Shown here piece after piece: positions 1-51,553 of a stretch of 51,553 bases of DNA. The stretch comes from Chloroflexota bacterium (GTDB lineage: Bacteria; Chloroflexota; UBA6077; FW602-bin22; JAMCVK01): contig JAMCVK010000043.1 of NCBI GenBank assembly GCA_023475225.1, positions 1 to 51,553 on the forward strand. The letters run 5' to 3'. The notes under the pieces are model-generated. The model made no database searches and was not told the origin of the DNA. It saw only the letters and a program-made list of their open reading frames with translations. Position 1 is the first letter of the stretch, and every line of letters begins with the position of its first letter. The translations under genes and the position numbers were made by a program.

Positions 1-1200
1 TATCCCCAGGGCTTCAACCCCTACGACTCGCAGTTGGCTCTGGATGACCTGAGCGATCTCAGCCTGAGTCTGAGTGGAGGCCTTAATTGTAGTCTTGAAG
101 CCCTGGGGATAGCCGGCCTGGGCTAAGAGCTCCTTGGCCTTGGTGACGTTCGGTGTGTAGGAGGGGTAAGTGCTCACGGGGATGGCCCAATCCCCCAGAG
201 CGGGCACGATGGGACCCGTCAGAACGGCCTCGCCCCAGAAGACAGTATCAATGATCTTCTGTCGGTCAACGGCGTAGCTTATGGCCTGCCTCACTCGCAC
301 ATCGTTGAAGGGGGGCTTGCTATTGTTCATACCAAGGTTGTAGCGGGCGAGCCCTGGGCTGGAGACCACCGTGATATCCTTCTCTCCCTTGAGTAAGCGG
401 GCCGAACCAGCAGATAAAGTAGCGAAGTCTATTTGCTTGGCCCGCAGCGCGGCGATGACTGCCGCTTCATCCTTCATCACGAAGAAGTTTAGGCCGTCCA
501 GGTATGGCTGACCGGCGATGAAGTAGTCCTTGTTCCGCTCCAGCTTCGTGACGTTGTCTGGCACCCGCTCAGCCAGCTTGAAGGGCCCTGTACCCACCGC
601 TACTTTTTTCAGGTCCCCGCTGGCCTCGACGATCTCCTTGGGCACAATCACGGCGTAGAAGCTGGCCAGGTTGGTCAGGAAGGGGGCGAAGGGATTTTTG
701 AGGAGGAACTTGACTGTGTAGGGGTCTGGCGTCTCGATCTTATCAATGGCCACGAAGTAGGAGGCGGCCATGGCCCCCGTCTTCTTGTCGAGGATGCGCT
801 CGATACTGTACTTCACATCGTCGGCGGTGAGTTCACGTCCGTTATGGAACTTGACCCCTTTCCGCAGGTGGAAGATGTAGGTCTTGGGATCGGGGGTCTC
901 CCAGGAGGAGGCCAGGTCGGGCACGACCTGCATGTTCGGGTTCAACTTCACCAGAGTACTATAAATCTGCTCAGTCAGCCTGGCGGTGGTTTCGGCCGGC
1001 TCCTTATGGGGATCCAATCCTGGTGCTTCGGCTTTTTGGGCCACGGAGAGCACGCCGCCCACCTTCGGTGCTTTTGGTGTTGGAGTGGGTGTGGGCGCGA
1101 CCTTGGTGGGTGTTGGGGCGATGGCTGGTGCAGGGGCGCAGGAGATCAGTAGAGCCACGATCAGGATGGCCCCAAGGTAGCCGAAAATCTTATTGGGCAT
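1..1200 (-). CDS. ABC transporter solute-binding lipoprotein, family 5 (partial)
   Basis: The first 400 codons of a peptide/opine/nickel-type solute-binding protein (SBP_bac_5 family); the C-terminus lies beyond the window. The N-terminus is a lipoprotein signal with lipobox LLISC near residue 21, followed by an Ala/Pro/Thr-rich tether. Family landmarks are visible: WETPDPKTYIFHLRKGVKF, a GTGPFKL segment and VRQAISYAVDR. It is very similar to the complete gene at 1392..2963, including its ribosome binding site (ggaggttagaatt before ATG), so the pair arose by recent duplication. Divergence clusters in the segment between about 280 and 320 and after the tether. It should bind a peptide-like or other organic solute outside the membrane and deliver it to Dpp-type permeases that are not in view. 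Family is secure; substrate is unknown. Confidence 0.93.
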   Translation of the reverse strand, partial: MPNKIFGYLGAILIVALLISCAPAPAIAPTPTKVAPTPTPTPKAPKVGGVLSVAQKAEAPGLDPHKEPAETTARLTEQIYSTLVKLNPNMQVVPDLASSWETPDPKTYIFHLRKGVKFHNGRELTADDVKYSIERILDKKTGAMAASYFVAIDKIETPDPYTVKFLLKNPFAPFLTNLASFYAVIVPKEIVEASGDLKKVAVGTGPFKLAERVPDNVTKLERNKDYFIAGQPYLDGLNFFVMKDEAAVIAALRAKQIDFATLSAGSARLLKGEKDITVVSSPGLARYNLGMNNSKPPFNDVRVRQAISYAVDRQKIIDTVFWGEAVLTGPIVPALGDWAIPVSTYPSYTPNVTKAKELLAQAGYPQGFKTTIKASTQTQAEIAQVIQSQLRVVGVEALGI

Positions 1201-1391
1201 AATTCTAACCTCCCTTAAAGTAATTAAAATCCTCCAACTAGGGGGGAGATACCCTCATCCCCCTGCCCCCTTCTCCCGTCCTTCCCGTCTGGGAAGGACG
1301 GGAGAAGGGGAGGTAGTAGAGGTTTTTGGGATACTTCGAACCTCCCGCCTGCGGCGGGGCGAAGCCCCACTCCCCATCCTGGGGATATAGG
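1201..1391. repeat. Intergenic hairpin repeat between the two binding-protein genes
   Basis: The spacer holds a perfect 20-bp stem with a 4-base loop at 1267..1310 (arms around ctcccgtccttccc), preceded by a C-rich ccctcatccccctgccccc stretch. A second small hairpin, ggggc-gaa-gcccc, lies at 1356..1368. The same C-rich lead and inverted repeat recur near 41.84 kb, and a related C-rich stretch lies near 47.6 kb, so this is a dispersed genomic element rather than a simple terminator. There is no U-run after the stem on either strand. It may stabilise or process the message between the two genes. Confidence 0.75.
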
Positions 1392-2963
1392 CTACTTATC
1401 CAGCCAAGTTGTAGCGAAGGATAGGTTCTGGATGTTCGGCATAGGCACGTAGTCTTTGACATAGTTCTGATAGACAAAGAAGTTGTTGGGCGCGCAGAGG
1501 AAGAGCAGCGGCGATTGTTCGACGATCTCCTTCTGCAGCTCGGCGTAGACTGCCTTACGCTCCTTGGGATCGATCGTCGTTCTTCCTTGCTCAGCCAGAC
1601 CGTCTACTGTAGCATTGCTGAACTTCCAGACATTGGCTGAGCCCTTGGAATGGAAATGGAAATAGGTATACTCGTCTGGATCAGCGCGCCCTTGATTCGA
1701 CCCGGCGATCATATCGAAATTGCTGGCCCGCCAATCGGCGACATAGGTTCCCCACTCCACTTGAACGATCTCGGTCTCTATCCCTATGGCTCGCAGTTGG
1801 CTTTGGATGATCTGAGCCGCCTCAATCTGGAGCTGGGTCGAGACCTTGATCGTGCTCTTGAAGCCCTGGGGATAGCCGGCCTGGGCCAAGAGCTCCTTGG
1901 CCTTAGTGACGTTCGGTGTGTAGGAGGGGTAATTGCTCACGGGAATGGCCCAGTCCCCCAGGCTGGGAGCGATAGGACCGGTCAGGACAGCCTCGCCCCA
2001 GAAGACGGTATCAATGATCTTCTGTCGGTCAACGGCGTAGCTTATGGCCTGCCTCACCCGCACATCGTTGAAGGGGGGCTTGCTGCCATTAAAACCGAGA
2101 TAGTAGTAAGCGAGTCCCGGGCTGGAGACCACCTTGAGATCCTTCTCCGTCTTGAGTAGGCGAGCCGAGCTGGGGCTCACGGTGGCGAAGTCTAGTTGCT
2201 TAGCTCGCAAGGCGGCGACGATAGCTGCCTCGTCCTTGGTCACGAAGAAGTTTAGGCCATCCAGGTATGGCTGACCGGCGATGAAGTAGTCCTTGTTCCG
2301 CTCCAGCTTCGTGACGTTGTCCGGCACCCGCTCGCCCAGCTTGAAAGGACCCGTCCCTACGGCCACCTTTTGTAGATCCCCACTGGCTTCGACAACCTCC
2401 TTAGGCACAATCATGGCATAGAAGCTGGCCAGGTTGGTCAGGAAGGGCGCGAAGGGATTTTTGAGGAGGAACTTGACCGTGTAGGGGTCTGGTGTTTCGA
2501 TCTTATCAATGGCCACGAAGTAGGAGGCGGCCATGGCCCCCGTCTTCTTGTCGAGGATGCGCTCGATACTGTACTTCACATCGTCGGCGGTGAGTTCACG
2601 TCCGTTATGGAATTTGACCCCTTTCCGCAGGTGGAAGATGTAGGTCTTGGGATCGGGGGTTTCCCAGGAGGAGGCCAGGTCGGGCACGACCTGCATGTTC
2701 GGGTTCAACTTCACCAGGGCATCGTACATCTGCTCCGTTAACCGTACAGTAGCCGCCGCGGGCACCTTATGGGGGTCCAATCCTGGTGCTTCTGATATCT
2801 GGGCCACAGAGAGCACGCCGCCCACCTTCGGTGCTTTTGGTGTTGGAGTGGGTGTGGGCGCGACCTTGGTGGGTGTTGGGGCGATGGCTGGTGCAGGGGC
2901 GCAGGAGATCAGTAGAGCCACGATCAGGATGGCCCCGAGGTAGCCGAAAAGCTTGTTGGGCAT
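1392..2963 (-). CDS. ABC transporter solute-binding lipoprotein, family 5
   Basis: Complete 523-residue extracytoplasmic binding protein of the peptide/nickel/opine class. It starts with a signal peptide and lipobox LLISC (Cys about residue 21), then a Pro/Thr-rich linker and the two-lobed family fold, with ADDVKYSIERI, GTGPFKLGERVP and VRQAISYAVDRQKI as landmarks. ATG at 2963 is preceded by a GGAGG site at normal spacing. Length is usual for the family. It lies between a GntR regulator upstream and its near-copy downstream in one transcription direction; the promoter at 3845..3873 probably serves all three. No permease or ATPase gene is inside the window on this side. The ligand cannot be read from sequence. 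Confidence 0.95.
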   Translation of the reverse strand: MPNKLFGYLGAILIVALLISCAPAPAIAPTPTKVAPTPTPTPKAPKVGGVLSVAQISEAPGLDPHKVPAAATVRLTEQMYDALVKLNPNMQVVPDLASSWETPDPKTYIFHLRKGVKFHNGRELTADDVKYSIERILDKKTGAMAASYFVAIDKIETPDPYTVKFLLKNPFAPFLTNLASFYAMIVPKEVVEASGDLQKVAVGTGPFKLGERVPDNVTKLERNKDYFIAGQPYLDGLNFFVTKDEAAIVAALRAKQLDFATVSPSSARLLKTEKDLKVVSSPGLAYYYLGFNGSKPPFNDVRVRQAISYAVDRQKIIDTVFWGEAVLTGPIAPSLGDWAIPVSNYPSYTPNVTKAKELLAQAGYPQGFKSTIKVSTQLQIEAAQIIQSQLRAIGIETEIVQVEWGTYVADWRASNFDMIAGSNQGRADPDEYTYFHFHSKGSANVWKFSNATVDGLAEQGRTTIDPKERKAVYAELQKEIVEQSPLLFLCAPNNFFVYQNYVKDYVPMPNIQNLSFATTWLDK

Positions 2964-3075
2964 AATTCTAACCTCCTTGTCCTAAATAACTAAAGCGGCC
3001 AATCTAGTCACCTGGCCTGTCACGCCAGCAGCCCTGTAAATCTTGCGGACGAACATCACCTCCCAGTAGCGGTAT

Positions 3076-3816
3076 CTACTCACTGACCAGCTCCACGGAC
3101 ACACTATATCTGTCGCCACGCATCACGGAGCGCACGAATTCAATGGGCTGTCCATCGGCGCTATAACTGATGCGCTCTACGGCTAGGACGGCCGCGTTCT
3201 CAGGGCTCTTTAGCAGGCGTGCCTCACCTTTGTCGGCCTGGACAGCCACGTAGGACTCGGTTGCCCGCCTTGGGCGAAGGCCGTATTTAGTGGAAAGCAA
3301 CTGGTAGAGGGATTGGTCGTTGAGATCGTCGTTCACAAGATGAGGACATAGCCTATGTGGGATATAGGCGGTCTGGATGCCCATAGGTTCGTCATCGGCG
3401 AGGCGCAGTCGTTTGATCATAATTACTGGCTCACCCGGTTCCAGCCTCAGCTTGGAGGCGATGCCCGCTGGAGCAGGTAGCACCTCTATATCCAGCACCT
3501 TAGCGCCGGGCCTCATCCCGCGCTGCTGCATATCTTCCGAGAAGGAGGTCAGCCTTTGGGGGCCCTGTTGGATGCGGGGCATAGTTACAAAGGTGCCCTT
3601 ACCCTGAGCCCGGTATAACAATCCCTCATGAACCAGGTTGCTGAGGGACTGTCTTACGGTTATGCGGCTCACCTTATTCTGCTCGCATAGCTCTTGTTCC
3701 GTGGGGATCTGCTGACCGGGCTTCCATTCGCCGCTCTCGATTTTGCTGCGAAGCAGTTCGGTCAGCTGGTAATAGAGGGGTAAAGGCGAATCCTTCGAAA
3801 CGCTGCTTACAGTCAT
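3076..3816 (-). CDS. GntR-family transcriptional regulator (HutC/UTRA type)
   Basis: 246 residues. Residues about 12-80 form the winged helix-turn-helix of GntR proteins (LPLYYQLTELLRSKI, IPTEQELCEQNKVSRITVR, GLLYRAQGKGTFV). Residues about 95-240 form the UTRA effector-binding domain typical of the HutC subfamily (GEPVIMIKRLRLADDEP, ESYVAV, YSADGQPIEFVRSVMRGDRY). Such proteins repress neighbouring catabolic or transport genes until a small molecule binds. It is the first gene of the block with the two solute-binding proteins, so the likely effector is the transported solute or a product of it. Start ATG 3816 follows gcgagg at usual spacing. Confidence 0.94.
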   Translation of the reverse strand: MTVSSVSKDSPLPLYYQLTELLRSKIESGEWKPGQQIPTEQELCEQNKVSRITVRQSLSNLVHEGLLYRAQGKGTFVTMPRIQQGPQRLTSFSEDMQQRGMRPGAKVLDIEVLPAPAGIASKLRLEPGEPVIMIKRLRLADDEPMGIQTAYIPHRLCPHLVNDDLNDQSLYQLLSTKYGLRPRRATESYVAVQADKGEARLLKSPENAAVLAVERISYSADGQPIEFVRSVMRGDRYSVSVELVSE

Positions 3817-3844
3817 CTATCGTCGCCTCGCTTTAAGTAATATC

Positions 3845-3873
3845 ATTATATCAACAATGCCTGCCAAAGTCAA
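3845..3873 (-). promoter_or_regulatory. Sigma-70-type promoter of the GntR/binding-protein operon
   Basis: Read on the minus strand: -35 TTGACT (3873..3868), 17-base spacer, -10 TATAAT (3850..3845). Predicted transcription start is about 3838, leaving a roughly 20-base leader before the ATG at 3816. Confidence 0.8.
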
Positions 3874-3932
3874 ATTATTGGTGTTGCGGCTGTTTTGGGG
3901 GTTTGACAGGGGGTGGGTTGCCAGCGCTTTCG

Positions 3933-3955
3933 AAAAAAGCCGCCAGTAGCGGCTT
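3933..3955 (-). terminator. Rho-independent terminator of the AbrB-PIN operon
   Basis: Minus strand: AAGCCGC, loop TACTG, GCGGCTT, then a run of T. It starts about 30 bases after the PIN gene stop and also separates that operon from the GntR promoter. Confidence 0.8.
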
Positions 3956-3987
3956 GTTGCTCGGCAGATAACGAGGATAGTTAGCGC

Positions 3988-4422
3988 CTACGTTTCGCCC
4001 TGTTCCCCTTGCTTGAGGATCCGCAAAAAGGTTTCGGCGTTGATGATCTTCATCCCCTGATATTCCTCGAGGTCAAGCAGGTCGCCGTCCTCGCTGATAA
4101 GATATTGCGCTCCGGCCACCTCGGCGGTGGTGAGGAACTTGTTGTCCTCGGGGTCGCGGGAGGCGGCCTTAATTTCGGCGATCTCGACGACATTTGCCTG
4201 AGAGAAGATGTCGAGAAGGTGGATCATCCCTCGTCCGATGATCGTTCGGTACTTCCGCTTGATGGCTGGGCGCTCGAGGACTTCCAGAATCTCTTGGAGG
4301 ATGGGCGGGGAGAGATACAACTCATACTCCTCGGCATGATCGAAGATCAACTGTCCCCAGATGCCAAATGGATTGATCAGACTGCGAACGAATATGACGG
4401 TGTCAAAGACTACTCGGAGCAC
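3988..4422 (-). CDS. PIN-domain toxin-like nuclease (COG1569 type)
   Basis: About 144 residues with the PIN fold of putative toxin-antitoxin ribonucleases. It begins LRVVFDTVIFVRSL, whose first Asp is the expected metal ligand; later acidic residues lie in EILEVLERP, RDPEDNKFL and LISEDGDLLDLEEY. GTG at 4422 is chosen because family members begin right before this strand and aaggaag lies upstream; an ATG at 4455 would add 11 residues with no family match. It overlaps the upstream AbrB gene by 20 bases, as in coupled toxin-antitoxin pairs. The canonical Asn after the first Asp (DTN in many homologues) is Val here, so activity is uncertain. Targets are unknown. Confidence 0.85.
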   Translation of the reverse strand: MLRVVFDTVIFVRSLINPFGIWGQLIFDHAEEYELYLSPPILQEILEVLERPAIKRKYRTIIGRGMIHLLDIFSQANVVEIAEIKAASRDPEDNKFLTTAEVAGAQYLISEDGDLLDLEEYQGMKIINAETFLRILKQGEQGET

Positions 4423-4720
4423 GCTTCCTTCGGACTTCCTTGACCGCAGCGTCAATGTCTGTGTTAATCTCCTCCTCGCTGTAGCGGGCCGCTTCCTGAC
4501 GCGCGGGAGCGAAATACTGATACAACTCCTTCAGCCAGGCTGATCCCTGCAGCTCTGCCGTTACCCGCGCGGGCTTGATCCGCAGTTCGCCTTGCAAGAG
4601 AGTGATCTGCAAATACGATTGCTCGTTAATCCCGAGTTCCCTGCGAAACTCCGCTGGGATAGTAATCTGGCCGCCCCGTAATGGCCGAACGATTTTTGTC
4701 ATAGGTTGTCGTTGCTTCAC
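4403..4720 (-). CDS. AbrB/SpoVT-type antitoxin
   Basis: 105 residues. Residues about 8-52 form a swapped-hairpin AbrB domain (RGGQITIPAEFRRELGI). The C-terminal half is acidic/helical (RYSEEEINTDIDAAVKEVRRK), typical of the part of an antitoxin that wraps the toxin. The start is GTG at 4720 behind a strong GGGAGGTGG site; an inner ATG six codons later is possible. Paired and overlapping with the PIN gene, it should neutralise it and repress its own promoter. Confidence 0.88.
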   Translation of the reverse strand: MKQRQPMTKIVRPLRGGQITIPAEFRRELGINEQSYLQITLLQGELRIKPARVTAELQGSAWLKELYQYFAPARQEAARYSEEEINTDIDAAVKEVRRKRAPSSL

Positions 4721-4747
4721 TTACACCACCTCCCTTTTGGGGTTGGA

Positions 4748-4796
4748 TGTAAAATACAATAACTGTAGTTTAGTACATTACAAGGAGCACTGTCAA
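4748..4796 (-). promoter_or_regulatory. Promoter and inverted repeat upstream of the AbrB-PIN pair
   Basis: Minus strand -35 TTGACA (4796..4791), 18-base spacer, -10 TAAACT (4772..4767). An inverted repeat, tgtaaaatac at 4748..4757 against gtacattaca at 4773..4782 (8 of 10 paired), flanks the -10 box and is a plausible site for autorepression. The rest of the 4721..5003 gap shows nothing I can name. Confidence 0.55.
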
Positions 4797-5003
4797 GTAG
4801 TAAACGAGATTGCTCTTGAGCCTTTGCCGTGGGCTCCAGCGGAGGATGCCAAGCGATAGGGCAAAATGCTCTGGGTAACCCCATAATTCGCGTCTAGCCA
4901 TACGCCCTGACCTTTACTCACCAAGAAGGGTGGCCCCTTTTGTATCTGAACGAGATCATACCTATGGGGGCGTCAGCTATGTTCGTCGTTGAGATAATGA
5001 CGG

Positions 5004-5786
5004 CTAGTGATTCAGCGTGAATGACGCTCGAACAACGGCCGTGATTTTCTTTTCGATCGTCGAAGTATCGTACATGCCGACGTCGGAGATTTGCGTGGAA
5101 TTCACTGGTGTAATCTGAAACACCCCGCTACTCTCTGACATCAAGTGCCCCAGTTTCTCACCAGCACTGGCAGCAATTTGTTCTGCCCGAGTTTGAGCGT
5201 CTTTCGTCGCGGCTACCAGCAATTTCACCCGCAAATCAGGCAATTTCGTGTAGTAGTATTCTAGCCTTTGGGTAGAGAAGATCACGCCTTGGTCAATCAG
5301 CGCACTAGAATCCTGCGCTGCTTTGGTGATCCTGTTCACGTCGCTCGAGTTCACCTCCACGTTTTGAACCAGCCGATAACTGACAATTTCGTTAACACAG
5401 CCACCTTGATTTGGTGCTACGCCGAATTTAATGGCGGATCCACAGTTGTTGTACACGGGAGTCATCATTACCGGCGAAATCGTGATTTCCTTTGGGCTTA
5501 CGCCCTGGCTACTAAGGTACCTTGAGACAAGGGTGAGATCATTCTTCATGTGAGTGTACCCGCCTTTCAGATCGTTCGCAGGCGTCTCGCGGGAGAAGGT
5601 ACTCGTCCATTTCACCTCGTCTGAGGTAATGATTTGCTGGGCAGAGCCGGTGACGATCAACAGAGAGCTATCTAAAGTTTTCACGTAGTCGATCGTGTTG
5701 GCCACAATCAATGTTCCGATGATTAGACTCGCACCGATTATAACGGTGAACAGGGTTACTACAACCATCCAGCCGCGCAGATTCAT
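5004..5786 (-). CDS. SIMPL-domain (DUF541) periplasmic/surface protein
   Basis: About 260 residues. One N-terminal membrane segment (WMVVVTLFTVIIGASLIIGTL) is followed by a SIMPL/DUF541 domain with the usual pattern of alternating strands: LLIVTGSAQQIITSDEVKW, ITISPVMMTPVY, VSYRLVQNVEVNSSDVNRI, AATKDAQTRAEQIAASAGEKLG. The protein is probably anchored outside the cell. Bacterial SIMPL proteins (BP26/OMP28, YggE) are linked to oxidative stress and oligomeric channel-like assemblies; the role here is unknown. ATG 5786 is chosen because AAGGAG lies 7 bases upstream and the added 29 residues of the longer frame are not family-like. Confidence 0.9.
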   Translation of the reverse strand: MNLRGWMVVVTLFTVIIGASLIIGTLIVANTIDYVKTLDSSLLIVTGSAQQIITSDEVKWTSTFSRETPANDLKGGYTHMKNDLTLVSRYLSSQGVSPKEITISPVMMTPVYNNCGSAIKFGVAPNQGGCVNEIVSYRLVQNVEVNSSDVNRITKAAQDSSALIDQGVIFSTQRLEYYYTKLPDLRVKLLVAATKDAQTRAEQIAASAGEKLGHLMSESSGVFQITPVNSTQISDVGMYDTSTIEKKITAVVRASFTLNH

Positions 5787-5879
5787 TCCGACACTCCTTT
5801 TGCACGATAGTGATGTGGGTCGCCTATCCAGCCATTGCGGGCTTACTGTCCACCTACCCTGAGCAGGTGGCACAGTAGT

Positions 5880-5908
5880 ATTGTACTGGATCTAGTGAGC
5901 ACTGGCAA
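5880..5908 (-). promoter_or_regulatory. Promoter of the SIMPL-domain gene
   Basis: Minus strand -35 TTGCCA (5908..5903), 17-base spacer, -10 TACAAT (5885..5880). The leader is about 90 bases and holds a weak ccacct/aggtgg inverted repeat. Confidence 0.6.
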
Positions 5909-5971
5909 TTTCAGTAGTACTCTCAAGGAAGATCTCCAGCGGATAAATTCCGGTCTATTTGGGGCTAAAGG

Positions 5972-6274
5972 CTAGATGAGCCCCGGAATTCTCAGCCCAC
6001 CTGTGATAGCCCCCAGCCGCTTGGCGGCCAACTCGTGGGATTTTGTCACGGCCTCGTTCATGGCCGCGATGATGAGATCCTCCAATAGGCCGATGTCCTC
6101 CGGATCCACCGCCTCGGGGGCGATCTTAACGGATTGAACCTTCTGATGGCCGTTAATAACGATAGTCACAGCGCCGCCTCCTGCCGTAGCCTCTATGGTT
6201 TCATTGGCCAGCTCCTCTTGAGTCTTAAGCAGCTTGGCCTGTATTTGGCGAAGCATATTGGGATTACCGAACAT
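5972..6274 (-). CDS. ybaB: YbaB/EbfC nucleoid-associated protein
   Basis: 100 residues, the normal family size. The start MFGNPNMLRQIQAKLLKTQE, the central GGGAVTIVINGHQKVQSVKI and the end EDLIIAAMNEAVTKSHELAAKRLG fit the dimeric DNA-binding YbaB fold. It overlaps the dnaX stop by 11 bases, giving translational coupling, the usual dnaX-ybaB arrangement. The recR gene that commonly completes this operon is absent; the next gene downstream is the SIMPL-domain protein with its own promoter. Confidence 0.95.
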   Translation of the reverse strand: MFGNPNMLRQIQAKLLKTQEELANETIEATAGGGAVTIVINGHQKVQSVKIAPEAVDPEDIGLLEDLIIAAMNEAVTKSHELAAKRLGAITGGLRIPGLI

Positions 6275-8027
6275 CTCTCACCTCTCCAGGGGGCTCTTCT
6301 GGAAGAGCGGCCCTGGTTGACTCGCCGGGCACGATGTCAATTTTCTTGACTCTCGCCCCCAGGGATATAGCTGCCTTCACCACTGGATCGTCGACAGCTG
6401 ATTGTCCTTGCTCCCCAGACTTGCCCGTGTGTATGCAGCGAATCCGGCAAGGGACACCCAGGACTTTGCTGATGACCCCCTCCACTATGACCTTGTTCTT
6501 GGGTTCTTCGATTCGCTCCTTATGGAAAGCGTAGAAGAAGCCAAGAACTAGCGTTCCATTCTCCACGGCGATGGGTCGACAAGCCCGTAGAAGAGCCTGA
6601 ATGGATTTATTGATGGTGTGCAGGGACTCCATAACATTCGGCCAATTTCTTACTACTTGCTCGAATTCCCCCGCGGGGGACTCGGGAGACTCCCCATCCC
6701 GTCCCGCCGGGAGTGGAGTTGGCGTTCTCTCGGGCGAAGGAAAGGCCTTCACCACCCCTCTTGTCTCAGCTGCTTGTTTTCCAATGGTGGAAGGGGCCTC
6801 CTGTCTGGGGGCAGTCGGTGCCTCCGTACCGCGTGGCCGAACGGGTGTGACGCTAATGGAGGAACTGCTTCTGCTCCGGTCAAGAGTGCCGCGCATCGGG
6901 GGGTGAGGGGGTGGACCGCCCATCTCGCGGTCGGCCCACATAATCGTCTCCACGAAAGCCATCTCCAGCGGCAGCTGTGACTGAGCCGGACCACGCAATC
7001 CGAGCTCGGCCTGGTTGAACAGCTTTATGGCCTGCATGAGCAGCTCCAGAGGCACCTTTTGGGCCTGGCGTTGCATCTCCATGAGCATCTCCGATGTAAC
7101 CTCCAACAGTCCATCGGGGTTACCCCCCGTTTGTTCTAGAAGCATAAGCCCTCGTAGGTGTTCAATAACCTCTCGGCTGAACTGGCGTAGGTCTGCCCCG
7201 TCGTCGGCCACCTGATTGATCAAACGCAGCCCACCACGCACGTCTCGCTCGATAATATAGTCGGTCAACTGGGTAGCTGCCTGTGATCGGCTTGCCCCAA
7301 GGACCTGGCGCACCTGATCTAGAGTGATCCCCTGGGTACCGCAGTAGGCGACGACTTGATCCAAGAGGCTCACCGCATCACGCAGACTGCCCGTCGCAGC
7401 GCGAGCGATGAATTCAAGGGCAGACTCTTCAACCTGGATGCCCTCCTGTTGGCAAATATAGCTAAGGCGCCCAATGATGCCTCGGAGGGAGATGCGTCGA
7501 AAGTCAAAGCGCTGGCAGCGAGAGATGATGGTGGCCGGCAGCTTATGTGGCTCAGTAGTGACCAGCACGAAGATCGTGTGGGCCGGGGGCTCTTCCAGGG
7601 TCTTCAGAAGAGCGTTGAAGGCCTCGTTGGTCAGCATATGCGCTTCATCCAGAATATAAAACTTATAGCGGGCTAAGGTAGGGGCAAAGTTGACCTTCTC
7701 CCGCAAGTCACGGATCTCATCAATCCCTCGATTGGAAGCGGCATCGATCTCAATGATATCAAGGGCTTGCCCATTGTTGATGGCCTGGCACATCGAGCAC
7801 TGGTTACAGGGCTCGACGCCACCGTTGTTCAGACAGTTGACGGTCTTGGCCAGAAGGCGCGCAGCAGAGGTCTTGCCGATGCCGCGTGGGCCACAGAAAA
7901 GATAGGCGTGCGCCAGGCGCCCTGTCTGTAGGGCATTCTGCAGGGTACGGGTGACATGTTCCTGCCCAACGATTTCGGCGAAGGTCTGCGAGCGCCATTT
8001 GCGATAATAGGACTGCGAGCCCACCAT
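6264..8027 (-). CDS. dnaX: DNA polymerase III subunits gamma and tau
   Basis: 587 residues. AAA+ clamp-loader core: YRKWRSQTFAEIVGQEHV, Walker A GPRGIGKTSAARLL near residue 46, zinc-binding cysteines in NCLNNGGVEPCNQCSMCQ, Walker B IDEIDAA/LDEAHML, and sensor segments TTEPHKLPATIISRCQRFDF. Domain III follows, then a Pro/Ser/Thr-rich linker (about 375-450) and a C-terminal tau-like domain (about 455-560) that should contact the polymerase. No A-rich slippery heptamer was seen, so a frameshifted gamma form is not evident. GGAGG sits only 2 bases before ATG 8027, so GTG at 8024 may be the real start. Confidence 0.97.
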   Translation of the reverse strand: MVGSQSYYRKWRSQTFAEIVGQEHVTRTLQNALQTGRLAHAYLFCGPRGIGKTSAARLLAKTVNCLNNGGVEPCNQCSMCQAINNGQALDIIEIDAASNRGIDEIRDLREKVNFAPTLARYKFYILDEAHMLTNEAFNALLKTLEEPPAHTIFVLVTTEPHKLPATIISRCQRFDFRRISLRGIIGRLSYICQQEGIQVEESALEFIARAATGSLRDAVSLLDQVVAYCGTQGITLDQVRQVLGASRSQAATQLTDYIIERDVRGGLRLINQVADDGADLRQFSREVIEHLRGLMLLEQTGGNPDGLLEVTSEMLMEMQRQAQKVPLELLMQAIKLFNQAELGLRGPAQSQLPLEMAFVETIMWADREMGGPPPHPPMRGTLDRSRSSSSISVTPVRPRGTEAPTAPRQEAPSTIGKQAAETRGVVKAFPSPERTPTPLPAGRDGESPESPAGEFEQVVRNWPNVMESLHTINKSIQALLRACRPIAVENGTLVLGFFYAFHKERIEEPKNKVIVEGVISKVLGVPCRIRCIHTGKSGEQGQSAVDDPVVKAAISLGARVKKIDIVPGESTRAALPEEPPGEVRDVR

Positions 8028-8053
8028 AGCCTCCGGTCAGCATCTTCTTCCCC

Positions 8054-8083
8054 ATTATACCTCAATGACTAGGGCCTATTCAA
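8054..8083 (-). promoter_or_regulatory. dnaX promoter
   Basis: Minus strand -35 TTGAAT (8083..8078), 18-base spacer, -10 TATAAT (8059..8054). It overlaps the divergent promoter of the aldolase gene, so the two may compete. Confidence 0.7.
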
Positions 8084-8094
8084 TGGGAAGTTTA

Positions 8095-8103
8095 TGCTAT
8101 AAT
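8095..8103 (+). promoter_or_regulatory. Extended -10 promoter of the aldolase/F420 operon
   Basis: TGCTATAAT is a perfect extended -10 element. No good -35 hexamer lies at 17 bases, which is normal for this class. The GTG start of the aldolase lies 39 bases downstream behind GGAGGGAG. Confidence 0.65.
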
Positions 8104-8142
8104 CCACCTTGTCCAAATATGGTCTGTTGTTAGGAGGGAGAT

Positions 8143-8907
8143 GTGAGGAAGAATTTAGCTAAGCAGAAGATTAGGGCCGGCGAGCCTATATTTGGGGCCT
8201 TCATCACTTTTCCGGCCCCGCCCATCGTGGAGATTTGCGGTCACCTGGGCTTTGATCACGTCATCATCGATGCCGAGCATGGCCCTATGAACGAGGAGAG
8301 CTGTCAGGATCTGGTGAGGGCAGCGGAGGTGACCGGCATCACCCCCTTGATCCGCGTGCCTCAGATCGTTCCTCAGGTGATTTTGCGTTTCCTGGATATA
8401 GGAGCTCTGGGTGTACACGTGCCTCAGGTTTACACCAAGGCTGACGCCACGGCCGCGGTTCAATCTGTAAAATACTACCCTCAGGGGCGGAGGGGCTTGG
8501 CCGGTGTGCGGGCGGCGACTTATGGGCTCGCTACGACACTTAGTGAGTATGTCAAGCAGGCCAATGAAGAAACGATGATCGTCTTACATATAGAGAACAG
8601 GGAATGCGTGCAAAACCTGCCCGAGATACTGACCATCGAGGGGATCGACGTCTTCTTCATCGGACCAACCGACCTTTCACAATCCTTGGGTGTACCGGGA
8701 CGAACGCGCGAACCGATCGTCGAGGATCTTATCACCAAAATCATCGCTGAGGTGCAAGCCGCGGGTAAGACAGTTGGCATCTACGTGTCTGATGCAGAAA
8801 CGGCCAGGAAGTATCTAGCGGCTGGCGTTCGCTATTTTGCTACGGGTATAACCGGCTTGATGGCCAAGGCCGGGCGGGAGTTCCTCCAGGTCGTCAAAGG
8901 CAGCTGA
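8143..8907 (+). CDS. HpcH/HpaI-family class II aldolase
   Basis: 254 residues, full length for the HpaI/YfaU family of metal-dependent pyruvate aldolases, which cleave or form 2-keto-3-deoxy and 4-hydroxy-2-oxo acids. Motifs: GAFITFPAPPIVEICGHLGFD, VIIDAEHGPMN (catalytic His), a metal-site Glu in IENRECV, then FIGPTDLSQSLGVPG. GTG start at 8143 follows GGAGGGAG. The stop abuts the next ATG with no gap, so it is co-transcribed with the FO synthase. In some organisms FO or F420 genes travel with unrelated aldolases, so a direct link to F420 is not proven. Substrate is unknown. Confidence 0.92.
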   Translation: MRKNLAKQKIRAGEPIFGAFITFPAPPIVEICGHLGFDHVIIDAEHGPMNEESCQDLVRAAEVTGITPLIRVPQIVPQVILRFLDIGALGVHVPQVYTKADATAAVQSVKYYPQGRRGLAGVRAATYGLATTLSEYVKQANEETMIVLHIENRECVQNLPEILTIEGIDVFFIGPTDLSQSLGVPGRTREPIVEDLITKIIAEVQAAGKTVGIYVSDAETARKYLAAGVRYFATGITGLMAKAGREFLQVVKGS

Positions 8908-10812
8908 ATGTATGGGCAGTCCCTTCCTCCTGCCAATGTCGTGACCTTCTCGCGCAGCATCACGCTTGTCCCCACGCGCCGTTGCCACAACCGCTGTAGC
9001 TATTGCAGTTTTCGGGCCGACGATAACCACGTGCTTTCTCTGGCTGAGGCTGAGCACACCCTCACTCTGGCCAAGGGCCAGGGCTGTCGGGAGGCCCTCA
9101 TCATGTCTGGCGAGCGCCCCTGGCTGGAGAAGGACTTCCCCCTGACCGAGGAAGAGTTTATCGCATACGTGTATCAGCTCTGTGCCCTGGCCTTGCGCCT
9201 GGGACTGCTCCCCCACACGAACATCGGTGTGTTGACTGGCCCTCAGCTGGGGCGTCTGAAGGAAGTTAACGTCTCCATGGGACTGATGCTCGAGACGGCC
9301 AGCGAGGGTTTGGCCGCCCATAAGGAACAGCCCGGCAAACGCATCAGTGAACGTATCGCTCATATCGAAGAGGCTGGTAGATTACGCATCCCTTTCACGA
9401 CCGGCCTCCTCGTCGGCATCGGGGAATCGGCGTCGAACAGGCATGCCGCGCTACTGATCATCAAGCGCTTACAAGAGCGTTATGGGCATATTCAGGAAGT
9501 CATCATCCAAAATTTTAAGCCCAAGGTGGGTACGCCAATGGCACATTGGGCGGAACCGACCCTGGAAGATATGGTGGAAACGGTGCGTCAAGCCCGCCAG
9601 CTGTTGCCGACGGTACCTGTGCAAATAGCGCCGAACCTGACTTCCGACTGCCTGCCCTTGTTGCGCGCCGGGGCAAATGATCTGGGTGGGCTCTCGCCAG
9701 CCATCGACTATATCAATCCAGAGTGCCCCTGGCCGAAGCCAGAGGAGCTGGGGGCGACCCTGTCCAGGGCCGGTTTCCATCTTCAGGATCGCCTTCCTGT
9801 TCATCCTGAGGTGGACGCTGATCTGGCCCCGGTGGCCGACGCCTTGCGCCGGCGGTTGGTTGGGGATCGCGTGACCTACGTTGTTAACCGCAACGTTAAT
9901 ATCACTAATATATGTCAGGGCAGATGCGCCTTCTGCGCCTTCCGCCGGGACAGTGGGGAAGGGGATGCTTATCAGCTCACCATCGCTGAGGTCCTCCAAA
10001 AAGCCGAGGAGGCTGTGGCCCGGCAGGCTACCGAGGTATGCATCCAGGGTGGTCTGAACCCGACGCTGGAGCTGCCCTTTTACCTTAATATGGTCTCGGC
10101 CATCAAACAGCGCTTTCCCCATCTGCATATCCATGCCTTCTCCCCTATGGAGGTCTGGTGGATAGCCCAGCGCAATGGGCTTTCCATCGCTGATACACTG
10201 GCCCGTCTCCAGGAAGCGGGGTTGGATACGATGCCGGGGACAGCCGCCGAGATCCTCGTTGATGAGGTGCGGCAGAAGATCTGTCCCCAAAAGTTGACCA
10301 CTGCTGAATGGGTGGAGGTCATCACTACGGCGCACCGTTTGGGAATCAAGACGACGGCCACGATGATGTTTGGACACATCGAGAACTGGCATCACCGCCT
10401 TCGTCACCTCGAGATATTGCGCCATATCCAGCTGGAGAGCGGGGGTTTCACGGAGCTGGTGCTCTTGCCCTTCGTGCCCGGAGCAACCCCCCTAGCACGG
10501 CGTTACCACCTGCGACCGATCAGCCTGGAGGAGGTCTTGAAGGTTACTGCCTATGCCCGTCTCTATCTCGGCGCTGACCTGCCCAACATCCAGAACAGTT
10601 GGGTGAAGATAGGGGTAGAGGGGGTGAAGCGTTCGCTATCCTGGGGGGCGAACGATTTTGGGGGAACGCTGATGGAGGAGAACATCTCCCGGAGCGCCGG
10701 TTCAGCCCATGGACAGTCCCTGACCAGGGACCAGATCGAGGAGGCTATCTGCCAGGCCGGACGCATCCCCGTCGAGCGGGACACTCTATATAATCTGAGG
10801 ACAGGAAGATGA
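8908..10812 (+). CDS. fbiC: FO synthase, CofG-CofH fusion (coenzyme F420 biosynthesis)
   Basis: 634 residues with two radical SAM domains. The N-half (about 10-300) is CofG-like: FeS cluster motif CHNRCSYCSF, LPHTNIGVL, IPFTTGLLVGIGE, YGHIQEVIIQNF, and NDLGGLSP-IDYINPE-PWP. The C-half (about 325-630) is CofH-like: NVNITNICQGRCAFCAF, CIQGGLNP, GTAAEIL, MMFGHIE, NDFGGTLMEENI. Together they condense tyrosine with the deazaflavin precursor 5-amino-6-ribitylamino-uracil to make FO. The fusion is compact compared with actinobacterial FbiC (about 850 residues). It directly follows the aldolase and overlaps the FrhB-like gene by four bases (ATGA). The presence of both halves makes F420 use by this organism very likely. 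Confidence 0.95.
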   Translation: MYGQSLPPANVVTFSRSITLVPTRRCHNRCSYCSFRADDNHVLSLAEAEHTLTLAKGQGCREALIMSGERPWLEKDFPLTEEEFIAYVYQLCALALRLGLLPHTNIGVLTGPQLGRLKEVNVSMGLMLETASEGLAAHKEQPGKRISERIAHIEEAGRLRIPFTTGLLVGIGESASNRHAALLIIKRLQERYGHIQEVIIQNFKPKVGTPMAHWAEPTLEDMVETVRQARQLLPTVPVQIAPNLTSDCLPLLRAGANDLGGLSPAIDYINPECPWPKPEELGATLSRAGFHLQDRLPVHPEVDADLAPVADALRRRLVGDRVTYVVNRNVNITNICQGRCAFCAFRRDSGEGDAYQLTIAEVLQKAEEAVARQATEVCIQGGLNPTLELPFYLNMVSAIKQRFPHLHIHAFSPMEVWWIAQRNGLSIADTLARLQEAGLDTMPGTAAEILVDEVRQKICPQKLTTAEWVEVITTAHRLGIKTTATMMFGHIENWHHRLRHLEILRHIQLESGGFTELVLLPFVPGATPLARRYHLRPISLEEVLKVTAYARLYLGADLPNIQNSWVKIGVEGVKRSLSWGANDFGGTLMEENISRSAGSAHGQSLTRDQIEEAICQAGRIPVERDTLYNLRTGR

Positions 10813-11900
10813 TTTCGGATGAGGAGCTGAGACTAAAACAAATCGATGCCGACCCTTGTTCCCATTGTGGGGCCTGTCTCTCCTTTTGTAAGTGGGATGC
10901 GTTTGAGGCGAGTCAGCCAGGGCTACGGGGTGATCCCTCCCTCTGCCGCACCTGCATGCTCTGTTTCAGCATCTGTCCCCGTGCTCATCCCTGGACACCC
11001 CAGATGGAGGTGGAGCTCTTCGGGCATAGTCGGCAACATCCTCTCTTAGGGTTTTACGTGGCCGCTTACGCTGCTAGGGCTGTGGAGAAGGCGCCTCAGG
11101 CCCAGGATGCCGGCGTGACCACGGCGCTGCTCCGCTTCGCGCTACGGCAGGGGCTTGTGCAGGGGGTCATCGTTACAGGTCGTGATGCTGAGTGGAGGCC
11201 TCGAGCGTTCCTCGCTACCAGTGAGGAGGAGGTCAGCGGGGCTGCTGGCTCCAAATACACGGCTGCTCCGGCCCTTTCTGTGCTGGGGGAGGCGGTGGAG
11301 CGGTACGAGCGCCTGGCCTTTGTCGGCATGCCCTGTCAGGTAAATGCCCTGCGCAATCTACAATTGCGGAAGGGCGAGCGTTATGGGGCGGAAAGAGTGG
11401 TCTTGACGGTCGGACTCTTCTGTGCTGAAAGCTTCATCTATGGATGCCCTCACGGCCTCAGGCCGTTTGTGGAGCGGGAGATGGGCATGCCTATCAGGGA
11501 GGTCAGCCGTTTTGACATCAAGAAGGGTAATTTCGTTGCCTATGGGGTGGAGCGAATCGAGAATCGGCCCTTGGTTGAACTGAAAGAGCTCGTCTGGCCG
11601 ATCTGCCCTAGTTGCCAGGACTTCACGGCCGAGCTGGCTGACATCTCCGTTGGTGCTGTTGGCTCGCGCCCTGATGAGAATACGGTCCTCTTGCGCTCGC
11701 CACTCGGTCAGCAAATATGGGAACAGGCCCATACGCTTGAATGGATGCAGCTCGGGGCGGTGCGTAACCTGGGCATCATCGAACGGTTGACCCAAAACAA
11801 GCAGGCGCGGCGAGCCGCTCTCTCGGCGGAGGCCAGTCGGTTCCTGTTTAAGCGATCCATTCGGGGAAACTACAAGAAACTCTCTTCCACGTCTTGCTAG
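10809..11900 (+). CDS. Coenzyme F420 hydrogenase/dehydrogenase beta-subunit family (FrhB-like) iron-sulfur flavoprotein
   Basis: 363 residues. Residues about 15-60 carry two 4Fe-4S clusters (CSHCGACLSFC and CRTCMLCFSIC-P). The FrhB N- and C-domains follow: KAQDAGVTTALLRFAL, GSKYTAAPALSVL, FVGMPCQVNALRNLQL, GLFCAESF and WPICPSCQDFTAELADISVGAVG. Proteins of this family bind FAD and pass electrons between reduced F420, iron-sulfur partners and other substrates. Overlap with the FO synthase gene ties it to F420. It has no catalytic hydrogenase subunit beside it, so the second substrate is open; stand-alone members can act as ferredoxin:F420 or sulfite/glutamate-type oxidoreductase modules. Confidence 0.92.
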   Translation: MISDEELRLKQIDADPCSHCGACLSFCKWDAFEASQPGLRGDPSLCRTCMLCFSICPRAHPWTPQMEVELFGHSRQHPLLGFYVAAYAARAVEKAPQAQDAGVTTALLRFALRQGLVQGVIVTGRDAEWRPRAFLATSEEEVSGAAGSKYTAAPALSVLGEAVERYERLAFVGMPCQVNALRNLQLRKGERYGAERVVLTVGLFCAESFIYGCPHGLRPFVEREMGMPIREVSRFDIKKGNFVAYGVERIENRPLVELKELVWPICPSCQDFTAELADISVGAVGSRPDENTVLLRSPLGQQIWEQAHTLEWMQLGAVRNLGIIERLTQNKQARRAALSAEASRFLFKRSIRGNYKKLSSTSC

Positions 11901-11906
11901 AAATCC

Positions 11907-11936
11907 TTGACACCCCCATTCGCCTTGTAATACCAT
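11907..11936 (+). promoter_or_regulatory. Possible promoter upstream of the flavodoxin-like reductase
   Basis: TTGACA at 11907..11912, 18-base spacer, TACCAT at 11931..11936. The -35 box is perfect, the -10 box matches 4 of 6 positions. Confidence 0.4.
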
Positions 11937-12031
11937 AGCGATGGTCAGTTTGCTCCTGGGACAGGCTGGTCCTCAATAATCTTCGACCGCTTCCCTGAAA
12001 GCCAGGGCAGTGGTGAGCGGAGGTAAGCGCC

Positions 12032-12700
12032 TTGCCAGAGGAAAAACGATCCCTCGAACCGGTAAAGATCCTGGGGATTTCAGGCAGTCCCCGTAAGGGG
12101 GCTACCCTTTATGCCCTTAATGAGGCTATGCGGGCTGCGGCCAGCCTTCCTGGCGTGGAGACAACGATCATCTCCCTAAAAGGCAAAAAGATCAGTCCTT
12201 GCCTCCACTGTGATTATTGCCTGCGTCATCGAGCAGAATCCTTCAGCTTGGAAAAGGCCTGTTCTCTTAAGGATGATATGCGCCAGATTTATGAGCCTTT
12301 TCTGGAGGCTGATGGCTACATCCTGGCCACCCCGGTGTATATGGGCACAGTGAGCGGACAGTTGAAGGTGATGATGGACCGCATGCGCACCCTCTGGTTT
12401 CATGCTGATCTGCTGGCCAACAAGGTGGGAGGGGTGCTGGTCACGGGAGGCGATCGGACCGGGGGACACGAGCCGGCTATCCTGGCCATCGTCGGCTTCT
12501 ATATGTGTTTCGGTATCTTGCCGGTAGCAGGCATACACGGTGGTAATTTGGGTGCGGCCATCTGGTCCAAAGATGCCCGTGCCGTCGGCGCAGCCCAGGA
12601 TGAGGAGGGGATGCGCCTCTGCCATGACCTGGGGCTCAAGGTGGCCAAGACTGCCCGTCTTTTGAAGCAGGCGCGCCAGTCGGCAATTCCTTCCGCTTAA
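12032..12700 (+). CDS. NADPH-dependent FMN reductase / iron-sulfur flavoprotein family
   Basis: 222 residues with a flavodoxin-like fold. ILGISGSPRKGATLYALNEAM is the FMN phosphate loop; the segment PCLHCDYCLRH with three close cysteines and one more in EKACSLKDDM fits the compact cluster motif of iron-sulfur flavoproteins; GYILATPVYMGTVSGQLKVMMDR is the family's central motif. It may shuttle electrons between ferredoxin and small substrates. The TTG start at 12032 is preferred because GGAGGT lies 7 bases upstream. It stands 131 bases after the FrhB-like gene and may have its own promoter. Confidence 0.9.
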   Translation: MPEEKRSLEPVKILGISGSPRKGATLYALNEAMRAAASLPGVETTIISLKGKKISPCLHCDYCLRHRAESFSLEKACSLKDDMRQIYEPFLEADGYILATPVYMGTVSGQLKVMMDRMRTLWFHADLLANKVGGVLVTGGDRTGGHEPAILAIVGFYMCFGILPVAGIHGGNLGAAIWSKDARAVGAAQDEEGMRLCHDLGLKVAKTARLLKQARQSAIPSA

Positions 12701-12777
12701 GTCCCAAGGTTGGGAAGGCTTCCTACGATCTTCGGCTGGGTCAAAGATAGCTTCTAGCCAGATTTTTGGGTGCTCTG

Positions 12778-14133
12778 ATGTCATCACTACTGATCAAGAA
12801 TGGCACTATCGTCACTATGGATCGAGACGGCCGCATCATCGAAGACGGCTATGTTTACGTTGAGGACGACCTTATCCGCGAGGTTGGGGGACAACCAGGG
12901 CTGCATCTGGTCGAGCGCGCCGAGGAGACGATCGACGCTTCGGGCATGGCCATCATCCCTGGGCTGGTGAACGCCCATACCCATCTCTTTCAGACCCTTA
13001 TCCGTGGCCTGGCCGATGATAAACCCTTGCTCCAGTGGCTCCAATCCGTCGTCTGGCCAGTAACGGCCGCCATGAACGAAGAGGAGTGTTATTGGGCAGC
13101 GCTGCTCGGTTGCCTGGAGAACCTCAGATCGGGTGCAACCTCGATCATCAGCCAACATTATATCAATGCCTCTCTGCATAACTTTGATCGGGTAGCCGAG
13201 GCCGTGAGCGACTCTGGTATACGGGCCCTGCTGGCGCGTGGCTTCGCCGACAAGAACTATTACCCAGCCATTCAGGAAGATGAAAGGACCATCCTCCTGG
13301 CGATGGAGCGGGCGACGCATAAATGGCAAGGCGCGGCGGCCGGAAGAATAGGCGTTGAGTTCGGTCCCCTTATACCCTGGGGTTGCAGTGAGCATTTGAT
13401 GACCCAGGTGGTGCGGCTGGCCACAGAATGGGGCGTGGGCATCCATATCCACATCGCTGAGACCCGCGAGGAGGTGGAGATGGTGCTCGCCGAGACCGGT
13501 AAACGTAACATCGAATGGTGTGCTGACCTTGGTGTTTTAGGCCCACGCACTCAGCTCGTTCACTGTGTTTGGCTTACCCCCGCTGAGATCACGACCATCG
13601 CCGCCAGCGGTAGCACAGTCGTTCATTGCCCTGTAAGCAATATGTATCTTGCTTCAGGTATCGCCCCCATAGCCAAGATGCGGAAGAAAGGGGTTAACGT
13701 GGCCATTGCCACTGATGGCCCGGCCAGCAATAACTCGCAGGATATGTTGGAAGTGCTGAAGTTCACGGCCTGTTTGCAGAAAGTGCACACCCTCAATTCG
13801 CGGGTCATTCTGCCGGAAGATGTGTTGGAGATGGCCACCCTGGGGGGAGCACGGGCTATGGGGTTGGCTGATACCATCGGCAGTCTGGAAGTGGGGCGAA
13901 AGGCCGATATTGCGGTCATCGACCTTGACACTCCCCATACTGCTCCGGTGCACCGCGTACCCTCTGCCCTGGTCTATAACACCAATTGCGGTGATGTGGA
14001 CACGGTTATCGTTGATGGGAGGGTGTTGTTGCAGGGCAAGCGGTTTTGCCACCTGGATGAGGAAGCGGTATTGAAGACGGCAGGACGAGCAGCACGGGGG
14101 CTGCTGGCGCGGGCCGGGGTAAAAGTGTCATAG
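12778..14133 (+). CDS. Amidohydrolase, SAH/MTA deaminase-chlorohydrolase type
   Basis: 451 residues of the TrzN/AtzB/MtaD/SsnA branch of the amidohydrolase superfamily, zinc-dependent deaminases or dechlorinases of purine-like rings. Metal ligands are seen as VNAHTHLFQ, then HIHIAETREE, the His in TQLVHCVWLT, and Asp in ATDGPASNNSQDM; VVHCPVSNMYLASGIAPI is the usual substrate loop. The C-terminal strand rejoins the small beta domain (GRKADIAVIDLD). ATG 12778 gives the natural N-terminus SSLLIKNGTIVTMDRDG; a TTG 12 bases earlier is possible. It lies in series with the Fe-alcohol dehydrogenase with a 15-base gap. S-adenosylhomocysteine or methylthioadenosine deamination is the commonest role in anaerobes. 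Confidence 0.92.
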   Translation: MSSLLIKNGTIVTMDRDGRIIEDGYVYVEDDLIREVGGQPGLHLVERAEETIDASGMAIIPGLVNAHTHLFQTLIRGLADDKPLLQWLQSVVWPVTAAMNEEECYWAALLGCLENLRSGATSIISQHYINASLHNFDRVAEAVSDSGIRALLARGFADKNYYPAIQEDERTILLAMERATHKWQGAAAGRIGVEFGPLIPWGCSEHLMTQVVRLATEWGVGIHIHIAETREEVEMVLAETGKRNIEWCADLGVLGPRTQLVHCVWLTPAEITTIAASGSTVVHCPVSNMYLASGIAPIAKMRKKGVNVAIATDGPASNNSQDMLEVLKFTACLQKVHTLNSRVILPEDVLEMATLGGARAMGLADTIGSLEVGRKADIAVIDLDTPHTAPVHRVPSALVYNTNCGDVDTVIVDGRVLLQGKRFCHLDEEAVLKTAGRAARGLLARAGVKVS

Positions 14134-14148
14134 GTGAGGAGGTCTAGT

Positions 14149-15291
14149 GTGTTGCCAGAATTCTCTTTTCATTTAGCAACGCAAATCATATTCGGCAAGG
14201 ACGTCTTCACTGTCTTAGCGACGGAGCTGTCCAGACTCGAGGGCAGCAAGGTGCTTCTGGTGAGCGACGCTGGCCTGGCGGAGATGGGGTTGGTGGCCAG
14301 ATTGACTGAGGTGATTCAAGAAGCAGGGTTGGGGGTGGCCACCTTCACCGAGGTACACACCAATCCTACGGTTGAATCAGTGGAGAAAGGGCAGCAACTG
14401 GCTCAAGCGGAGGGAACAGATCTCCTGGTGGCTTTGGGTGGGGGGAGCGCCATTGACGTAGCCAAGGCCATCGCCCTCCTGCTCAGCGCCGGAGGTGAGT
14501 ACCGGGACTATCAGTGGGGTGGTAAAAAGGTGCCTGGGCCCCTTATGCCCTTAGTGGCTATCCCTACCACGGCGGGGACGGGCGCTGAGGTAAGCAAGGT
14601 GGCCGTCATCGTTGATGAGGCCAAGCACTCTAAGCAAGGGGTTGTCAGTCCATTTCTTCGTCCCAGGCTGGCCATCATCGATCCGCGCTTGATGCTATCA
14701 CTGCCACCTCGCCTTACCGCCGCCACCGGCGTGGATGCCTTTGTGCATGCCCTGGAAGCCTACGTCGGGTTAGGGGCCAATCCGCTCAGCGATCTATTCG
14801 CCCTGGAAGCTTTGGCCAAGATTTGGCGGTGGTTGCCCCAAGTGATTGAGCATGGCGACAACCTGGAGGGGCGTAAAGAGCTGGCCCTGGCCAGCCTATT
14901 CGCTGGTATAGCCATGGATCAGGCCGGTTTAGGGATAATGCACGCCCTGGCTGGACCGCTCTGTGGGCATTTCAATATCCATCACGGGGTGGCTTGTGCC
15001 CTGGTGATGTCTCCCTCTCTGGCGTTTAATCTCGAGGTCGGAGAAGAAAAACTGCCTCTACTCTGTCAGAGCCTGGCAATGCCCCAGGGTACTGATGGAC
15101 CGACGCTAGCCTGCCGCTTGAAAGAGTTCGTTGCGGCCCTGAAATTGCCCGTTTCTTTAGGCGAGGTAGGGGTTAGGGAAGGGGATATTCCTCTCTTGGC
15201 TCGTGAGGCGCTTCAGATGGGCGTTATTCGTAATAACCCTCGCCCGACAAGCGAGGAGGACTGCCAGGCGATCTTAAGGGCGATACTATGA
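14149..15291 (+). CDS. Iron-containing alcohol dehydrogenase
   Basis: About 380 residues, normal size for group III (Fe-type) dehydrogenases. Motifs: FHLATQIIFGKD start, NAD-binding DLLVALGGGSAIDVAKAIA, IPTTAGTGAEVSKVAVIVD, and metal ligands in ATGVDAFVHALEAYVG and GIMHALAGPLCGHFNIHHGVACALVMSP. It reduces or oxidises alcohols/aldehydes with NAD(P). GAGGAGG lies 6 bases before GTG 14149, preferred over the frame start at 14134. It ends 66 bases before a convergent gene; that gap holds a short ACAGGCA-aga-TGCCTGT hairpin without a U-run. Confidence 0.95.
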   Translation: MLPEFSFHLATQIIFGKDVFTVLATELSRLEGSKVLLVSDAGLAEMGLVARLTEVIQEAGLGVATFTEVHTNPTVESVEKGQQLAQAEGTDLLVALGGGSAIDVAKAIALLLSAGGEYRDYQWGGKKVPGPLMPLVAIPTTAGTGAEVSKVAVIVDEAKHSKQGVVSPFLRPRLAIIDPRLMLSLPPRLTAATGVDAFVHALEAYVGLGANPLSDLFALEALAKIWRWLPQVIEHGDNLEGRKELALASLFAGIAMDQAGLGIMHALAGPLCGHFNIHHGVACALVMSPSLAFNLEVGEEKLPLLCQSLAMPQGTDGPTLACRLKEFVAALKLPVSLGEVGVREGDIPLLAREALQMGVIRNNPRPTSEEDCQAILRAIL

Positions 15292-15357
15292 CTCTATGCC
15301 ACATCCCTCCATGGCTCCTTCCAGGAGGGCTCTGGTGGAACAGGCAAGATGCCTGTG

Positions 15358-16560
15358 TTACCGGAGGACAATTTCCATATTGCCAGGGGACAGGTAAGAG
15401 GCCTGTATTACTCTCTGCTCTCCTGGTAAGGGGGTTTGCTCCTCCTTCACTGCCTGCCGGCCGCTGAGTAGCAAATAGGCGGCTGCCCGCTTGGTTACAA
15501 CCCCCAGCGCTTTCAAATCCTCCAGGCCCTTGATCTTGCCCTGCCGGCGGGCCTTGATGAGGCGCTTTGCTGAGATGGGCCCGATCCCTGGCACGCGCAG
15601 GAGCTCCTGGGGCGAGGCCGTATTCACCTCCAACGGGAAGCACTCTGGATGGTGCCATGCCCAGACCTGGAAGCAGTCAGCCTCGAGCGGCAGATTCCTG
15701 TGGCCATCGAAGATGAGCTCCTCCACCTTAAAATCATAGCGACGGAAGAGGAAATCGGCCTGGTAGAGGCGGTGCTCACGGAGGAGTGGCGTAGGTGGGT
15801 GACCTGCCAGGGGGGTATGGGGCAGCGGCTGGAAGGCGCTGAAGTAGGCTCGTTTCAAGCCCAGTTCCGCGTACAGGCGACTGGTCGTATCCAGTATTTC
15901 CCGATCCGATTCATCCGCTGCGCCAACCACGAATTGGGTCGTCTGTCCGGCCGCCGGGGCGTTCCCCTGTGTGCTGAGGGCCTTCACCCAGCGCAGCGGT
16001 CGCAGCAGGTCCCGTTCAAAATCCTTGCCGGGACAGAGTCGTCGCAAGCGTTTGGGGTTAGGTGCTTCCAGGTTGACTGAGACGCGGTCGGCCAGCCGCA
16101 CGGCCTGCTCTACGTAGTCGAAGGTCGCCCCGGGCAAAATCTTAAGGTGGATGTACCCTCGGAACTGGTAACGGAGGCGCAGGATCTCCACAGTGGCCAG
16201 CATACGATCCATGGTTAGCGTGGGGCTCCCCTCCACGGCGGAGCTGAGGAACAGCCCCTGCACCAGGCCGGCCTGGCGCATTTCGATGAACAGGCGGGCC
16301 AGCTCAGCGGATTGAAAACTGACCCGGCGAAACTCGTTGGGGCAACGGTTAGCGCAGTAGGCGCAGTCGTTCTGGCAGGCGTTGCTCAGCAGCACCTTGA
16401 GCAGCAGGATGTGACGTCCATCGGGCAAGACAGCCGGATAGATCCAGCGTCCGGAGGGGTCAGCCCGCCTTCCAGCCCCCTGCGGGGAGCAGAGATAGGA
16501 GCTGCAAAGGTCATATTGGGCTGCCTGCCCCAGTATAGCTGCCTTTTCCAGCGCATCCAT
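15358..16560 (-). CDS. Radical SAM protein with helix-hairpin-helix, putative DNA modification/repair
   Basis: 400 residues. The N-terminal half is a radical SAM domain with CQNDCAYCANRC near residue 60, then LFLSSAVEGSPTLTMDRML, GYIHLKILPGATFDYVEQAVRLADRVSVNLEAP. The C-terminal part (about 315-370) has a helix-hairpin-helix DNA-binding motif, LLRVPGIGPISAKRLIKARR, followed by a second short HhH-like segment. This matches the family annotated as putative DNA modification/repair radical SAM protein; the chemistry is unproven. The usual partner of this family is not next door. The promoter carries an SOS-type box (see 16650..16678), which supports a DNA-damage role. Confidence 0.92.
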   Translation of the reverse strand: MDALEKAAILGQAAQYDLCSSYLCSPQGAGRRADPSGRWIYPAVLPDGRHILLLKVLLSNACQNDCAYCANRCPNEFRRVSFQSAELARLFIEMRQAGLVQGLFLSSAVEGSPTLTMDRMLATVEILRLRYQFRGYIHLKILPGATFDYVEQAVRLADRVSVNLEAPNPKRLRRLCPGKDFERDLLRPLRWVKALSTQGNAPAAGQTTQFVVGAADESDREILDTTSRLYAELGLKRAYFSAFQPLPHTPLAGHPPTPLLREHRLYQADFLFRRYDFKVEELIFDGHRNLPLEADCFQVWAWHHPECFPLEVNTASPQELLRVPGIGPISAKRLIKARRQGKIKGLEDLKALGVVTKRAAAYLLLSGRQAVKEEQTPLPGEQRVIQASYLSPGNMEIVLR

Positions 16561-16649
16561 AAAGCACCTTCACAGACCATCTGTCTACATTACTTCAGAG
16601 TGGACGATATCAAAATAGCTGTATGCAAAATATCTCTGCCCCTAAATAT

Positions 16650-16678
16650 ATTATATGAACTTATGTTCTATAAATCAA
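16650..16678 (-). promoter_or_regulatory. Promoter with a Gram-positive-type SOS (LexA) box
   Basis: Minus strand -35 TTGATT (16678..16673), 17-base spacer, -10 TATAAT (16655..16650). Exactly inside the spacer, at 16657..16668, lies GAACTTATGTTC, a GAAC-N4-GTTC palindrome equal to the core of the Gram-positive LexA/DinR site. A repressor bound here would block polymerase. The -35 box overlaps the stop codon of the upstream WYL gene. Confidence 0.75.
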
Positions 16679-17646
16679 GGGCAATCTCTATATTGTGCGG
16701 CCATCCGTTGCGCTGTCTCTCTGATGCTCTCTCGAAAATCCTTCGGCTCCAGTACCTCCACCTGGTCGCCCCAGCCGAGGACCCAGGGGGTAATCTCCAG
16801 GGTGCTGGCCACTCTGAGGGTGAGGAGACAACCACCATCGGCCTGCTCCTCCAATACCTGGGAAGGGTGCCAGACACATTCCTTCAGCCGTCGCACGGCC
16901 GAGGGAGCGAAGCGCAGCTTCACCTCGGTCTCCTCTCCCCAGATTATGCCCCAGGCTGAGGAGAGGCAGCGGTCAAGGTCGAAATCGGGAGGCAGGTCGT
17001 AGGTATCTTCCAGCAGCTCAGCCGCCAGGATACGCTCTACCTTGAAGGTGCGCACGGCGTCGAAGAAGTCGGCATAGCCGATGAGGTAGGTGGCATAACC
17101 GGCTGCTGAGGGCTGCAGGAAATAGGGTGAGACCACCTGCTCATGCACGTTCTGGCTCCTGGCCGACTGATAGAGGATTTTGACCCTTCGCCGCGTCGCC
17201 CAGGCTATAGCCAGCGTCTCCAGCACCTGGTTGAAGGCCGCATTCTCGGCCTTGTGCCTTATGACTTGAACGGTGCGATACACTGGTTCAGCGATGGGCT
17301 GGGGCAGGATGGCGGCCAGTTTTGAGAGGGCCTGGATAGTATGAGGGTTCCGCTCATCACTGTAGGTGGCTAAGAGTCGTGCGGCCAAGAGGAGGGAGGT
17401 GGCCTCGGGCAGAGTCAAGTTCAGGGGCGGGAGGAAGTAGCCAGCGGCTATGCCATATCTCCGCCCCTTCTCCCAAAGATTGACCTTTAGATCATGCAGG
17501 GCTGCTATATCGCGCTCGATAGTGCGCTGGCAGACCCCACATGCTTCGGCCAGCTGGCTGCTGGTCATCCCCTGCGGATGACAATAGAGAAGATGCTGAA
17601 TCTTGAGCAGCCGCTGCGCCTTGCCGAGTGTCTGTTCGTCGTCCAT
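16675..17646 (-). CDS. WYL-domain transcriptional regulator
   Basis: 323 residues. Residues about 10-65 form an HTH of the DeoR/HTH_11 type (RLLKIQHLLYCHPQGMTSSQLAEACGV, CQRTIERDIAALHDL). The WYL domain follows at about 140-215 (RRVKILYQSARSQNVHEQVVSPYFLQPSAAGYATYLIGYAD with the family's arginine and aromatic positions) and then the WCX domain (about 235-320). Such proteins often sense nucleic-acid ligands and control defence or DNA-repair genes. It stands just upstream of and in line with the radical SAM repair gene, which nonetheless has its own promoter. Confidence 0.93.
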   Translation of the reverse strand: MDDEQTLGKAQRLLKIQHLLYCHPQGMTSSQLAEACGVCQRTIERDIAALHDLKVNLWEKGRRYGIAAGYFLPPLNLTLPEATSLLLAARLLATYSDERNPHTIQALSKLAAILPQPIAEPVYRTVQVIRHKAENAAFNQVLETLAIAWATRRRVKILYQSARSQNVHEQVVSPYFLQPSAAGYATYLIGYADFFDAVRTFKVERILAAELLEDTYDLPPDFDLDRCLSSAWGIIWGEETEVKLRFAPSAVRRLKECVWHPSQVLEEQADGGCLLTLRVASTLEITPWVLGWGDQVEVLEPKDFRESIRETAQRMAAQYRDCP

Positions 17647-17716
17647 AGCCCGCCCCTCCGAAAGGCGAAATAGGGTGGAAGCCTGCTCTACCAGATTTAT
17701 CCACTCCTCTTAGGAT

Positions 17717-17745
17717 ATTGTAGCGCAGGCTAGGGTGTAGGGCAA
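17717..17745 (-). promoter_or_regulatory. Promoter of the WYL regulator gene
   Basis: Minus strand -35 TTGCCC (17745..17740), 17-base spacer, -10 TACAAT (17722..17717). Confidence 0.6.
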
Positions 17746-17791
17746 TCAAAATGTGCTGAAGGTCAATCTCTCCTGGGCTGGCCGTCTGGCC

Positions 17792-20700
17792 TCACCAGCC
17801 CTCGCTCCAGCCCCCGAAGATGGCGGGCAGATAGACCCTGTACAGCGGTGCTGCTTCCTGAACTGCTGGAATAGCTCGGCGGCTGGTTGGCTCGTCAGCT
17901 GTTAGGGGTGCCGAAGGCAGGATCTTGGTGCCAGTCAGCCTCAGATCTTGGGCTGATGGCCTTGTCTCGGAGAGAGCACTGCTGCCTGTCGCAATCTCCA
18001 GGGTATAGCGGCTGGCCTCGTAGCTATAGACCTGGATTTGGTAGAGCCCGCTGGTGGGGGCGACGAAGGATACTCTGTCCGAGGCGGTCCCCGGGTCGAG
18101 GCTGTAGTAGTCCGGGGGGCCGCTGCTATCGGGCTTCCAGATGAAAAGGTCGGCGTCCCCGCTGAAAGTAGTCAAGGTGACGGTGATAGACGTGCCACCT
18201 GCTAATTGTTTACGGTAGAGCGCCCACTGGCCGACGGCGAGGCTCGTCTCAACCGGAATGTAGTTGATCATGGCCTTGGCCGGTGTGTCGGATATGTTTT
18301 CTGCTCCATCAGCGAACCATATCTGGATGTACCTTGTCCCCTCAGCCGCATTCAGGGTCCAGGGATAGCTGGTAGCATAGTCCTTCCAGCCGGAGTCCTG
18401 AACAGCGACCCACTGATGGGAGGACTGGATGAACATCACCTCACTGATATACATGTACTTCACCCCGCTTCCCCCGGCGTTATCCTGGGCAGAGAGGGTG
18501 AGGGTGACCTCTCGTGAGGTGGTGGAGGAAGCGCCATCGTTGATGGTGACGGCGCCTGAAGGGGCCGTAGTGTCCGGAGCTGGAGGAAGAATAGTCAGGG
18601 AGCGGTGAGCACTATTATTCTGCTCATCGTCCTCTGGGAAATCGTTCTGTGGATCCACTATGGCGTAAACTTCACGACTCCCGGCCAGGCCAGTAGTATT
18701 CCAGACGGCATTCGTCCAGACAGACGCTGTACTATATGGGGTGATGGCTGGGGTGCTAGCGGAACCGATCAGTTTACTGCCGGCGGTGGGGTCGCCATCG
18801 TAGAAGTCTACTCTTATCACCTTACCCACCTTGCCGGCGGTGACGCCGCGGTTGTTATGGATGTTGACCCCCAGCCCAACCAGAGCGCCTTCGCGGATAG
18901 TGACGGGGTCGGTCCAAAGGTCATCGGCTGTTATAGAGAGGTCGGGTTTGGCGGTAGGGGTAGGGGTAGCCCGAGGAGGCGTTGGTGAGGGGGGTGTTGT
19001 GGGGGTAGGGGTGGCCGTCGGAGTGGATGTGGGGCTGGGTGTAGCCGTGCGCGTAGGTGTCAGCGTAGGTGTGGGCTGTGGACTTGTGCCTAACTGGATT
19101 TGTCCACCGGAGACCACTAAAGCAAACGGCTGTGGACCCTGAGGGATATTGCTTCCCTTTATCTCTAGAGCATAGACACCAGGACTGGGCGAGGCGATGT
19201 CTATGGTTTCCACGTTGTTACGTCTATCAGAGATGCTCAAACCGTTGGGGTAGTAGACGGTGCCGGTGGGGTCAATGACCCTCAGGTCGAGGTCATTGAC
19301 CAGCTGTTTGCCGGCAGCTGGACTACCTGGGTAGTCGCTCCAGGCCAGCGTGGCCCGTAAGGGGACTGCGCTGGAGCCGACCTGTAGGCTGTAGGTCACC
19401 ACCTGCCCGGTCTTCAGTCCGCTGGTGTCGTCGCTGAATTCCACCCTAGTCGGTGGCGAGGGGAACAAAGAGTTAGCCAGGTCGACCCGCCCCCAGCCCT
19501 CAACGATGTTCGGTCTAGCGGTCATCTCTTGAGGTGACACGCTGCCGATGGTGACATCGTCAATATTCCACTCGGCAAAACGGGATGAATCCCACGTTCG
19601 CACCTGAAAGCGGATCAATACGTTCGTCTTGTAAGCGTAGGTGGCCAGGCTCACCCCATCCTTGGCCCAGCCCATCTTACCCTGATACTCACGTGCCTTC
19701 GTCCAGGTTAAGCCTCCGTTGGTCGAAACTTCCACCGTTGCCCGGGCGTATTCTTTGAAGTCGGCTGGAGTGGCTGAGAGGGCATTGCGCAGCCAGAAGA
19801 GAATGGTGTTGAAGGGAGAACAGATCGAGGGTGCCCTATTGCCAGTGTAGAGGTCGTAACGTTGCCAGAAGGTGAGGACAGGGTTGGGTACCTTGCTGAG
19901 ATCGAGGGTGCGGGACAGAACTAAAGAGGCTCCCACGGTGCCAGTGTACCACCAGGAATGGGAGGGGCTGTGGGCCTCGGTGGAGATGAGCGACCAGGGC
20001 TTCTCTGCCACCCAGGGAGTGACCGCCCCTTCCAGGTCATCGGCGAAGAGCGGTGGCAAGGAGGACCCCAGTCCATACTGACCGGGGGACATATCGAAAG
20101 CCCCATTCAGAAGGGTGGCCTTGACGAGGGCGGCGCTGGGGGAGGGGAGCCCCTTCTTCTCCGTGTAGAATTGCCTTACCAGGGCAGTCGACCCGGCCGT
20201 CAGTGGTGTGGCCATGCTGGTGCCGGAGGCATAGGCATAGTGCCCATTTGATTCGTATGGGACCAATCTGTTGAGGCGCCCAGCGGCGTGGGTACGGGCG
20301 GAGACGATGTTGGTGCCTGGGGCAGCGATATCCGGCTTGAGCCGTCCATCCGCCGTTGGTCCCCGCGAGCTGAAGGCGGCCATCCCGCGCTCGTTGTCGG
20401 AAGGGCGATCGCTATAGAGCGGCTCAGCGCCAAAGCGGTCAGGAGACCTCTGACCATAGGTTTCCTGGGTGCCTCCGCTGAGACGGTAGCTCTCTGAGGC
20501 ACCGACGATGATGGCATTCTTGGCGTTGGCCTGGGTGCTGAGTGAGCCGGCATCGACTACCCCATCCCCTCCCGCATCAGTGCCATCGTTACTGGCAGCG
20601 AAGAGGATGACCATGTCCTTGTGGTCCCAGACGAACTGGTCTATGTTCAGGGCATCTCCACCGTAATTGTTCCCTCTGCCACTCCAGCTGTTGGTGTGAA

Positions 20701-22381
20701 GGCGCGCCCCATCGTCGTAGGCCTGCTTAAAGAGCGAATTCAAGTCATCTGGTACGCCCTCAAGAGCCCCTGTGGAGGGGTCGGTGGCGAAGGCCTGTAC
20801 CACTAAGCGTGCTCCAGGAGCGATCCCACTGAACTGCCCATTGGATAGGGCACCGCTCCCCAGGACGGAACCGGCCACATGCGTGCCATGCTCTTCTACA
20901 TCTTCCCAGGTTTTCCGTCCATAAGGATGGGAGCTCACTACCTGACCGGCAAAATCGGCACTTATAGTAGCGAGGTTTCCCGTGTCGAGACCGGTATCGG
21001 CCACGGCCACCGTCTGTCCGCTGCCGTTCAGTCCCCCAGCGCTCCAGACGGTGGAGGTCTTCATGATTGAACGGGCCACATCGTTCATAATTCTGGGTGT
21101 CTTGTACTCTTCGATCCACCGAACCCCAGGCAGGGAGGCGATGTTGGCCAGGGCGTCGGCCTCCACCTCCAGCTTAATAGTCCCCTGCCATTCGTTCTCT
21201 GTGGCGCTGAGGACATGAGCGCCTAGTTGGGAGAGGGCTGTGGTGATGACGTTCTTATTCTCGCCGGGGAAGGTCTGGACGATCAAGGTTAGCCTCCCCT
21301 GGCGATCAACAAGGGATGGCTCCAGCTTGAAGCCCGGTTGATAGGGTCCGATCCAGCGCAGGAAAGGCAATTGCTCTACGGCTCTTTTGGCCGTTCCGTC
21401 CAGTTTGACGATGAAGGCGTTATGGGGGATATAGTCAAACAGGATGCCCCCGGCGGAGGTTAAGTCCTGCTTCTGCTCCTCTGATGGTGGTCCTTTGAGC
21501 TGGATGAGGTAGTAACCGGGGGCATCGGCAGGTAAGGACTGGAGGCGCAAATCTTGGGACAATGGCGGCTGCTGGATGAGGGGGTCGAAGGCGAACCCTC
21601 TCAAGACGATCGAGGACTCCTCTGAAGCAGATGGGACTCTCCCTCCCTCTGCCTGCAATGTCCCCTTAGGGGCGAAGGCAAAGAGGGAGGCGGGAAGCCC
21701 CTGATTCAGGGCGATTCTCTCGGCGGTAAAGGTAGCGCCTCCCAATAGACCGGCTGTGACCGCCATCTTGCGGGGAAGCCAGCGTTCCGGCTCTACCCAG
21801 ATGGTCATCGCCAAATCACCGGCCAGGGCGCTATACAGCCCCTTGTCGCTCTTGACTGTGACCAGTAGCTTGGGCATCTGCTCGGAGAGCACTTGCTCGC
21901 TGCCGACCAGTCTGGCTTCACCCAGGCGCAGCACTTGCACCATCCCCCCTTCGAGGAGTTCAGTGAGGGCGGCCAGTTCGGCCAGGGCGATGGTATCGCG
22001 GGTCTCCTCCCGGTCCAGGTAAGCGGTGTGTAGCTGTCCCTGGGCGGGCTGGTAATCCCAGAGCTGTTTCCCATCGGAGATCATGAGGCGGCCCTGGAGG
22101 GTGGGGATAGTCGATTGGGTCACCTTTAGGCGTATTGAGCGGGGTTTTTGCCACCAGGCCTCGACCGTCAGCTGACCGTTGGCGAGGGGGGTATGGAGAT
22201 CAACGATGAACTGGGCGTGGGCGTCGCTGATATTCGCCTCCGCCTCAGCCATCCTTTCGATGATAGCTGTAGCGGCCGGGTCAGTGGAGGCGCCCGTGGA
22301 CGGGGCTGAAGAAGATGGCCATAATAAGGCCAGTAGCAACAGGATGGGAATGGCCTTCGCCTTCATATTGCTTGTCCTCAT
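17792..22381 (-). CDS. Very large secreted S8 (subtilisin-like) protease with LolA-like N-domain
   Basis: 1529 residues. Order: signal peptide (1-27); a LolA/MucB-like lipoprotein-carrier fold (about 35-250, AQFIVDLHTPL, WWQKPRSIRLKV, LMISDGKQLWDYQP); a propeptide-like region (about 280-430); a subtilase domain with Asp462 (VADTGLDTG), His498 (HGTHVAG) and Ser722 (SGTSMATP); jelly-roll/P-like domains (about 800-1080); a Thr/Pro-rich linker (about 1110-1150); a CARDB adhesion-like domain (about 1155-1260); and a pre-peptidase C-terminal domain (about 1400-1480). It ends YRVYLPAIFGGW, like the YLP tails of many Chloroflexota exoproteins. It should be exported and degrade extracellular protein, which fits the peptide-type binding proteins elsewhere in the window. 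The LolA-like fold fused to a protease is uncommon. Confidence 0.93.
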   Translation of the reverse strand: MRTSNMKAKAIPILLLLALLWPSSSAPSTGASTDPAATAIIERMAEAEANISDAHAQFIVDLHTPLANGQLTVEAWWQKPRSIRLKVTQSTIPTLQGRLMISDGKQLWDYQPAQGQLHTAYLDREETRDTIALAELAALTELLEGGMVQVLRLGEARLVGSEQVLSEQMPKLLVTVKSDKGLYSALAGDLAMTIWVEPERWLPRKMAVTAGLLGGATFTAERIALNQGLPASLFAFAPKGTLQAEGGRVPSASEESSIVLRGFAFDPLIQQPPLSQDLRLQSLPADAPGYYLIQLKGPPSEEQKQDLTSAGGILFDYIPHNAFIVKLDGTAKRAVEQLPFLRWIGPYQPGFKLEPSLVDRQGRLTLIVQTFPGENKNVITTALSQLGAHVLSATENEWQGTIKLEVEADALANIASLPGVRWIEEYKTPRIMNDVARSIMKTSTVWSAGGLNGSGQTVAVADTGLDTGNLATISADFAGQVVSSHPYGRKTWEDVEEHGTHVAGSVLGSGALSNGQFSGIAPGARLVVQAFATDPSTGALEGVPDDLNSLFKQAYDDGARLHTNSWSGRGNNYGGDALNIDQFVWDHKDMVILFAASNDGTDAGGDGVVDAGSLSTQANAKNAIIVGASESYRLSGGTQETYGQRSPDRFGAEPLYSDRPSDNERGMAAFSSRGPTADGRLKPDIAAPGTNIVSARTHAAGRLNRLVPYESNGHYAYASGTSMATPLTAGSTALVRQFYTEKKGLPSPSAALVKATLLNGAFDMSPGQYGLGSSLPPLFADDLEGAVTPWVAEKPWSLISTEAHSPSHSWWYTGTVGASLVLSRTLDLSKVPNPVLTFWQRYDLYTGNRAPSICSPFNTILFWLRNALSATPADFKEYARATVEVSTNGGLTWTKAREYQGKMGWAKDGVSLATYAYKTNVLIRFQVRTWDSSRFAEWNIDDVTIGSVSPQEMTARPNIVEGWGRVDLANSLFPSPPTRVEFSDDTSGLKTGQVVTYSLQVGSSAVPLRATLAWSDYPGSPAAGKQLVNDLDLRVIDPTGTVYYPNGLSISDRRNNVETIDIASPSPGVYALEIKGSNIPQGPQPFALVVSGGQIQLGTSPQPTPTLTPTRTATPSPTSTPTATPTPTTPPSPTPPRATPTPTAKPDLSITADDLWTDPVTIREGALVGLGVNIHNNRGVTAGKVGKVIRVDFYDGDPTAGSKLIGSASTPAITPYSTASVWTNAVWNTTGLAGSREVYAIVDPQNDFPEDDEQNNSAHRSLTILPPAPDTTAPSGAVTINDGASSTTSREVTLTLSAQDNAGGSGVKYMYISEVMFIQSSHQWVAVQDSGWKDYATSYPWTLNAAEGTRYIQIWFADGAENISDTPAKAMINYIPVETSLAVGQWALYRKQLAGGTSITVTLTTFSGDADLFIWKPDSSGPPDYYSLDPGTASDRVSFVAPTSGLYQIQVYSYEASRYTLEIATGSSALSETRPSAQDLRLTGTKILPSAPLTADEPTSRRAIPAVQEAAPLYRVYLPAIFGGWSEGW

Positions 22382-22404
22382 CGTTTCTCTTCTCCGATGA
22401 CCGG

Positions 22405-22731
22405 TTAAGGCGTCTCAGCCTTAGCGCCCTTAAGGATGAGAAAAATGATCGTGGCACCAGTCAAGGCGATCAGGGTCCAGAAGATGGCATCAATGATAAG
22501 ATTGCCCCAAACTGGGCGTATATAAGGGTTGGGACATTCAACAGCAGGCGACCACCACTCGAGGTAGTGTAGCGGCCAGCCGTGGAACATGCCCCGTCGG
22601 TCAGCGCAAAAACCGAGGACAGTGGGGTGAAATGGCCCCTGGACATAGAATAGGCTTAAGGCCGTGGCCGTCAGCCCTGCACCGAGGGCTCCACCCAATA
22701 CAGCTGCTAGAGTGGTTGGCTTCCGGCTCAT
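22405..22731 (-). CDS. Small two-span membrane protein, unknown
   Basis: 108 residues from ATG 22731 (agaggt upstream; the longer frame adds an implausible tail from the preceding gene region). Two hydrophobic segments: TLAAVLGGALGAGLTATALSL near the N-terminus and IDAIFWTLIALTGATIIFLI near the C-terminus. Between them is an extracytoplasmic loop with two Cys (GFCADRRGM, AVECPNPYI) that could form a disulfide. No family recognised. It follows the OB-fold gene by 22 bases and precedes the S8 protease by about 20, so the four genes likely share a transcript. Confidence 0.75.
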   Translation of the reverse strand: MSRKPTTLAAVLGGALGAGLTATALSLFYVQGPFHPTVLGFCADRRGMFHGWPLHYLEWWSPAVECPNPYIRPVWGNLIIDAIFWTLIALTGATIIFLILKGAKAETP

Positions 22732-22753
22732 GAGCAACCTCTTGCCTCCCACA

Positions 22754-23332
22754 CTACTCCCAGGATATTTCCCAAACCCAATCTGAGAAACGAAGATTGT
22801 AATTATCAGTCCTCGCCGTACTGCCATCCCATACCAGTTTTATCTTGCCCTGCTGGATGTCTACCGGTTCAAAGATGATGATGCCCGCCGACTCTGTACC
22901 GGGGAGCAAGGAACTATCCGGCTGGGGATAATCCGTGCCGAACAATGACTTGGTCTTTATTTGCTTACTACCCTGGACGAGGACAATATTGTAAGTGTGC
23001 AGGGAAGCCTTGTTCTGGGAACCGTTCGCCGCTTTTATGAAGGCGCGTGTCTCATTGGCTGCTATCTCTATCTTCTGTAAGGTTATCGTCAGCCCATGTT
23101 GACTGAGTGCCTTATTGACCTCGACCACCTTGAGAGCCGGAGCGACGGCTTCGGTGCGGGTTATCAGTTCGACACTGTTGGCCTCGACGTGGGGTGTGGT
23201 AACCTTACCTCCGGCCACATTAGTGTAGGTCTTGGAACCGGCCACTTTGCCCTTTATTCGGACGTACTGGCACTCTTTTAACTTACCTCTCAGGCTGGTG
23301 TCACTAGTACTTACGATGCCTACCTTTTTCAT
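22754..23332 (-). CDS. OB-fold/DUF4352-like surface-type protein, unknown
   Basis: 192 residues. Residues about 15-60 look like an OB-type strand set (YVRIKGKVAGSKTYTN, VEANSVELITRTEAVAPAL). Residues about 70-190 look like the immunoglobulin-like DUF4352 fold (GLTITLQKIEIAANETRAFIKAANGS, a TESAGIIIFEPV turn, final IKLVWDG). Such proteins usually carry a lipoprotein or membrane anchor, but this frame begins directly with MKKVGIVSTSD and none is present. The 39-residue hydrophobic ORF that ends two bases upstream could be the separated anchor. Assignment is by fold-like pattern only. Confidence 0.7.
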   Translation of the reverse strand: MKKVGIVSTSDTSLRGKLKECQYVRIKGKVAGSKTYTNVAGGKVTTPHVEANSVELITRTEAVAPALKVVEVNKALSQHGLTITLQKIEIAANETRAFIKAANGSQNKASLHTYNIVLVQGSKQIKTKSLFGTDYPQPDSSLLPGTESAGIIIFEPVDIQQGKIKLVWDGSTARTDNYNLRFSDWVWEISWE

Positions 23333-23334
23333 GC

Positions 23335-23454
23335 CTATTCCGCTCCTTCAGCACTAAAGGCTGTACCAATTCCACCTACGAAGAGAGCGAATATCGCTCC
23401 AACGAATCCTCCCAGTCCTCCGAGGATGCCCAGAACGAGTGCCGCGATCCGCAT
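23335..23454 (-). CDS. Small hydrophobic protein (39 residues)
   Basis: ATG 23454 to TAG 23335, preceded by a strong GGAGGG at 8 bases. The product is one membrane helix rich in Gly and Ala: it starts MRIAALVLGILGGLGG, continues through FALFVGG and ends SAEGAE. The stop lies two bases before the ATG of the OB-fold gene, so translation is probably coupled. The pattern resembles the first segment of small DUF4064-like membrane proteins, so it is either a genuine microprotein or the front of a frameshifted longer one. Confidence 0.7.
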   Translation of the reverse strand: MRIAALVLGILGGLGGFVGAIFALFVGGIGTAFSAEGAE

Positions 23455-23475
23455 GGCCTATCCCTCCTTCTGCAC

Positions 23476-23571
23476 CAAATATGATATGCCATAGCAACAA
23501 GTGGCAATTTCATAGTAACACCAAAAAAAACATTGTCAACCTCAAGGCAAATATAGCATGCCATAGCGACA
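23476..23571 (-). promoter_or_regulatory. Promoter with three phased TGTYRCTATG operator-like repeats
   Basis: Minus strand -35 TTGACA (23539..23534), 16-base spacer, -10 TACTAT (23517..23512). Three copies of catagYRaca occur on the plus strand at 23490..23499, 23511..23520 and 23562..23571, starting 21 and 51 bases apart, close to 2 and 5 helical turns. The outer two extend into 24-base repeats (23476..23499 and 23548..23571, 20 of 24 identical). One copy covers the -10 box, the others flank the promoter. This layout fits a regulator bound on one face of the helix. Confidence 0.55.
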
Positions 23572-23602
23572 GATAGAGTCGTTTTTCGAGGGATCTTCAC
23601 TG

Positions 23603-23897
23603 GTGAGAAGAAAAAGAGCGCCTTTTTTCGAATTGGTGCTCACCTTCATCGTTCTCATCTTGCAGGTGGTCAAGCTGCATGACAAGAAAGCGTTGACCCT
23701 TCCAATCGTATGGTGTTACTATTGCGCTGTCCAAGGGCTCAGATATTCGGGGGATTCGCGAACCGTCCCTCACTAGCCTACTTGCCGGAGAGGGCCATCC
23801 GGAAGAACATTTGGCCTGGACCTTCAATGTGACCGCTGACGTGAAGCCCGAAGCCGTCGCTGCCTCCTGGCTGGTAGTCCTGGCCCAAAGGGAGTAA
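23603..23897 (+). pseudogene. Possible degenerate gene in front of the ModE-type gene
   Basis: Two overlapping plus-strand frames look protein-like but neither is a clean gene. GTG 23603 opens 57 codons with a hydrophobic stretch (FELVLTFIVLILQVV) and stops at 23776. A second frame, offset by one base, is open from 23697 to TAA 23897, has no ATG or GTG near its front, and reads ALSKGSDIRGI then HLAWTFNVTADVKPEAVAAS. It ends 9 bases before the ModE-type start. A one-base shift would join them. The opposite strand is also open here (23597..23989). Unrecognised; may be noise. Confidence 0.3.
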
Positions 23898-23906
23898 AAT
23901 TGGGCT

Positions 23907-24239
23907 ATGGAACCACGGTCGAAGTTCTGGATAGAGAAGGATGGGGAGTTGGTCCTGAGCGACTGGCGGGTTGAGCTGCTCGAGGCCATCGAGGAGACAG
24001 GATCGCTGAGCCGAGCGGCGGAAAGGGTGGGTGTGGCTTACCGACGAGCCTGGGGCAAGATCAAGGAGATGGAGGGTAGGCTGGGGGTGAAGATGATTGT
24101 TGCCCAGAGCGGAGGGTTGGGGGGTGGAGGGACACACCTGACGCCTGAGGCCAAGGATTATATCCGTAGATACCGTCGCTTCCGGGCTGGACTTAAGAAC
24201 ATGGTGGATAAACGATTTGAAGAGGCCTTCGGACGATAG
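23907..24239 (+). CDS. ModE-type (LysR-like HTH only) transcription factor
   Basis: 110 residues. The whole protein is one winged helix like the N-terminal DNA-binding domain of ModE: LVLSDWRVELLEAIEETGSLSRAAERVGVAYRRAWGKIKEMEGRLG, then a wing with a Gly-rich loop (SGGLGGGGTHLTPEAK). There is no molybdate-binding (MOP) domain, so any metal sensing would need a partner or a different mechanism. Single-domain members of this family control molybdate/tungstate uptake and enzymes; the tupABC operon lies 15 kb away. ATG 23907 has no strong ribosome site. Confidence 0.88.
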   Translation: MEPRSKFWIEKDGELVLSDWRVELLEAIEETGSLSRAAERVGVAYRRAWGKIKEMEGRLGVKMIVAQSGGLGGGGTHLTPEAKDYIRRYRRFRAGLKNMVDKRFEEAFGR

Positions 24240-24333
24240 CCGTTCGCCCATACTCCCGCATTTTAGATAGACCAGTTCCCGTCCCTCCTCCATGGTAAGC
24301 TATTCCAAAAAGCCCTAGGGGGTGTAGCAACTG

Positions 24334-25254
24334 ATGCAGAATAGGCCGAAAAATTTCGCTGAGATCATAGCTGAAGCCAGGAAATATGGCCCACGTACAG
24401 TGGCTGTAGCCGCGGCCCATGACGTGGAGGTGTTGAAGGGGATCAAGAATGCTGAGGCGCTGGGGTTGGTTGAGGGTATTCTTATCGGCGACAAGGCGAA
24501 GATAGTGGAAATAGCTGATGGAGTGGGATACGCTATTCCCCCAAGCCGCATCATTGATGAACCCAACACCCTAGAGGCCGGGCGCAAGGCGGTGGAGATG
24601 GTCGGCAGCCGAGAAGCGCATCTGCTAATGAAGGGGAAGACGAATACGGCTGAGCTGATTCGTCTTGTCTTGGATAGAGAGATGGGACTGCGAACTGGCC
24701 ACCTCCTCAGCCAGGTCGTTGTCTTTGAGACACCTGGTTTTGATAGGCTCATGCTGCTGACGGATGCGGCCATTAATATCGCCCCATCCCTGGCTCAGAA
24801 GGCGGAAATCTGCCGCAATGCTATCGAGGTGGCTCAGGCCATTGGGATCAGCGAGCCGCGGGTGGCTATCCTGGCCGCTTTCGAGTTTGTCAATCCTGAT
24901 ATGCCGGCCACAGTTGATGCAGCGGCCCTGGTGCAGATGGCCCGGCGGGATCAGATTCAGGGGGCCATCATTGATGGTCCTTTAGCCCTCGATATCGCCG
25001 TCAGCTCAGCCGTTGCTGAACAGAAGGGGGTGCGTAGCCCGGTGGCTGGTGCTGCGGATATTTTCATCGCTCCTGATATCGAGGCAGCCAACATCTTCTA
25101 TCGCTCACTGACCTACTTTGCTGGGGCCAGGTCTGGGGGTCTCGTCGTGGGGGCTGCTGTACCCCTGCTTATCCTCTCCAGGGCGGAGATGGCTGAGACC
25201 AAGGTTAACTCCATCGCTATCGCCCTCCTCCTGGCTAAGGCGATGGGACAATGA
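24334..25254 (+). CDS. ptb: Phosphate butyryltransferase / phosphotransacetylase family
   Basis: 306 residues, the size of Ptb. The PTA/PTB fold is visible: RTVAVAAAHDVEVLKGIKNAEALGLVEGILIGD, LLMKGKTNTAELIRLVLD, LLTDAAINIAPSLAQKAEI, GAIIDGPLALDIAVS, and SRAEMAETKVNSIAIAL near the end. It converts acyl-CoA and phosphate to acyl phosphate, the step before ATP-forming acyl kinase. No buk/ackA gene is adjacent; the ADP-forming acyl-CoA synthetase downstream could take over that function. Butyryl- versus acetyl-specificity is inferred from overall resemblance only. Confidence 0.9.
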   Translation: MQNRPKNFAEIIAEARKYGPRTVAVAAAHDVEVLKGIKNAEALGLVEGILIGDKAKIVEIADGVGYAIPPSRIIDEPNTLEAGRKAVEMVGSREAHLLMKGKTNTAELIRLVLDREMGLRTGHLLSQVVVFETPGFDRLMLLTDAAINIAPSLAQKAEICRNAIEVAQAIGISEPRVAILAAFEFVNPDMPATVDAAALVQMARRDQIQGAIIDGPLALDIAVSSAVAEQKGVRSPVAGAADIFIAPDIEAANIFYRSLTYFAGARSGGLVVGAAVPLLILSRAEMAETKVNSIAIALLLAKAMGQ

Positions 25255-25273
25255 AAGAGTGAGCTCGATAGCT

Positions 25274-26248
25274 ATGGTCATCCCCTCGTTACCTAAGGCC
25301 ATTCTTTTAATCCTCTTATTGCTGGTGCTGGTGTGTGTTTATCTGCTAGTGCTGGGAGGTGCCGATCTCACCAGTCCGCTTGTTATTGCGTCCTTATTAG
25401 GTGTGATCCTACTTTCTTATCTAGTTGGCCGGCTGACTGCTGTTCAGAACCCCTTACACAGCCGTAGTGAACGTCAGCTGCAAGAAGATAAAGATATGGC
25501 TGGAGTGAAAGAGCCCGATGACTCTTATGATATGCTCTATATTTCCAGCCTCAGTTTGGGGGTAGAGCGTATCCTTCAGGCCAAGGAAGAGCTGAGACAA
25601 AAGATGCTCCAAATAGACCGGCTACAGGCGCTTCTATCTCGAGCCTATGAGGAAACAAAGAGGAAGATAGCACTTGATGTTCACGATGGACTCGCCCAGC
25701 TAGTCGTTTGTGCTCTCCAGGAGCTACGGGTGTTAGAGCGAAATTTCCCCTCCAGTCCAGACATGACCCTGCGAGTGCGACGGGTCGAGCATTTGCTTGA
25801 TCAGGCTCGCACCGAGATGGAGCGGATCATCTTCGACCTGCATCCCCCCGGTCTGGATGGAGTAGGGTTGATCCCCGCCCTGGAAGAACACTTGAGACGT
25901 TACCAGGAAACTACTGGCCTTTGTTGCCATTTGCAGGTGGAAGGTCAGACCTCTTCCCTTGCACCAGATGTGGAACTGGGAATCTACCGTATAGTCCAGG
26001 AAGCGCTCCACAATGTAATGAAGCATGCTGAAGCCAGCAATGTTCGGGTTCTATTAACCTTTGGGACCCAGAGAGTCAGTGTTGTTGTGTGCGATGATGG
26101 CCAGGGTTTTGATGTGGAGAAGATAGCAGCGGCGCCTGGCGAGCATTTAGGTTTGCTCAGTATGAAGGAAAGAGCCAGGGACATTGGTGCAAGGCTGGAA
26201 GTGGAATCAGTACTTGGTCAGGGGACTAAGGTGATCGTTGAGAGGTGA
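25274..26248 (+). CDS. Sensor histidine kinase, NarX/DegS (HisKA_3) type
   Basis: About 324 residues. Two membrane spans at the N-terminus (ILLILLLLVLVCVYLLVL and VIASLLGVILLSYLVG) with almost no outer loop, a coiled-coil (about 75-125), then a HisKA_3 dimerisation domain with the phospho-acceptor in KIALDVHDGLAQ, and the ATPase domain (EALHNVMKHAEASNV, CDDGQGFD, GLLSMKERARDIGARLEVES). Without a sensing domain it probably reports membrane or intracellular state. Start is unclear: ATG 25274 or GTG 25259, just after the ptb stop. It overlaps the response-regulator frame and forms a pair with it. Confidence 0.93.
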   Translation: MVIPSLPKAILLILLLLVLVCVYLLVLGGADLTSPLVIASLLGVILLSYLVGRLTAVQNPLHSRSERQLQEDKDMAGVKEPDDSYDMLYISSLSLGVERILQAKEELRQKMLQIDRLQALLSRAYEETKRKIALDVHDGLAQLVVCALQELRVLERNFPSSPDMTLRVRRVEHLLDQARTEMERIIFDLHPPGLDGVGLIPALEEHLRRYQETTGLCCHLQVEGQTSSLAPDVELGIYRIVQEALHNVMKHAEASNVRVLLTFGTQRVSVVVCDDGQGFDVEKIAAAPGEHLGLLSMKERARDIGARLEVESVLGQGTKVIVER

Positions 26249-26262
26249 GGAAGGCCGTAGTC

Positions 26263-26928
26263 ATGGATCCAATCAGAATTCTTGTCGTTGATGACCATAC
26301 GTTATTTCGCCAGGGACTGCTGGCCATTCTGGGCCCGTTTGAATCTATCGAGGTGGTTGGGGAGGCAGCAAATGGCTATGACGCACTGGCAAAGGCCCAG
26401 GAGTTGATGCCTGATGTCATCCTTATGGATATTCGCATGCCTAGTTGCGGCGGGCTCGAGGCGACAAAGATGATTAAGAGGGTGATGCCTTATATAAATA
26501 TAATAATGCTTACTGTATCGGAGAAGGACGAAGATCTCTTCGCTTCCGTTAAAGACGGAGCGAAGGGTTATCTGCTGAAAAGCGTCTCAGCTGACGAGCT
26601 GGTCAAAGCGATCGAGCATGTGGTAATGGGTGAGGCCGTTGTTTCCCCTCTTATGGCTGTGAAGCTATTGGACGAGTTTGCAGTCATAGCCAAAAGGGAG
26701 CCTCAGCAAACTAAGATTACTGGTGCAGCTCTAACTGACCGTGAGCAGGAGGTCCTCCGTCTTTTATCCCAAGGAAAGACCAATAAAGAGATCGCCGAAA
26801 CGCTGGTTATCGCCGAAAATACAGTTAAGACGCATTTACGCAATATCCTGGAGAAGTTGCATCTTCATAATCGCATTCAGGCCGTAGCTTACGCCCTTCA
26901 GGAGCTCTGGCCCTCCAGGGATGAATAG
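26263..26928 (+). CDS. NarL/LuxR-family response regulator
   Basis: About 221 residues. Receiver domain with DDHTLFRQGLL, phospho-Asp in VILMDIRMP, Thr in MLTVS and Lys in YLLKSVS, then a LuxR-type HTH (LTDREQEVLRLLSQGKTNKEIAETL, ENTVKTHLRNILEKL). ATG 26263 follows gaggaagg; a GTG at 26245 overlaps the kinase end. It acts with the kinase just upstream. Followed by a strong terminator. Targets unknown; ptb next to it is a candidate. Confidence 0.95.
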   Translation: MDPIRILVVDDHTLFRQGLLAILGPFESIEVVGEAANGYDALAKAQELMPDVILMDIRMPSCGGLEATKMIKRVMPYINIIMLTVSEKDEDLFASVKDGAKGYLLKSVSADELVKAIEHVVMGEAVVSPLMAVKLLDEFAVIAKREPQQTKITGAALTDREQEVLRLLSQGKTNKEIAETLVIAENTVKTHLRNILEKLHLHNRIQAVAYALQELWPSRDE

Positions 26929-26960
26929 GGCTTAATCCCTTTAAAATACACCATCTAATC

Positions 26961-26992
26961 AAAATAGGCTATCCAAAAGATAGCCTATTTTT
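26961..26992 (+). terminator. Rho-independent terminator after the two-component genes
   Basis: Perfect 13-bp stem (aaaataggctatc / gatagcctatttt), 5-base loop, and a T-run. A-runs on the other side make it bidirectional. It divides the regulatory block from the catabolic operon. Confidence 0.92.
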
Positions 26993-27092
26993 ATCTCAAA
27001 AATCCATCTAAGTGAGGATAGCCGCTTTGGAAGCGCCAGAGTATAGTGTCTATGAGGGGCTGGCTGATCTATATCTTCAAGGAGAATAGCGC

Positions 27093-27902
27093 ATGCAGTA
27101 TCAAACGGTGATCTACGAGAGGAAGGAAAACGGTATAGCTAAGATCATTCTGAATCGTCCGCAGGCCTTGAATGCCCTGAGCCGCCAGCTGATGGACGAG
27201 CTGGCCAGCGCCCTGGATGAGGTGGAGAGGGATGATACAGTGCGAGCGGTGATCATCACCGGGGCTGGACGATCTTTCTCATCTGGTTTCGATCTTAAAG
27301 AGGAGGCTGACGAGGGAACGCTTCCTCCTGAGGTATGGCTAGAGCGCTTCCAAAAGGGCTTCGCTGTTTTCTATAAGATCTGGCAGATAGGCAAGCCCTT
27401 TATTGCTGCGGTGAACGGCTATAATCTGGCGGGATCACTGGAGCTTTCACTTCTCTGCGATATCACCATAGCTGCTGAAGATGCCAAGTTTGGTGCCCCA
27501 GAGATAAGGCATGCTTCCGGTCCTGGCCCCTGTTTTATGCCTTGGGTTGTTGGGATGAAAAGAGCGAAGGCGATGCTTCTCACTGGGGATACGATTGATG
27601 CCCAGGAGGCTCTGCGCATTGGGTTAGTAAATAAAGTGGTGCCAGTAGATAGATTACAAGAGGAAGCCGAGTCCTTGGCGGCGAACTTAGCTTTGATCTC
27701 CCCGGTGGCCATGCGCTTGAATAAAATGGCCATTAATCAAACTTACGAAATAATGGGGCTGAATAGCGCTATTGCCTTTAACCTGGTGATGAGCACCCTC
27801 GTTACGGCCACGGAGGAGTCACGGGAATCAGAAAGACAACGTCAGAGTATGGATCTCAAGTCCTTCTTCAAGCAACGAGATGCTCCCTTTCAAAAGAGAT
27901 AG
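27093..27902 (+). CDS. Enoyl-CoA hydratase/isomerase family protein
   Basis: 269 residues of the crotonase fold. Motifs: RPQALNALSRQLMDEL, the oxyanion hole segment AGRSFSSGFDLKEE, and the second half AAVNGYNLAGSLELSLLCDITIAAEDAKFGAPEIRH. The usual catalytic Glu in the GG-x-x-E region reads AGSLELSLL, so a Glu is kept. C-terminal helix region IGLVNKVVPVDRLQEEAE. It probably hydrates enoyl-CoA in beta-oxidation. First gene of the catabolic block, with AAGGAG before ATG 27093. Confidence 0.93.
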   Translation: MQYQTVIYERKENGIAKIILNRPQALNALSRQLMDELASALDEVERDDTVRAVIITGAGRSFSSGFDLKEEADEGTLPPEVWLERFQKGFAVFYKIWQIGKPFIAAVNGYNLAGSLELSLLCDITIAAEDAKFGAPEIRHASGPGPCFMPWVVGMKRAKAMLLTGDTIDAQEALRIGLVNKVVPVDRLQEEAESLAANLALISPVAMRLNKMAINQTYEIMGLNSAIAFNLVMSTLVTATEESRESERQRQSMDLKSFFKQRDAPFQKR

Positions 27903-27973
27903 TGATCGGACACAATATGTACTATCTCGATTTGTCTGGTACGAAATAATCTTAATAGAGGGAGACGAATATC

Positions 27974-30136
27974 TTGGCTGTGCATCTGAATGGGCTCTTG
28001 CAACCCGAGTCCATCGCTGTTGTAGGAGCCTCCGAAAGGCCCGGTCCGGGCCACAGGATCGTTAAAAACCTTATGACTGTTGGCTTTCCTGGCGAGGTCT
28101 ATCCTGTTAATCCAAAGTATAACCAGGTTCTTGGGCTGAAGTGTTTTCCCAGCATCAAGGATATTCCATCTGACGTTGACTGTTTAATCTCGGCTGTAGC
28201 CAGTCGTCATACGATGACCGTTCTAAAGGATGGGGCAGAAAAGGGAATCAGGGCGGCCATATTGTTGGCCAGCGGTTTTGCTGAGCTTGGTGAGGAGGGC
28301 AGAGCGCTTCAGCAGGCGGTCGAGGAATTCGCCAGACAAACTGACATAGCGGTCTGCGGCCCGAATTGTCTCGGAATTTTGAATATGCATTCCAGGATCG
28401 CCGCCTACAGCGGCCCGTTACCCGAGCGGCTTGTCGCTGGACAGCTTGGGGTAGTCTTTCAGAGTGGAGCCCTTGCCTGTACCCTCACTGGCGCATGTGA
28501 TGAGAGGGGGATTGGCTTTAGTTATCTTATCTCGTCGGGGAATGAAGCGGGTATAGAGGCATCCCAGTACATCGAATATCTCATCAATGATCCAAATACG
28601 GCTGTCATCGCCAGCTATGTGGAGGGGTTCAAAGATGGAAGAAATTTTGTCCGAGTCGCTGAACTAGCTGCCCAGAAACAGAAACCAATCATAATGTTGA
28701 AGGCTGGACGATCCGAGAAGGGGAGAGGGGCCATCCTCGCTCATACCGGTGCTCTGGCTGGCTCTGAGTTGGTGCACCGCGCTGTTTTCAGGCAAAAGGG
28801 GATAATCACAGTCAGCGATCTTGATGAGCTCATCGAGAATGTTGAGCTATTTCTGAGAGCTCGTCGTCCCCACGGGGACGGTGTCAGTTTAATAACCATC
28901 TCTGGAGGCGAAACGTGTCTACTCTCCGATATAGCGGCCGATTTAGGACTGGAGTTGCCCGACCTATCCCCAGCAACTAAGGAAAAGCTGGCTAAAGTTT
29001 TACCCGCATTTGTTACTCTGCGTAATCCCCTGGATAGCACTGACCCCGGTCTCGTGGATAGGGATGTGGAGGCCTATACCCGGTGTCTCGAGGCTCTTGC
29101 TCAAGACGAGCACATCGGTGTGGTCATCATTTCTGAAGATGCCCGCAATGGCCTGCAAAAGAGTGCCGGAAGGAATCTAATCCTTCAGGATGCTGCTTCG
29201 GCTGCTGTCCGCGCGACGGCGACCACAGACAAGCCTGTCGTTGTCCTCTCGATGACCTCTGGCTTTTTGGATCAGATCGCCTTGGAGACCTTACATGCCA
29301 GCGGACTGCCTTTGTTACAAGGTGCCAGGGAAGGGTTGGGGGCGGTACGAAACTTGATCGAATACAGCCATTTTCTACAGCGACGTAGCTCATCTTCGGA
29401 TACGCAGTCATTGCAGATTTCCGTAGATCTGGCGGCCATAAGATCCGAGCTGAGGGAATCAAAAGGGGTAATGGTGGAGCGAGAAAGTAAGGCCTTGCTT
29501 TCTCGGTACGGTATACCGGTGACAAGGGAGGGCCTGGCTACCTCAGTGGAGGAGGCCGTGGAGGTAGCTCGGAACCTGGGTTTCCCAGTAGCGTTGAAAG
29601 TTGAGTCGCCTGGTCTCACCCATAAGAGCGAGTCTGGGGCTATCGAACTCAATGTGCCTGATGTCCACGCCGTTGAGAGCAGTTATTGGAAAGTGCTAGA
29701 GAGCGCTCGGCGTTATGCCCCAGGGGCGGCGATCCATGGTGTTCTGGTACAGGAGATGGTACCGAAGGGCGTAGAGGTGATCGTGGGATTAAAGCAGGAC
29801 CCGCACTTTGGGCCTGTTGTACTCTTCGGCCTGGGTGGAATCCTTGTAGAGGTGCTACGTGATTTCTCCCTGCGCCCGGCTCCCCTCGCCAGACGAGACG
29901 CTGAAGAGATGATCAGGGAGGTTAGGGGGTACAAGATTCTGGAAGGGGTGCGGGGGAGCCTGCCTGCTGATGTAGAAGGCATCATCGATGTCTTATTTCG
30001 CTTATCTCAGTTGGGAATAGATTTGCGAGATGAGGTGGCAGAAGTAGATATTAATCCTCTTTTAGTCCTGGAAGATGGCCTGGGTGTTAAGGTTGTAGAT
30101 GCCCTGGTTGTCTTGAAAGAGTCGGGGAGATATTGA
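27974..30136 (+). CDS. ADP-forming acyl-CoA synthetase, fused alpha-beta (ACD/NDP-forming)
   Basis: 720 residues. Order: CoA-binding Rossmann domain (about 1-130, SIAVVGASERPGPGHRIVKNLM), succinyl-CoA ligase-like domains (about 150-460, with QSGALACTLTGACDERGIGFSYLISSGNEAGIE and the phospho-His segment GAILAHTGALAGSE), and an ATP-grasp domain (about 485-715, GFPVALKVESPGLTHKSESGAI, LVQEMVPKGVEVIVGLKQDP, VDINPLLV). It links acyl-CoA + ADP + Pi with acid + CoA + ATP, used by anaerobes to gain ATP from CoA esters or to activate acids cheaply. TTG 27974 has GAGGGAG upstream. Substrate range unknown. Confidence 0.94.
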   Translation: MAVHLNGLLQPESIAVVGASERPGPGHRIVKNLMTVGFPGEVYPVNPKYNQVLGLKCFPSIKDIPSDVDCLISAVASRHTMTVLKDGAEKGIRAAILLASGFAELGEEGRALQQAVEEFARQTDIAVCGPNCLGILNMHSRIAAYSGPLPERLVAGQLGVVFQSGALACTLTGACDERGIGFSYLISSGNEAGIEASQYIEYLINDPNTAVIASYVEGFKDGRNFVRVAELAAQKQKPIIMLKAGRSEKGRGAILAHTGALAGSELVHRAVFRQKGIITVSDLDELIENVELFLRARRPHGDGVSLITISGGETCLLSDIAADLGLELPDLSPATKEKLAKVLPAFVTLRNPLDSTDPGLVDRDVEAYTRCLEALAQDEHIGVVIISEDARNGLQKSAGRNLILQDAASAAVRATATTDKPVVVLSMTSGFLDQIALETLHASGLPLLQGAREGLGAVRNLIEYSHFLQRRSSSSDTQSLQISVDLAAIRSELRESKGVMVERESKALLSRYGIPVTREGLATSVEEAVEVARNLGFPVALKVESPGLTHKSESGAIELNVPDVHAVESSYWKVLESARRYAPGAAIHGVLVQEMVPKGVEVIVGLKQDPHFGPVVLFGLGGILVEVLRDFSLRPAPLARRDAEEMIREVRGYKILEGVRGSLPADVEGIIDVLFRLSQLGIDLRDEVAEVDINPLLVLEDGLGVKVVDALVVLKESGRY

Positions 30137-30286
30137 CACCCCCAGAGAAAGGAGGTGGTAAATAGACCCGTCGTTAGTGTTAGATAGGGTGGCGGTCTAT
30201 GGTGGACATCTGACCAACAGGTTAGTTTGTCCCGGAAGTGGAAGTGAGTATAGGGCAGTGGACAATTTCTGGGAAGGAGTAAGATA

Positions 30287-32551
30287 GTGAAAACGGTTAT
30301 ATCTTTGTCGATGGCTATTCTGCTTATGGCGTCGGTTTTAGTGGGGTGTGCTGCACCAGTGGCGGCTCCAACGGCTACCCCAGCTCCCCCCGGTGTAACG
30401 CCAGTCGCAGCGACACCCAAGCCTGGTGGGACATTAACGGTAGTCAGTGCGGCTGATTTCACGAACATGGACCCTGGCACTACGACTGACTCGGCATCGG
30501 TAGCAGCTAGAACAAACATCTATGATGGCCTGGTCGACTGGGATACAAAGATGCAGGTCATACCTGGTTTGGCGGAATCGTGGAAACTTTCTGCCGATGG
30601 TACCACCTATACTTTTCATCTCAGACGCGGGGTCAAGTTTCAGGACGGAACACCATTCAATGCTGCGGCCGTGGAGTTCAGTCTGAATAGGGTCATCAAA
30701 GGAGAAGGGGTCTTCCCGGCCAAAATAGCCTTGTCGTTCCTCTCCGGCGTGAAGGTAATTGATGACTACACCGTAGAGGTAGCAAGCGCCGGTCCCTACG
30801 CCCCGATGCTGCCGATGTTGGCCTCTGGTCCGGCCTCTATCGTCAGTCCGGAGGCTGTAAAGAAGGAAGGGAAGGATTTTGGGTTGCGCCCAGTAGGAAC
30901 TGGTCCGTTCAAGTTTGTGGAGTGGATGAGGGGTGATCATCTTACTTTGGAGAAGAACCCTGCTTACTGGCAAGGAGCACCTAAAGTCGACAAGGTTATT
31001 CTGCTTATGGCGTCGGTTTTAGTGGGGTGTGCTGCACCAGTGGCGGCTCCAACGGCTACCCCAGCTCCCCCCGGTGTAACGCCAGTCGCAGCGACACCCA
31101 AGCCTGGTGGGACATTAACGGTAGTCAGTGCGGCTGATTTCACGAACATGGACCCTGGCACTACGACTGACTCGGCATCGGTAGCAGCTAGAACAAACAT
31201 CTATGATGGCCTGGTCGACTGGGATACAAAGATGCAGGTCATACCTGGTTTGGCGGAATCGTGGAAACTTTCTGCCGATGGTACCACCTATACTTTTCAT
31301 CTCAGACGCGGGGTCAAGTTTCAGGACGGAACACCATTCAATGCTGCGGCCGTGGAGTTCAGTCTGAATAGGGTCATCAAAGGAGAAGGGGTCTTCCCGG
31401 CCAAAATAGCCTTGTCGTTCCTCTCCGGCGTGAAGGTAATTGATGACTACACCGTAGAGGTAGCAAGCGCCGGTCCCTACGCCCCGATGCTGCCGATGTT
31501 GGCCTCTGGTCCGGCCTCTATCGTCAGTCCGGAGGCTGTAAAGAAGGAAGGGAAGGATTTTGGGTTGCGCCCAGTAGGAACTGGTCCGTTCAAGTTTGTG
31601 GAGTGGATGAGGGGTGATCATCTTACTTTGGAGAAGAACCCTGCTTACTGGCAAGGAGCACCTAAAGTCGACAAGGTCATCTACAGGATCGTTCCAGAAG
31701 CGGCGGCCAGGGTAACGATGTTACGTACTGGAGAGGGCGACGTGGTGGAGAACGTGCCACCCCTGGAGGTCGATAGCTTCAAGGATAGCAAAACAGTCAA
31801 CATCATCAAAACGGTAAGTGCTCGCACCATGTGGTTCAGGCTAAATATGACCAAAAAACCCTTCGATAACAAGCTGGTGAGACAGGCGATCAACTATGCC
31901 GTGGATAAGAAAAAGATTATTGACACAATATTGCGAGGAACAGCTGTCCCCGCCGATGCGCCCATGGCTCCGGCTGATTTTGGCTATGTTGGGTCAAAGG
32001 TGTATGACTTCAATCCTGATAAGGCCAAGCAGCTGCTCAAGGAAGCAAACTTCGACTTTGCCACCAAGCTCGTTATGTGGGCTCCTGAGGGTAGGTATGT
32101 AATGGGCAGGGAGGTATGCGAAGCTACCCAGGCCCAGCTGCAAAACCTTGGCCTAAATGTTGAACTGAAGGTCTGGGGAGATTTTCCAGCTTACATGAAG
32201 GCCTTGGATAGTCTTGAGTTTGATCTCCAGTACGATGGTTGGTATCCCAACGTCACAGACGCTGATTCGGCTCTGTATCAGGTGTTCAATGGCAAGTACG
32301 CTGGCCAGGCATTCAACCGTACCAAGTATAATAATCCCCGCGTAAACGAGCTCCTTGAGAAAGGGAGGACGACTATCGACCCCAAAGCCCGCGAGGAGAT
32401 ATACAAGGAAGTCCAAAAAATCATCATGGATGATGCGCCTTCTCTATTTATGTTCTACCCGACGATCTTCACGGGCACAAGCAGCCGCGTGCGAGGAGTG
32501 AATGTTCTGCCTATAGAACGCATCATTGTCAAGAACGCCTGGCTCGAATAA
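30287..32551 (+). CDS. ABC transporter solute-binding lipoprotein with exact internal duplication
   Basis: 754 residues in one open frame. It is a family 5 solute-binding lipoprotein whose first 227 residues after the signal start are present twice, exactly (DNA repeat 30316..31677). Each copy carries the lipobox LVGC, the Pro/Ala/Thr tether, the lobe with YTFHLRRGVKFQDGTPF and GTGPFKFVEWM. Only the second copy continues to the C-terminal lobe (VRQAINYAVDKKKI, YDGWYPNVTDADSALYQV). Removing one copy would leave a normal 527-residue protein. The duplicated form would have two lipobox Cys; only the first follows a normal start. GTG 30287 follows GGAAGGAG. Followed by the phosphodiesterase and Dpp permeases, so it feeds that transporter. 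Substrate unknown. Confidence 0.9.
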   Translation: MKTVISLSMAILLMASVLVGCAAPVAAPTATPAPPGVTPVAATPKPGGTLTVVSAADFTNMDPGTTTDSASVAARTNIYDGLVDWDTKMQVIPGLAESWKLSADGTTYTFHLRRGVKFQDGTPFNAAAVEFSLNRVIKGEGVFPAKIALSFLSGVKVIDDYTVEVASAGPYAPMLPMLASGPASIVSPEAVKKEGKDFGLRPVGTGPFKFVEWMRGDHLTLEKNPAYWQGAPKVDKVILLMASVLVGCAAPVAAPTATPAPPGVTPVAATPKPGGTLTVVSAADFTNMDPGTTTDSASVAARTNIYDGLVDWDTKMQVIPGLAESWKLSADGTTYTFHLRRGVKFQDGTPFNAAAVEFSLNRVIKGEGVFPAKIALSFLSGVKVIDDYTVEVASAGPYAPMLPMLASGPASIVSPEAVKKEGKDFGLRPVGTGPFKFVEWMRGDHLTLEKNPAYWQGAPKVDKVIYRIVPEAAARVTMLRTGEGDVVENVPPLEVDSFKDSKTVNIIKTVSARTMWFRLNMTKKPFDNKLVRQAINYAVDKKKIIDTILRGTAVPADAPMAPADFGYVGSKVYDFNPDKAKQLLKEANFDFATKLVMWAPEGRYVMGREVCEATQAQLQNLGLNVELKVWGDFPAYMKALDSLEFDLQYDGWYPNVTDADSALYQVFNGKYAGQAFNRTKYNNPRVNELLEKGRTTIDPKAREEIYKEVQKIIMDDAPSLFMFYPTIFTGTSSRVRGVNVLPIERIIVKNAWLE
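30316..31677 (+). repeat. Exact 681-bp in-frame tandem duplication
   Basis: Copy 1 is 30316..30996 and copy 2 is 30997..31677, with offset 681 = 227 codons. I saw no differences between the copies. The break falls just before attctgcttatggcg in the signal peptide and after cctaaagtcgacaaggt. No long flanking homology is seen at the junction. Confidence 0.9.
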
Positions 32552-32573
32552 CATTGCTCAAGCATCAGTAGCA

Positions 32574-32614
32574 CCGCATCGCTGCCCGATGCTTGCCATC
32601 GGGCAGCGATGCGG
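32574..32614. other. Strong intergenic stem-loop after the binding-protein gene
   Basis: Perfect 18-bp stem (ccgcatcgctgcccgatg / catcgggcagcgatgcgg) with a 5-base loop. No T-run follows, so it is more likely a message-stabilising hairpin that lets the binding protein be made in excess over the permeases. Confidence 0.7.
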
Positions 32615-32666
32615 CTAATACAGGCACATCGAATTTAAGGGATAGTTATTACTCAGGAGGGTAGTT

Positions 32667-34754
32667 GTGCAAAGAGCAAAGGGTAAAAAGGTCATCTTTA
32701 TCGGTATAGATGGTCTGATGCCAGAAATGGTGGAGAGATTCGCGCAGGAAGGGAGCATACCAGCCATGGCCAGGTTGATGGGGGAGGGCGTCTTCTCGCC
32801 AATGTACTCCTCCCCACCGGTGGATACGCCCACCAACTGGACCAGCCTGGCCACTGGTGCCTGGACAGGGACGCACGGCATAAATTCCTTTGGGTTACAC
32901 CTTAGCGGTGAGCCCTTTGGGCGAATCCATATGCTGGAGGAGAACATCTTTCCTCGCTTCCCCGGCATCGCCGAGGACGATATCAGTGAGCTCTGTAGAG
33001 CGGAGTACATCTGGCAGGCGGCGGAACGGGCGGGGAAGAGGTGTATCCTGGTCAACTATCCGGGCGGTTGGCCGCCCAGCATCAAGGAGGGGATCGTCGT
33101 TGATGGTTCTGGCCCCTACTCCTCTGTTCTCTCCAGGCTGAGTCATGCCAATCGCTACATAGCTGGAGGGGACAATGATCCCGCCTCCATTTCTCTGAGC
33201 TCTGCTTCGGTTGGTATGGCGGGCAATTTGCGTGGTCCCATCCCACTCACCTTTGCTCCGGCGGCAGGCTGGCGCAATTTGCCCTCTTCCAATCCCCCAC
33301 CCCTGGAGGGAGAGCTTGTTTTGCCCCGCTCGGTGGGGTTCAGGATGGCCGGGGGACGTTGGGTGGTGGGAGATTCCAGTGAGACTCTATCCTATCATCT
33401 TCTGCTGCTGGGCTCCGCGGCTGATGGTTACGATCAGCTGCTTGTCTCCAAGGAGAGGGATGCTGGGCGTGCCCCTTGTGTCTTGAGGGTGGGGGAGTGG
33501 AGCCCCTGGCTCTCTGAGGAGTTCCAGTCGCCCTACGGGCCGGTACGGGGCAAGTTCAAGTTATATCTTGAGGAGTTATCGTCTGACGGGCGGAGGGTGA
33601 ATTTAGAGCGGACAGTTATCTTTAATTCCCAAGGCTGGGCCTATCCGCAGGAGGTAGCGGATGAGCTGATTGAGGCGCTATTGCCGTTAGAGAGGGAAGA
33701 GCAGCTCACGGGAGAGGAGGAGCTCACACAGGCAGTGCCAGTCGTTTGCCCGGTGTTTGAGCCAACGTCTGTCCCACATCAGGCGATAGGCATCGCCGCC
33801 ATGACACGCTATCTGGCCGAGAAATATCCCTGGGACCTCCTGTTTGTGCAGATCCACGCTCCGGATCGACTCAATCATGATATCCTTAATGGACTGTGCC
33901 CAGACTGGGTTCTCTACGATGCCTCAAAAGAGGAGGAGTGCTGGGAAAGATTCCGGCAAGAATATCGTGTTCTGGATATGATGGTAGGCGATATTGTAGA
34001 CCATTGTGCCGATGAGAACACGGTCGTCGTGGTTGTCTCTGATCACGGGGGGATACCATGCACAAAGATGGTATGGTTGGGACAGGCGCTAATGCGAGCT
34101 GGTCTCCTGACGTACAGGAAAGATCCGCAAACAGGATATCTGGTGATTGATTGGGCCAAGACAAAGGTGGTTCTTGGTGATCATCCACTGGCTCAGAACA
34201 TCTGGGTAAACTTGAAAGGTAGAGATCCCTATGGCATCGTTGAACCTGGAGAAGAATATGAGCGGGTGTGCAGCGAGGTCATCAAGACGCTGTACGCCGT
34301 GAAGGACCCCGAGACGGACGAGTGCCCAATCGCCTTGTGCCTGCGCAGGGAGGAGGCAGGCATTCTGGGGCAGTGGGGGGATAGGGTTGGGGACATAATA
34401 TATTATTTCCGGCCAGGGTATACGAATAAATTGGCCATTATTAGCACAGGTCCCGTAGACCCAGCTCTGATACCAGTAAGCGGATTTGAGACAGTAACGG
34501 GCGGTATAAAGACGACCTCTTCCCGTGGTGTGCCTATCCAGGGGATCCATGTCTCCTATTTGCCGGGGGCAAAGCACTGTGGCTGCTCTGTCCAAGGAAC
34601 TATGATCATAGCTGGCCCTGGCATCAGGAAGGGAGCCAGATGTGCCGTTCCCCCCTGGACTGTAGATATCGTGCCTATGCTAGCTCATTTGCTTGGATTC
34701 CAGCCCCCAAGACAGTCAGAGGGAAAGGTGCTCAGCAGTATATTAGTTGATTGA
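32667..34754 (+). CDS. Type I phosphodiesterase/nucleotide pyrophosphatase-like (alkaline phosphatase superfamily)
   Basis: 695 residues, no signal peptide. Metal site elements: KVIFIGIDGLMPEMV, the nucleophile region PVDTPTNWTSLATG (a Thr), HAPDRLNHDI near 410, VVVVSDHGGIPCTK near 460, and a His in GAKHCGC near 650. The family hydrolyses phosphodiester, phosphonate or sulfate ester bonds with two zinc ions. It is cytosolic and set inside an uptake operon between the binding protein and the permeases, so it may act on the imported compound. GTG 32667 follows caggaggg. Substrate unknown. Confidence 0.88.
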   Translation: MQRAKGKKVIFIGIDGLMPEMVERFAQEGSIPAMARLMGEGVFSPMYSSPPVDTPTNWTSLATGAWTGTHGINSFGLHLSGEPFGRIHMLEENIFPRFPGIAEDDISELCRAEYIWQAAERAGKRCILVNYPGGWPPSIKEGIVVDGSGPYSSVLSRLSHANRYIAGGDNDPASISLSSASVGMAGNLRGPIPLTFAPAAGWRNLPSSNPPPLEGELVLPRSVGFRMAGGRWVVGDSSETLSYHLLLLGSAADGYDQLLVSKERDAGRAPCVLRVGEWSPWLSEEFQSPYGPVRGKFKLYLEELSSDGRRVNLERTVIFNSQGWAYPQEVADELIEALLPLEREEQLTGEEELTQAVPVVCPVFEPTSVPHQAIGIAAMTRYLAEKYPWDLLFVQIHAPDRLNHDILNGLCPDWVLYDASKEEECWERFRQEYRVLDMMVGDIVDHCADENTVVVVVSDHGGIPCTKMVWLGQALMRAGLLTYRKDPQTGYLVIDWAKTKVVLGDHPLAQNIWVNLKGRDPYGIVEPGEEYERVCSEVIKTLYAVKDPETDECPIALCLRREEAGILGQWGDRVGDIIYYFRPGYTNKLAIISTGPVDPALIPVSGFETVTGGIKTTSSRGVPIQGIHVSYLPGAKHCGCSVQGTMIIAGPGIRKGARCAVPPWTVDIVPMLAHLLGFQPPRQSEGKVLSSILVD

Positions 34755-34811
34755 CCTTCAGACCAGGGTGCCTCACTGTATGGATCCAGCGCGTGAAAGT
34801 GACCATCAAAA

Positions 34812-35732
34812 ATGAGCCGCTATATTATTACCAGATTATTGTTGTTAGTGCCCATACTTTTGGGCGTTTCCATCGTAATATTCATCTTAGTGCGCCTTGT
34901 TCCTGGCGACGTAGCCAGAATTTATGCCGGATTAGACGCCACTGATGAGCAGGTGGCTGCTATTCGTCACCAGCTCGGCCTGGACAAACCACTCGTTGTA
35001 CAATATTTGATCTATTTAAACGCCGTGTTGCACGGTGATCTGGGACGATCGGTCTATTCACGCGCCCCGGTAGTGATGGAGGTCATGGCTCGCTACCCGG
35101 CTACTGTGCAGCTGGCGGTAACCAGCATGTGTCTGGCGGTCACCCTTGGACTCTTCTTGGGCATCATCGCGGCCATACGACGGAATACCATCCTTGATAA
35201 TCTATGCAGTATAGTTTCGGTTACAGGTATATCTATGCCCGCCTTCTGGTTTGGGCTGATGTTGATGCTCGTCTTCTGCGAACAACTCCGCTGGTTTCCT
35301 TCAGCTGGGGCCGGCAGTTGGAAGAACCTCGTTTTACCAGCGATAACCCTCAGCACATACACCACGGCCATAGTGGCGCGTATGACCAGGGCAACTCTAA
35401 TTGATGTGCTGGGACAGGAATTTATCCGTACGGCCAGGGCGAAGGGCTTAAGAGAGAGGCTAGTTGTTTACCGCCACGCTCTAAAAAATGCCTTGATTCC
35501 TGTCGTGACCATGGTTGGCCTGCAGGTTGGTTTCCTTTTAGGCGGGGCCGTGATTGTAGAGACTGTTTTCGCCTATCCAGGGCTGGGCAGACTGATGGTA
35601 GATTCGATCAAGAACAGAGATTTTCCCATCGTTCAGGGAGGCGTTCTTCTGATGGCCACTACCTTTGTGCTTGTTAATCTTGTGGTTGATTTACTTTACG
35701 CCTACCTGGATCCAAGGATACGTTATCGCTGA
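34812..35732 (+). CDS. ABC transporter permease, DppB/OppB type
   Basis: 306 residues with about six membrane spans. It begins YIITRLLLLVPILLGVSIVIFILVRLVPGD, the DppB signature, and holds the coupling loop EFIRTARAKGLRERLVVYRHALKNALIPVV. Ends with PRIRYR. It forms the membrane channel with the next gene; peptides or glutathione/opine-type solutes are usual. No ATPase (DppD/DppF) is found in the window, so energising subunits must be shared or encoded elsewhere. Confidence 0.95.
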   Translation: MSRYIITRLLLLVPILLGVSIVIFILVRLVPGDVARIYAGLDATDEQVAAIRHQLGLDKPLVVQYLIYLNAVLHGDLGRSVYSRAPVVMEVMARYPATVQLAVTSMCLAVTLGLFLGIIAAIRRNTILDNLCSIVSVTGISMPAFWFGLMLMLVFCEQLRWFPSAGAGSWKNLVLPAITLSTYTTAIVARMTRATLIDVLGQEFIRTARAKGLRERLVVYRHALKNALIPVVTMVGLQVGFLLGGAVIVETVFAYPGLGRLMVDSIKNRDFPIVQGGVLLMATTFVLVNLVVDLLYAYLDPRIRYR

Positions 35733-35744
35733 GAATCTGAGAAA

Positions 35745-36662
35745 ATGATGGAAGGATCAGCAGCGAAATTGGAGACCGATCTAACGAAGTTTTCCTCCCT
35801 GTCCTCGGAAATGAAGCCGGTCCGCAGGGCGAGAGCAGTATTCCTGAAGAGATTGCTGAAAAACCGCACGGCTATCCTGGGATGTATTCTGTTAAGTGCG
35901 ATCATACTTACGGCCATTTTTGCTCCCTATCTAGCTCCTTACAACCCCATACGGCAGAATCTTGATGAGGCCTTGCAAATGCCCAGTGGCAAGCATTTAC
36001 TGGGTACAGATGAATTCGGCCGAGATATCCTGAGTAGAATAATTTATGGCTCCCGCATCTCACTTTCTGTGGCTGTTGCCGGGGTAGTATTAGCCCTGGT
36101 CATTGGTGTTCCTTTGGGATTGATGGCTGGTTATTGTGGAACATTAGTCGACAATCTGATTATGCGGTCAACTGATGTATTGTTAGCTTTTCCAGGGTTG
36201 CTCCTGGCCATAGCTATCACGGCCGCACTAGGGGTTGGGCTTATTCCCGTATGCATTGCGGTTAGCATCGTGTCGGTTCCGGCCTATGTCCGGCTGATGC
36301 GCGCCTCGGTCTTGGTGACCAAGGAATTAGATTTTGTGCAGGCCGCCCGCGTATTGGGCGCTACTGGTATGCGGATTTTGGTTAAGCATATCCTGCCTAA
36401 TTCCTGGACACCAATCATCGTGCAAGCAAGCCTGAACAGCGCTACAGCGATATTGACCGTTTCTGGGCTCAGTTTTTTGGGTCTTGGGGCACAACCCCCC
36501 ACTCCGGAATGGGGGGCTATGCTGAGCACGGGGCGTGCCTATCTGCGCATAGCTCCTCAAATAGCTACTTTTCCTGGCATAGCCATCATGATTGCTGTGC
36601 TTGGACTCAATCTGGTCGGAGATGGACTGCGGGATGCCCTCGATGTGCGGATGAAGCTATGA
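35745..36662 (+). CDS. ABC transporter permease, DppC/OppC type
   Basis: 305 residues. An N-terminal cytoplasmic stretch leads to FLKRLLKNRTAILGCILLSAIIL, then APYNPIRQNLDEALQMPSGKHLLGTDEFGRDILSRIIYGSRISLSV (the DppC hallmark), the coupling loop LDFVQAARVLGATGMRILVKHILPN, and LSFLGLGAQPPTPEWGAML. Partner of DppB 12 bases upstream. Confidence 0.95.
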   Translation: MMEGSAAKLETDLTKFSSLSSEMKPVRRARAVFLKRLLKNRTAILGCILLSAIILTAIFAPYLAPYNPIRQNLDEALQMPSGKHLLGTDEFGRDILSRIIYGSRISLSVAVAGVVLALVIGVPLGLMAGYCGTLVDNLIMRSTDVLLAFPGLLLAIAITAALGVGLIPVCIAVSIVSVPAYVRLMRASVLVTKELDFVQAARVLGATGMRILVKHILPNSWTPIIVQASLNSATAILTVSGLSFLGLGAQPPTPEWGAMLSTGRAYLRIAPQIATFPGIAIMIAVLGLNLVGDGLRDALDVRMKL

Positions 36663-36721
36663 GAAGGTTCGAGGGACTCAGAAGCGGCTCGGCGCGTTTT
36701 AGGGAAAGGAGATTATAACCG

Positions 36722-37570
36722 ATGGAGATCAGGCATATTCTTATAATTGGAGCCGGCCAAATGGGTGGGGGTATCGCCCAGGTGGTCGCCCAGGCAGGGT
36801 ACAAAACGACGTTGACTGATACGAGAGAAGAGCTGTCCCAGCGGGCCTTGTCCATCATCAGCGAAAACTTGCAGCGTATGGTGGATAAAGGAAAGATCCC
36901 TGCTGAGGTTAAAGAGGCCGCTTTGACCAGGATCACCCCATCGGCCGGCCTGGATGCCGCAGCTACAGCTGACATAGTTATAGAGGCTGTTTTTGAGAAC
37001 CTGGAACTCAAAAAGGAGGTATTTGGGAAGTTAGATGCCCTGTGTCCACCGCATACGATTTTGGCCTCTAACACTTCTTCTCTGTCGATCACAGCCATAG
37101 CCGCGGCGACGAAGCGACCAGATAAGGTGGTCGGCATGCACTTTTTTAACCCAGCACCGGTTATGCGCTTGGTGGAGGTGATTCCGGGCCAATGTACCTC
37201 AGACGAGACGGTAGAACATCTTAAGGATCTGTCCATGGCGCTGGGTAAGACGCCAGTAGTGGCTGTGGACTATCCTGGTTTTATTGTCAGCCGCATTATA
37301 GATGTAATGATGAACGAAGCGGTCTACTGTGTCATGGATGGTAATACCCCTGAGGCGGTGGACACGGCCATGACTTTGGGCTGTAATCATCCCATTGGCC
37401 CCCTGGCCTTGATCGATTTGATCGGAGCGGATATCTTATTAAACGTTATGGAGGTGCTTGAAAAAGAGCTAGGGGATAAATACCGTCCTGCTCCGCTCCT
37501 ACGTCGCATGGTCCGGGCTGGTCATCTTGGCCGGAAGACGGGTAGAGGATTTTACAATTACAGCAAGTAG
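36722..37570 (+). CDS. 3-hydroxyacyl-CoA (3-hydroxybutyryl-CoA) dehydrogenase
   Basis: 282 residues, the length of stand-alone HBD enzymes. NAD site [65 protein letters not shown], then [17 protein letters not shown] with the catalytic His, and a C-terminal domain with [22 protein letters not shown]. It oxidises 3-hydroxyacyl-CoA, or reduces acetoacetyl-CoA in the opposite direction. AAAGGAG lies upstream. It partners with the hydratase and thiolase of this block. Confidence 0.96.
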
Positions 37571-37609
37571 TCCATTCAAAGTGGTATTAATCTACATTGG
37601 AGGCAGGAA

Positions 37610-38791
37610 ATGGTGGATGTTGTCCTCGTTGGTGGAGTACGAACACCTATAGGTAGGTTCGGTGGTTCGTTCAAGGATCTTTCGGCCAGAGAATTGGGGG
37701 CTATCGCTATCAGGGCGGTCGTAGAGAGGACTGGCGTACCAAAGGAGGAGATCGATGAGGTGATCTTTGGCTGCGTAGGGCAGATAGCAGAGGATGCCTT
37801 CATTGCCAGGACTTGCGCTGTTTATGCGGGATTGCCTGTCACCGTCCCGGCCTATACAGTGAATCGCCTTTGTAGCTCTGGATTGCAAGCGATCGTCAGC
37901 GCCGCAGAAAAGATCCGGGCCGGTGAGGCTGAGGTCATCGTGGCTGGCGGTGTTGAGCATATGAGTGGGGTACCTTTCTACTTGAGAGAGGCTCGCTGGG
38001 GCTATCGTCTGGGCAATGCTGTCCTTGAGGATGGTTTGGTTACCCTTCTCAGTGATCCCTTCCAAAGATACCATATGGGTATGACCGCAGAGAATGTGGC
38101 TGAACGATTTGGTGTCTCACGTGAGGATCAGGATCGCTTTGCTTTGGGGAGCCAACAGAAGGCTGTCAGCGCCATCCAGGAAGGTCGGTTTAAGGATCAA
38201 ATTGTCGCGGTGGAGATCAAGGAAAAGAAGGAAGCTAGAATCGTAGATACCGATGAGCATCCCAGACCCGAAACTACCTTAGAGAGACTGGCTGCTCTAA
38301 AGCCGGCTTTTAAGGAGCAGGGGGGCACTGTTACAGCCGGCAACTCTTCAGGCATAAATGACGCCGCGGCGGCGGCGGTGGTGATGTCTTCCAGTAAGGC
38401 TGCTAGGTTGGGACTTAAGCCGCAAGTGATTATTAAAGCCTCAAGCGCAGTCGCAATTGAACCGGAGATCATGGGCATAGCACCTGTGCCGGCCACACGA
38501 AAGGTCTTAGCCAAGGTTGGGCTCAGCCTTGACGATATCGATTTGATCGAACTGAACGAGGCGTTTGCGGCCCAGGCAGTAGAGGTTATGAGACAGTTAG
38601 ATATTGATCCCGATAAGCTCAATGTTAATGGTGGGGCCATCGCTCTCGGGCATCCCGTCGGCGCCACTGGCTGTATTCTGACGGTTAAGCTGATCTACGA
38701 GATGCAAAGAAGAAGGGCCAGGTATGGATTGGTAACGCTATGTGTCGGCGGTGGACAGGGGCTGGCTACCATCTTCGAGAATGTCACTTAG
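37610..38791 (+). CDS. Acetyl-CoA acetyltransferase (thiolase)
   Basis: 393 residues. Active sites: Cys in NRLCSSGLQAIVSAAEKI near residue 89, His in GGAIALGHPVGATGC near 350, Cys in LCVGGGQGLATI near 380. It splits acetoacetyl- or longer 3-ketoacyl-CoA, or condenses acetyl-CoA. Last gene of the catabolic block, 39 bases after the dehydrogenase. Direction of flux is not decided by sequence. Confidence 0.96.
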   Translation: MVDVVLVGGVRTPIGRFGGSFKDLSARELGAIAIRAVVERTGVPKEEIDEVIFGCVGQIAEDAFIARTCAVYAGLPVTVPAYTVNRLCSSGLQAIVSAAEKIRAGEAEVIVAGGVEHMSGVPFYLREARWGYRLGNAVLEDGLVTLLSDPFQRYHMGMTAENVAERFGVSREDQDRFALGSQQKAVSAIQEGRFKDQIVAVEIKEKKEARIVDTDEHPRPETTLERLAALKPAFKEQGGTVTAGNSSGINDAAAAAVVMSSSKAARLGLKPQVIIKASSAVAIEPEIMGIAPVPATRKVLAKVGLSLDDIDLIELNEAFAAQAVEVMRQLDIDPDKLNVNGGAIALGHPVGATGCILTVKLIYEMQRRRARYGLVTLCVGGGQGLATIFENVT

Positions 38792-38889
38792 GGAGGCAGG
38801 TGAGATGGTTGAGCAACGGGGGTTCCCAGGGGGCGCAGCCTGATAAGGGTCTTTCGGATGTGCCCTCCCTCTGTAGGAAAAAGCCCGAA

Positions 38890-38916
38890 GTAGGGGCTCC
38901 GCAGGGTCGCCCCTAC
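38890..38916. repeat. Dispersed gtaggggc inverted repeat
   Basis: gtaggggc (38890..38897) and gcccctac (38909..38916) form an 8-bp stem. The same gtaggggcg core builds the 30-bp palindrome at 41884..41913, so both belong to a repeat family. The rest of 38792..38930 shows nothing else clear. Confidence 0.55.
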
Positions 38917-38935
38917 GAACCTCTCCAGGTGTAGC

Positions 38936-39000
38936 TTGATTTTTTGGCCATCGTTATGCTAAAATTATCCTAACCATCGATGTACCTCTCATCGATGTAC
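38936..39000 (+). promoter_or_regulatory. Promoter and operator-like repeats of tupABC
   Basis: -35 TTGATT (38936..38941), 18-base spacer, extended -10 TGcTAAAAT (38957..38965). An imperfect inverted repeat (ccatcgttatgcta at 38948..38961 against tatcctaaccatcg at 38966..38979, 10 of 14) overlaps the -10 box; its cgtta core resembles ModE half-sites. Just downstream, catcgatgtac occurs twice, 15 bases apart (38975..38985 and 38990..39000). This dense layout fits metal-responsive repression. Confidence 0.6.
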
Positions 39001-39025
39001 TTTTCCATAAGGAGACGTGAATAAA

Positions 39026-39925
39026 ATGCGAAGGTTCGTCGTTCTCTCGTCGGTCCTGATCATAACATTGTCCTTGCTGGTCGGTTGCAGCCTGGCCTCA
39101 TCGCTACCCTCAGCCGCACCAGGAACGACACCAGGCGCGCCGTCTACTTCAGCAGCGCCTGTCAACAAGGAAGTCATTCTGGCGACTACCACCAGCACCA
39201 TGGATTCAGGGCTGCTGGATGTTTTGGTGCCTGATTTCGAAAAGAGGACAGGCTATGTGCTGAAGCCCCTTTCCCTGGGTACTGGTCAGGCCTTGGCCGT
39301 CGCGGCCAGGGGGGAGGCCGATGTAGTATTAGTGCATGCTCCGGTGTTGGAGAAGAAGTTTATGGCCGATGGACATGGGATCAACCGCCGTCTGGTGATG
39401 CACAATGACTTCGTCATCGTTGGCCCACCTGCTGACCCGGCCAAAATAAAGGGGAGTAAGATGGCTATCGAGGCATTCCAGAAAATAGCCGAGCACAAAA
39501 ACATCTTCATCTCTCGGGGCGATAACTCCGGTACCGATACGCTGGAGAAGAGTCTCTGGAAGAAGGCCGGCATACAACCGTCGGGGCAGTGGTACCAGGA
39601 GGCCGGCCAGGGCATGGGGGCGACGCTGAACATCGCCTCCGAGAAAGATGGCTATACCCTTACCGATCGGGCCACCCTTCTGGCCCTCAAGAGGACGCTT
39701 CGTCTGGAAATCTTAGTGGAGAAAGAGCCAGCTCTGCTTAATATCTACCACGTCATCGAGGTTGATCCTCAAAAGCACCCTCAGGTGAACCACGTCGGGG
39801 GTAAGTCCTTCGCTGATTATATGGTTTCTAAAGAAGCTCAGGAGATTGTCAGGAACTTCGGTGTGGACAAATATGGCCAGCCCCTCTTCTTCCCTGATGC
39901 CGGGAAGAAGGAACCGGTCAGTTAA
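39026..39925 (+). CDS. tupA: Tungstate ABC transporter, binding lipoprotein
   Basis: About 299 residues. Lipoprotein signal with lipobox LLVGC near residue 22. The mature part begins VILATTTSTMDSGLLDVLVPDF, the TupA signature that holds the oxyanion. Other hallmarks: GTGQALAVAARGEADVVLVHAP, LVMHNDFVIVGPPADPAKI, FISRGDNSGTDTLEKSLWKKAG, and ADYMVSKEAQEIVRNFGVDKYGQPLFFPDA. TupA binds tungstate with very high affinity. ATG 39026 is preferred over GTG 39017 because aaggag lies 11 bases upstream of it. Tungsten would supply enzymes such as aldehyde ferredoxin oxidoreductase, not seen in the window. Confidence 0.95.
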   Translation: MRRFVVLSSVLIITLSLLVGCSLASSLPSAAPGTTPGAPSTSAAPVNKEVILATTTSTMDSGLLDVLVPDFEKRTGYVLKPLSLGTGQALAVAARGEADVVLVHAPVLEKKFMADGHGINRRLVMHNDFVIVGPPADPAKIKGSKMAIEAFQKIAEHKNIFISRGDNSGTDTLEKSLWKKAGIQPSGQWYQEAGQGMGATLNIASEKDGYTLTDRATLLALKRTLRLEILVEKEPALLNIYHVIEVDPQKHPQVNHVGGKSFADYMVSKEAQEIVRNFGVDKYGQPLFFPDAGKKEPVS

Positions 39926-39955
39926 GCAAGAGGTCTTTATCGGGGAGGTTGAGCT

Positions 39956-40654
39956 ATGGATCTGATTTGGGAGGGTATTCAGCAGGCCATCTTATTGATG
40001 TTGCACCGGGATGCAGAAATGATTCGCGTCACCCTCCTCTCCATCCAGGTATCAGGGGTGGCCACACTGATTAGCGTGCTTGTGGGCGTACCATTGGGCA
40101 CTTACCTGGCCTTAGCCTCGTTTCGGGGGCGGGGCTTTTTCCTGACCCTGGTTAATACCGGCATGGGACTACCGCCGGTGGTAGTGGGGCTCTTCGTCAG
40201 CATAATGCTCTGGCGCAGCGGTCCCTTCGGTTTTCTGCATCTCCTTTACACGCCGGCGGCGATGGTGGTCGCTCAGGGGATCATCGCCTCACCCATCGTC
40301 ACTGGCATCACCACGGCGGCCATCGGACAGATCAATCCCAGGCTACGGCTACAGATGCTAGGATTAGGGGCCTCATACTGGCAGCTCCTTTGGGTTCTCC
40401 TGCGAGAGGCCAGGCTACCCTTACTGGCCGCGGTGATGGCCGGTTTTGGAGGGGTGATATCGGAGATCGGAGCCTCGCTGATGGTGGGAGGAAACGTCAT
40501 GGGACAAACCAGGGTGCTCACTACGGCCACGGCGATGGAGACAGGGCGGGGCAATTTTGGGATGGCTATCGCCCTCTCAATTATTCTGCTGCTCCTGGCT
40601 TATACGGTTAATATGGCTCTTACCATTATCCAGCAGCGTAATAGGTTGCCGTGA
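39956..40654 (+). CDS. tupB: Tungstate ABC transporter, permease
   Basis: 232 residues, about five membrane spans, of the TupB/CysT class. Coupling loop LQMLGLGASYWQLLWVLLREARLPLLAAVMAGFGGVISEIGASLMVGGN. ATG 39956 follows ggggaggttgagct. Stop overlaps the ATPase start by four bases. Confidence 0.94.
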   Translation: MDLIWEGIQQAILLMLHRDAEMIRVTLLSIQVSGVATLISVLVGVPLGTYLALASFRGRGFFLTLVNTGMGLPPVVVGLFVSIMLWRSGPFGFLHLLYTPAAMVVAQGIIASPIVTGITTAAIGQINPRLRLQMLGLGASYWQLLWVLLREARLPLLAAVMAGFGGVISEIGASLMVGGNVMGQTRVLTTATAMETGRGNFGMAIALSIILLLLAYTVNMALTIIQQRNRLP

Positions 40655-41805
40655 GAGAATCTATCCTTGAGATCAAGACTGTGCAGGTGAGGTATGGTAA
40701 CCAGACAGTGCTGGATATCCCTCACCTGAGCATCAAACGGGGAGAGATTCTGTCCATTATTGGACCAAACGGCTCCGGTAAAAGCACGCTCCTACGGGTT
40801 TTGGCTCTGCTGGAACGTCCTAGCGTTGGAGAGATAATCTTCGATGGCCAGCCTGTCCATCCCCACAGTGATTTCCTTGCCCTTCGCCGGCGCCTGGCCA
40901 TCGTTTTCCAGGAGGCTCTACTGCGCGATACTTCTGTTTTCAATAACGTGGCCACAGGGCTGCACTTCCGCGGGGTATCCCGAGAGGCGACGAGAGAAAA
41001 GGTACAGCAGTGGCTGGAACGGCTGGGGATAGCCCATTTGCAGCGGCGTTCGGCGCGCACCCTCTCTGGTGGCGAGGCCCAGCGGGTCAGCCTGGCCAGA
41101 GCCCTCGTCTTAGAGCCTGAGATCCTCTTGCTAGACGAGCCCTTTGGAGGCCTGGATTCCCCTAGTAAAGGCTCCTTGATCGGCGATTTAGATCGTATCC
41201 TGGCGGAGACGAGGATGACGGTCATCTTTGTCACGCATGACCGAACGGAGGCGCTCATGTTGGGGGATAGGATAGCGGTCGTGATGGATGGCCGAATCCT
41301 CCAGCTGGATACACCCCAGAAGGTCTTCACCTCACCGGCTGATGAAGCGGTAGCCGCTTTTGTTGGTGTGGAGACGATCCTCCCGGGTTGTGTCCGTGTG
41401 CAGAAGGATGGGTTGGCTGGTGTGGAGATAGGAGATAAGAGGATTGAGGTTGTTGGGGAGTACCTTATTGGGGAACATGTGCTGGTCTGTTTGAGGCCGG
41501 AAGACGTCATCATCGCCCCCAGCGACGATCAGCCCTCTCGCTCAAGCATGCGCAATAACCTAAGGGGAGTGGTGCGGAGGATCACACCGTTGGGGTCCCA
41601 ATTTCGGGTGGAGGTCGATTGCGGTTTCCCTATCGTGGCCCTGATCACTAAGCAGTCCTTCATCGACCTATCTCTGGCTGAGGGGAGGTCGGTTCTTGTC
41701 TCCTTCAAGGCCAGCGCTGCGCACGTTATTCGCAAAGGACTGGGACACTCCCCATTTTGGACAGATACCACGACTATCTCCTCGCCCGTAGGGACTCTAA
41801 TGTAA
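40651..41805 (+). CDS. tupC: Tungstate ABC transporter, ATPase with TOBE domain
   Basis: 384 residues. Walker A GPNGSGKSTLLRVLALLERP near residue 35, Q-loop IVFQEALLRDTS, signature LSGGEAQRVSLARAL, Walker B ILLLDEPFGGLDSPS, switch His in FVTHDRTEALML. A TOBE domain (about 290-355) follows and may bind the oxyanion to shut uptake off. GTG 40651 overlaps tupB. Last gene of the operon, followed by the repeat cluster at 41838. Confidence 0.95.
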   Translation: MRESILEIKTVQVRYGNQTVLDIPHLSIKRGEILSIIGPNGSGKSTLLRVLALLERPSVGEIIFDGQPVHPHSDFLALRRRLAIVFQEALLRDTSVFNNVATGLHFRGVSREATREKVQQWLERLGIAHLQRRSARTLSGGEAQRVSLARALVLEPEILLLDEPFGGLDSPSKGSLIGDLDRILAETRMTVIFVTHDRTEALMLGDRIAVVMDGRILQLDTPQKVFTSPADEAVAAFVGVETILPGCVRVQKDGLAGVEIGDKRIEVVGEYLIGEHVLVCLRPEDVIIAPSDDQPSRSSMRNNLRGVVRRITPLGSQFRVEVDCGFPIVALITKQSFIDLSLAEGRSVLVSFKASAAHVIRKGLGHSPFWTDTTTISSPVGTLM

Positions 41806-41837
41806 GGGGTGGATGTTTTTTTACCCTCACCCCCTGA

Positions 41838-42083
41838 CCCCTCTCCCATCCTTCCCGGACGGGAAGGACGGGAGAGGGGGAAGAGTAGGGGCGACCGGCC
41901 GGTCGCCCCTACTAGGTCGAAGACTCTTCGAGTCGGAGCCCTATCCTTCTGTGGAAGGACTCCTTGGAGTCCTTCCACAGAAGGGCCCCTTGACCTCCCC
42001 AGTGCCCCTGCGGGAGAAGGGGGGATAGGTCTAGGGTGTATCCCGATTCACCCCAAGATGTAGCGCGGGGGCTTGTCCCCCGC
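41838..42083. repeat. Cluster of palindromic repeats after tupC
   Basis: This gap between convergent genes holds, in order: a 19-bp stem with one mismatch and loop ggac (41838..41879), like the one near 1.27 kb; a perfect 30-bp palindrome built from agtaggggcgaccgg (41884..41913); a short gactc-ttc-gagtc (41922..41934); a perfect 19-bp stem with a 2-base loop (41945..41984); and gcggggg-cttgt-cccccgc (42065..42083). No coding signal was seen. Confidence 0.85.
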
Positions 42084-42090
42084 TTGCCGT

Positions 42091-42465
42091 TTACTTGAAA
42101 TGTCGGGCGAGGATGCCTTCCAGAATGTGGGCGTGGCGGTCCTCGTCATGGGCGGCCGTATCGAACCAGGAGCCGACCTCCTTCTTGTCTCGCTCCAGGG
42201 CGGCCTTCATACCGTCGTGTTTGCCGGTATAGGCCTTTCTCTCCCCCTCAAGCATCTTGGTGATTTCGGCTTTGAGGTCGCCAATCCGTCCATCCAGGTA
42301 GAGGAAGCGCGCCCCGTGGTTGGCTTCGTCCCAGGCGATGCGGCGCAGAGCTTCGGCCACCTCTCCAAGCCCCTCGGCATCGGCCTTGTAGGCCATAGCC
42401 AGGTAGTGGGTCACTTCCCAGGTCTCACCATCGATGTTCTTTTGCACATACTCCTCTAATGACAT
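42091..42465 (-). CDS. Rubrerythrin-type diiron protein (no rubredoxin domain)
   Basis: 124 residues, a four-helix ferritin-like fold. Diiron ligands expected in ETWEVTHYLAMAYKADAEG, AWDEANHGARFL, MLEGERKAYTG and DTAAHDEDRHAHILEG. The rubredoxin zinc/iron ribbon of full rubrerythrins is absent, so an external electron donor is needed. It should reduce hydrogen peroxide in this anaerobe. It lies 40 bases downstream of the Fur-family gene in the same direction. Confidence 0.88.
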   Translation of the reverse strand: MSLEEYVQKNIDGETWEVTHYLAMAYKADAEGLGEVAEALRRIAWDEANHGARFLYLDGRIGDLKAEITKMLEGERKAYTGKHDGMKAALERDKKEVGSWFDTAAHDEDRHAHILEGILARHFK

Positions 42466-42505
42466 TGTTAACCCTCCTTGAAAATTTATTTAGGACTAAG
42501 GCAGC

Positions 42506-42916
42506 CTATTGGGCTGTCCTGTCTTTGCCTTGAGTACTGAGACAATCTTTGCAGGTTCCGTAGAACATAAGAACGTGTTCACCGACTTTATGCCCACTGA
42601 TCTGTTCAGCCTCCGCCTCCAGTTCACGGTGAGGGGGGAGGGGAACATCGTACACCCGTTCACAGGTAAGGCAGACGAAGTGATAGTGCAGCTTCACGTT
42701 AGCATCGTAGCGGCTCTCAGGGTGACGGGTATCAAGGCGCTGCACCTGTCCTTCTCTGCTGAGCAGCTCTAGATTACGATACACTGTTCCCAGGCTGATG
42801 CTGGGGATCTCCTGACGGACCTGTTCGTATACCCAGATGGCTGGAGGGTGCGTTGTAGTTCCCCTTAGCACTCTAAGTAGGCATTGTTTTTGTTTTGTGT
42901 TTCGATACCTTTTCAC
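42506..42916 (-). CDS. Fur-family regulator (PerR-like)
   Basis: 136 residues. Winged helix (residues about 8-80: NTKQKQCLLRVLRGTTTHPPAIWVYEQVRQEIPSISLGTVYRNLELLSREG) and the metal/dimer domain with HYHFVCLTCERVYDV and the second CxxC FYGTCKDCLS. Zinc-site cysteines are kept. His and Asp in RLDTRHPESRYDANVKLHYHF fit the sensing site of PerR/Fur. A Fur/Per-type box lies in its promoter and rubrerythrin follows, so peroxide sensing (PerR) is the better guess. GTG 42916 follows aagggga. Confidence 0.92.
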   Translation of the reverse strand: MKRYRNTKQKQCLLRVLRGTTTHPPAIWVYEQVRQEIPSISLGTVYRNLELLSREGQVQRLDTRHPESRYDANVKLHYHFVCLTCERVYDVPLPPHRELEAEAEQISGHKVGEHVLMFYGTCKDCLSTQGKDRTAQ

Positions 42917-42932
42917 TATTCGTCCCCTTATT

Positions 42933-42965
42933 AATAATGATAACAGATATTATTATTTTTGTCAA
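42933..42965 (-). promoter_or_regulatory. Promoter and Fur/PerR box of the regulator-rubrerythrin operon
   Basis: Minus strand -35 TTGACA (42965..42960), 17-base spacer, -10 TATCAT (42942..42937). An inverted repeat, aataatgata (42933..42942) against tattattatt (42948..42957), 9 of 10 paired, fills the spacer and -10 box. Its AT-rich form fits Fur/PerR boxes and suggests autoregulation. Confidence 0.78.
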
Positions 42966-43041
42966 GGGCCAAAATAATAGGATTATCTTGCGCATATCCT
43001 ATCAGGGAGGGCTTGATATGAAAATACCGGCCTCAGGCCGC

Positions 43042-43172
43042 CTCCAGGGTAACCCTGTATCCCAAGGATTGGATGCGGCGCCGAGTGAGAATCCACGTAG
43101 TCGGGGGGCTGGTCTCCAGGGTAAACCTGTATCCCAAGGATTGGATGAGGCGCCGGGTGAGAATCCACGTAG
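43042..43172. repeat. Two-copy 59-bp direct repeat
   Basis: 43042..43100 and 43114..43172 are nearly identical (starting ctccagggtaa and ending gagaatccacgtag), with a 72-bp period. A gctgggg-cttg-ccccagc hairpin follows at 43174..43191. The 72-bp period keeps reading frame, but no gene covers it. The rest of the gap 42966..43358 shows nothing further. Confidence 0.8.
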
Positions 43173-43358
43173 CGCTGGGGCTTGCCCCAGCCTGGGAGGT
43201 GTCGGGGGACAAGGCTCGGACCTTACGTGCTCCTTCGCCAACCAGCGCAGTCATTTTTTCGTACTTCGCGGTGCCGCTGGCAACCGGCATTAGGGTTTTC
43301 ATCCTTCGTGGTGTCCCATGCAAGTGGGACATGGCCGATTTGGGGGCGTGACATTCTG

Positions 43359-44045
43359 CTAGGACCGAGACTCCAGTATGGGTGCGGTCAGGTAGCGAGC
43401 CAGTTGCCGAATCTTTTCTTCATCGCGCCTGGAGAGGAGCTGGCGAAAGTAGTCCCTCACCTTCCCGATCTCTTTTACTTGTTCCACCACGATATCCCCG
43501 GCAAGATGAGCGAGCACATTATGGTAAGCTCCCATAAAGAGAATGCCTACCTCCCCCTCCGTCAAGGTCTCATTGATGGTTTTAGCTGTGAACCTATCCC
43601 TCTCCTCCGTAAGGTGATCCTGGTGCATCCTTGATCGATAGTGGCTGGAAATCGTTTCCGCTGCCGTCTCACTGGTGCGTCTGGCCATATCTTCGTACTC
43701 CTGGACGAGAAGGGAGGTGTCCTCCGTCTTTCGTATCTCCGCTCCCTTTTTGATCAGATCGAGGATGATCTGATAATTTTCGCTGCTCCTTCTGGCTGCC
43801 TCCGCGATGATCCTCCGGCCCAGTTCTCCATCGGCGGCGAGTCCGTCTTGATAGATCTTAAGTCTGGCTACGTCAAGCGATAGGAGATACTCCGCCACGC
43901 TCTCCCAGAATCTGGCCATCGTTTCTTTGTGCTCTGCCCATCGTCTTTCGCCATAGAGAGCAGCGCTTCTCCTTTCAATGGTAGGGCCTAGACGTCCCAG
44001 ATCCGCTTCACTATGGATTATGGGGACATATAATAGTTTTCTCAC
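43359..44045 (-). CDS. Unknown protein at the end of the gas-vesicle/AAA operon
   Basis: 228 residues, soluble and mostly helical. It begins RKLLYVPIIHSEADLGRLGPTIERRSAAL and ends with GEVGILFMGAYHNVLAHLAGDIVVEQVKEIGKVRDYFRQLL. The central EGEVGILFMGAYHNV resembles a short motif in TraB/GumN-type or EreA-like folds, but I do not recognise the family. The ATG lies two bases after the AAA gene stop, so the two are translated together and may work together, for instance as an adaptor or substrate of the unfoldase. No catalytic signature is evident. Confidence 0.85.
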   Translation of the reverse strand: MRKLLYVPIIHSEADLGRLGPTIERRSAALYGERRWAEHKETMARFWESVAEYLLSLDVARLKIYQDGLAADGELGRRIIAEAARRSSENYQIILDLIKKGAEIRKTEDTSLLVQEYEDMARRTSETAAETISSHYRSRMHQDHLTEERDRFTAKTINETLTEGEVGILFMGAYHNVLAHLAGDIVVEQVKEIGKVRDYFRQLLSRRDEEKIRQLARYLTAPILESRS

Positions 44046-44047
44046 GG

Positions 44048-46192
44048 TTATTGCTCGCTGCTCTTAAGTGCCTCCATGAAGTGCTCGGCGGTTATTCTAA
44101 AAGTGGCCAGGTCTGCTGCTTCGGGTTTCGGACCGAGCCCATCGATAAACCCCCTGATCGCTAGCATGGATGCCCTCCTGCAGATAGCCTCTATATCGGA
44201 CCCTACCAGACCCTCGGTAGCACTGGCCAGTGCTCCAAGGTTGACATCGCTGGCCAGGGGTTTGCCCCTTGTATGAATCCTGAATATCTCCAGCCGGGCT
44301 TTGTCATCAGGGAGAGGCAGCTCAAGGCGCAGGTCAAATCTGCCGGCCCGCAGAAGGGCCGGATCGATAATGTCGGGCCTGTTGGTGGCAGCCAGGACCA
44401 CCACCCCTTTGAGCTCCTCTATCCCATCAAGCTCGGTGAGGAACTGACTGATCACCCGCTCGGTAACGTGGGAATCGGCACTGGTCCCTCGAACAGGGGC
44501 AATGGCATCTATCTCATCGAAGAAGATGATACAGGGGCTGGCCTGTCTGGCCTTCCTGAAGATCTCCCTAATGCCCCTCTCAGACTCGCCAACCCACTTG
44601 GAGAGCAGTGCCGGCCCTTTGACTGAGATGAAGTTCACCTGGCTCTGGCTGGCTACAGCCTTGGCCAGAAGGGTCTTGCCTGTGCCCGGCGGCCCGCTGA
44701 GTAGGATGCCCTTAGCCGGCCTGGTATGGGCCTGCTCAAATACCTCTGGATACTTGAGCGGCCACTCGATGGTCTCCATGAGCACCCTTTTGGCCTCCTC
44801 CAGACCGCCCACATCGCTCCAGCACACATCGGGGATCTCGGTGAAGACCTCCCTGATAGCTGAGGGCTCGATCTCCTTCAGCGCCTCGAGGAAATTGTCC
44901 ATGCGGACATCTAGCCCCGAGAGCAGTTCGTAGGGGATGTAATCTGCGTCCAGCTCGATCTTGGGCATTATCCTTCTCAAAACGGTCATCGCTGCCTCCC
45001 GGCATAGTGCCTCCAGGTCAGCGCCCACGAAGCCGTGAGTGATTTCAGCGAGCTTCTCTAAATTCACATCGGAGGCCAGGGGCATTCCCCTGGTATGGAT
45101 GTGCAGTATTTCCAGCCTTCCATTTTTATCTGGGATGCTTATGGAGATCTCGCGGTCAAATCTCCCCGGCCTCCTCAGGGCTGGATCGAGCACGTTCGGT
45201 ATATTGGTAGCCCCGATAATGATCACCTGCCCCCTTGATTTCAGGCCATCCATCAGGGCCAGGAGCTGGGCCACAACCCTGCGCTCCACCTGCTGATCTC
45301 CCCGGATCTCCTCCCTTTTAGAGGCTATAGCGTCGATCTCGTCCAGAAAGACTATGGCGGGGGCGTTCTCCTTGGCCTTCTCGAAGATAGCGCGCAGATG
45401 TGCTTCACTTTCCCCATAGAACTTGTGGATGACCTCAGGGCCGCTTATGTGGACAAAATAGGCATCAGTTTCGTTGGCTACCGCTCTGGCTATCAGCGTT
45501 TTCCCACACCCCGGCGGGCCATAGAGCAGCACCCCCTTGGGAGCCTCTATCCCCAACCTTTCGAAGAGCTCGGGATACTTCAAGGGAAGCTCGATCATCT
45601 CCCTTATCCTTTGAATCTCCCTCTGGAGCCCACCGATGTCCTCGTAGGTCACACCGGTTTTCTCCTTGCCAGCCGTAGCCTCACCTTTCACCTTTATGGT
45701 GGTGAGGGGACCGATTGCCACGGCGCCCTTTGGACTAGCGTCCGCGACTAAGAACTCCTGATAGTGGCTGCCCAGCAAGGTAGCCCTTACCTTGTCTTCT
45801 GGGGTCACAGGCAACCCCTCAAGAAGCCTTCCCAGGTATTTTCTGTCCTTCTCCCTTACAAAAGTGCTCGAGGAGGTCATGGGAGCGAGGATTACAGTGC
45901 TGGCACTTTCATACTCTATCTTACGGAGCTGTACTCTCTCCCCCAAACCAGTTTGCGCATTCTCGCGGGTGATGCCGTCTATCTGGACCGTGCCTTTGCC
46001 CCGATCCTGGGGGTAAGCCGGCATAACCCTGGCTACCGTAGGTCTCTTGCCGATGATTTGGATGATATCTCCCACCTCAACCCCCATCCTGGCCATATCC
46101 TGAGGGTCGAGCCTGGCCAGCGCTCGGCCTACATCCTTGGCCAGGGCCTCGGCTACCCTGAGAGTTAACGTTTCCCCCTTTACCTGCGCCAT
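44048..46192 (-). CDS. CDC48/p97-type double AAA ATPase
   Basis: About 714 residues. An N-terminal double-psi barrel/CDC48 domain (about 1-180: [30 protein letters not shown]) precedes two AAA modules: D1 with [17 protein letters not shown] and [15 protein letters not shown]2 with [17 protein letters not shown] and [13 protein letters not shown], both with second-region [17 protein letters not shown] arginine fingers. It should be a hexameric unfoldase/segregase. These are typical of archaea and found in some bacteria. ATG 46192 follows GAGGAGGGAAGGG; an earlier GTG at 46219 adds residues with no match. It is 29 bases after the HTH-Hsp20 gene. p97-like ATPases have been noted beside gas-vesicle genes. 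Confidence 0.95.
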
Positions 46193-46221
46193 CCCTTCCC
46201 TCCTCGTCCAGGTGGACAAGA

Positions 46222-46932
46222 TTATTTCTTTTTCCTGAGCTTTATCTCGAGGATTCCATTCTTGTAAGAGGAGACCATAGTGTCGGCATCGACTGGCGAG
46301 GGGAGTAAGACCTCCTTGCTGTATTTCCGGTCCTTTCCCTCAGCTGTGAGGGCCAGGATATCCTCCTTGACCTCCACATGAATGTCATTGGCCTCCACGC
46401 CAGGAAGTTCGGCGATTATCACTAAGTGATCGCCTTCGTCAAGCACGTCAACCAGTGGTTCGCGGACCTCCGCCACCACTGGGCCCTCCTCCGTTGCCCG
46501 GATGTTGCCAAACTGCTCAATGATCGGCTTTCCGCCCAGACCTATCTTTACACTGAAGCCATATACACCCTTAACCTTGTCGCCTGGACCTCTAATCTCC
46601 CCGGAGCGGGTGTATTCTTCCTTACCCTCCTCAGCCATCTTGGAGACCAGGTCAAAGAGGCCGCCGAGCCCCTTGAACAGGCCGCCAACGCTGAACTCAA
46701 TTCCCTCTCCAGGTTCCTTTCTTTTTGCGCTCATTGGAATGCCTCCCCTCTTGCGTTGGTCTTTTATTTGGTTTTGCAGTTCCTCTATCCTGAGACTTAT
46801 AATGGGCAGTGGCCTGGTGAGACCCCCTTCCCAGCGCCTTACCGTCTGTAGCGAGACGCCGAGCAGGCGGGCAAACCTCTCCTGAGATAGCCCAAGCTCC
46901 AGGCGGAATTTCTTGATCCTTTCTTCTTCCAT
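46222..46932 (-). CDS. HTH-Hsp20 fusion protein (GvpH-like small heat-shock domain)
   Basis: 236 residues in one frame. Residues about 1-50 are an XRE-type HTH ([31 protein letters not shown]). A short charged linker leads to residue 67, where MSAKRKEPG starts a segment typical of archaeal/bacterial GvpH proteins ([46 protein letters not shown]) and then an alpha-crystallin (Hsp20) domain ([28 protein letters not shown]). An inner ATG at 46734 has a strong GGGGAGG seven bases upstream, so a free GvpH-like protein could also be made. ATG 46932 is preferred over GTG 46938 for spacing. It is first in the operon with the AAA gene. Confidence 0.9.
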
Positions 46933-46959
46933 AGACACTCACCCTCCCCATGCGCCCAT

Positions 46960-46988
46960 ATTATAACATATGTTTAATCAAATGTCAA
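46960..46988 (-). promoter_or_regulatory. Perfect-consensus promoter with internal palindrome, HTH-Hsp20/AAA operon
   Basis: Minus strand -35 TTGACA (46988..46983), 17-base spacer, -10 TATAAT (46965..46960): a perfect match to consensus. The palindrome AACATATGTT at 46965..46974 touches the -10 box and fills part of the spacer; it could bind the HTH protein encoded just downstream. Confidence 0.85.
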
Positions 46989-47046
46989 TACTCTTGACCT
47001 AAAACTGTCGAACAACGGGGATTTGGGGCCCATATCTATGGATCTC

Positions 47047-47412
47047 TCAAGAGAGGATGTCATGCACCCTGTTGAGCAGGGCGGTAGGACTGAAAGGCTT
47101 GCTGAAGTAGTCATCAGCGCCTGCCTGTTCGGCCAATTCCTTATCGGCGGCGCTGCTCTTGACTGTAAGCATCACAATCTTTATCTTCGAGGTGAGCGGA
47201 TCACTCTTGAGGATGTGACAAACGGCATAGCCATCAACCTTAGGCATCATTATGTCCAACAGGATAAGGTCGGGTTGTTCCAGGTGGGCCAGCAGGATGG
47301 TCTCCTCGCCATTGACTGCATGGGTGATCTCGAATTCTTCTCCAGCCAGCGTGGCCTCGACCAAGCGGCGCAGGTATTCGTCGTCATCGGCGATAAGGAT
47401 TTTTCGTTTCAT
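47047..47412 (-). CDS. Stand-alone response-regulator receiver
   Basis: 121 residues, a CheY-like single receiver: KILIADDDEYLRRLVEATL, phospho-Asp in LILLDIMMPKVDGYAVC, Thr in MLTVKS and Lys in DYFSKPFSP. There is no output domain and no kinase in the cluster. The start at 47412 is chosen because residues before it are unlike receivers and come from the repeat-rich spacer. It could deliver a signal by protein contact to the gas-vesicle or unfoldase machinery. Confidence 0.93.
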   Translation of the reverse strand: MKRKILIADDDEYLRRLVEATLAGEEFEITHAVNGEETILLAHLEQPDLILLDIMMPKVDGYAVCHILKSDPLTSKIKIVMLTVKSSAADKELAEQAGADDYFSKPFSPTALLNRVHDILS

Positions 47413-47674
47413 GTTGGTTGATACCCTCATCCCCCTGCCCCCTTCTGGACTACCCCCCGTCCGCCGAACGCAGACTCTGCACGCCCCCATCTGCGAGAAA
47501 TGGTGGATATAGGCTGGGTCGAAGACTCTTCGAGGTGGGGCCTTCAGGACTTCTAAGGAGGGGGGGGTTCTCCCTTGACCTCCTTTCCCTCCTGTTGTAG
47601 GGAAAGACGCCCTCATCCCCCTTATCCCCCTTATCCCCCTTATCCCCTTCTCCTTTCAGGAGAAGGGGATGTGA
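47413..47674. repeat. C-rich repeats and hairpin between receiver and Hsp70 genes
   Basis: The gap holds the dispersed ccctcatccccctgcccc lead (near 47425), a gactc-ttc-gag hairpin like that near 41.92 kb, a three-copy period-10 run of ccttatcccc (about 47619..47649), and a perfect 13-bp stem atccccttctcct / aggagaaggggat (47642..47670) just past the Hsp70 stop. This hairpin lacks a U-run and may partly insulate the two operon parts. Confidence 0.7.
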
Positions 47675-49189
47675 CTATAGGTTGTGCCCTCCCTTCTGAA
47701 CCTCTCCGCTGCTGGCTTCTGCCTCATTGATCATGCGCCGTATGTCCTCAGAGCGAAGCCCTTTTGAGGAGACAACTCTCACACTTTCGGTTTTTTCGGT
47801 TAATAGATCGGTGGCGGATACGTGGAGGATGCCATCAACATCAACATCAAAGGTGACCTCAATCTTGGGCACTCCCCTCAATAGTGGGGGAATGCCCTCT
47901 AGCTGAAAGCGGCCCAGCGATATGTTGTTGACGGCGAGTTCTCGCTCCCCTTGCAGTATATGAATATCTACCGAGGTCTGATTATCGGCTGCGGTGGTGA
48001 AGATCCGCGCCGCGGAGGCTGGTAGCGGGGTGTTTCTACGGATTATCCTGGTGAAGAGGCCGCCCTGAGTTTCGATGCCCAGCGAGAGAGGAAGTACGTC
48101 GAGAACAACCGCTTTCTCGATTAAGCCAAGCAGCATCCCGGCCTGAATGGCCGCACCCAGAGCCACGACCTCATCGGGATTGATGCTCTGGTAGGGCTCC
48201 TTCCCCAGGAGTTGCCTGGCTAGTTCTCGGACCGCTGGCATCCTGGTGGCTCCTCCCACCAGGATCACTCGGTCAATATCTCGAGGCTCCAGCCCCGCAT
48301 CGGCCAGAGCCTGGCGGGTGGGAGGGACCATCCTCTCCAGCAGGTCTCGAGTCAGCTCCTGGAACCTCTCTCTGGTCAAGGCTGCCCTCAAGTGCGTCGG
48401 GGCAACCGACTCCCCGCCGCTAAACGGCAAGTAAATGGAGGTTGACGACGCTGTGGAAAGGTCTATTTTGGCCCTCTCGGCGACCTCCCTCAGCCTTTGC
48501 CAGTCCATTCCATCCCCGGGGAAGTCGACCCCGTAGTCCTTTCTGTAGCACTTTGCCAGGTAGTCCATCAGGCGCCGATCATAGTCATCCCCACCCAGCC
48601 AGGTATCGCCGCTGACGGCTCTTACCTCAAAGATGCCCTGCTCCAGTTCGAGGATAGAGACATCGAAGGTGCCACCACCCAGGTCCCAAACCAGAACGGT
48701 ATGGATATCTTCGCGGTCAAGAGCGTAGGCCAGGGCAGCGGCGGTGGGCTCGTTGCTGATCCGAATGACCTCCAGGCCGGCCAAAAGGCCCGCCTCCTTG
48801 GTCGCCTGGCGCTGGGGGTCGCTGAAATAGGCGGGCACGGTGATCACGGCTTTCTCCACCTTCTCGCCCAGGCGTTCTTCTATATCCGTCTTGACCTTCC
48901 GCAGGATTAAGCTGGAGATCTGCTGAGGTGTGTATTTCCTTTCACCGATCCCTACCTTATAATCGGAGCCCATACGCCTTTTGATCGAAAAGACTGTCCT
49001 CTCGGGGTTAGCCGCCGCCTGCCTCCTGGCCAGTTGCCCCACCAGAGGTTTCCCATCCCTGCAGAAAGCGACAGCCGAGGGCGTCAGCCGCTGACCCTCG
49101 GCGTTGGGGATGATCTTGGGCCGGCCATCTTCGATAACGGCCGCGACGGTGTAGGTTGTCCCCAGGTCGATGCCAACTGCTCTGGTCAT
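47675..49189 (-). CDS. Lid-less Hsp70 (DnaK-like) in the gas-vesicle cluster
   Basis: 504 residues from ATG 49189, whose A-T-G overlaps the upstream GvpJ/M stop (ATGA). The N-terminal ATPase is complete: AVGIDLGTTYTVAAV, VITVPAYFSDPQRQATKEAG, VLVWDLGGGTFDVSILEL, VILVGGATRMPAVRELARQ. The substrate-binding beta domain is there (SLGIETQGGLFTRIIRRNTPLP, GIPPLLRGVPKIEVTFDVDVDGILHVSA), but the chain ends soon after EDIRRMINEAEA, so the helical lid of normal DnaK (about 100-130 residues) is missing. An Hsp70 with no lid releases clients fast and may be specialised. No DnaJ or GrpE is near. A longer upstream start at 49303 lies in the other gene. Confidence 0.94.
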   Translation of the reverse strand: MTRAVGIDLGTTYTVAAVIEDGRPKIIPNAEGQRLTPSAVAFCRDGKPLVGQLARRQAAANPERTVFSIKRRMGSDYKVGIGERKYTPQQISSLILRKVKTDIEERLGEKVEKAVITVPAYFSDPQRQATKEAGLLAGLEVIRISNEPTAAALAYALDREDIHTVLVWDLGGGTFDVSILELEQGIFEVRAVSGDTWLGGDDYDRRLMDYLAKCYRKDYGVDFPGDGMDWQRLREVAERAKIDLSTASSTSIYLPFSGGESVAPTHLRAALTRERFQELTRDLLERMVPPTRQALADAGLEPRDIDRVILVGGATRMPAVRELARQLLGKEPYQSINPDEVVALGAAIQAGMLLGLIEKAVVLDVLPLSLGIETQGGLFTRIIRRNTPLPASAARIFTTAADNQTSVDIHILQGERELAVNNISLGRFQLEGIPPLLRGVPKIEVTFDVDVDGILHVSATDLLTEKTESVRVVSSKGLRSEDIRRMINEAEASSGEVQKGGHNL

Positions 49190-49485
49190 CTCTCCCGACC
49201 TGGTATTCCCTGCCTCTCCAGGATGATATCTTCGCCCGACAACGCGGCGACCTCTTTCTTCTCTCTGTGCTTGCTCTCCCAGGCCCGCGTGCGCTCGTCC
49301 CACTCCTTCATCAGCCCATACTCGAGCATGGTCTCCATCCCAGCCAGGGCAGCCCGCAGGTTCACGCCGATAAGGGGAACGCCAGCAACGGAGATGATGA
49401 GGTCGGCATGGATTATCAGCCCCTTATCCAGCACCCTGTCCAACAGGTCCACCAGGGTAGCGTGCGAGTTGCGGATTGGCTCCAT
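49186..49485 (-). CDS. Gas-vesicle protein, GvpA/J/M family
   Basis: 99 residues. The conserved core STLVDLL-type helix and DKGLIIHADLIISVAGVPLIGVNLRAALAGMETMLEYG matches the GvpA/J/M group of wall or accessory proteins; ATLVDLLDRVLDKG and VAGVPLIGVNLRAALAG favour the J/M (minor) branch. The tail (WDERTRAWESKHREKKEV) is charged, unlike the short tail of major GvpA. It lies 11 bases after the GvpF/L gene. The major GvpA, if any, must be upstream of the window. Confidence 0.93.
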   Translation of the reverse strand: MEPIRNSHATLVDLLDRVLDKGLIIHADLIISVAGVPLIGVNLRAALAGMETMLEYGLMKEWDERTRAWESKHREKKEVAALSGEDIILERQGIPGRER

Positions 49486-49496
49486 AGCTACCTGTA

Positions 49497-50312
49497 TCAG
49501 GCACCTCCTACAAAGCTATAGGGAGGCCAGGGTCCCGTAAAACGCACCGAAAAGCCCTCCAGCTGATTGATCTTGTCCAGCTCCCCCCCCAGCCCTGTGT
49601 ACTTGTCTCTACGGACCAGACAGGAGAGGTTCATGATCATCTGCAAGTCCTGCTCTGCTCCCTTCGTCTTTTCCACACGAATATCGTCAGCATGCTTCCT
49701 GATGCGGCTGTAAAAATCCCTGAAGCACTCGTCTGCTTTGGTCTCCATCTCGCGCTTGATGATGTTCTCCAGCCTCTGCCGGTACATGTAGGCCAGGCCC
49801 TTGGACTTAGTTTCGATTTCCTGTTCCAGTTTTTTTATTTCCGGGCTTGTTTGGGTCAGTTTTTGGGCAATGACCTTGGGGTCCCACAGGACCTGCACCC
49901 CATACTCGGCCCTGTCTCTCACCCTCTCGATTTTCCTTTTGAGCCCTTTATACTCCTGCTCGAGCCAATCCTGCACCTTTCGCTCGGTGGCGTCCCCTTT
50001 AATTATGGTGTCGAAGGTCAACGGAAGCACTGTGCCCCACCTTTGCCAGGCGGCATCAACCACCTTTTGATGTGTCATTACCCATGCCGTCACCACTTCC
50101 TGGTCGTCTGATTGGTACGGCTCTGCCGGGCAATTGTGCACCACGGCGCAGATGTCTTTAGAGGGGATGGTATAGACCACGTTTCCCTCTAGGCCGATTG
50201 CCCCCAGGTTCACCCTTTCCCCGGCGTCGGCAACACAATAGAGGTATCTTCCCTCTCCCGCTACGATGGCCTCGGTGGCTGGCGCAGCCTTGGTCTGGTC
50301 ACGGTATTGCAT
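49497..50312 (-). CDS. gvpL: Gas-vesicle protein GvpL/GvpF
   Basis: 271 residues. GvpF/L fold: GRYLYCVADAGERVNLGAIGLEGN, YTIPSKDICAVVHNCP, MTHQKVVDAAWQRWGTVLPLTFDTIIKGD, a long coiled-coil (about 130-200), and the closing FTGPWPPYSF, the hallmark of the family. GvpF/L are vesicle-assembly accessory proteins; one binds GvpA early in assembly. It overlaps GvpK by 14 bases. Confidence 0.95.
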   Translation of the reverse strand: MQYRDQTKAAPATEAIVAGEGRYLYCVADAGERVNLGAIGLEGNVVYTIPSKDICAVVHNCPAEPYQSDDQEVVTAWVMTHQKVVDAAWQRWGTVLPLTFDTIIKGDATERKVQDWLEQEYKGLKRKIERVRDRAEYGVQVLWDPKVIAQKLTQTSPEIKKLEQEIETKSKGLAYMYRQRLENIIKREMETKADECFRDFYSRIRKHADDIRVEKTKGAEQDLQMIMNLSCLVRRDKYTGLGGELDKINQLEGFSVRFTGPWPPYSFVGGA

Positions 50313-50637
50313 CTCTAAGTCCTCTGCTCGATTTCCTCTCTCCCCATCTTTCGGGGTTCAGCATCCTGTCCAGGACATCGTCCACGATTTCATCGAGTCC
50401 ATCCCTTACCGCTTTCACGGACTCAGCGAGCCCCTGCTCCTTCTTTATCTCCTCGATGGCAGTGTCAAGGTCCATGAGCGCCTGCCCCAGCCTTTCCATC
50501 TCCTCCTCAGTCAATCTCCCGCCCTCCATGCGCTTCATGGCCTGAAGATTGAGGGCATCCCTTATTATCTCTACAAGGGCGATTACCAGCCCGAGCACGC
50601 CGTGTTTCAGGCTCTTCTCATCGATAGCGACTACCAT
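50299..50637 (-). CDS. gvpK: Gas-vesicle protein GvpK
   Basis: 112 residues, the full GvpK pattern: DEKSLKHGVLGLVIALVEIIRDALNLQAMKRMEGGRLTEEEMERLGQALMDLDTAIEEIKKEQG. An accessory needed for vesicle formation. It stands between the Hsp20 and GvpF/L genes with short or overlapping junctions, clearly one operon. Confidence 0.95.
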   Translation of the reverse strand: MVVAIDEKSLKHGVLGLVIALVEIIRDALNLQAMKRMEGGRLTEEEMERLGQALMDLDTAIEEIKKEQGLAESVKAVRDGLDEIVDDVLDRMLNPERWGERKSSRGLRDAIP

Positions 50638-50654
50638 AGTTCTGAGCTGTCTCT

Positions 50655-51209
50655 CTAGGATGTTCTCTGCAAGTGGACTTCCAGGATGCCGTTTCGGCAG
50701 GTCGCTTTCAAACTGTCCGCCTCGACCTGGGAGCCCAGCCTGATCTCCTTCCGATAGCTGTGGCGGGCGGCCGGTTTCGTGGACAGGGAAAGAACGTCAC
50801 CCTCGACCTTGAGCTCCAGCTCGGCCAGCTCCACGCCCGGAACCTCAACTACGATTACGATCCCCTGATCCTCGTAGAAAATGTCTACCGCTGGCTCAAC
50901 GACTTCGGACGGCTCCGCTACTTTCCCGCGGCCTCTTCGTCTGGTTGGCGAGCTGGTTTCTATATGGTATTCCCTTTCTCCCAGGCTGCTGTGTGTCCTG
51001 ATATGCCTACCGATGCTCGTCTGTCCCCTTCGCCACTCCTCATCGCTGAGCACCTCCCTCCCCCCAGCCTGCTTCAGCTTTTCCCTGAGTTCTGCAAGCC
51101 GACCCCTTACCTCCTCTGGGGAAGAAAGGAGTTTCCCCAGGTCTATCTTGAGACCGGAGAGGTCGAGGGTGCCGCCGATGATCTCAGACTCCTTATTACC
51201 TTTCTGCAT
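50655..51209 (-). CDS. Small heat-shock protein (Hsp20), gas-vesicle associated
   Basis: 184 residues. An N-terminal charged region (about 1-105) with LSGLKIDLGKLLSSPEEVRGRLAELREKLKQAG precedes an alpha-crystallin domain (about 108-182, PAVDIFYEDQGIVIVVEVPGV, NGILEVHL). It resembles GvpH-type proteins. ATG 51209 follows aggggat. It is the second Hsp20 of the cluster; the other is fused to an HTH. It may keep hydrophobic GvpA-like proteins soluble during assembly. Confidence 0.92.
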   Translation of the reverse strand: MQKGNKESEIIGGTLDLSGLKIDLGKLLSSPEEVRGRLAELREKLKQAGGREVLSDEEWRRGQTSIGRHIRTHSSLGEREYHIETSSPTRRRGRGKVAEPSEVVEPAVDIFYEDQGIVIVVEVPGVELAELELKVEGDVLSLSTKPAARHSYRKEIRLGSQVEADSLKATCRNGILEVHLQRTS

Positions 51210-51217
51210 AGTATCCC

Positions 51218-51553
51218 CTAGCTAGCTTCTAACTGAGGAATCTCCTCCCGCTGGTGACCATTGTCAGAGGGAACGGCCCTGCCCCGCTTTGCCCTGGCGC
51301 TTAGCCAGCCGCACCAGGGGCAGCCTTCCCCCATTAGTTCTTCGACAGGTGCTCGTTTGCCGCACTGGGGGCAAGTCTCCTTGCCAACCAGCGCCTCCCG
51401 CCAGGCAGGCGTCTCCATCCGGGTGCCTGAGGGAAATTCGAGGCCATACCTGGCCGCTGTTTCGAATGAGGCCAGGGATGCCCTTATCTTGATGCCCAAA
51501 AGCTCGACGCCAGCCACGGAGACGGCGATATCGGCATTGATCACCAAGCCCTT
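51218..51553 (-). CDS. GvpA/J-family protein with C-terminal zinc ribbon (partial)
   Basis: The frame runs off the right edge of the window; 111 codons are seen. The GvpA/J core KGLVINADIAVSVAGVELLGIKIRASLASFETAARYGLEFPSG is followed by a linker and CPQCGKRAPVEELMGEGCPWCGW, a two-CxxC zinc-ribbon pair, then a basic tail. I know no such ribbon on ordinary gas-vesicle wall proteins. It may tether or sense metal/redox state. The true start is outside the window. Confidence 0.9.
   Translation of the reverse strand, partial: KGLVINADIAVSVAGVELLGIKIRASLASFETAARYGLEFPSGTRMETPAWREALVGKETCPQCGKRAPVEELMGEGCPWCGWLSARAKRGRAVPSDNGHQREEIPQLEAS

Follow-up and report, generated by a model that had tools for sequence, protein, structure and literature searches.

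A GvpH-like small heat-shock protein fused to an XRE-type domain, with a putative operator array over its own promoter, in bacterial gas-vesicle clusters

Why should a gas-vesicle chaperone carry a DNA-binding domain, and does such a protein act on its own gene? The question is raised by a contig of 51,553 nt from a Chloroflexota bacterium (JAMCVK010000043.1; the whole of it is referred to below as the window), in which a gene of a gas-vesicle (gvp) cluster encodes a helix-turn-helix (HTH) domain followed by a small heat-shock protein. Comparison with related loci established the fusion, its promoter, an operator array that occurs only together with the HTH, an inner start and the gene order. 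On these sequence grounds the gene probably specifies an autorepressor combined with a chaperone, plus a second product that is free chaperone, and we infer DNA binding and the two products with considerable confidence.

One reading frame joins an XRE-type domain to a GvpH-like chaperone

The frame (46222..46932, −) encodes 236 aa from an ATG at 46932 to a stop at 46222; an in-frame GTG at 46938 would add the residues MS before this ATG. Residues 6–51 (46780..46917, −) form a predicted XRE/HTH_3 DNA-binding domain (Pfam E = 6.1e-10; 39.4 bits against a curated cut-off of 23), which is matched by 13/13 fused relatives and itself matches MBF1, PezA and HigA2. It is followed by a variable linker (residues 52–66; 46735..46779, −), in which relatives keep little except a Gly-Gly pair whose codons supply a Shine-Dalgarno (SD) sequence. 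The remainder (46222..46734, −; 170 aa as a free product) is a GvpH-like small heat-shock domain, with the GvpH/HSP20 match spanning residues 84–236. Both HSP20 (E = 9e-9; 35.8 bits, gathering score 20.8) and PF05455, the GvpH family (E = 9e-7; 29.6 bits, gathering score 22), exceed the Pfam gathering scores, confirming the original prediction that a single frame joins an XRE-type HTH to GvpH/Hsp20. PF05455 is matched by only six of the 13 relatives (E 0.001), HSP20 by all 13.

The chaperone half also scores 164–165 bits against the NCBIfam model of archaeal Hsp20 (NF041800; curated cut-off 140), from which the window protein differs in being bacterial, HTH-fused and part of a gvp cluster, and for its alpha-crystallin part there are matches among solved Hsp20 structures (4rzk, E 5e-24). 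An AF2 model of modest confidence (pLDDT 65) shows an HTH with helices at residues 5–13, 17–24, 28–35 and 43–61, a low-confidence linker and an alpha-crystallin domain, with pLDDT low from residue 63.

The same in-frame fusion was found in 13 distinct genomes (12 Chloroflexota and one Nitrospirota, L005), gathered from species genomes first and whole-genome sets second; the fused genes share kinship, so that this count does not represent 13 independent events. The intact set comprises the window and loci L003, L004, L005, L006, L007, L061, L062 and L095–L099, and the relatives' fusions are 56–80% identical to that of the window. Of the 393 genomes in G178's class of Chloroflexota (presumably Dehalococcoidia), 18 have a strong GvpH match and 11 of these 18 carry the fusion; in the window's own class it was seen in the window's genome only. 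Free GvpH occurs elsewhere in Chloroflexota, Nitrospirota and other groups, and its starting methionine corresponds to an inner methionine of the fusion. A separate HTH gene of the fusion's type was looked for beside the unfused GvpH genes, and none was found. In three loci of large-genome Chloroflexota (L064, L066, L068) the free GvpH is extended at its N terminus by a sequence, MKRPKGMSDIKK..., that bears no relation to the HTH.

Nucleotide changes in the HTH among fused genes fall mostly at codon position 3 (0.59, vs 0.30 and 0.18 at positions 1 and 2); the chaperone domain has a similar pattern, and the linker is relaxed. Judged by the sequences, the HTH is under purifying selection, as is the chaperone domain. 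That an artefact of sequencing or assembly had joined two ordinary genes, an objection raised with the original prediction, has a precedent of sorts in one frameshifted second copy, but is excluded for all practical purposes because 13 genomes of two phyla share the same in-frame junction, and the changes in the HTH follow a coding pattern. This second HTH-GvpH copy, in genome G419 (L107, 1170–1970), is frameshifted soon after the inner start and has a degenerate operator.

The history of the Nitrospirota locus is mixed. In the GvpH tree L005 groups with free GvpH of Nitrospirota, and a single clade of all fused genes is rejected (AU p 0.003), whereas the CDC48 tree places it inside the fused clade (100/100). 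As the two trees disagree, the HTH and operator appear to have been joined, as a cassette, to a second GvpH body. The region 7900–10900 of L005 looks chimeric: its GvpH body is of Nitrospirota type, and its CDC48 gene and HTH/operator are of the type seen in the fused loci of Chloroflexota. Locus L100 belongs to the fused clade but its GvpH is not fused; it has neither HTH nor operator.

Promoter and putative operator boxes

Just ahead of the gene are the −35 element TTGACA (46983..46988, −) and the −10 element TATAAT (46960..46965, −), the latter preceded by an extended −10 TG. The perfect promoter that had been described there was confirmed: TTGACATTTGATTAAACATATGTTATAAT (46988..46960, −) matches at 12/12 positions with a 17 bp spacer, and is the sole exact match within the window (0 in 100 shuffles). 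All 13 fused loci have TATTGACA-N17-TATAAT or a sequence close to it, and in each a pair of CANNTG boxes with a 12 bp step overlaps this promoter; hardly any conservation extends beyond the −35 to −10 interval when the loci are aligned.

In the window, putative box 2 (CATTTG, consensus CATATG; 46979..46984, −) overlaps the −35, and box 3 (CATATG; 46967..46972, −) lies directly before the −10. A further 12 bp step upstream is a degenerate box 1 (CAAGAG; 46991..46996, −), which is weak here. Box 3 is the core of the palindrome AACATATGTT (46965–46974), which had been predicted to lie at the −10. The palindrome is indeed exact, but it is one box of a 12-bp-stepped CANNTG array, and overlaps the end of the spacer and the first T of the −10. 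Taken alone it is compatible with chance, having two matches in the window at ≤1 mismatch, a number equalled by 17/100 shuffles; its significance comes from conservation among the fused loci, on which a chance match was rejected.

When the 13 intact fused genes are aligned on the −35, each has CANNTG-N6-CANNTG or a version with no more than one mismatch per box, the first sharing its CA with TTGACA and the second ending just before the −10. The mean CANNTG match of boxes 2 and 3 is 3.77 of 4 each, vs 1.0 (maximum 1.6) at control offsets upstream. The third position, exactly 12 bp upstream, has a mean score of 2.6 across the 13 loci; it is a full CANNTG in L006 (three CATATG), L062 and L095, and weak in the window and about half of the loci. 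The TG of the right box doubles as the extended −10, and TTGACA includes the CA of the middle one, so that the independent operator signal consists of the right-box CA, the middle-box TG, the spacing and the third box.

A 25 bp consensus of the region finds a site in 13/14 fused loci, the exception being the frameshifted copy, and in 0/44 unfused GvpH loci; the array is thus present only alongside the HTH. Eight genomes were scanned with a strict pattern, and in six of them it gave one match each, at the fusion's own promoter. The other two (G199 and G400) have no site at the mismatch limit of the pattern, because their operators diverge more. In the window's genome the promoter site is the sole one at one mismatch. 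The boxes change jointly in places, with CATATG pairs, CACGTG in L096 and inverted CAGGTG/CACCTG in L098, and the recognition-helix residues of these last two genes also differ (SWQS and SAQT, vs SLQT). Covariation of HTH residues and boxes is suggested by these cases.

Inner start and gene neighbourhood

The linker contains an SD sequence, GGGGAGG (46742..46748, −), 7 nt upstream of an ATG (Met67; 46732..46734, −) that corresponds to the initiation codon of GvpH proteins lacking the fusion. Both are kept in 13/13 fused genes, even where the encoded residues change (SGDTAM in L096, KGEQM in L098). The mean pairing energy of the inner SD is −10.9 kcal/mol, vs −8.0 for synonymous recodings sampled from each gene's own codons, and 0/500 simulations were as strong. 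An inner ATG giving free chaperone, as originally predicted, is supported by this conservation, by an SD stronger than synonymous choice would provide, and by its position where free GvpH begins.

At the HTH starts the mean SD energy is −5.4 kcal/mol. Little or no SD precedes the HTH start in L004, L005, L061, L095, L096 and L097, and in four loci (L004, L005, L095, L096) the HTH ATG is only 7–10 nt past the −10, so the mRNA would be leaderless or nearly so. The window has a strong SD at both the HTH start and the inner start. The thermosensor that had been proposed finds nothing in its favour: the predicted unpaired fraction of the inner SD is about the same at 20, 37 and 55 °C (0.63 to 0.69 from 20 to 55 °C), and with so little change an RNA thermometer at this start was set aside as improbable.

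About 30 nt downstream of the fusion, on the same strand and presumably in one operon with it, begins a CDC48-type AAA ATPase gene (44048..46192, −; TIGR01243, 985 bits), which also directly follows HTH-GvpH in 12/12 other fused loci. Next is a gene for a 228 aa protein (43359..44045, −) to which neither Pfam nor NCBIfam gave a match; it is conserved in L003–L006, L008 and L010 and in the gvp clusters of several phyla. Upstream is a gvp block (47675..51547, −) that includes GvpA-type, second Hsp20, GvpK, GvpF/L, GvpM-like and DnaK-like genes, the GvpM-like gene (49186–49485) scoring just under its model's cut-off. The fusion also occurs in other gvp clusters, with GvpA/M-type, GvpK and GvpF/L genes upstream in several relatives as in the window; where a fused locus reaches far enough, gvp genes are upstream and often a DnaK-like gene. 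The DnaK-like gene of the window (47675–49303) encodes 542 aa, and one is also upstream of the fusion in L003, L005, L006 and L061. Immediately upstream of the window's fusion is a receiver-only response regulator gene (47047–47616), a place taken by an extra Hsp20 gene in L003 and L005.

Proposed control of the operon

The boxes lie over the −35 and −10 of a consensus promoter, are found only with the HTH, and occur at most once per genome, which argues for autorepression of HTH-gvpH-CDC48. The self-control originally suggested therefore has comparative support (boxes over the promoter in 13/13 intact fused loci and 0/44 unfused, with no more than one site per genome in the eight scanned). 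In the proposed scheme, the XRE domain would bind the 12-bp-stepped CANNTG boxes. These extend over the −35 and onto the upstream edge of the −10 in the gene's own sigma-70 promoter, a very strong one, so that the bound HTH would limit transcription of the operon of HTH-gvpH, CDC48 and the conserved protein. The same mRNA, through the inner SD/ATG, would also give GvpH without the HTH, and in several relatives this free form would come from a stronger start than the full-length form. We infer that this HTH binds the boxes and acts as a repressor, and that the cell makes both forms.

More speculative, and with rather less than an even chance, is a release of the DNA by client load. Since the small heat-shock domain is common to both forms, one would expect mixed assemblies of full-length and free GvpH, and competition between the two for clients, namely unassembled hydrophobic Gvp subunits; client load or free chaperone might then draw the HTH form off the array, and repression would fall. 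Chaperone activity on Gvp subunits is known for haloarchaeal GvpH only, which prevents the aggregation of GvpM and pulls it down as a monomer (PMC7688916); as the window also has a GvpM-like gene, shell proteins that occupy the chaperone domain could reduce binding to the operator. The whole could tentatively be read as a proteostasis switch in one polypeptide, in which a gas-vesicle small heat-shock protein with its own operator-binding domain senses unassembled shell proteins and the two starts fix how much regulator is made relative to free chaperone; this too is somewhat doubtful.

The leading alternative, whose chance approaches but does not reach even, is that product feedback merely holds operon output constant, the GvpH part serving only for oligomerisation and clients having no effect. 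Operator, autoregulation and fusion need no ligand, and boxes stepped by 12 bp suit any oligomeric repressor; what it leaves unexplained is the fusion to a chaperone instead of a separate small repressor, and the retention of a separate start for free chaperone. An HTH that tethers GvpH at other gvp promoters, or represses there, as a cluster-wide regulator, would agree with the location of the fusion within gvp clusters, but is unlikely: in the eight genomes scanned the operator was never seen more than once, and then at the fusion's promoter, and with no second site in the 16 kb loci or in the window's own genome a wider regulon was rejected (the search in the window reaches into the upstream gvp block as far as the contig extends, short of the first gvp promoter). 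Activation at this promoter is less likely still, since, even if sequence does not give the direction of control, a protein bound to boxes over the −35 and the edge of the −10 would keep RNA polymerase out, and a consensus −35 with an extended −10 needs no activator.

Autorepression by the fusion has partial parallels. Feedback by repressors on chaperone genes is textbook knowledge, and in the known cases, HspR-DnaK and HrcA-GroE, repressor and chaperone are separate proteins; here XRE and Hsp20 domains, of unrelated families, form one polypeptide. HspR is MerR-like and HrcA has a winged helix. For the window protein HTH_3 is the best match and MerR reaches only E = 0.002 (18.2 bits, cut-off 28.2), so that membership of HspR/MerR was rejected. 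A HAIR operator was likewise rejected, as the conserved operator is CANNTG-N6-CANNTG, from which the HAIR sequence differs; the operators of the known systems are HAIR or CIRCE, and those here CANNTG arrays. The likeness lies in the titration logic, in which a repressor of chaperone genes binds its operator to an extent that depends on how occupied the chaperone is (PMC6032397); for the window protein client coupling is only proposed. XRE antitoxin repressors (HigA2, PezA, MqsA) are of the same HTH family by sequence and show compact autoregulation at an overlapping promoter, but no toxin gene is present here, the partner domain being a chaperone and the next gene CDC48. Haloarchaeal GvpH (PF05455; p-vac gvpH) is similarly a small-heat-shock-type accessory protein of a gvp cluster, but is a 19.8 kDa protein without a DNA-binding domain, gvp control being exerted via GvpD/GvpE (PMC7688916, PMC4390858), whereas the window protein has an XRE domain fused in front.

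A literature search for HTH-Hsp20 fusions found nothing relevant, and searchable papers held no published description of the system. A natural fusion with operator and second start, kept in 13 genomes, is a compact and testable candidate for a client-load sensor; it names a regulator for gas-vesicle clusters in Chloroflexota that have received little study, and those who engineer gas vesicles would have a use for it as a part. Elsewhere in the window, a near-consensus promoter (11/12; 42937–42965, −) lies 20 nt upstream of a gene (42506–42916) that is Fur-like by its sequence.
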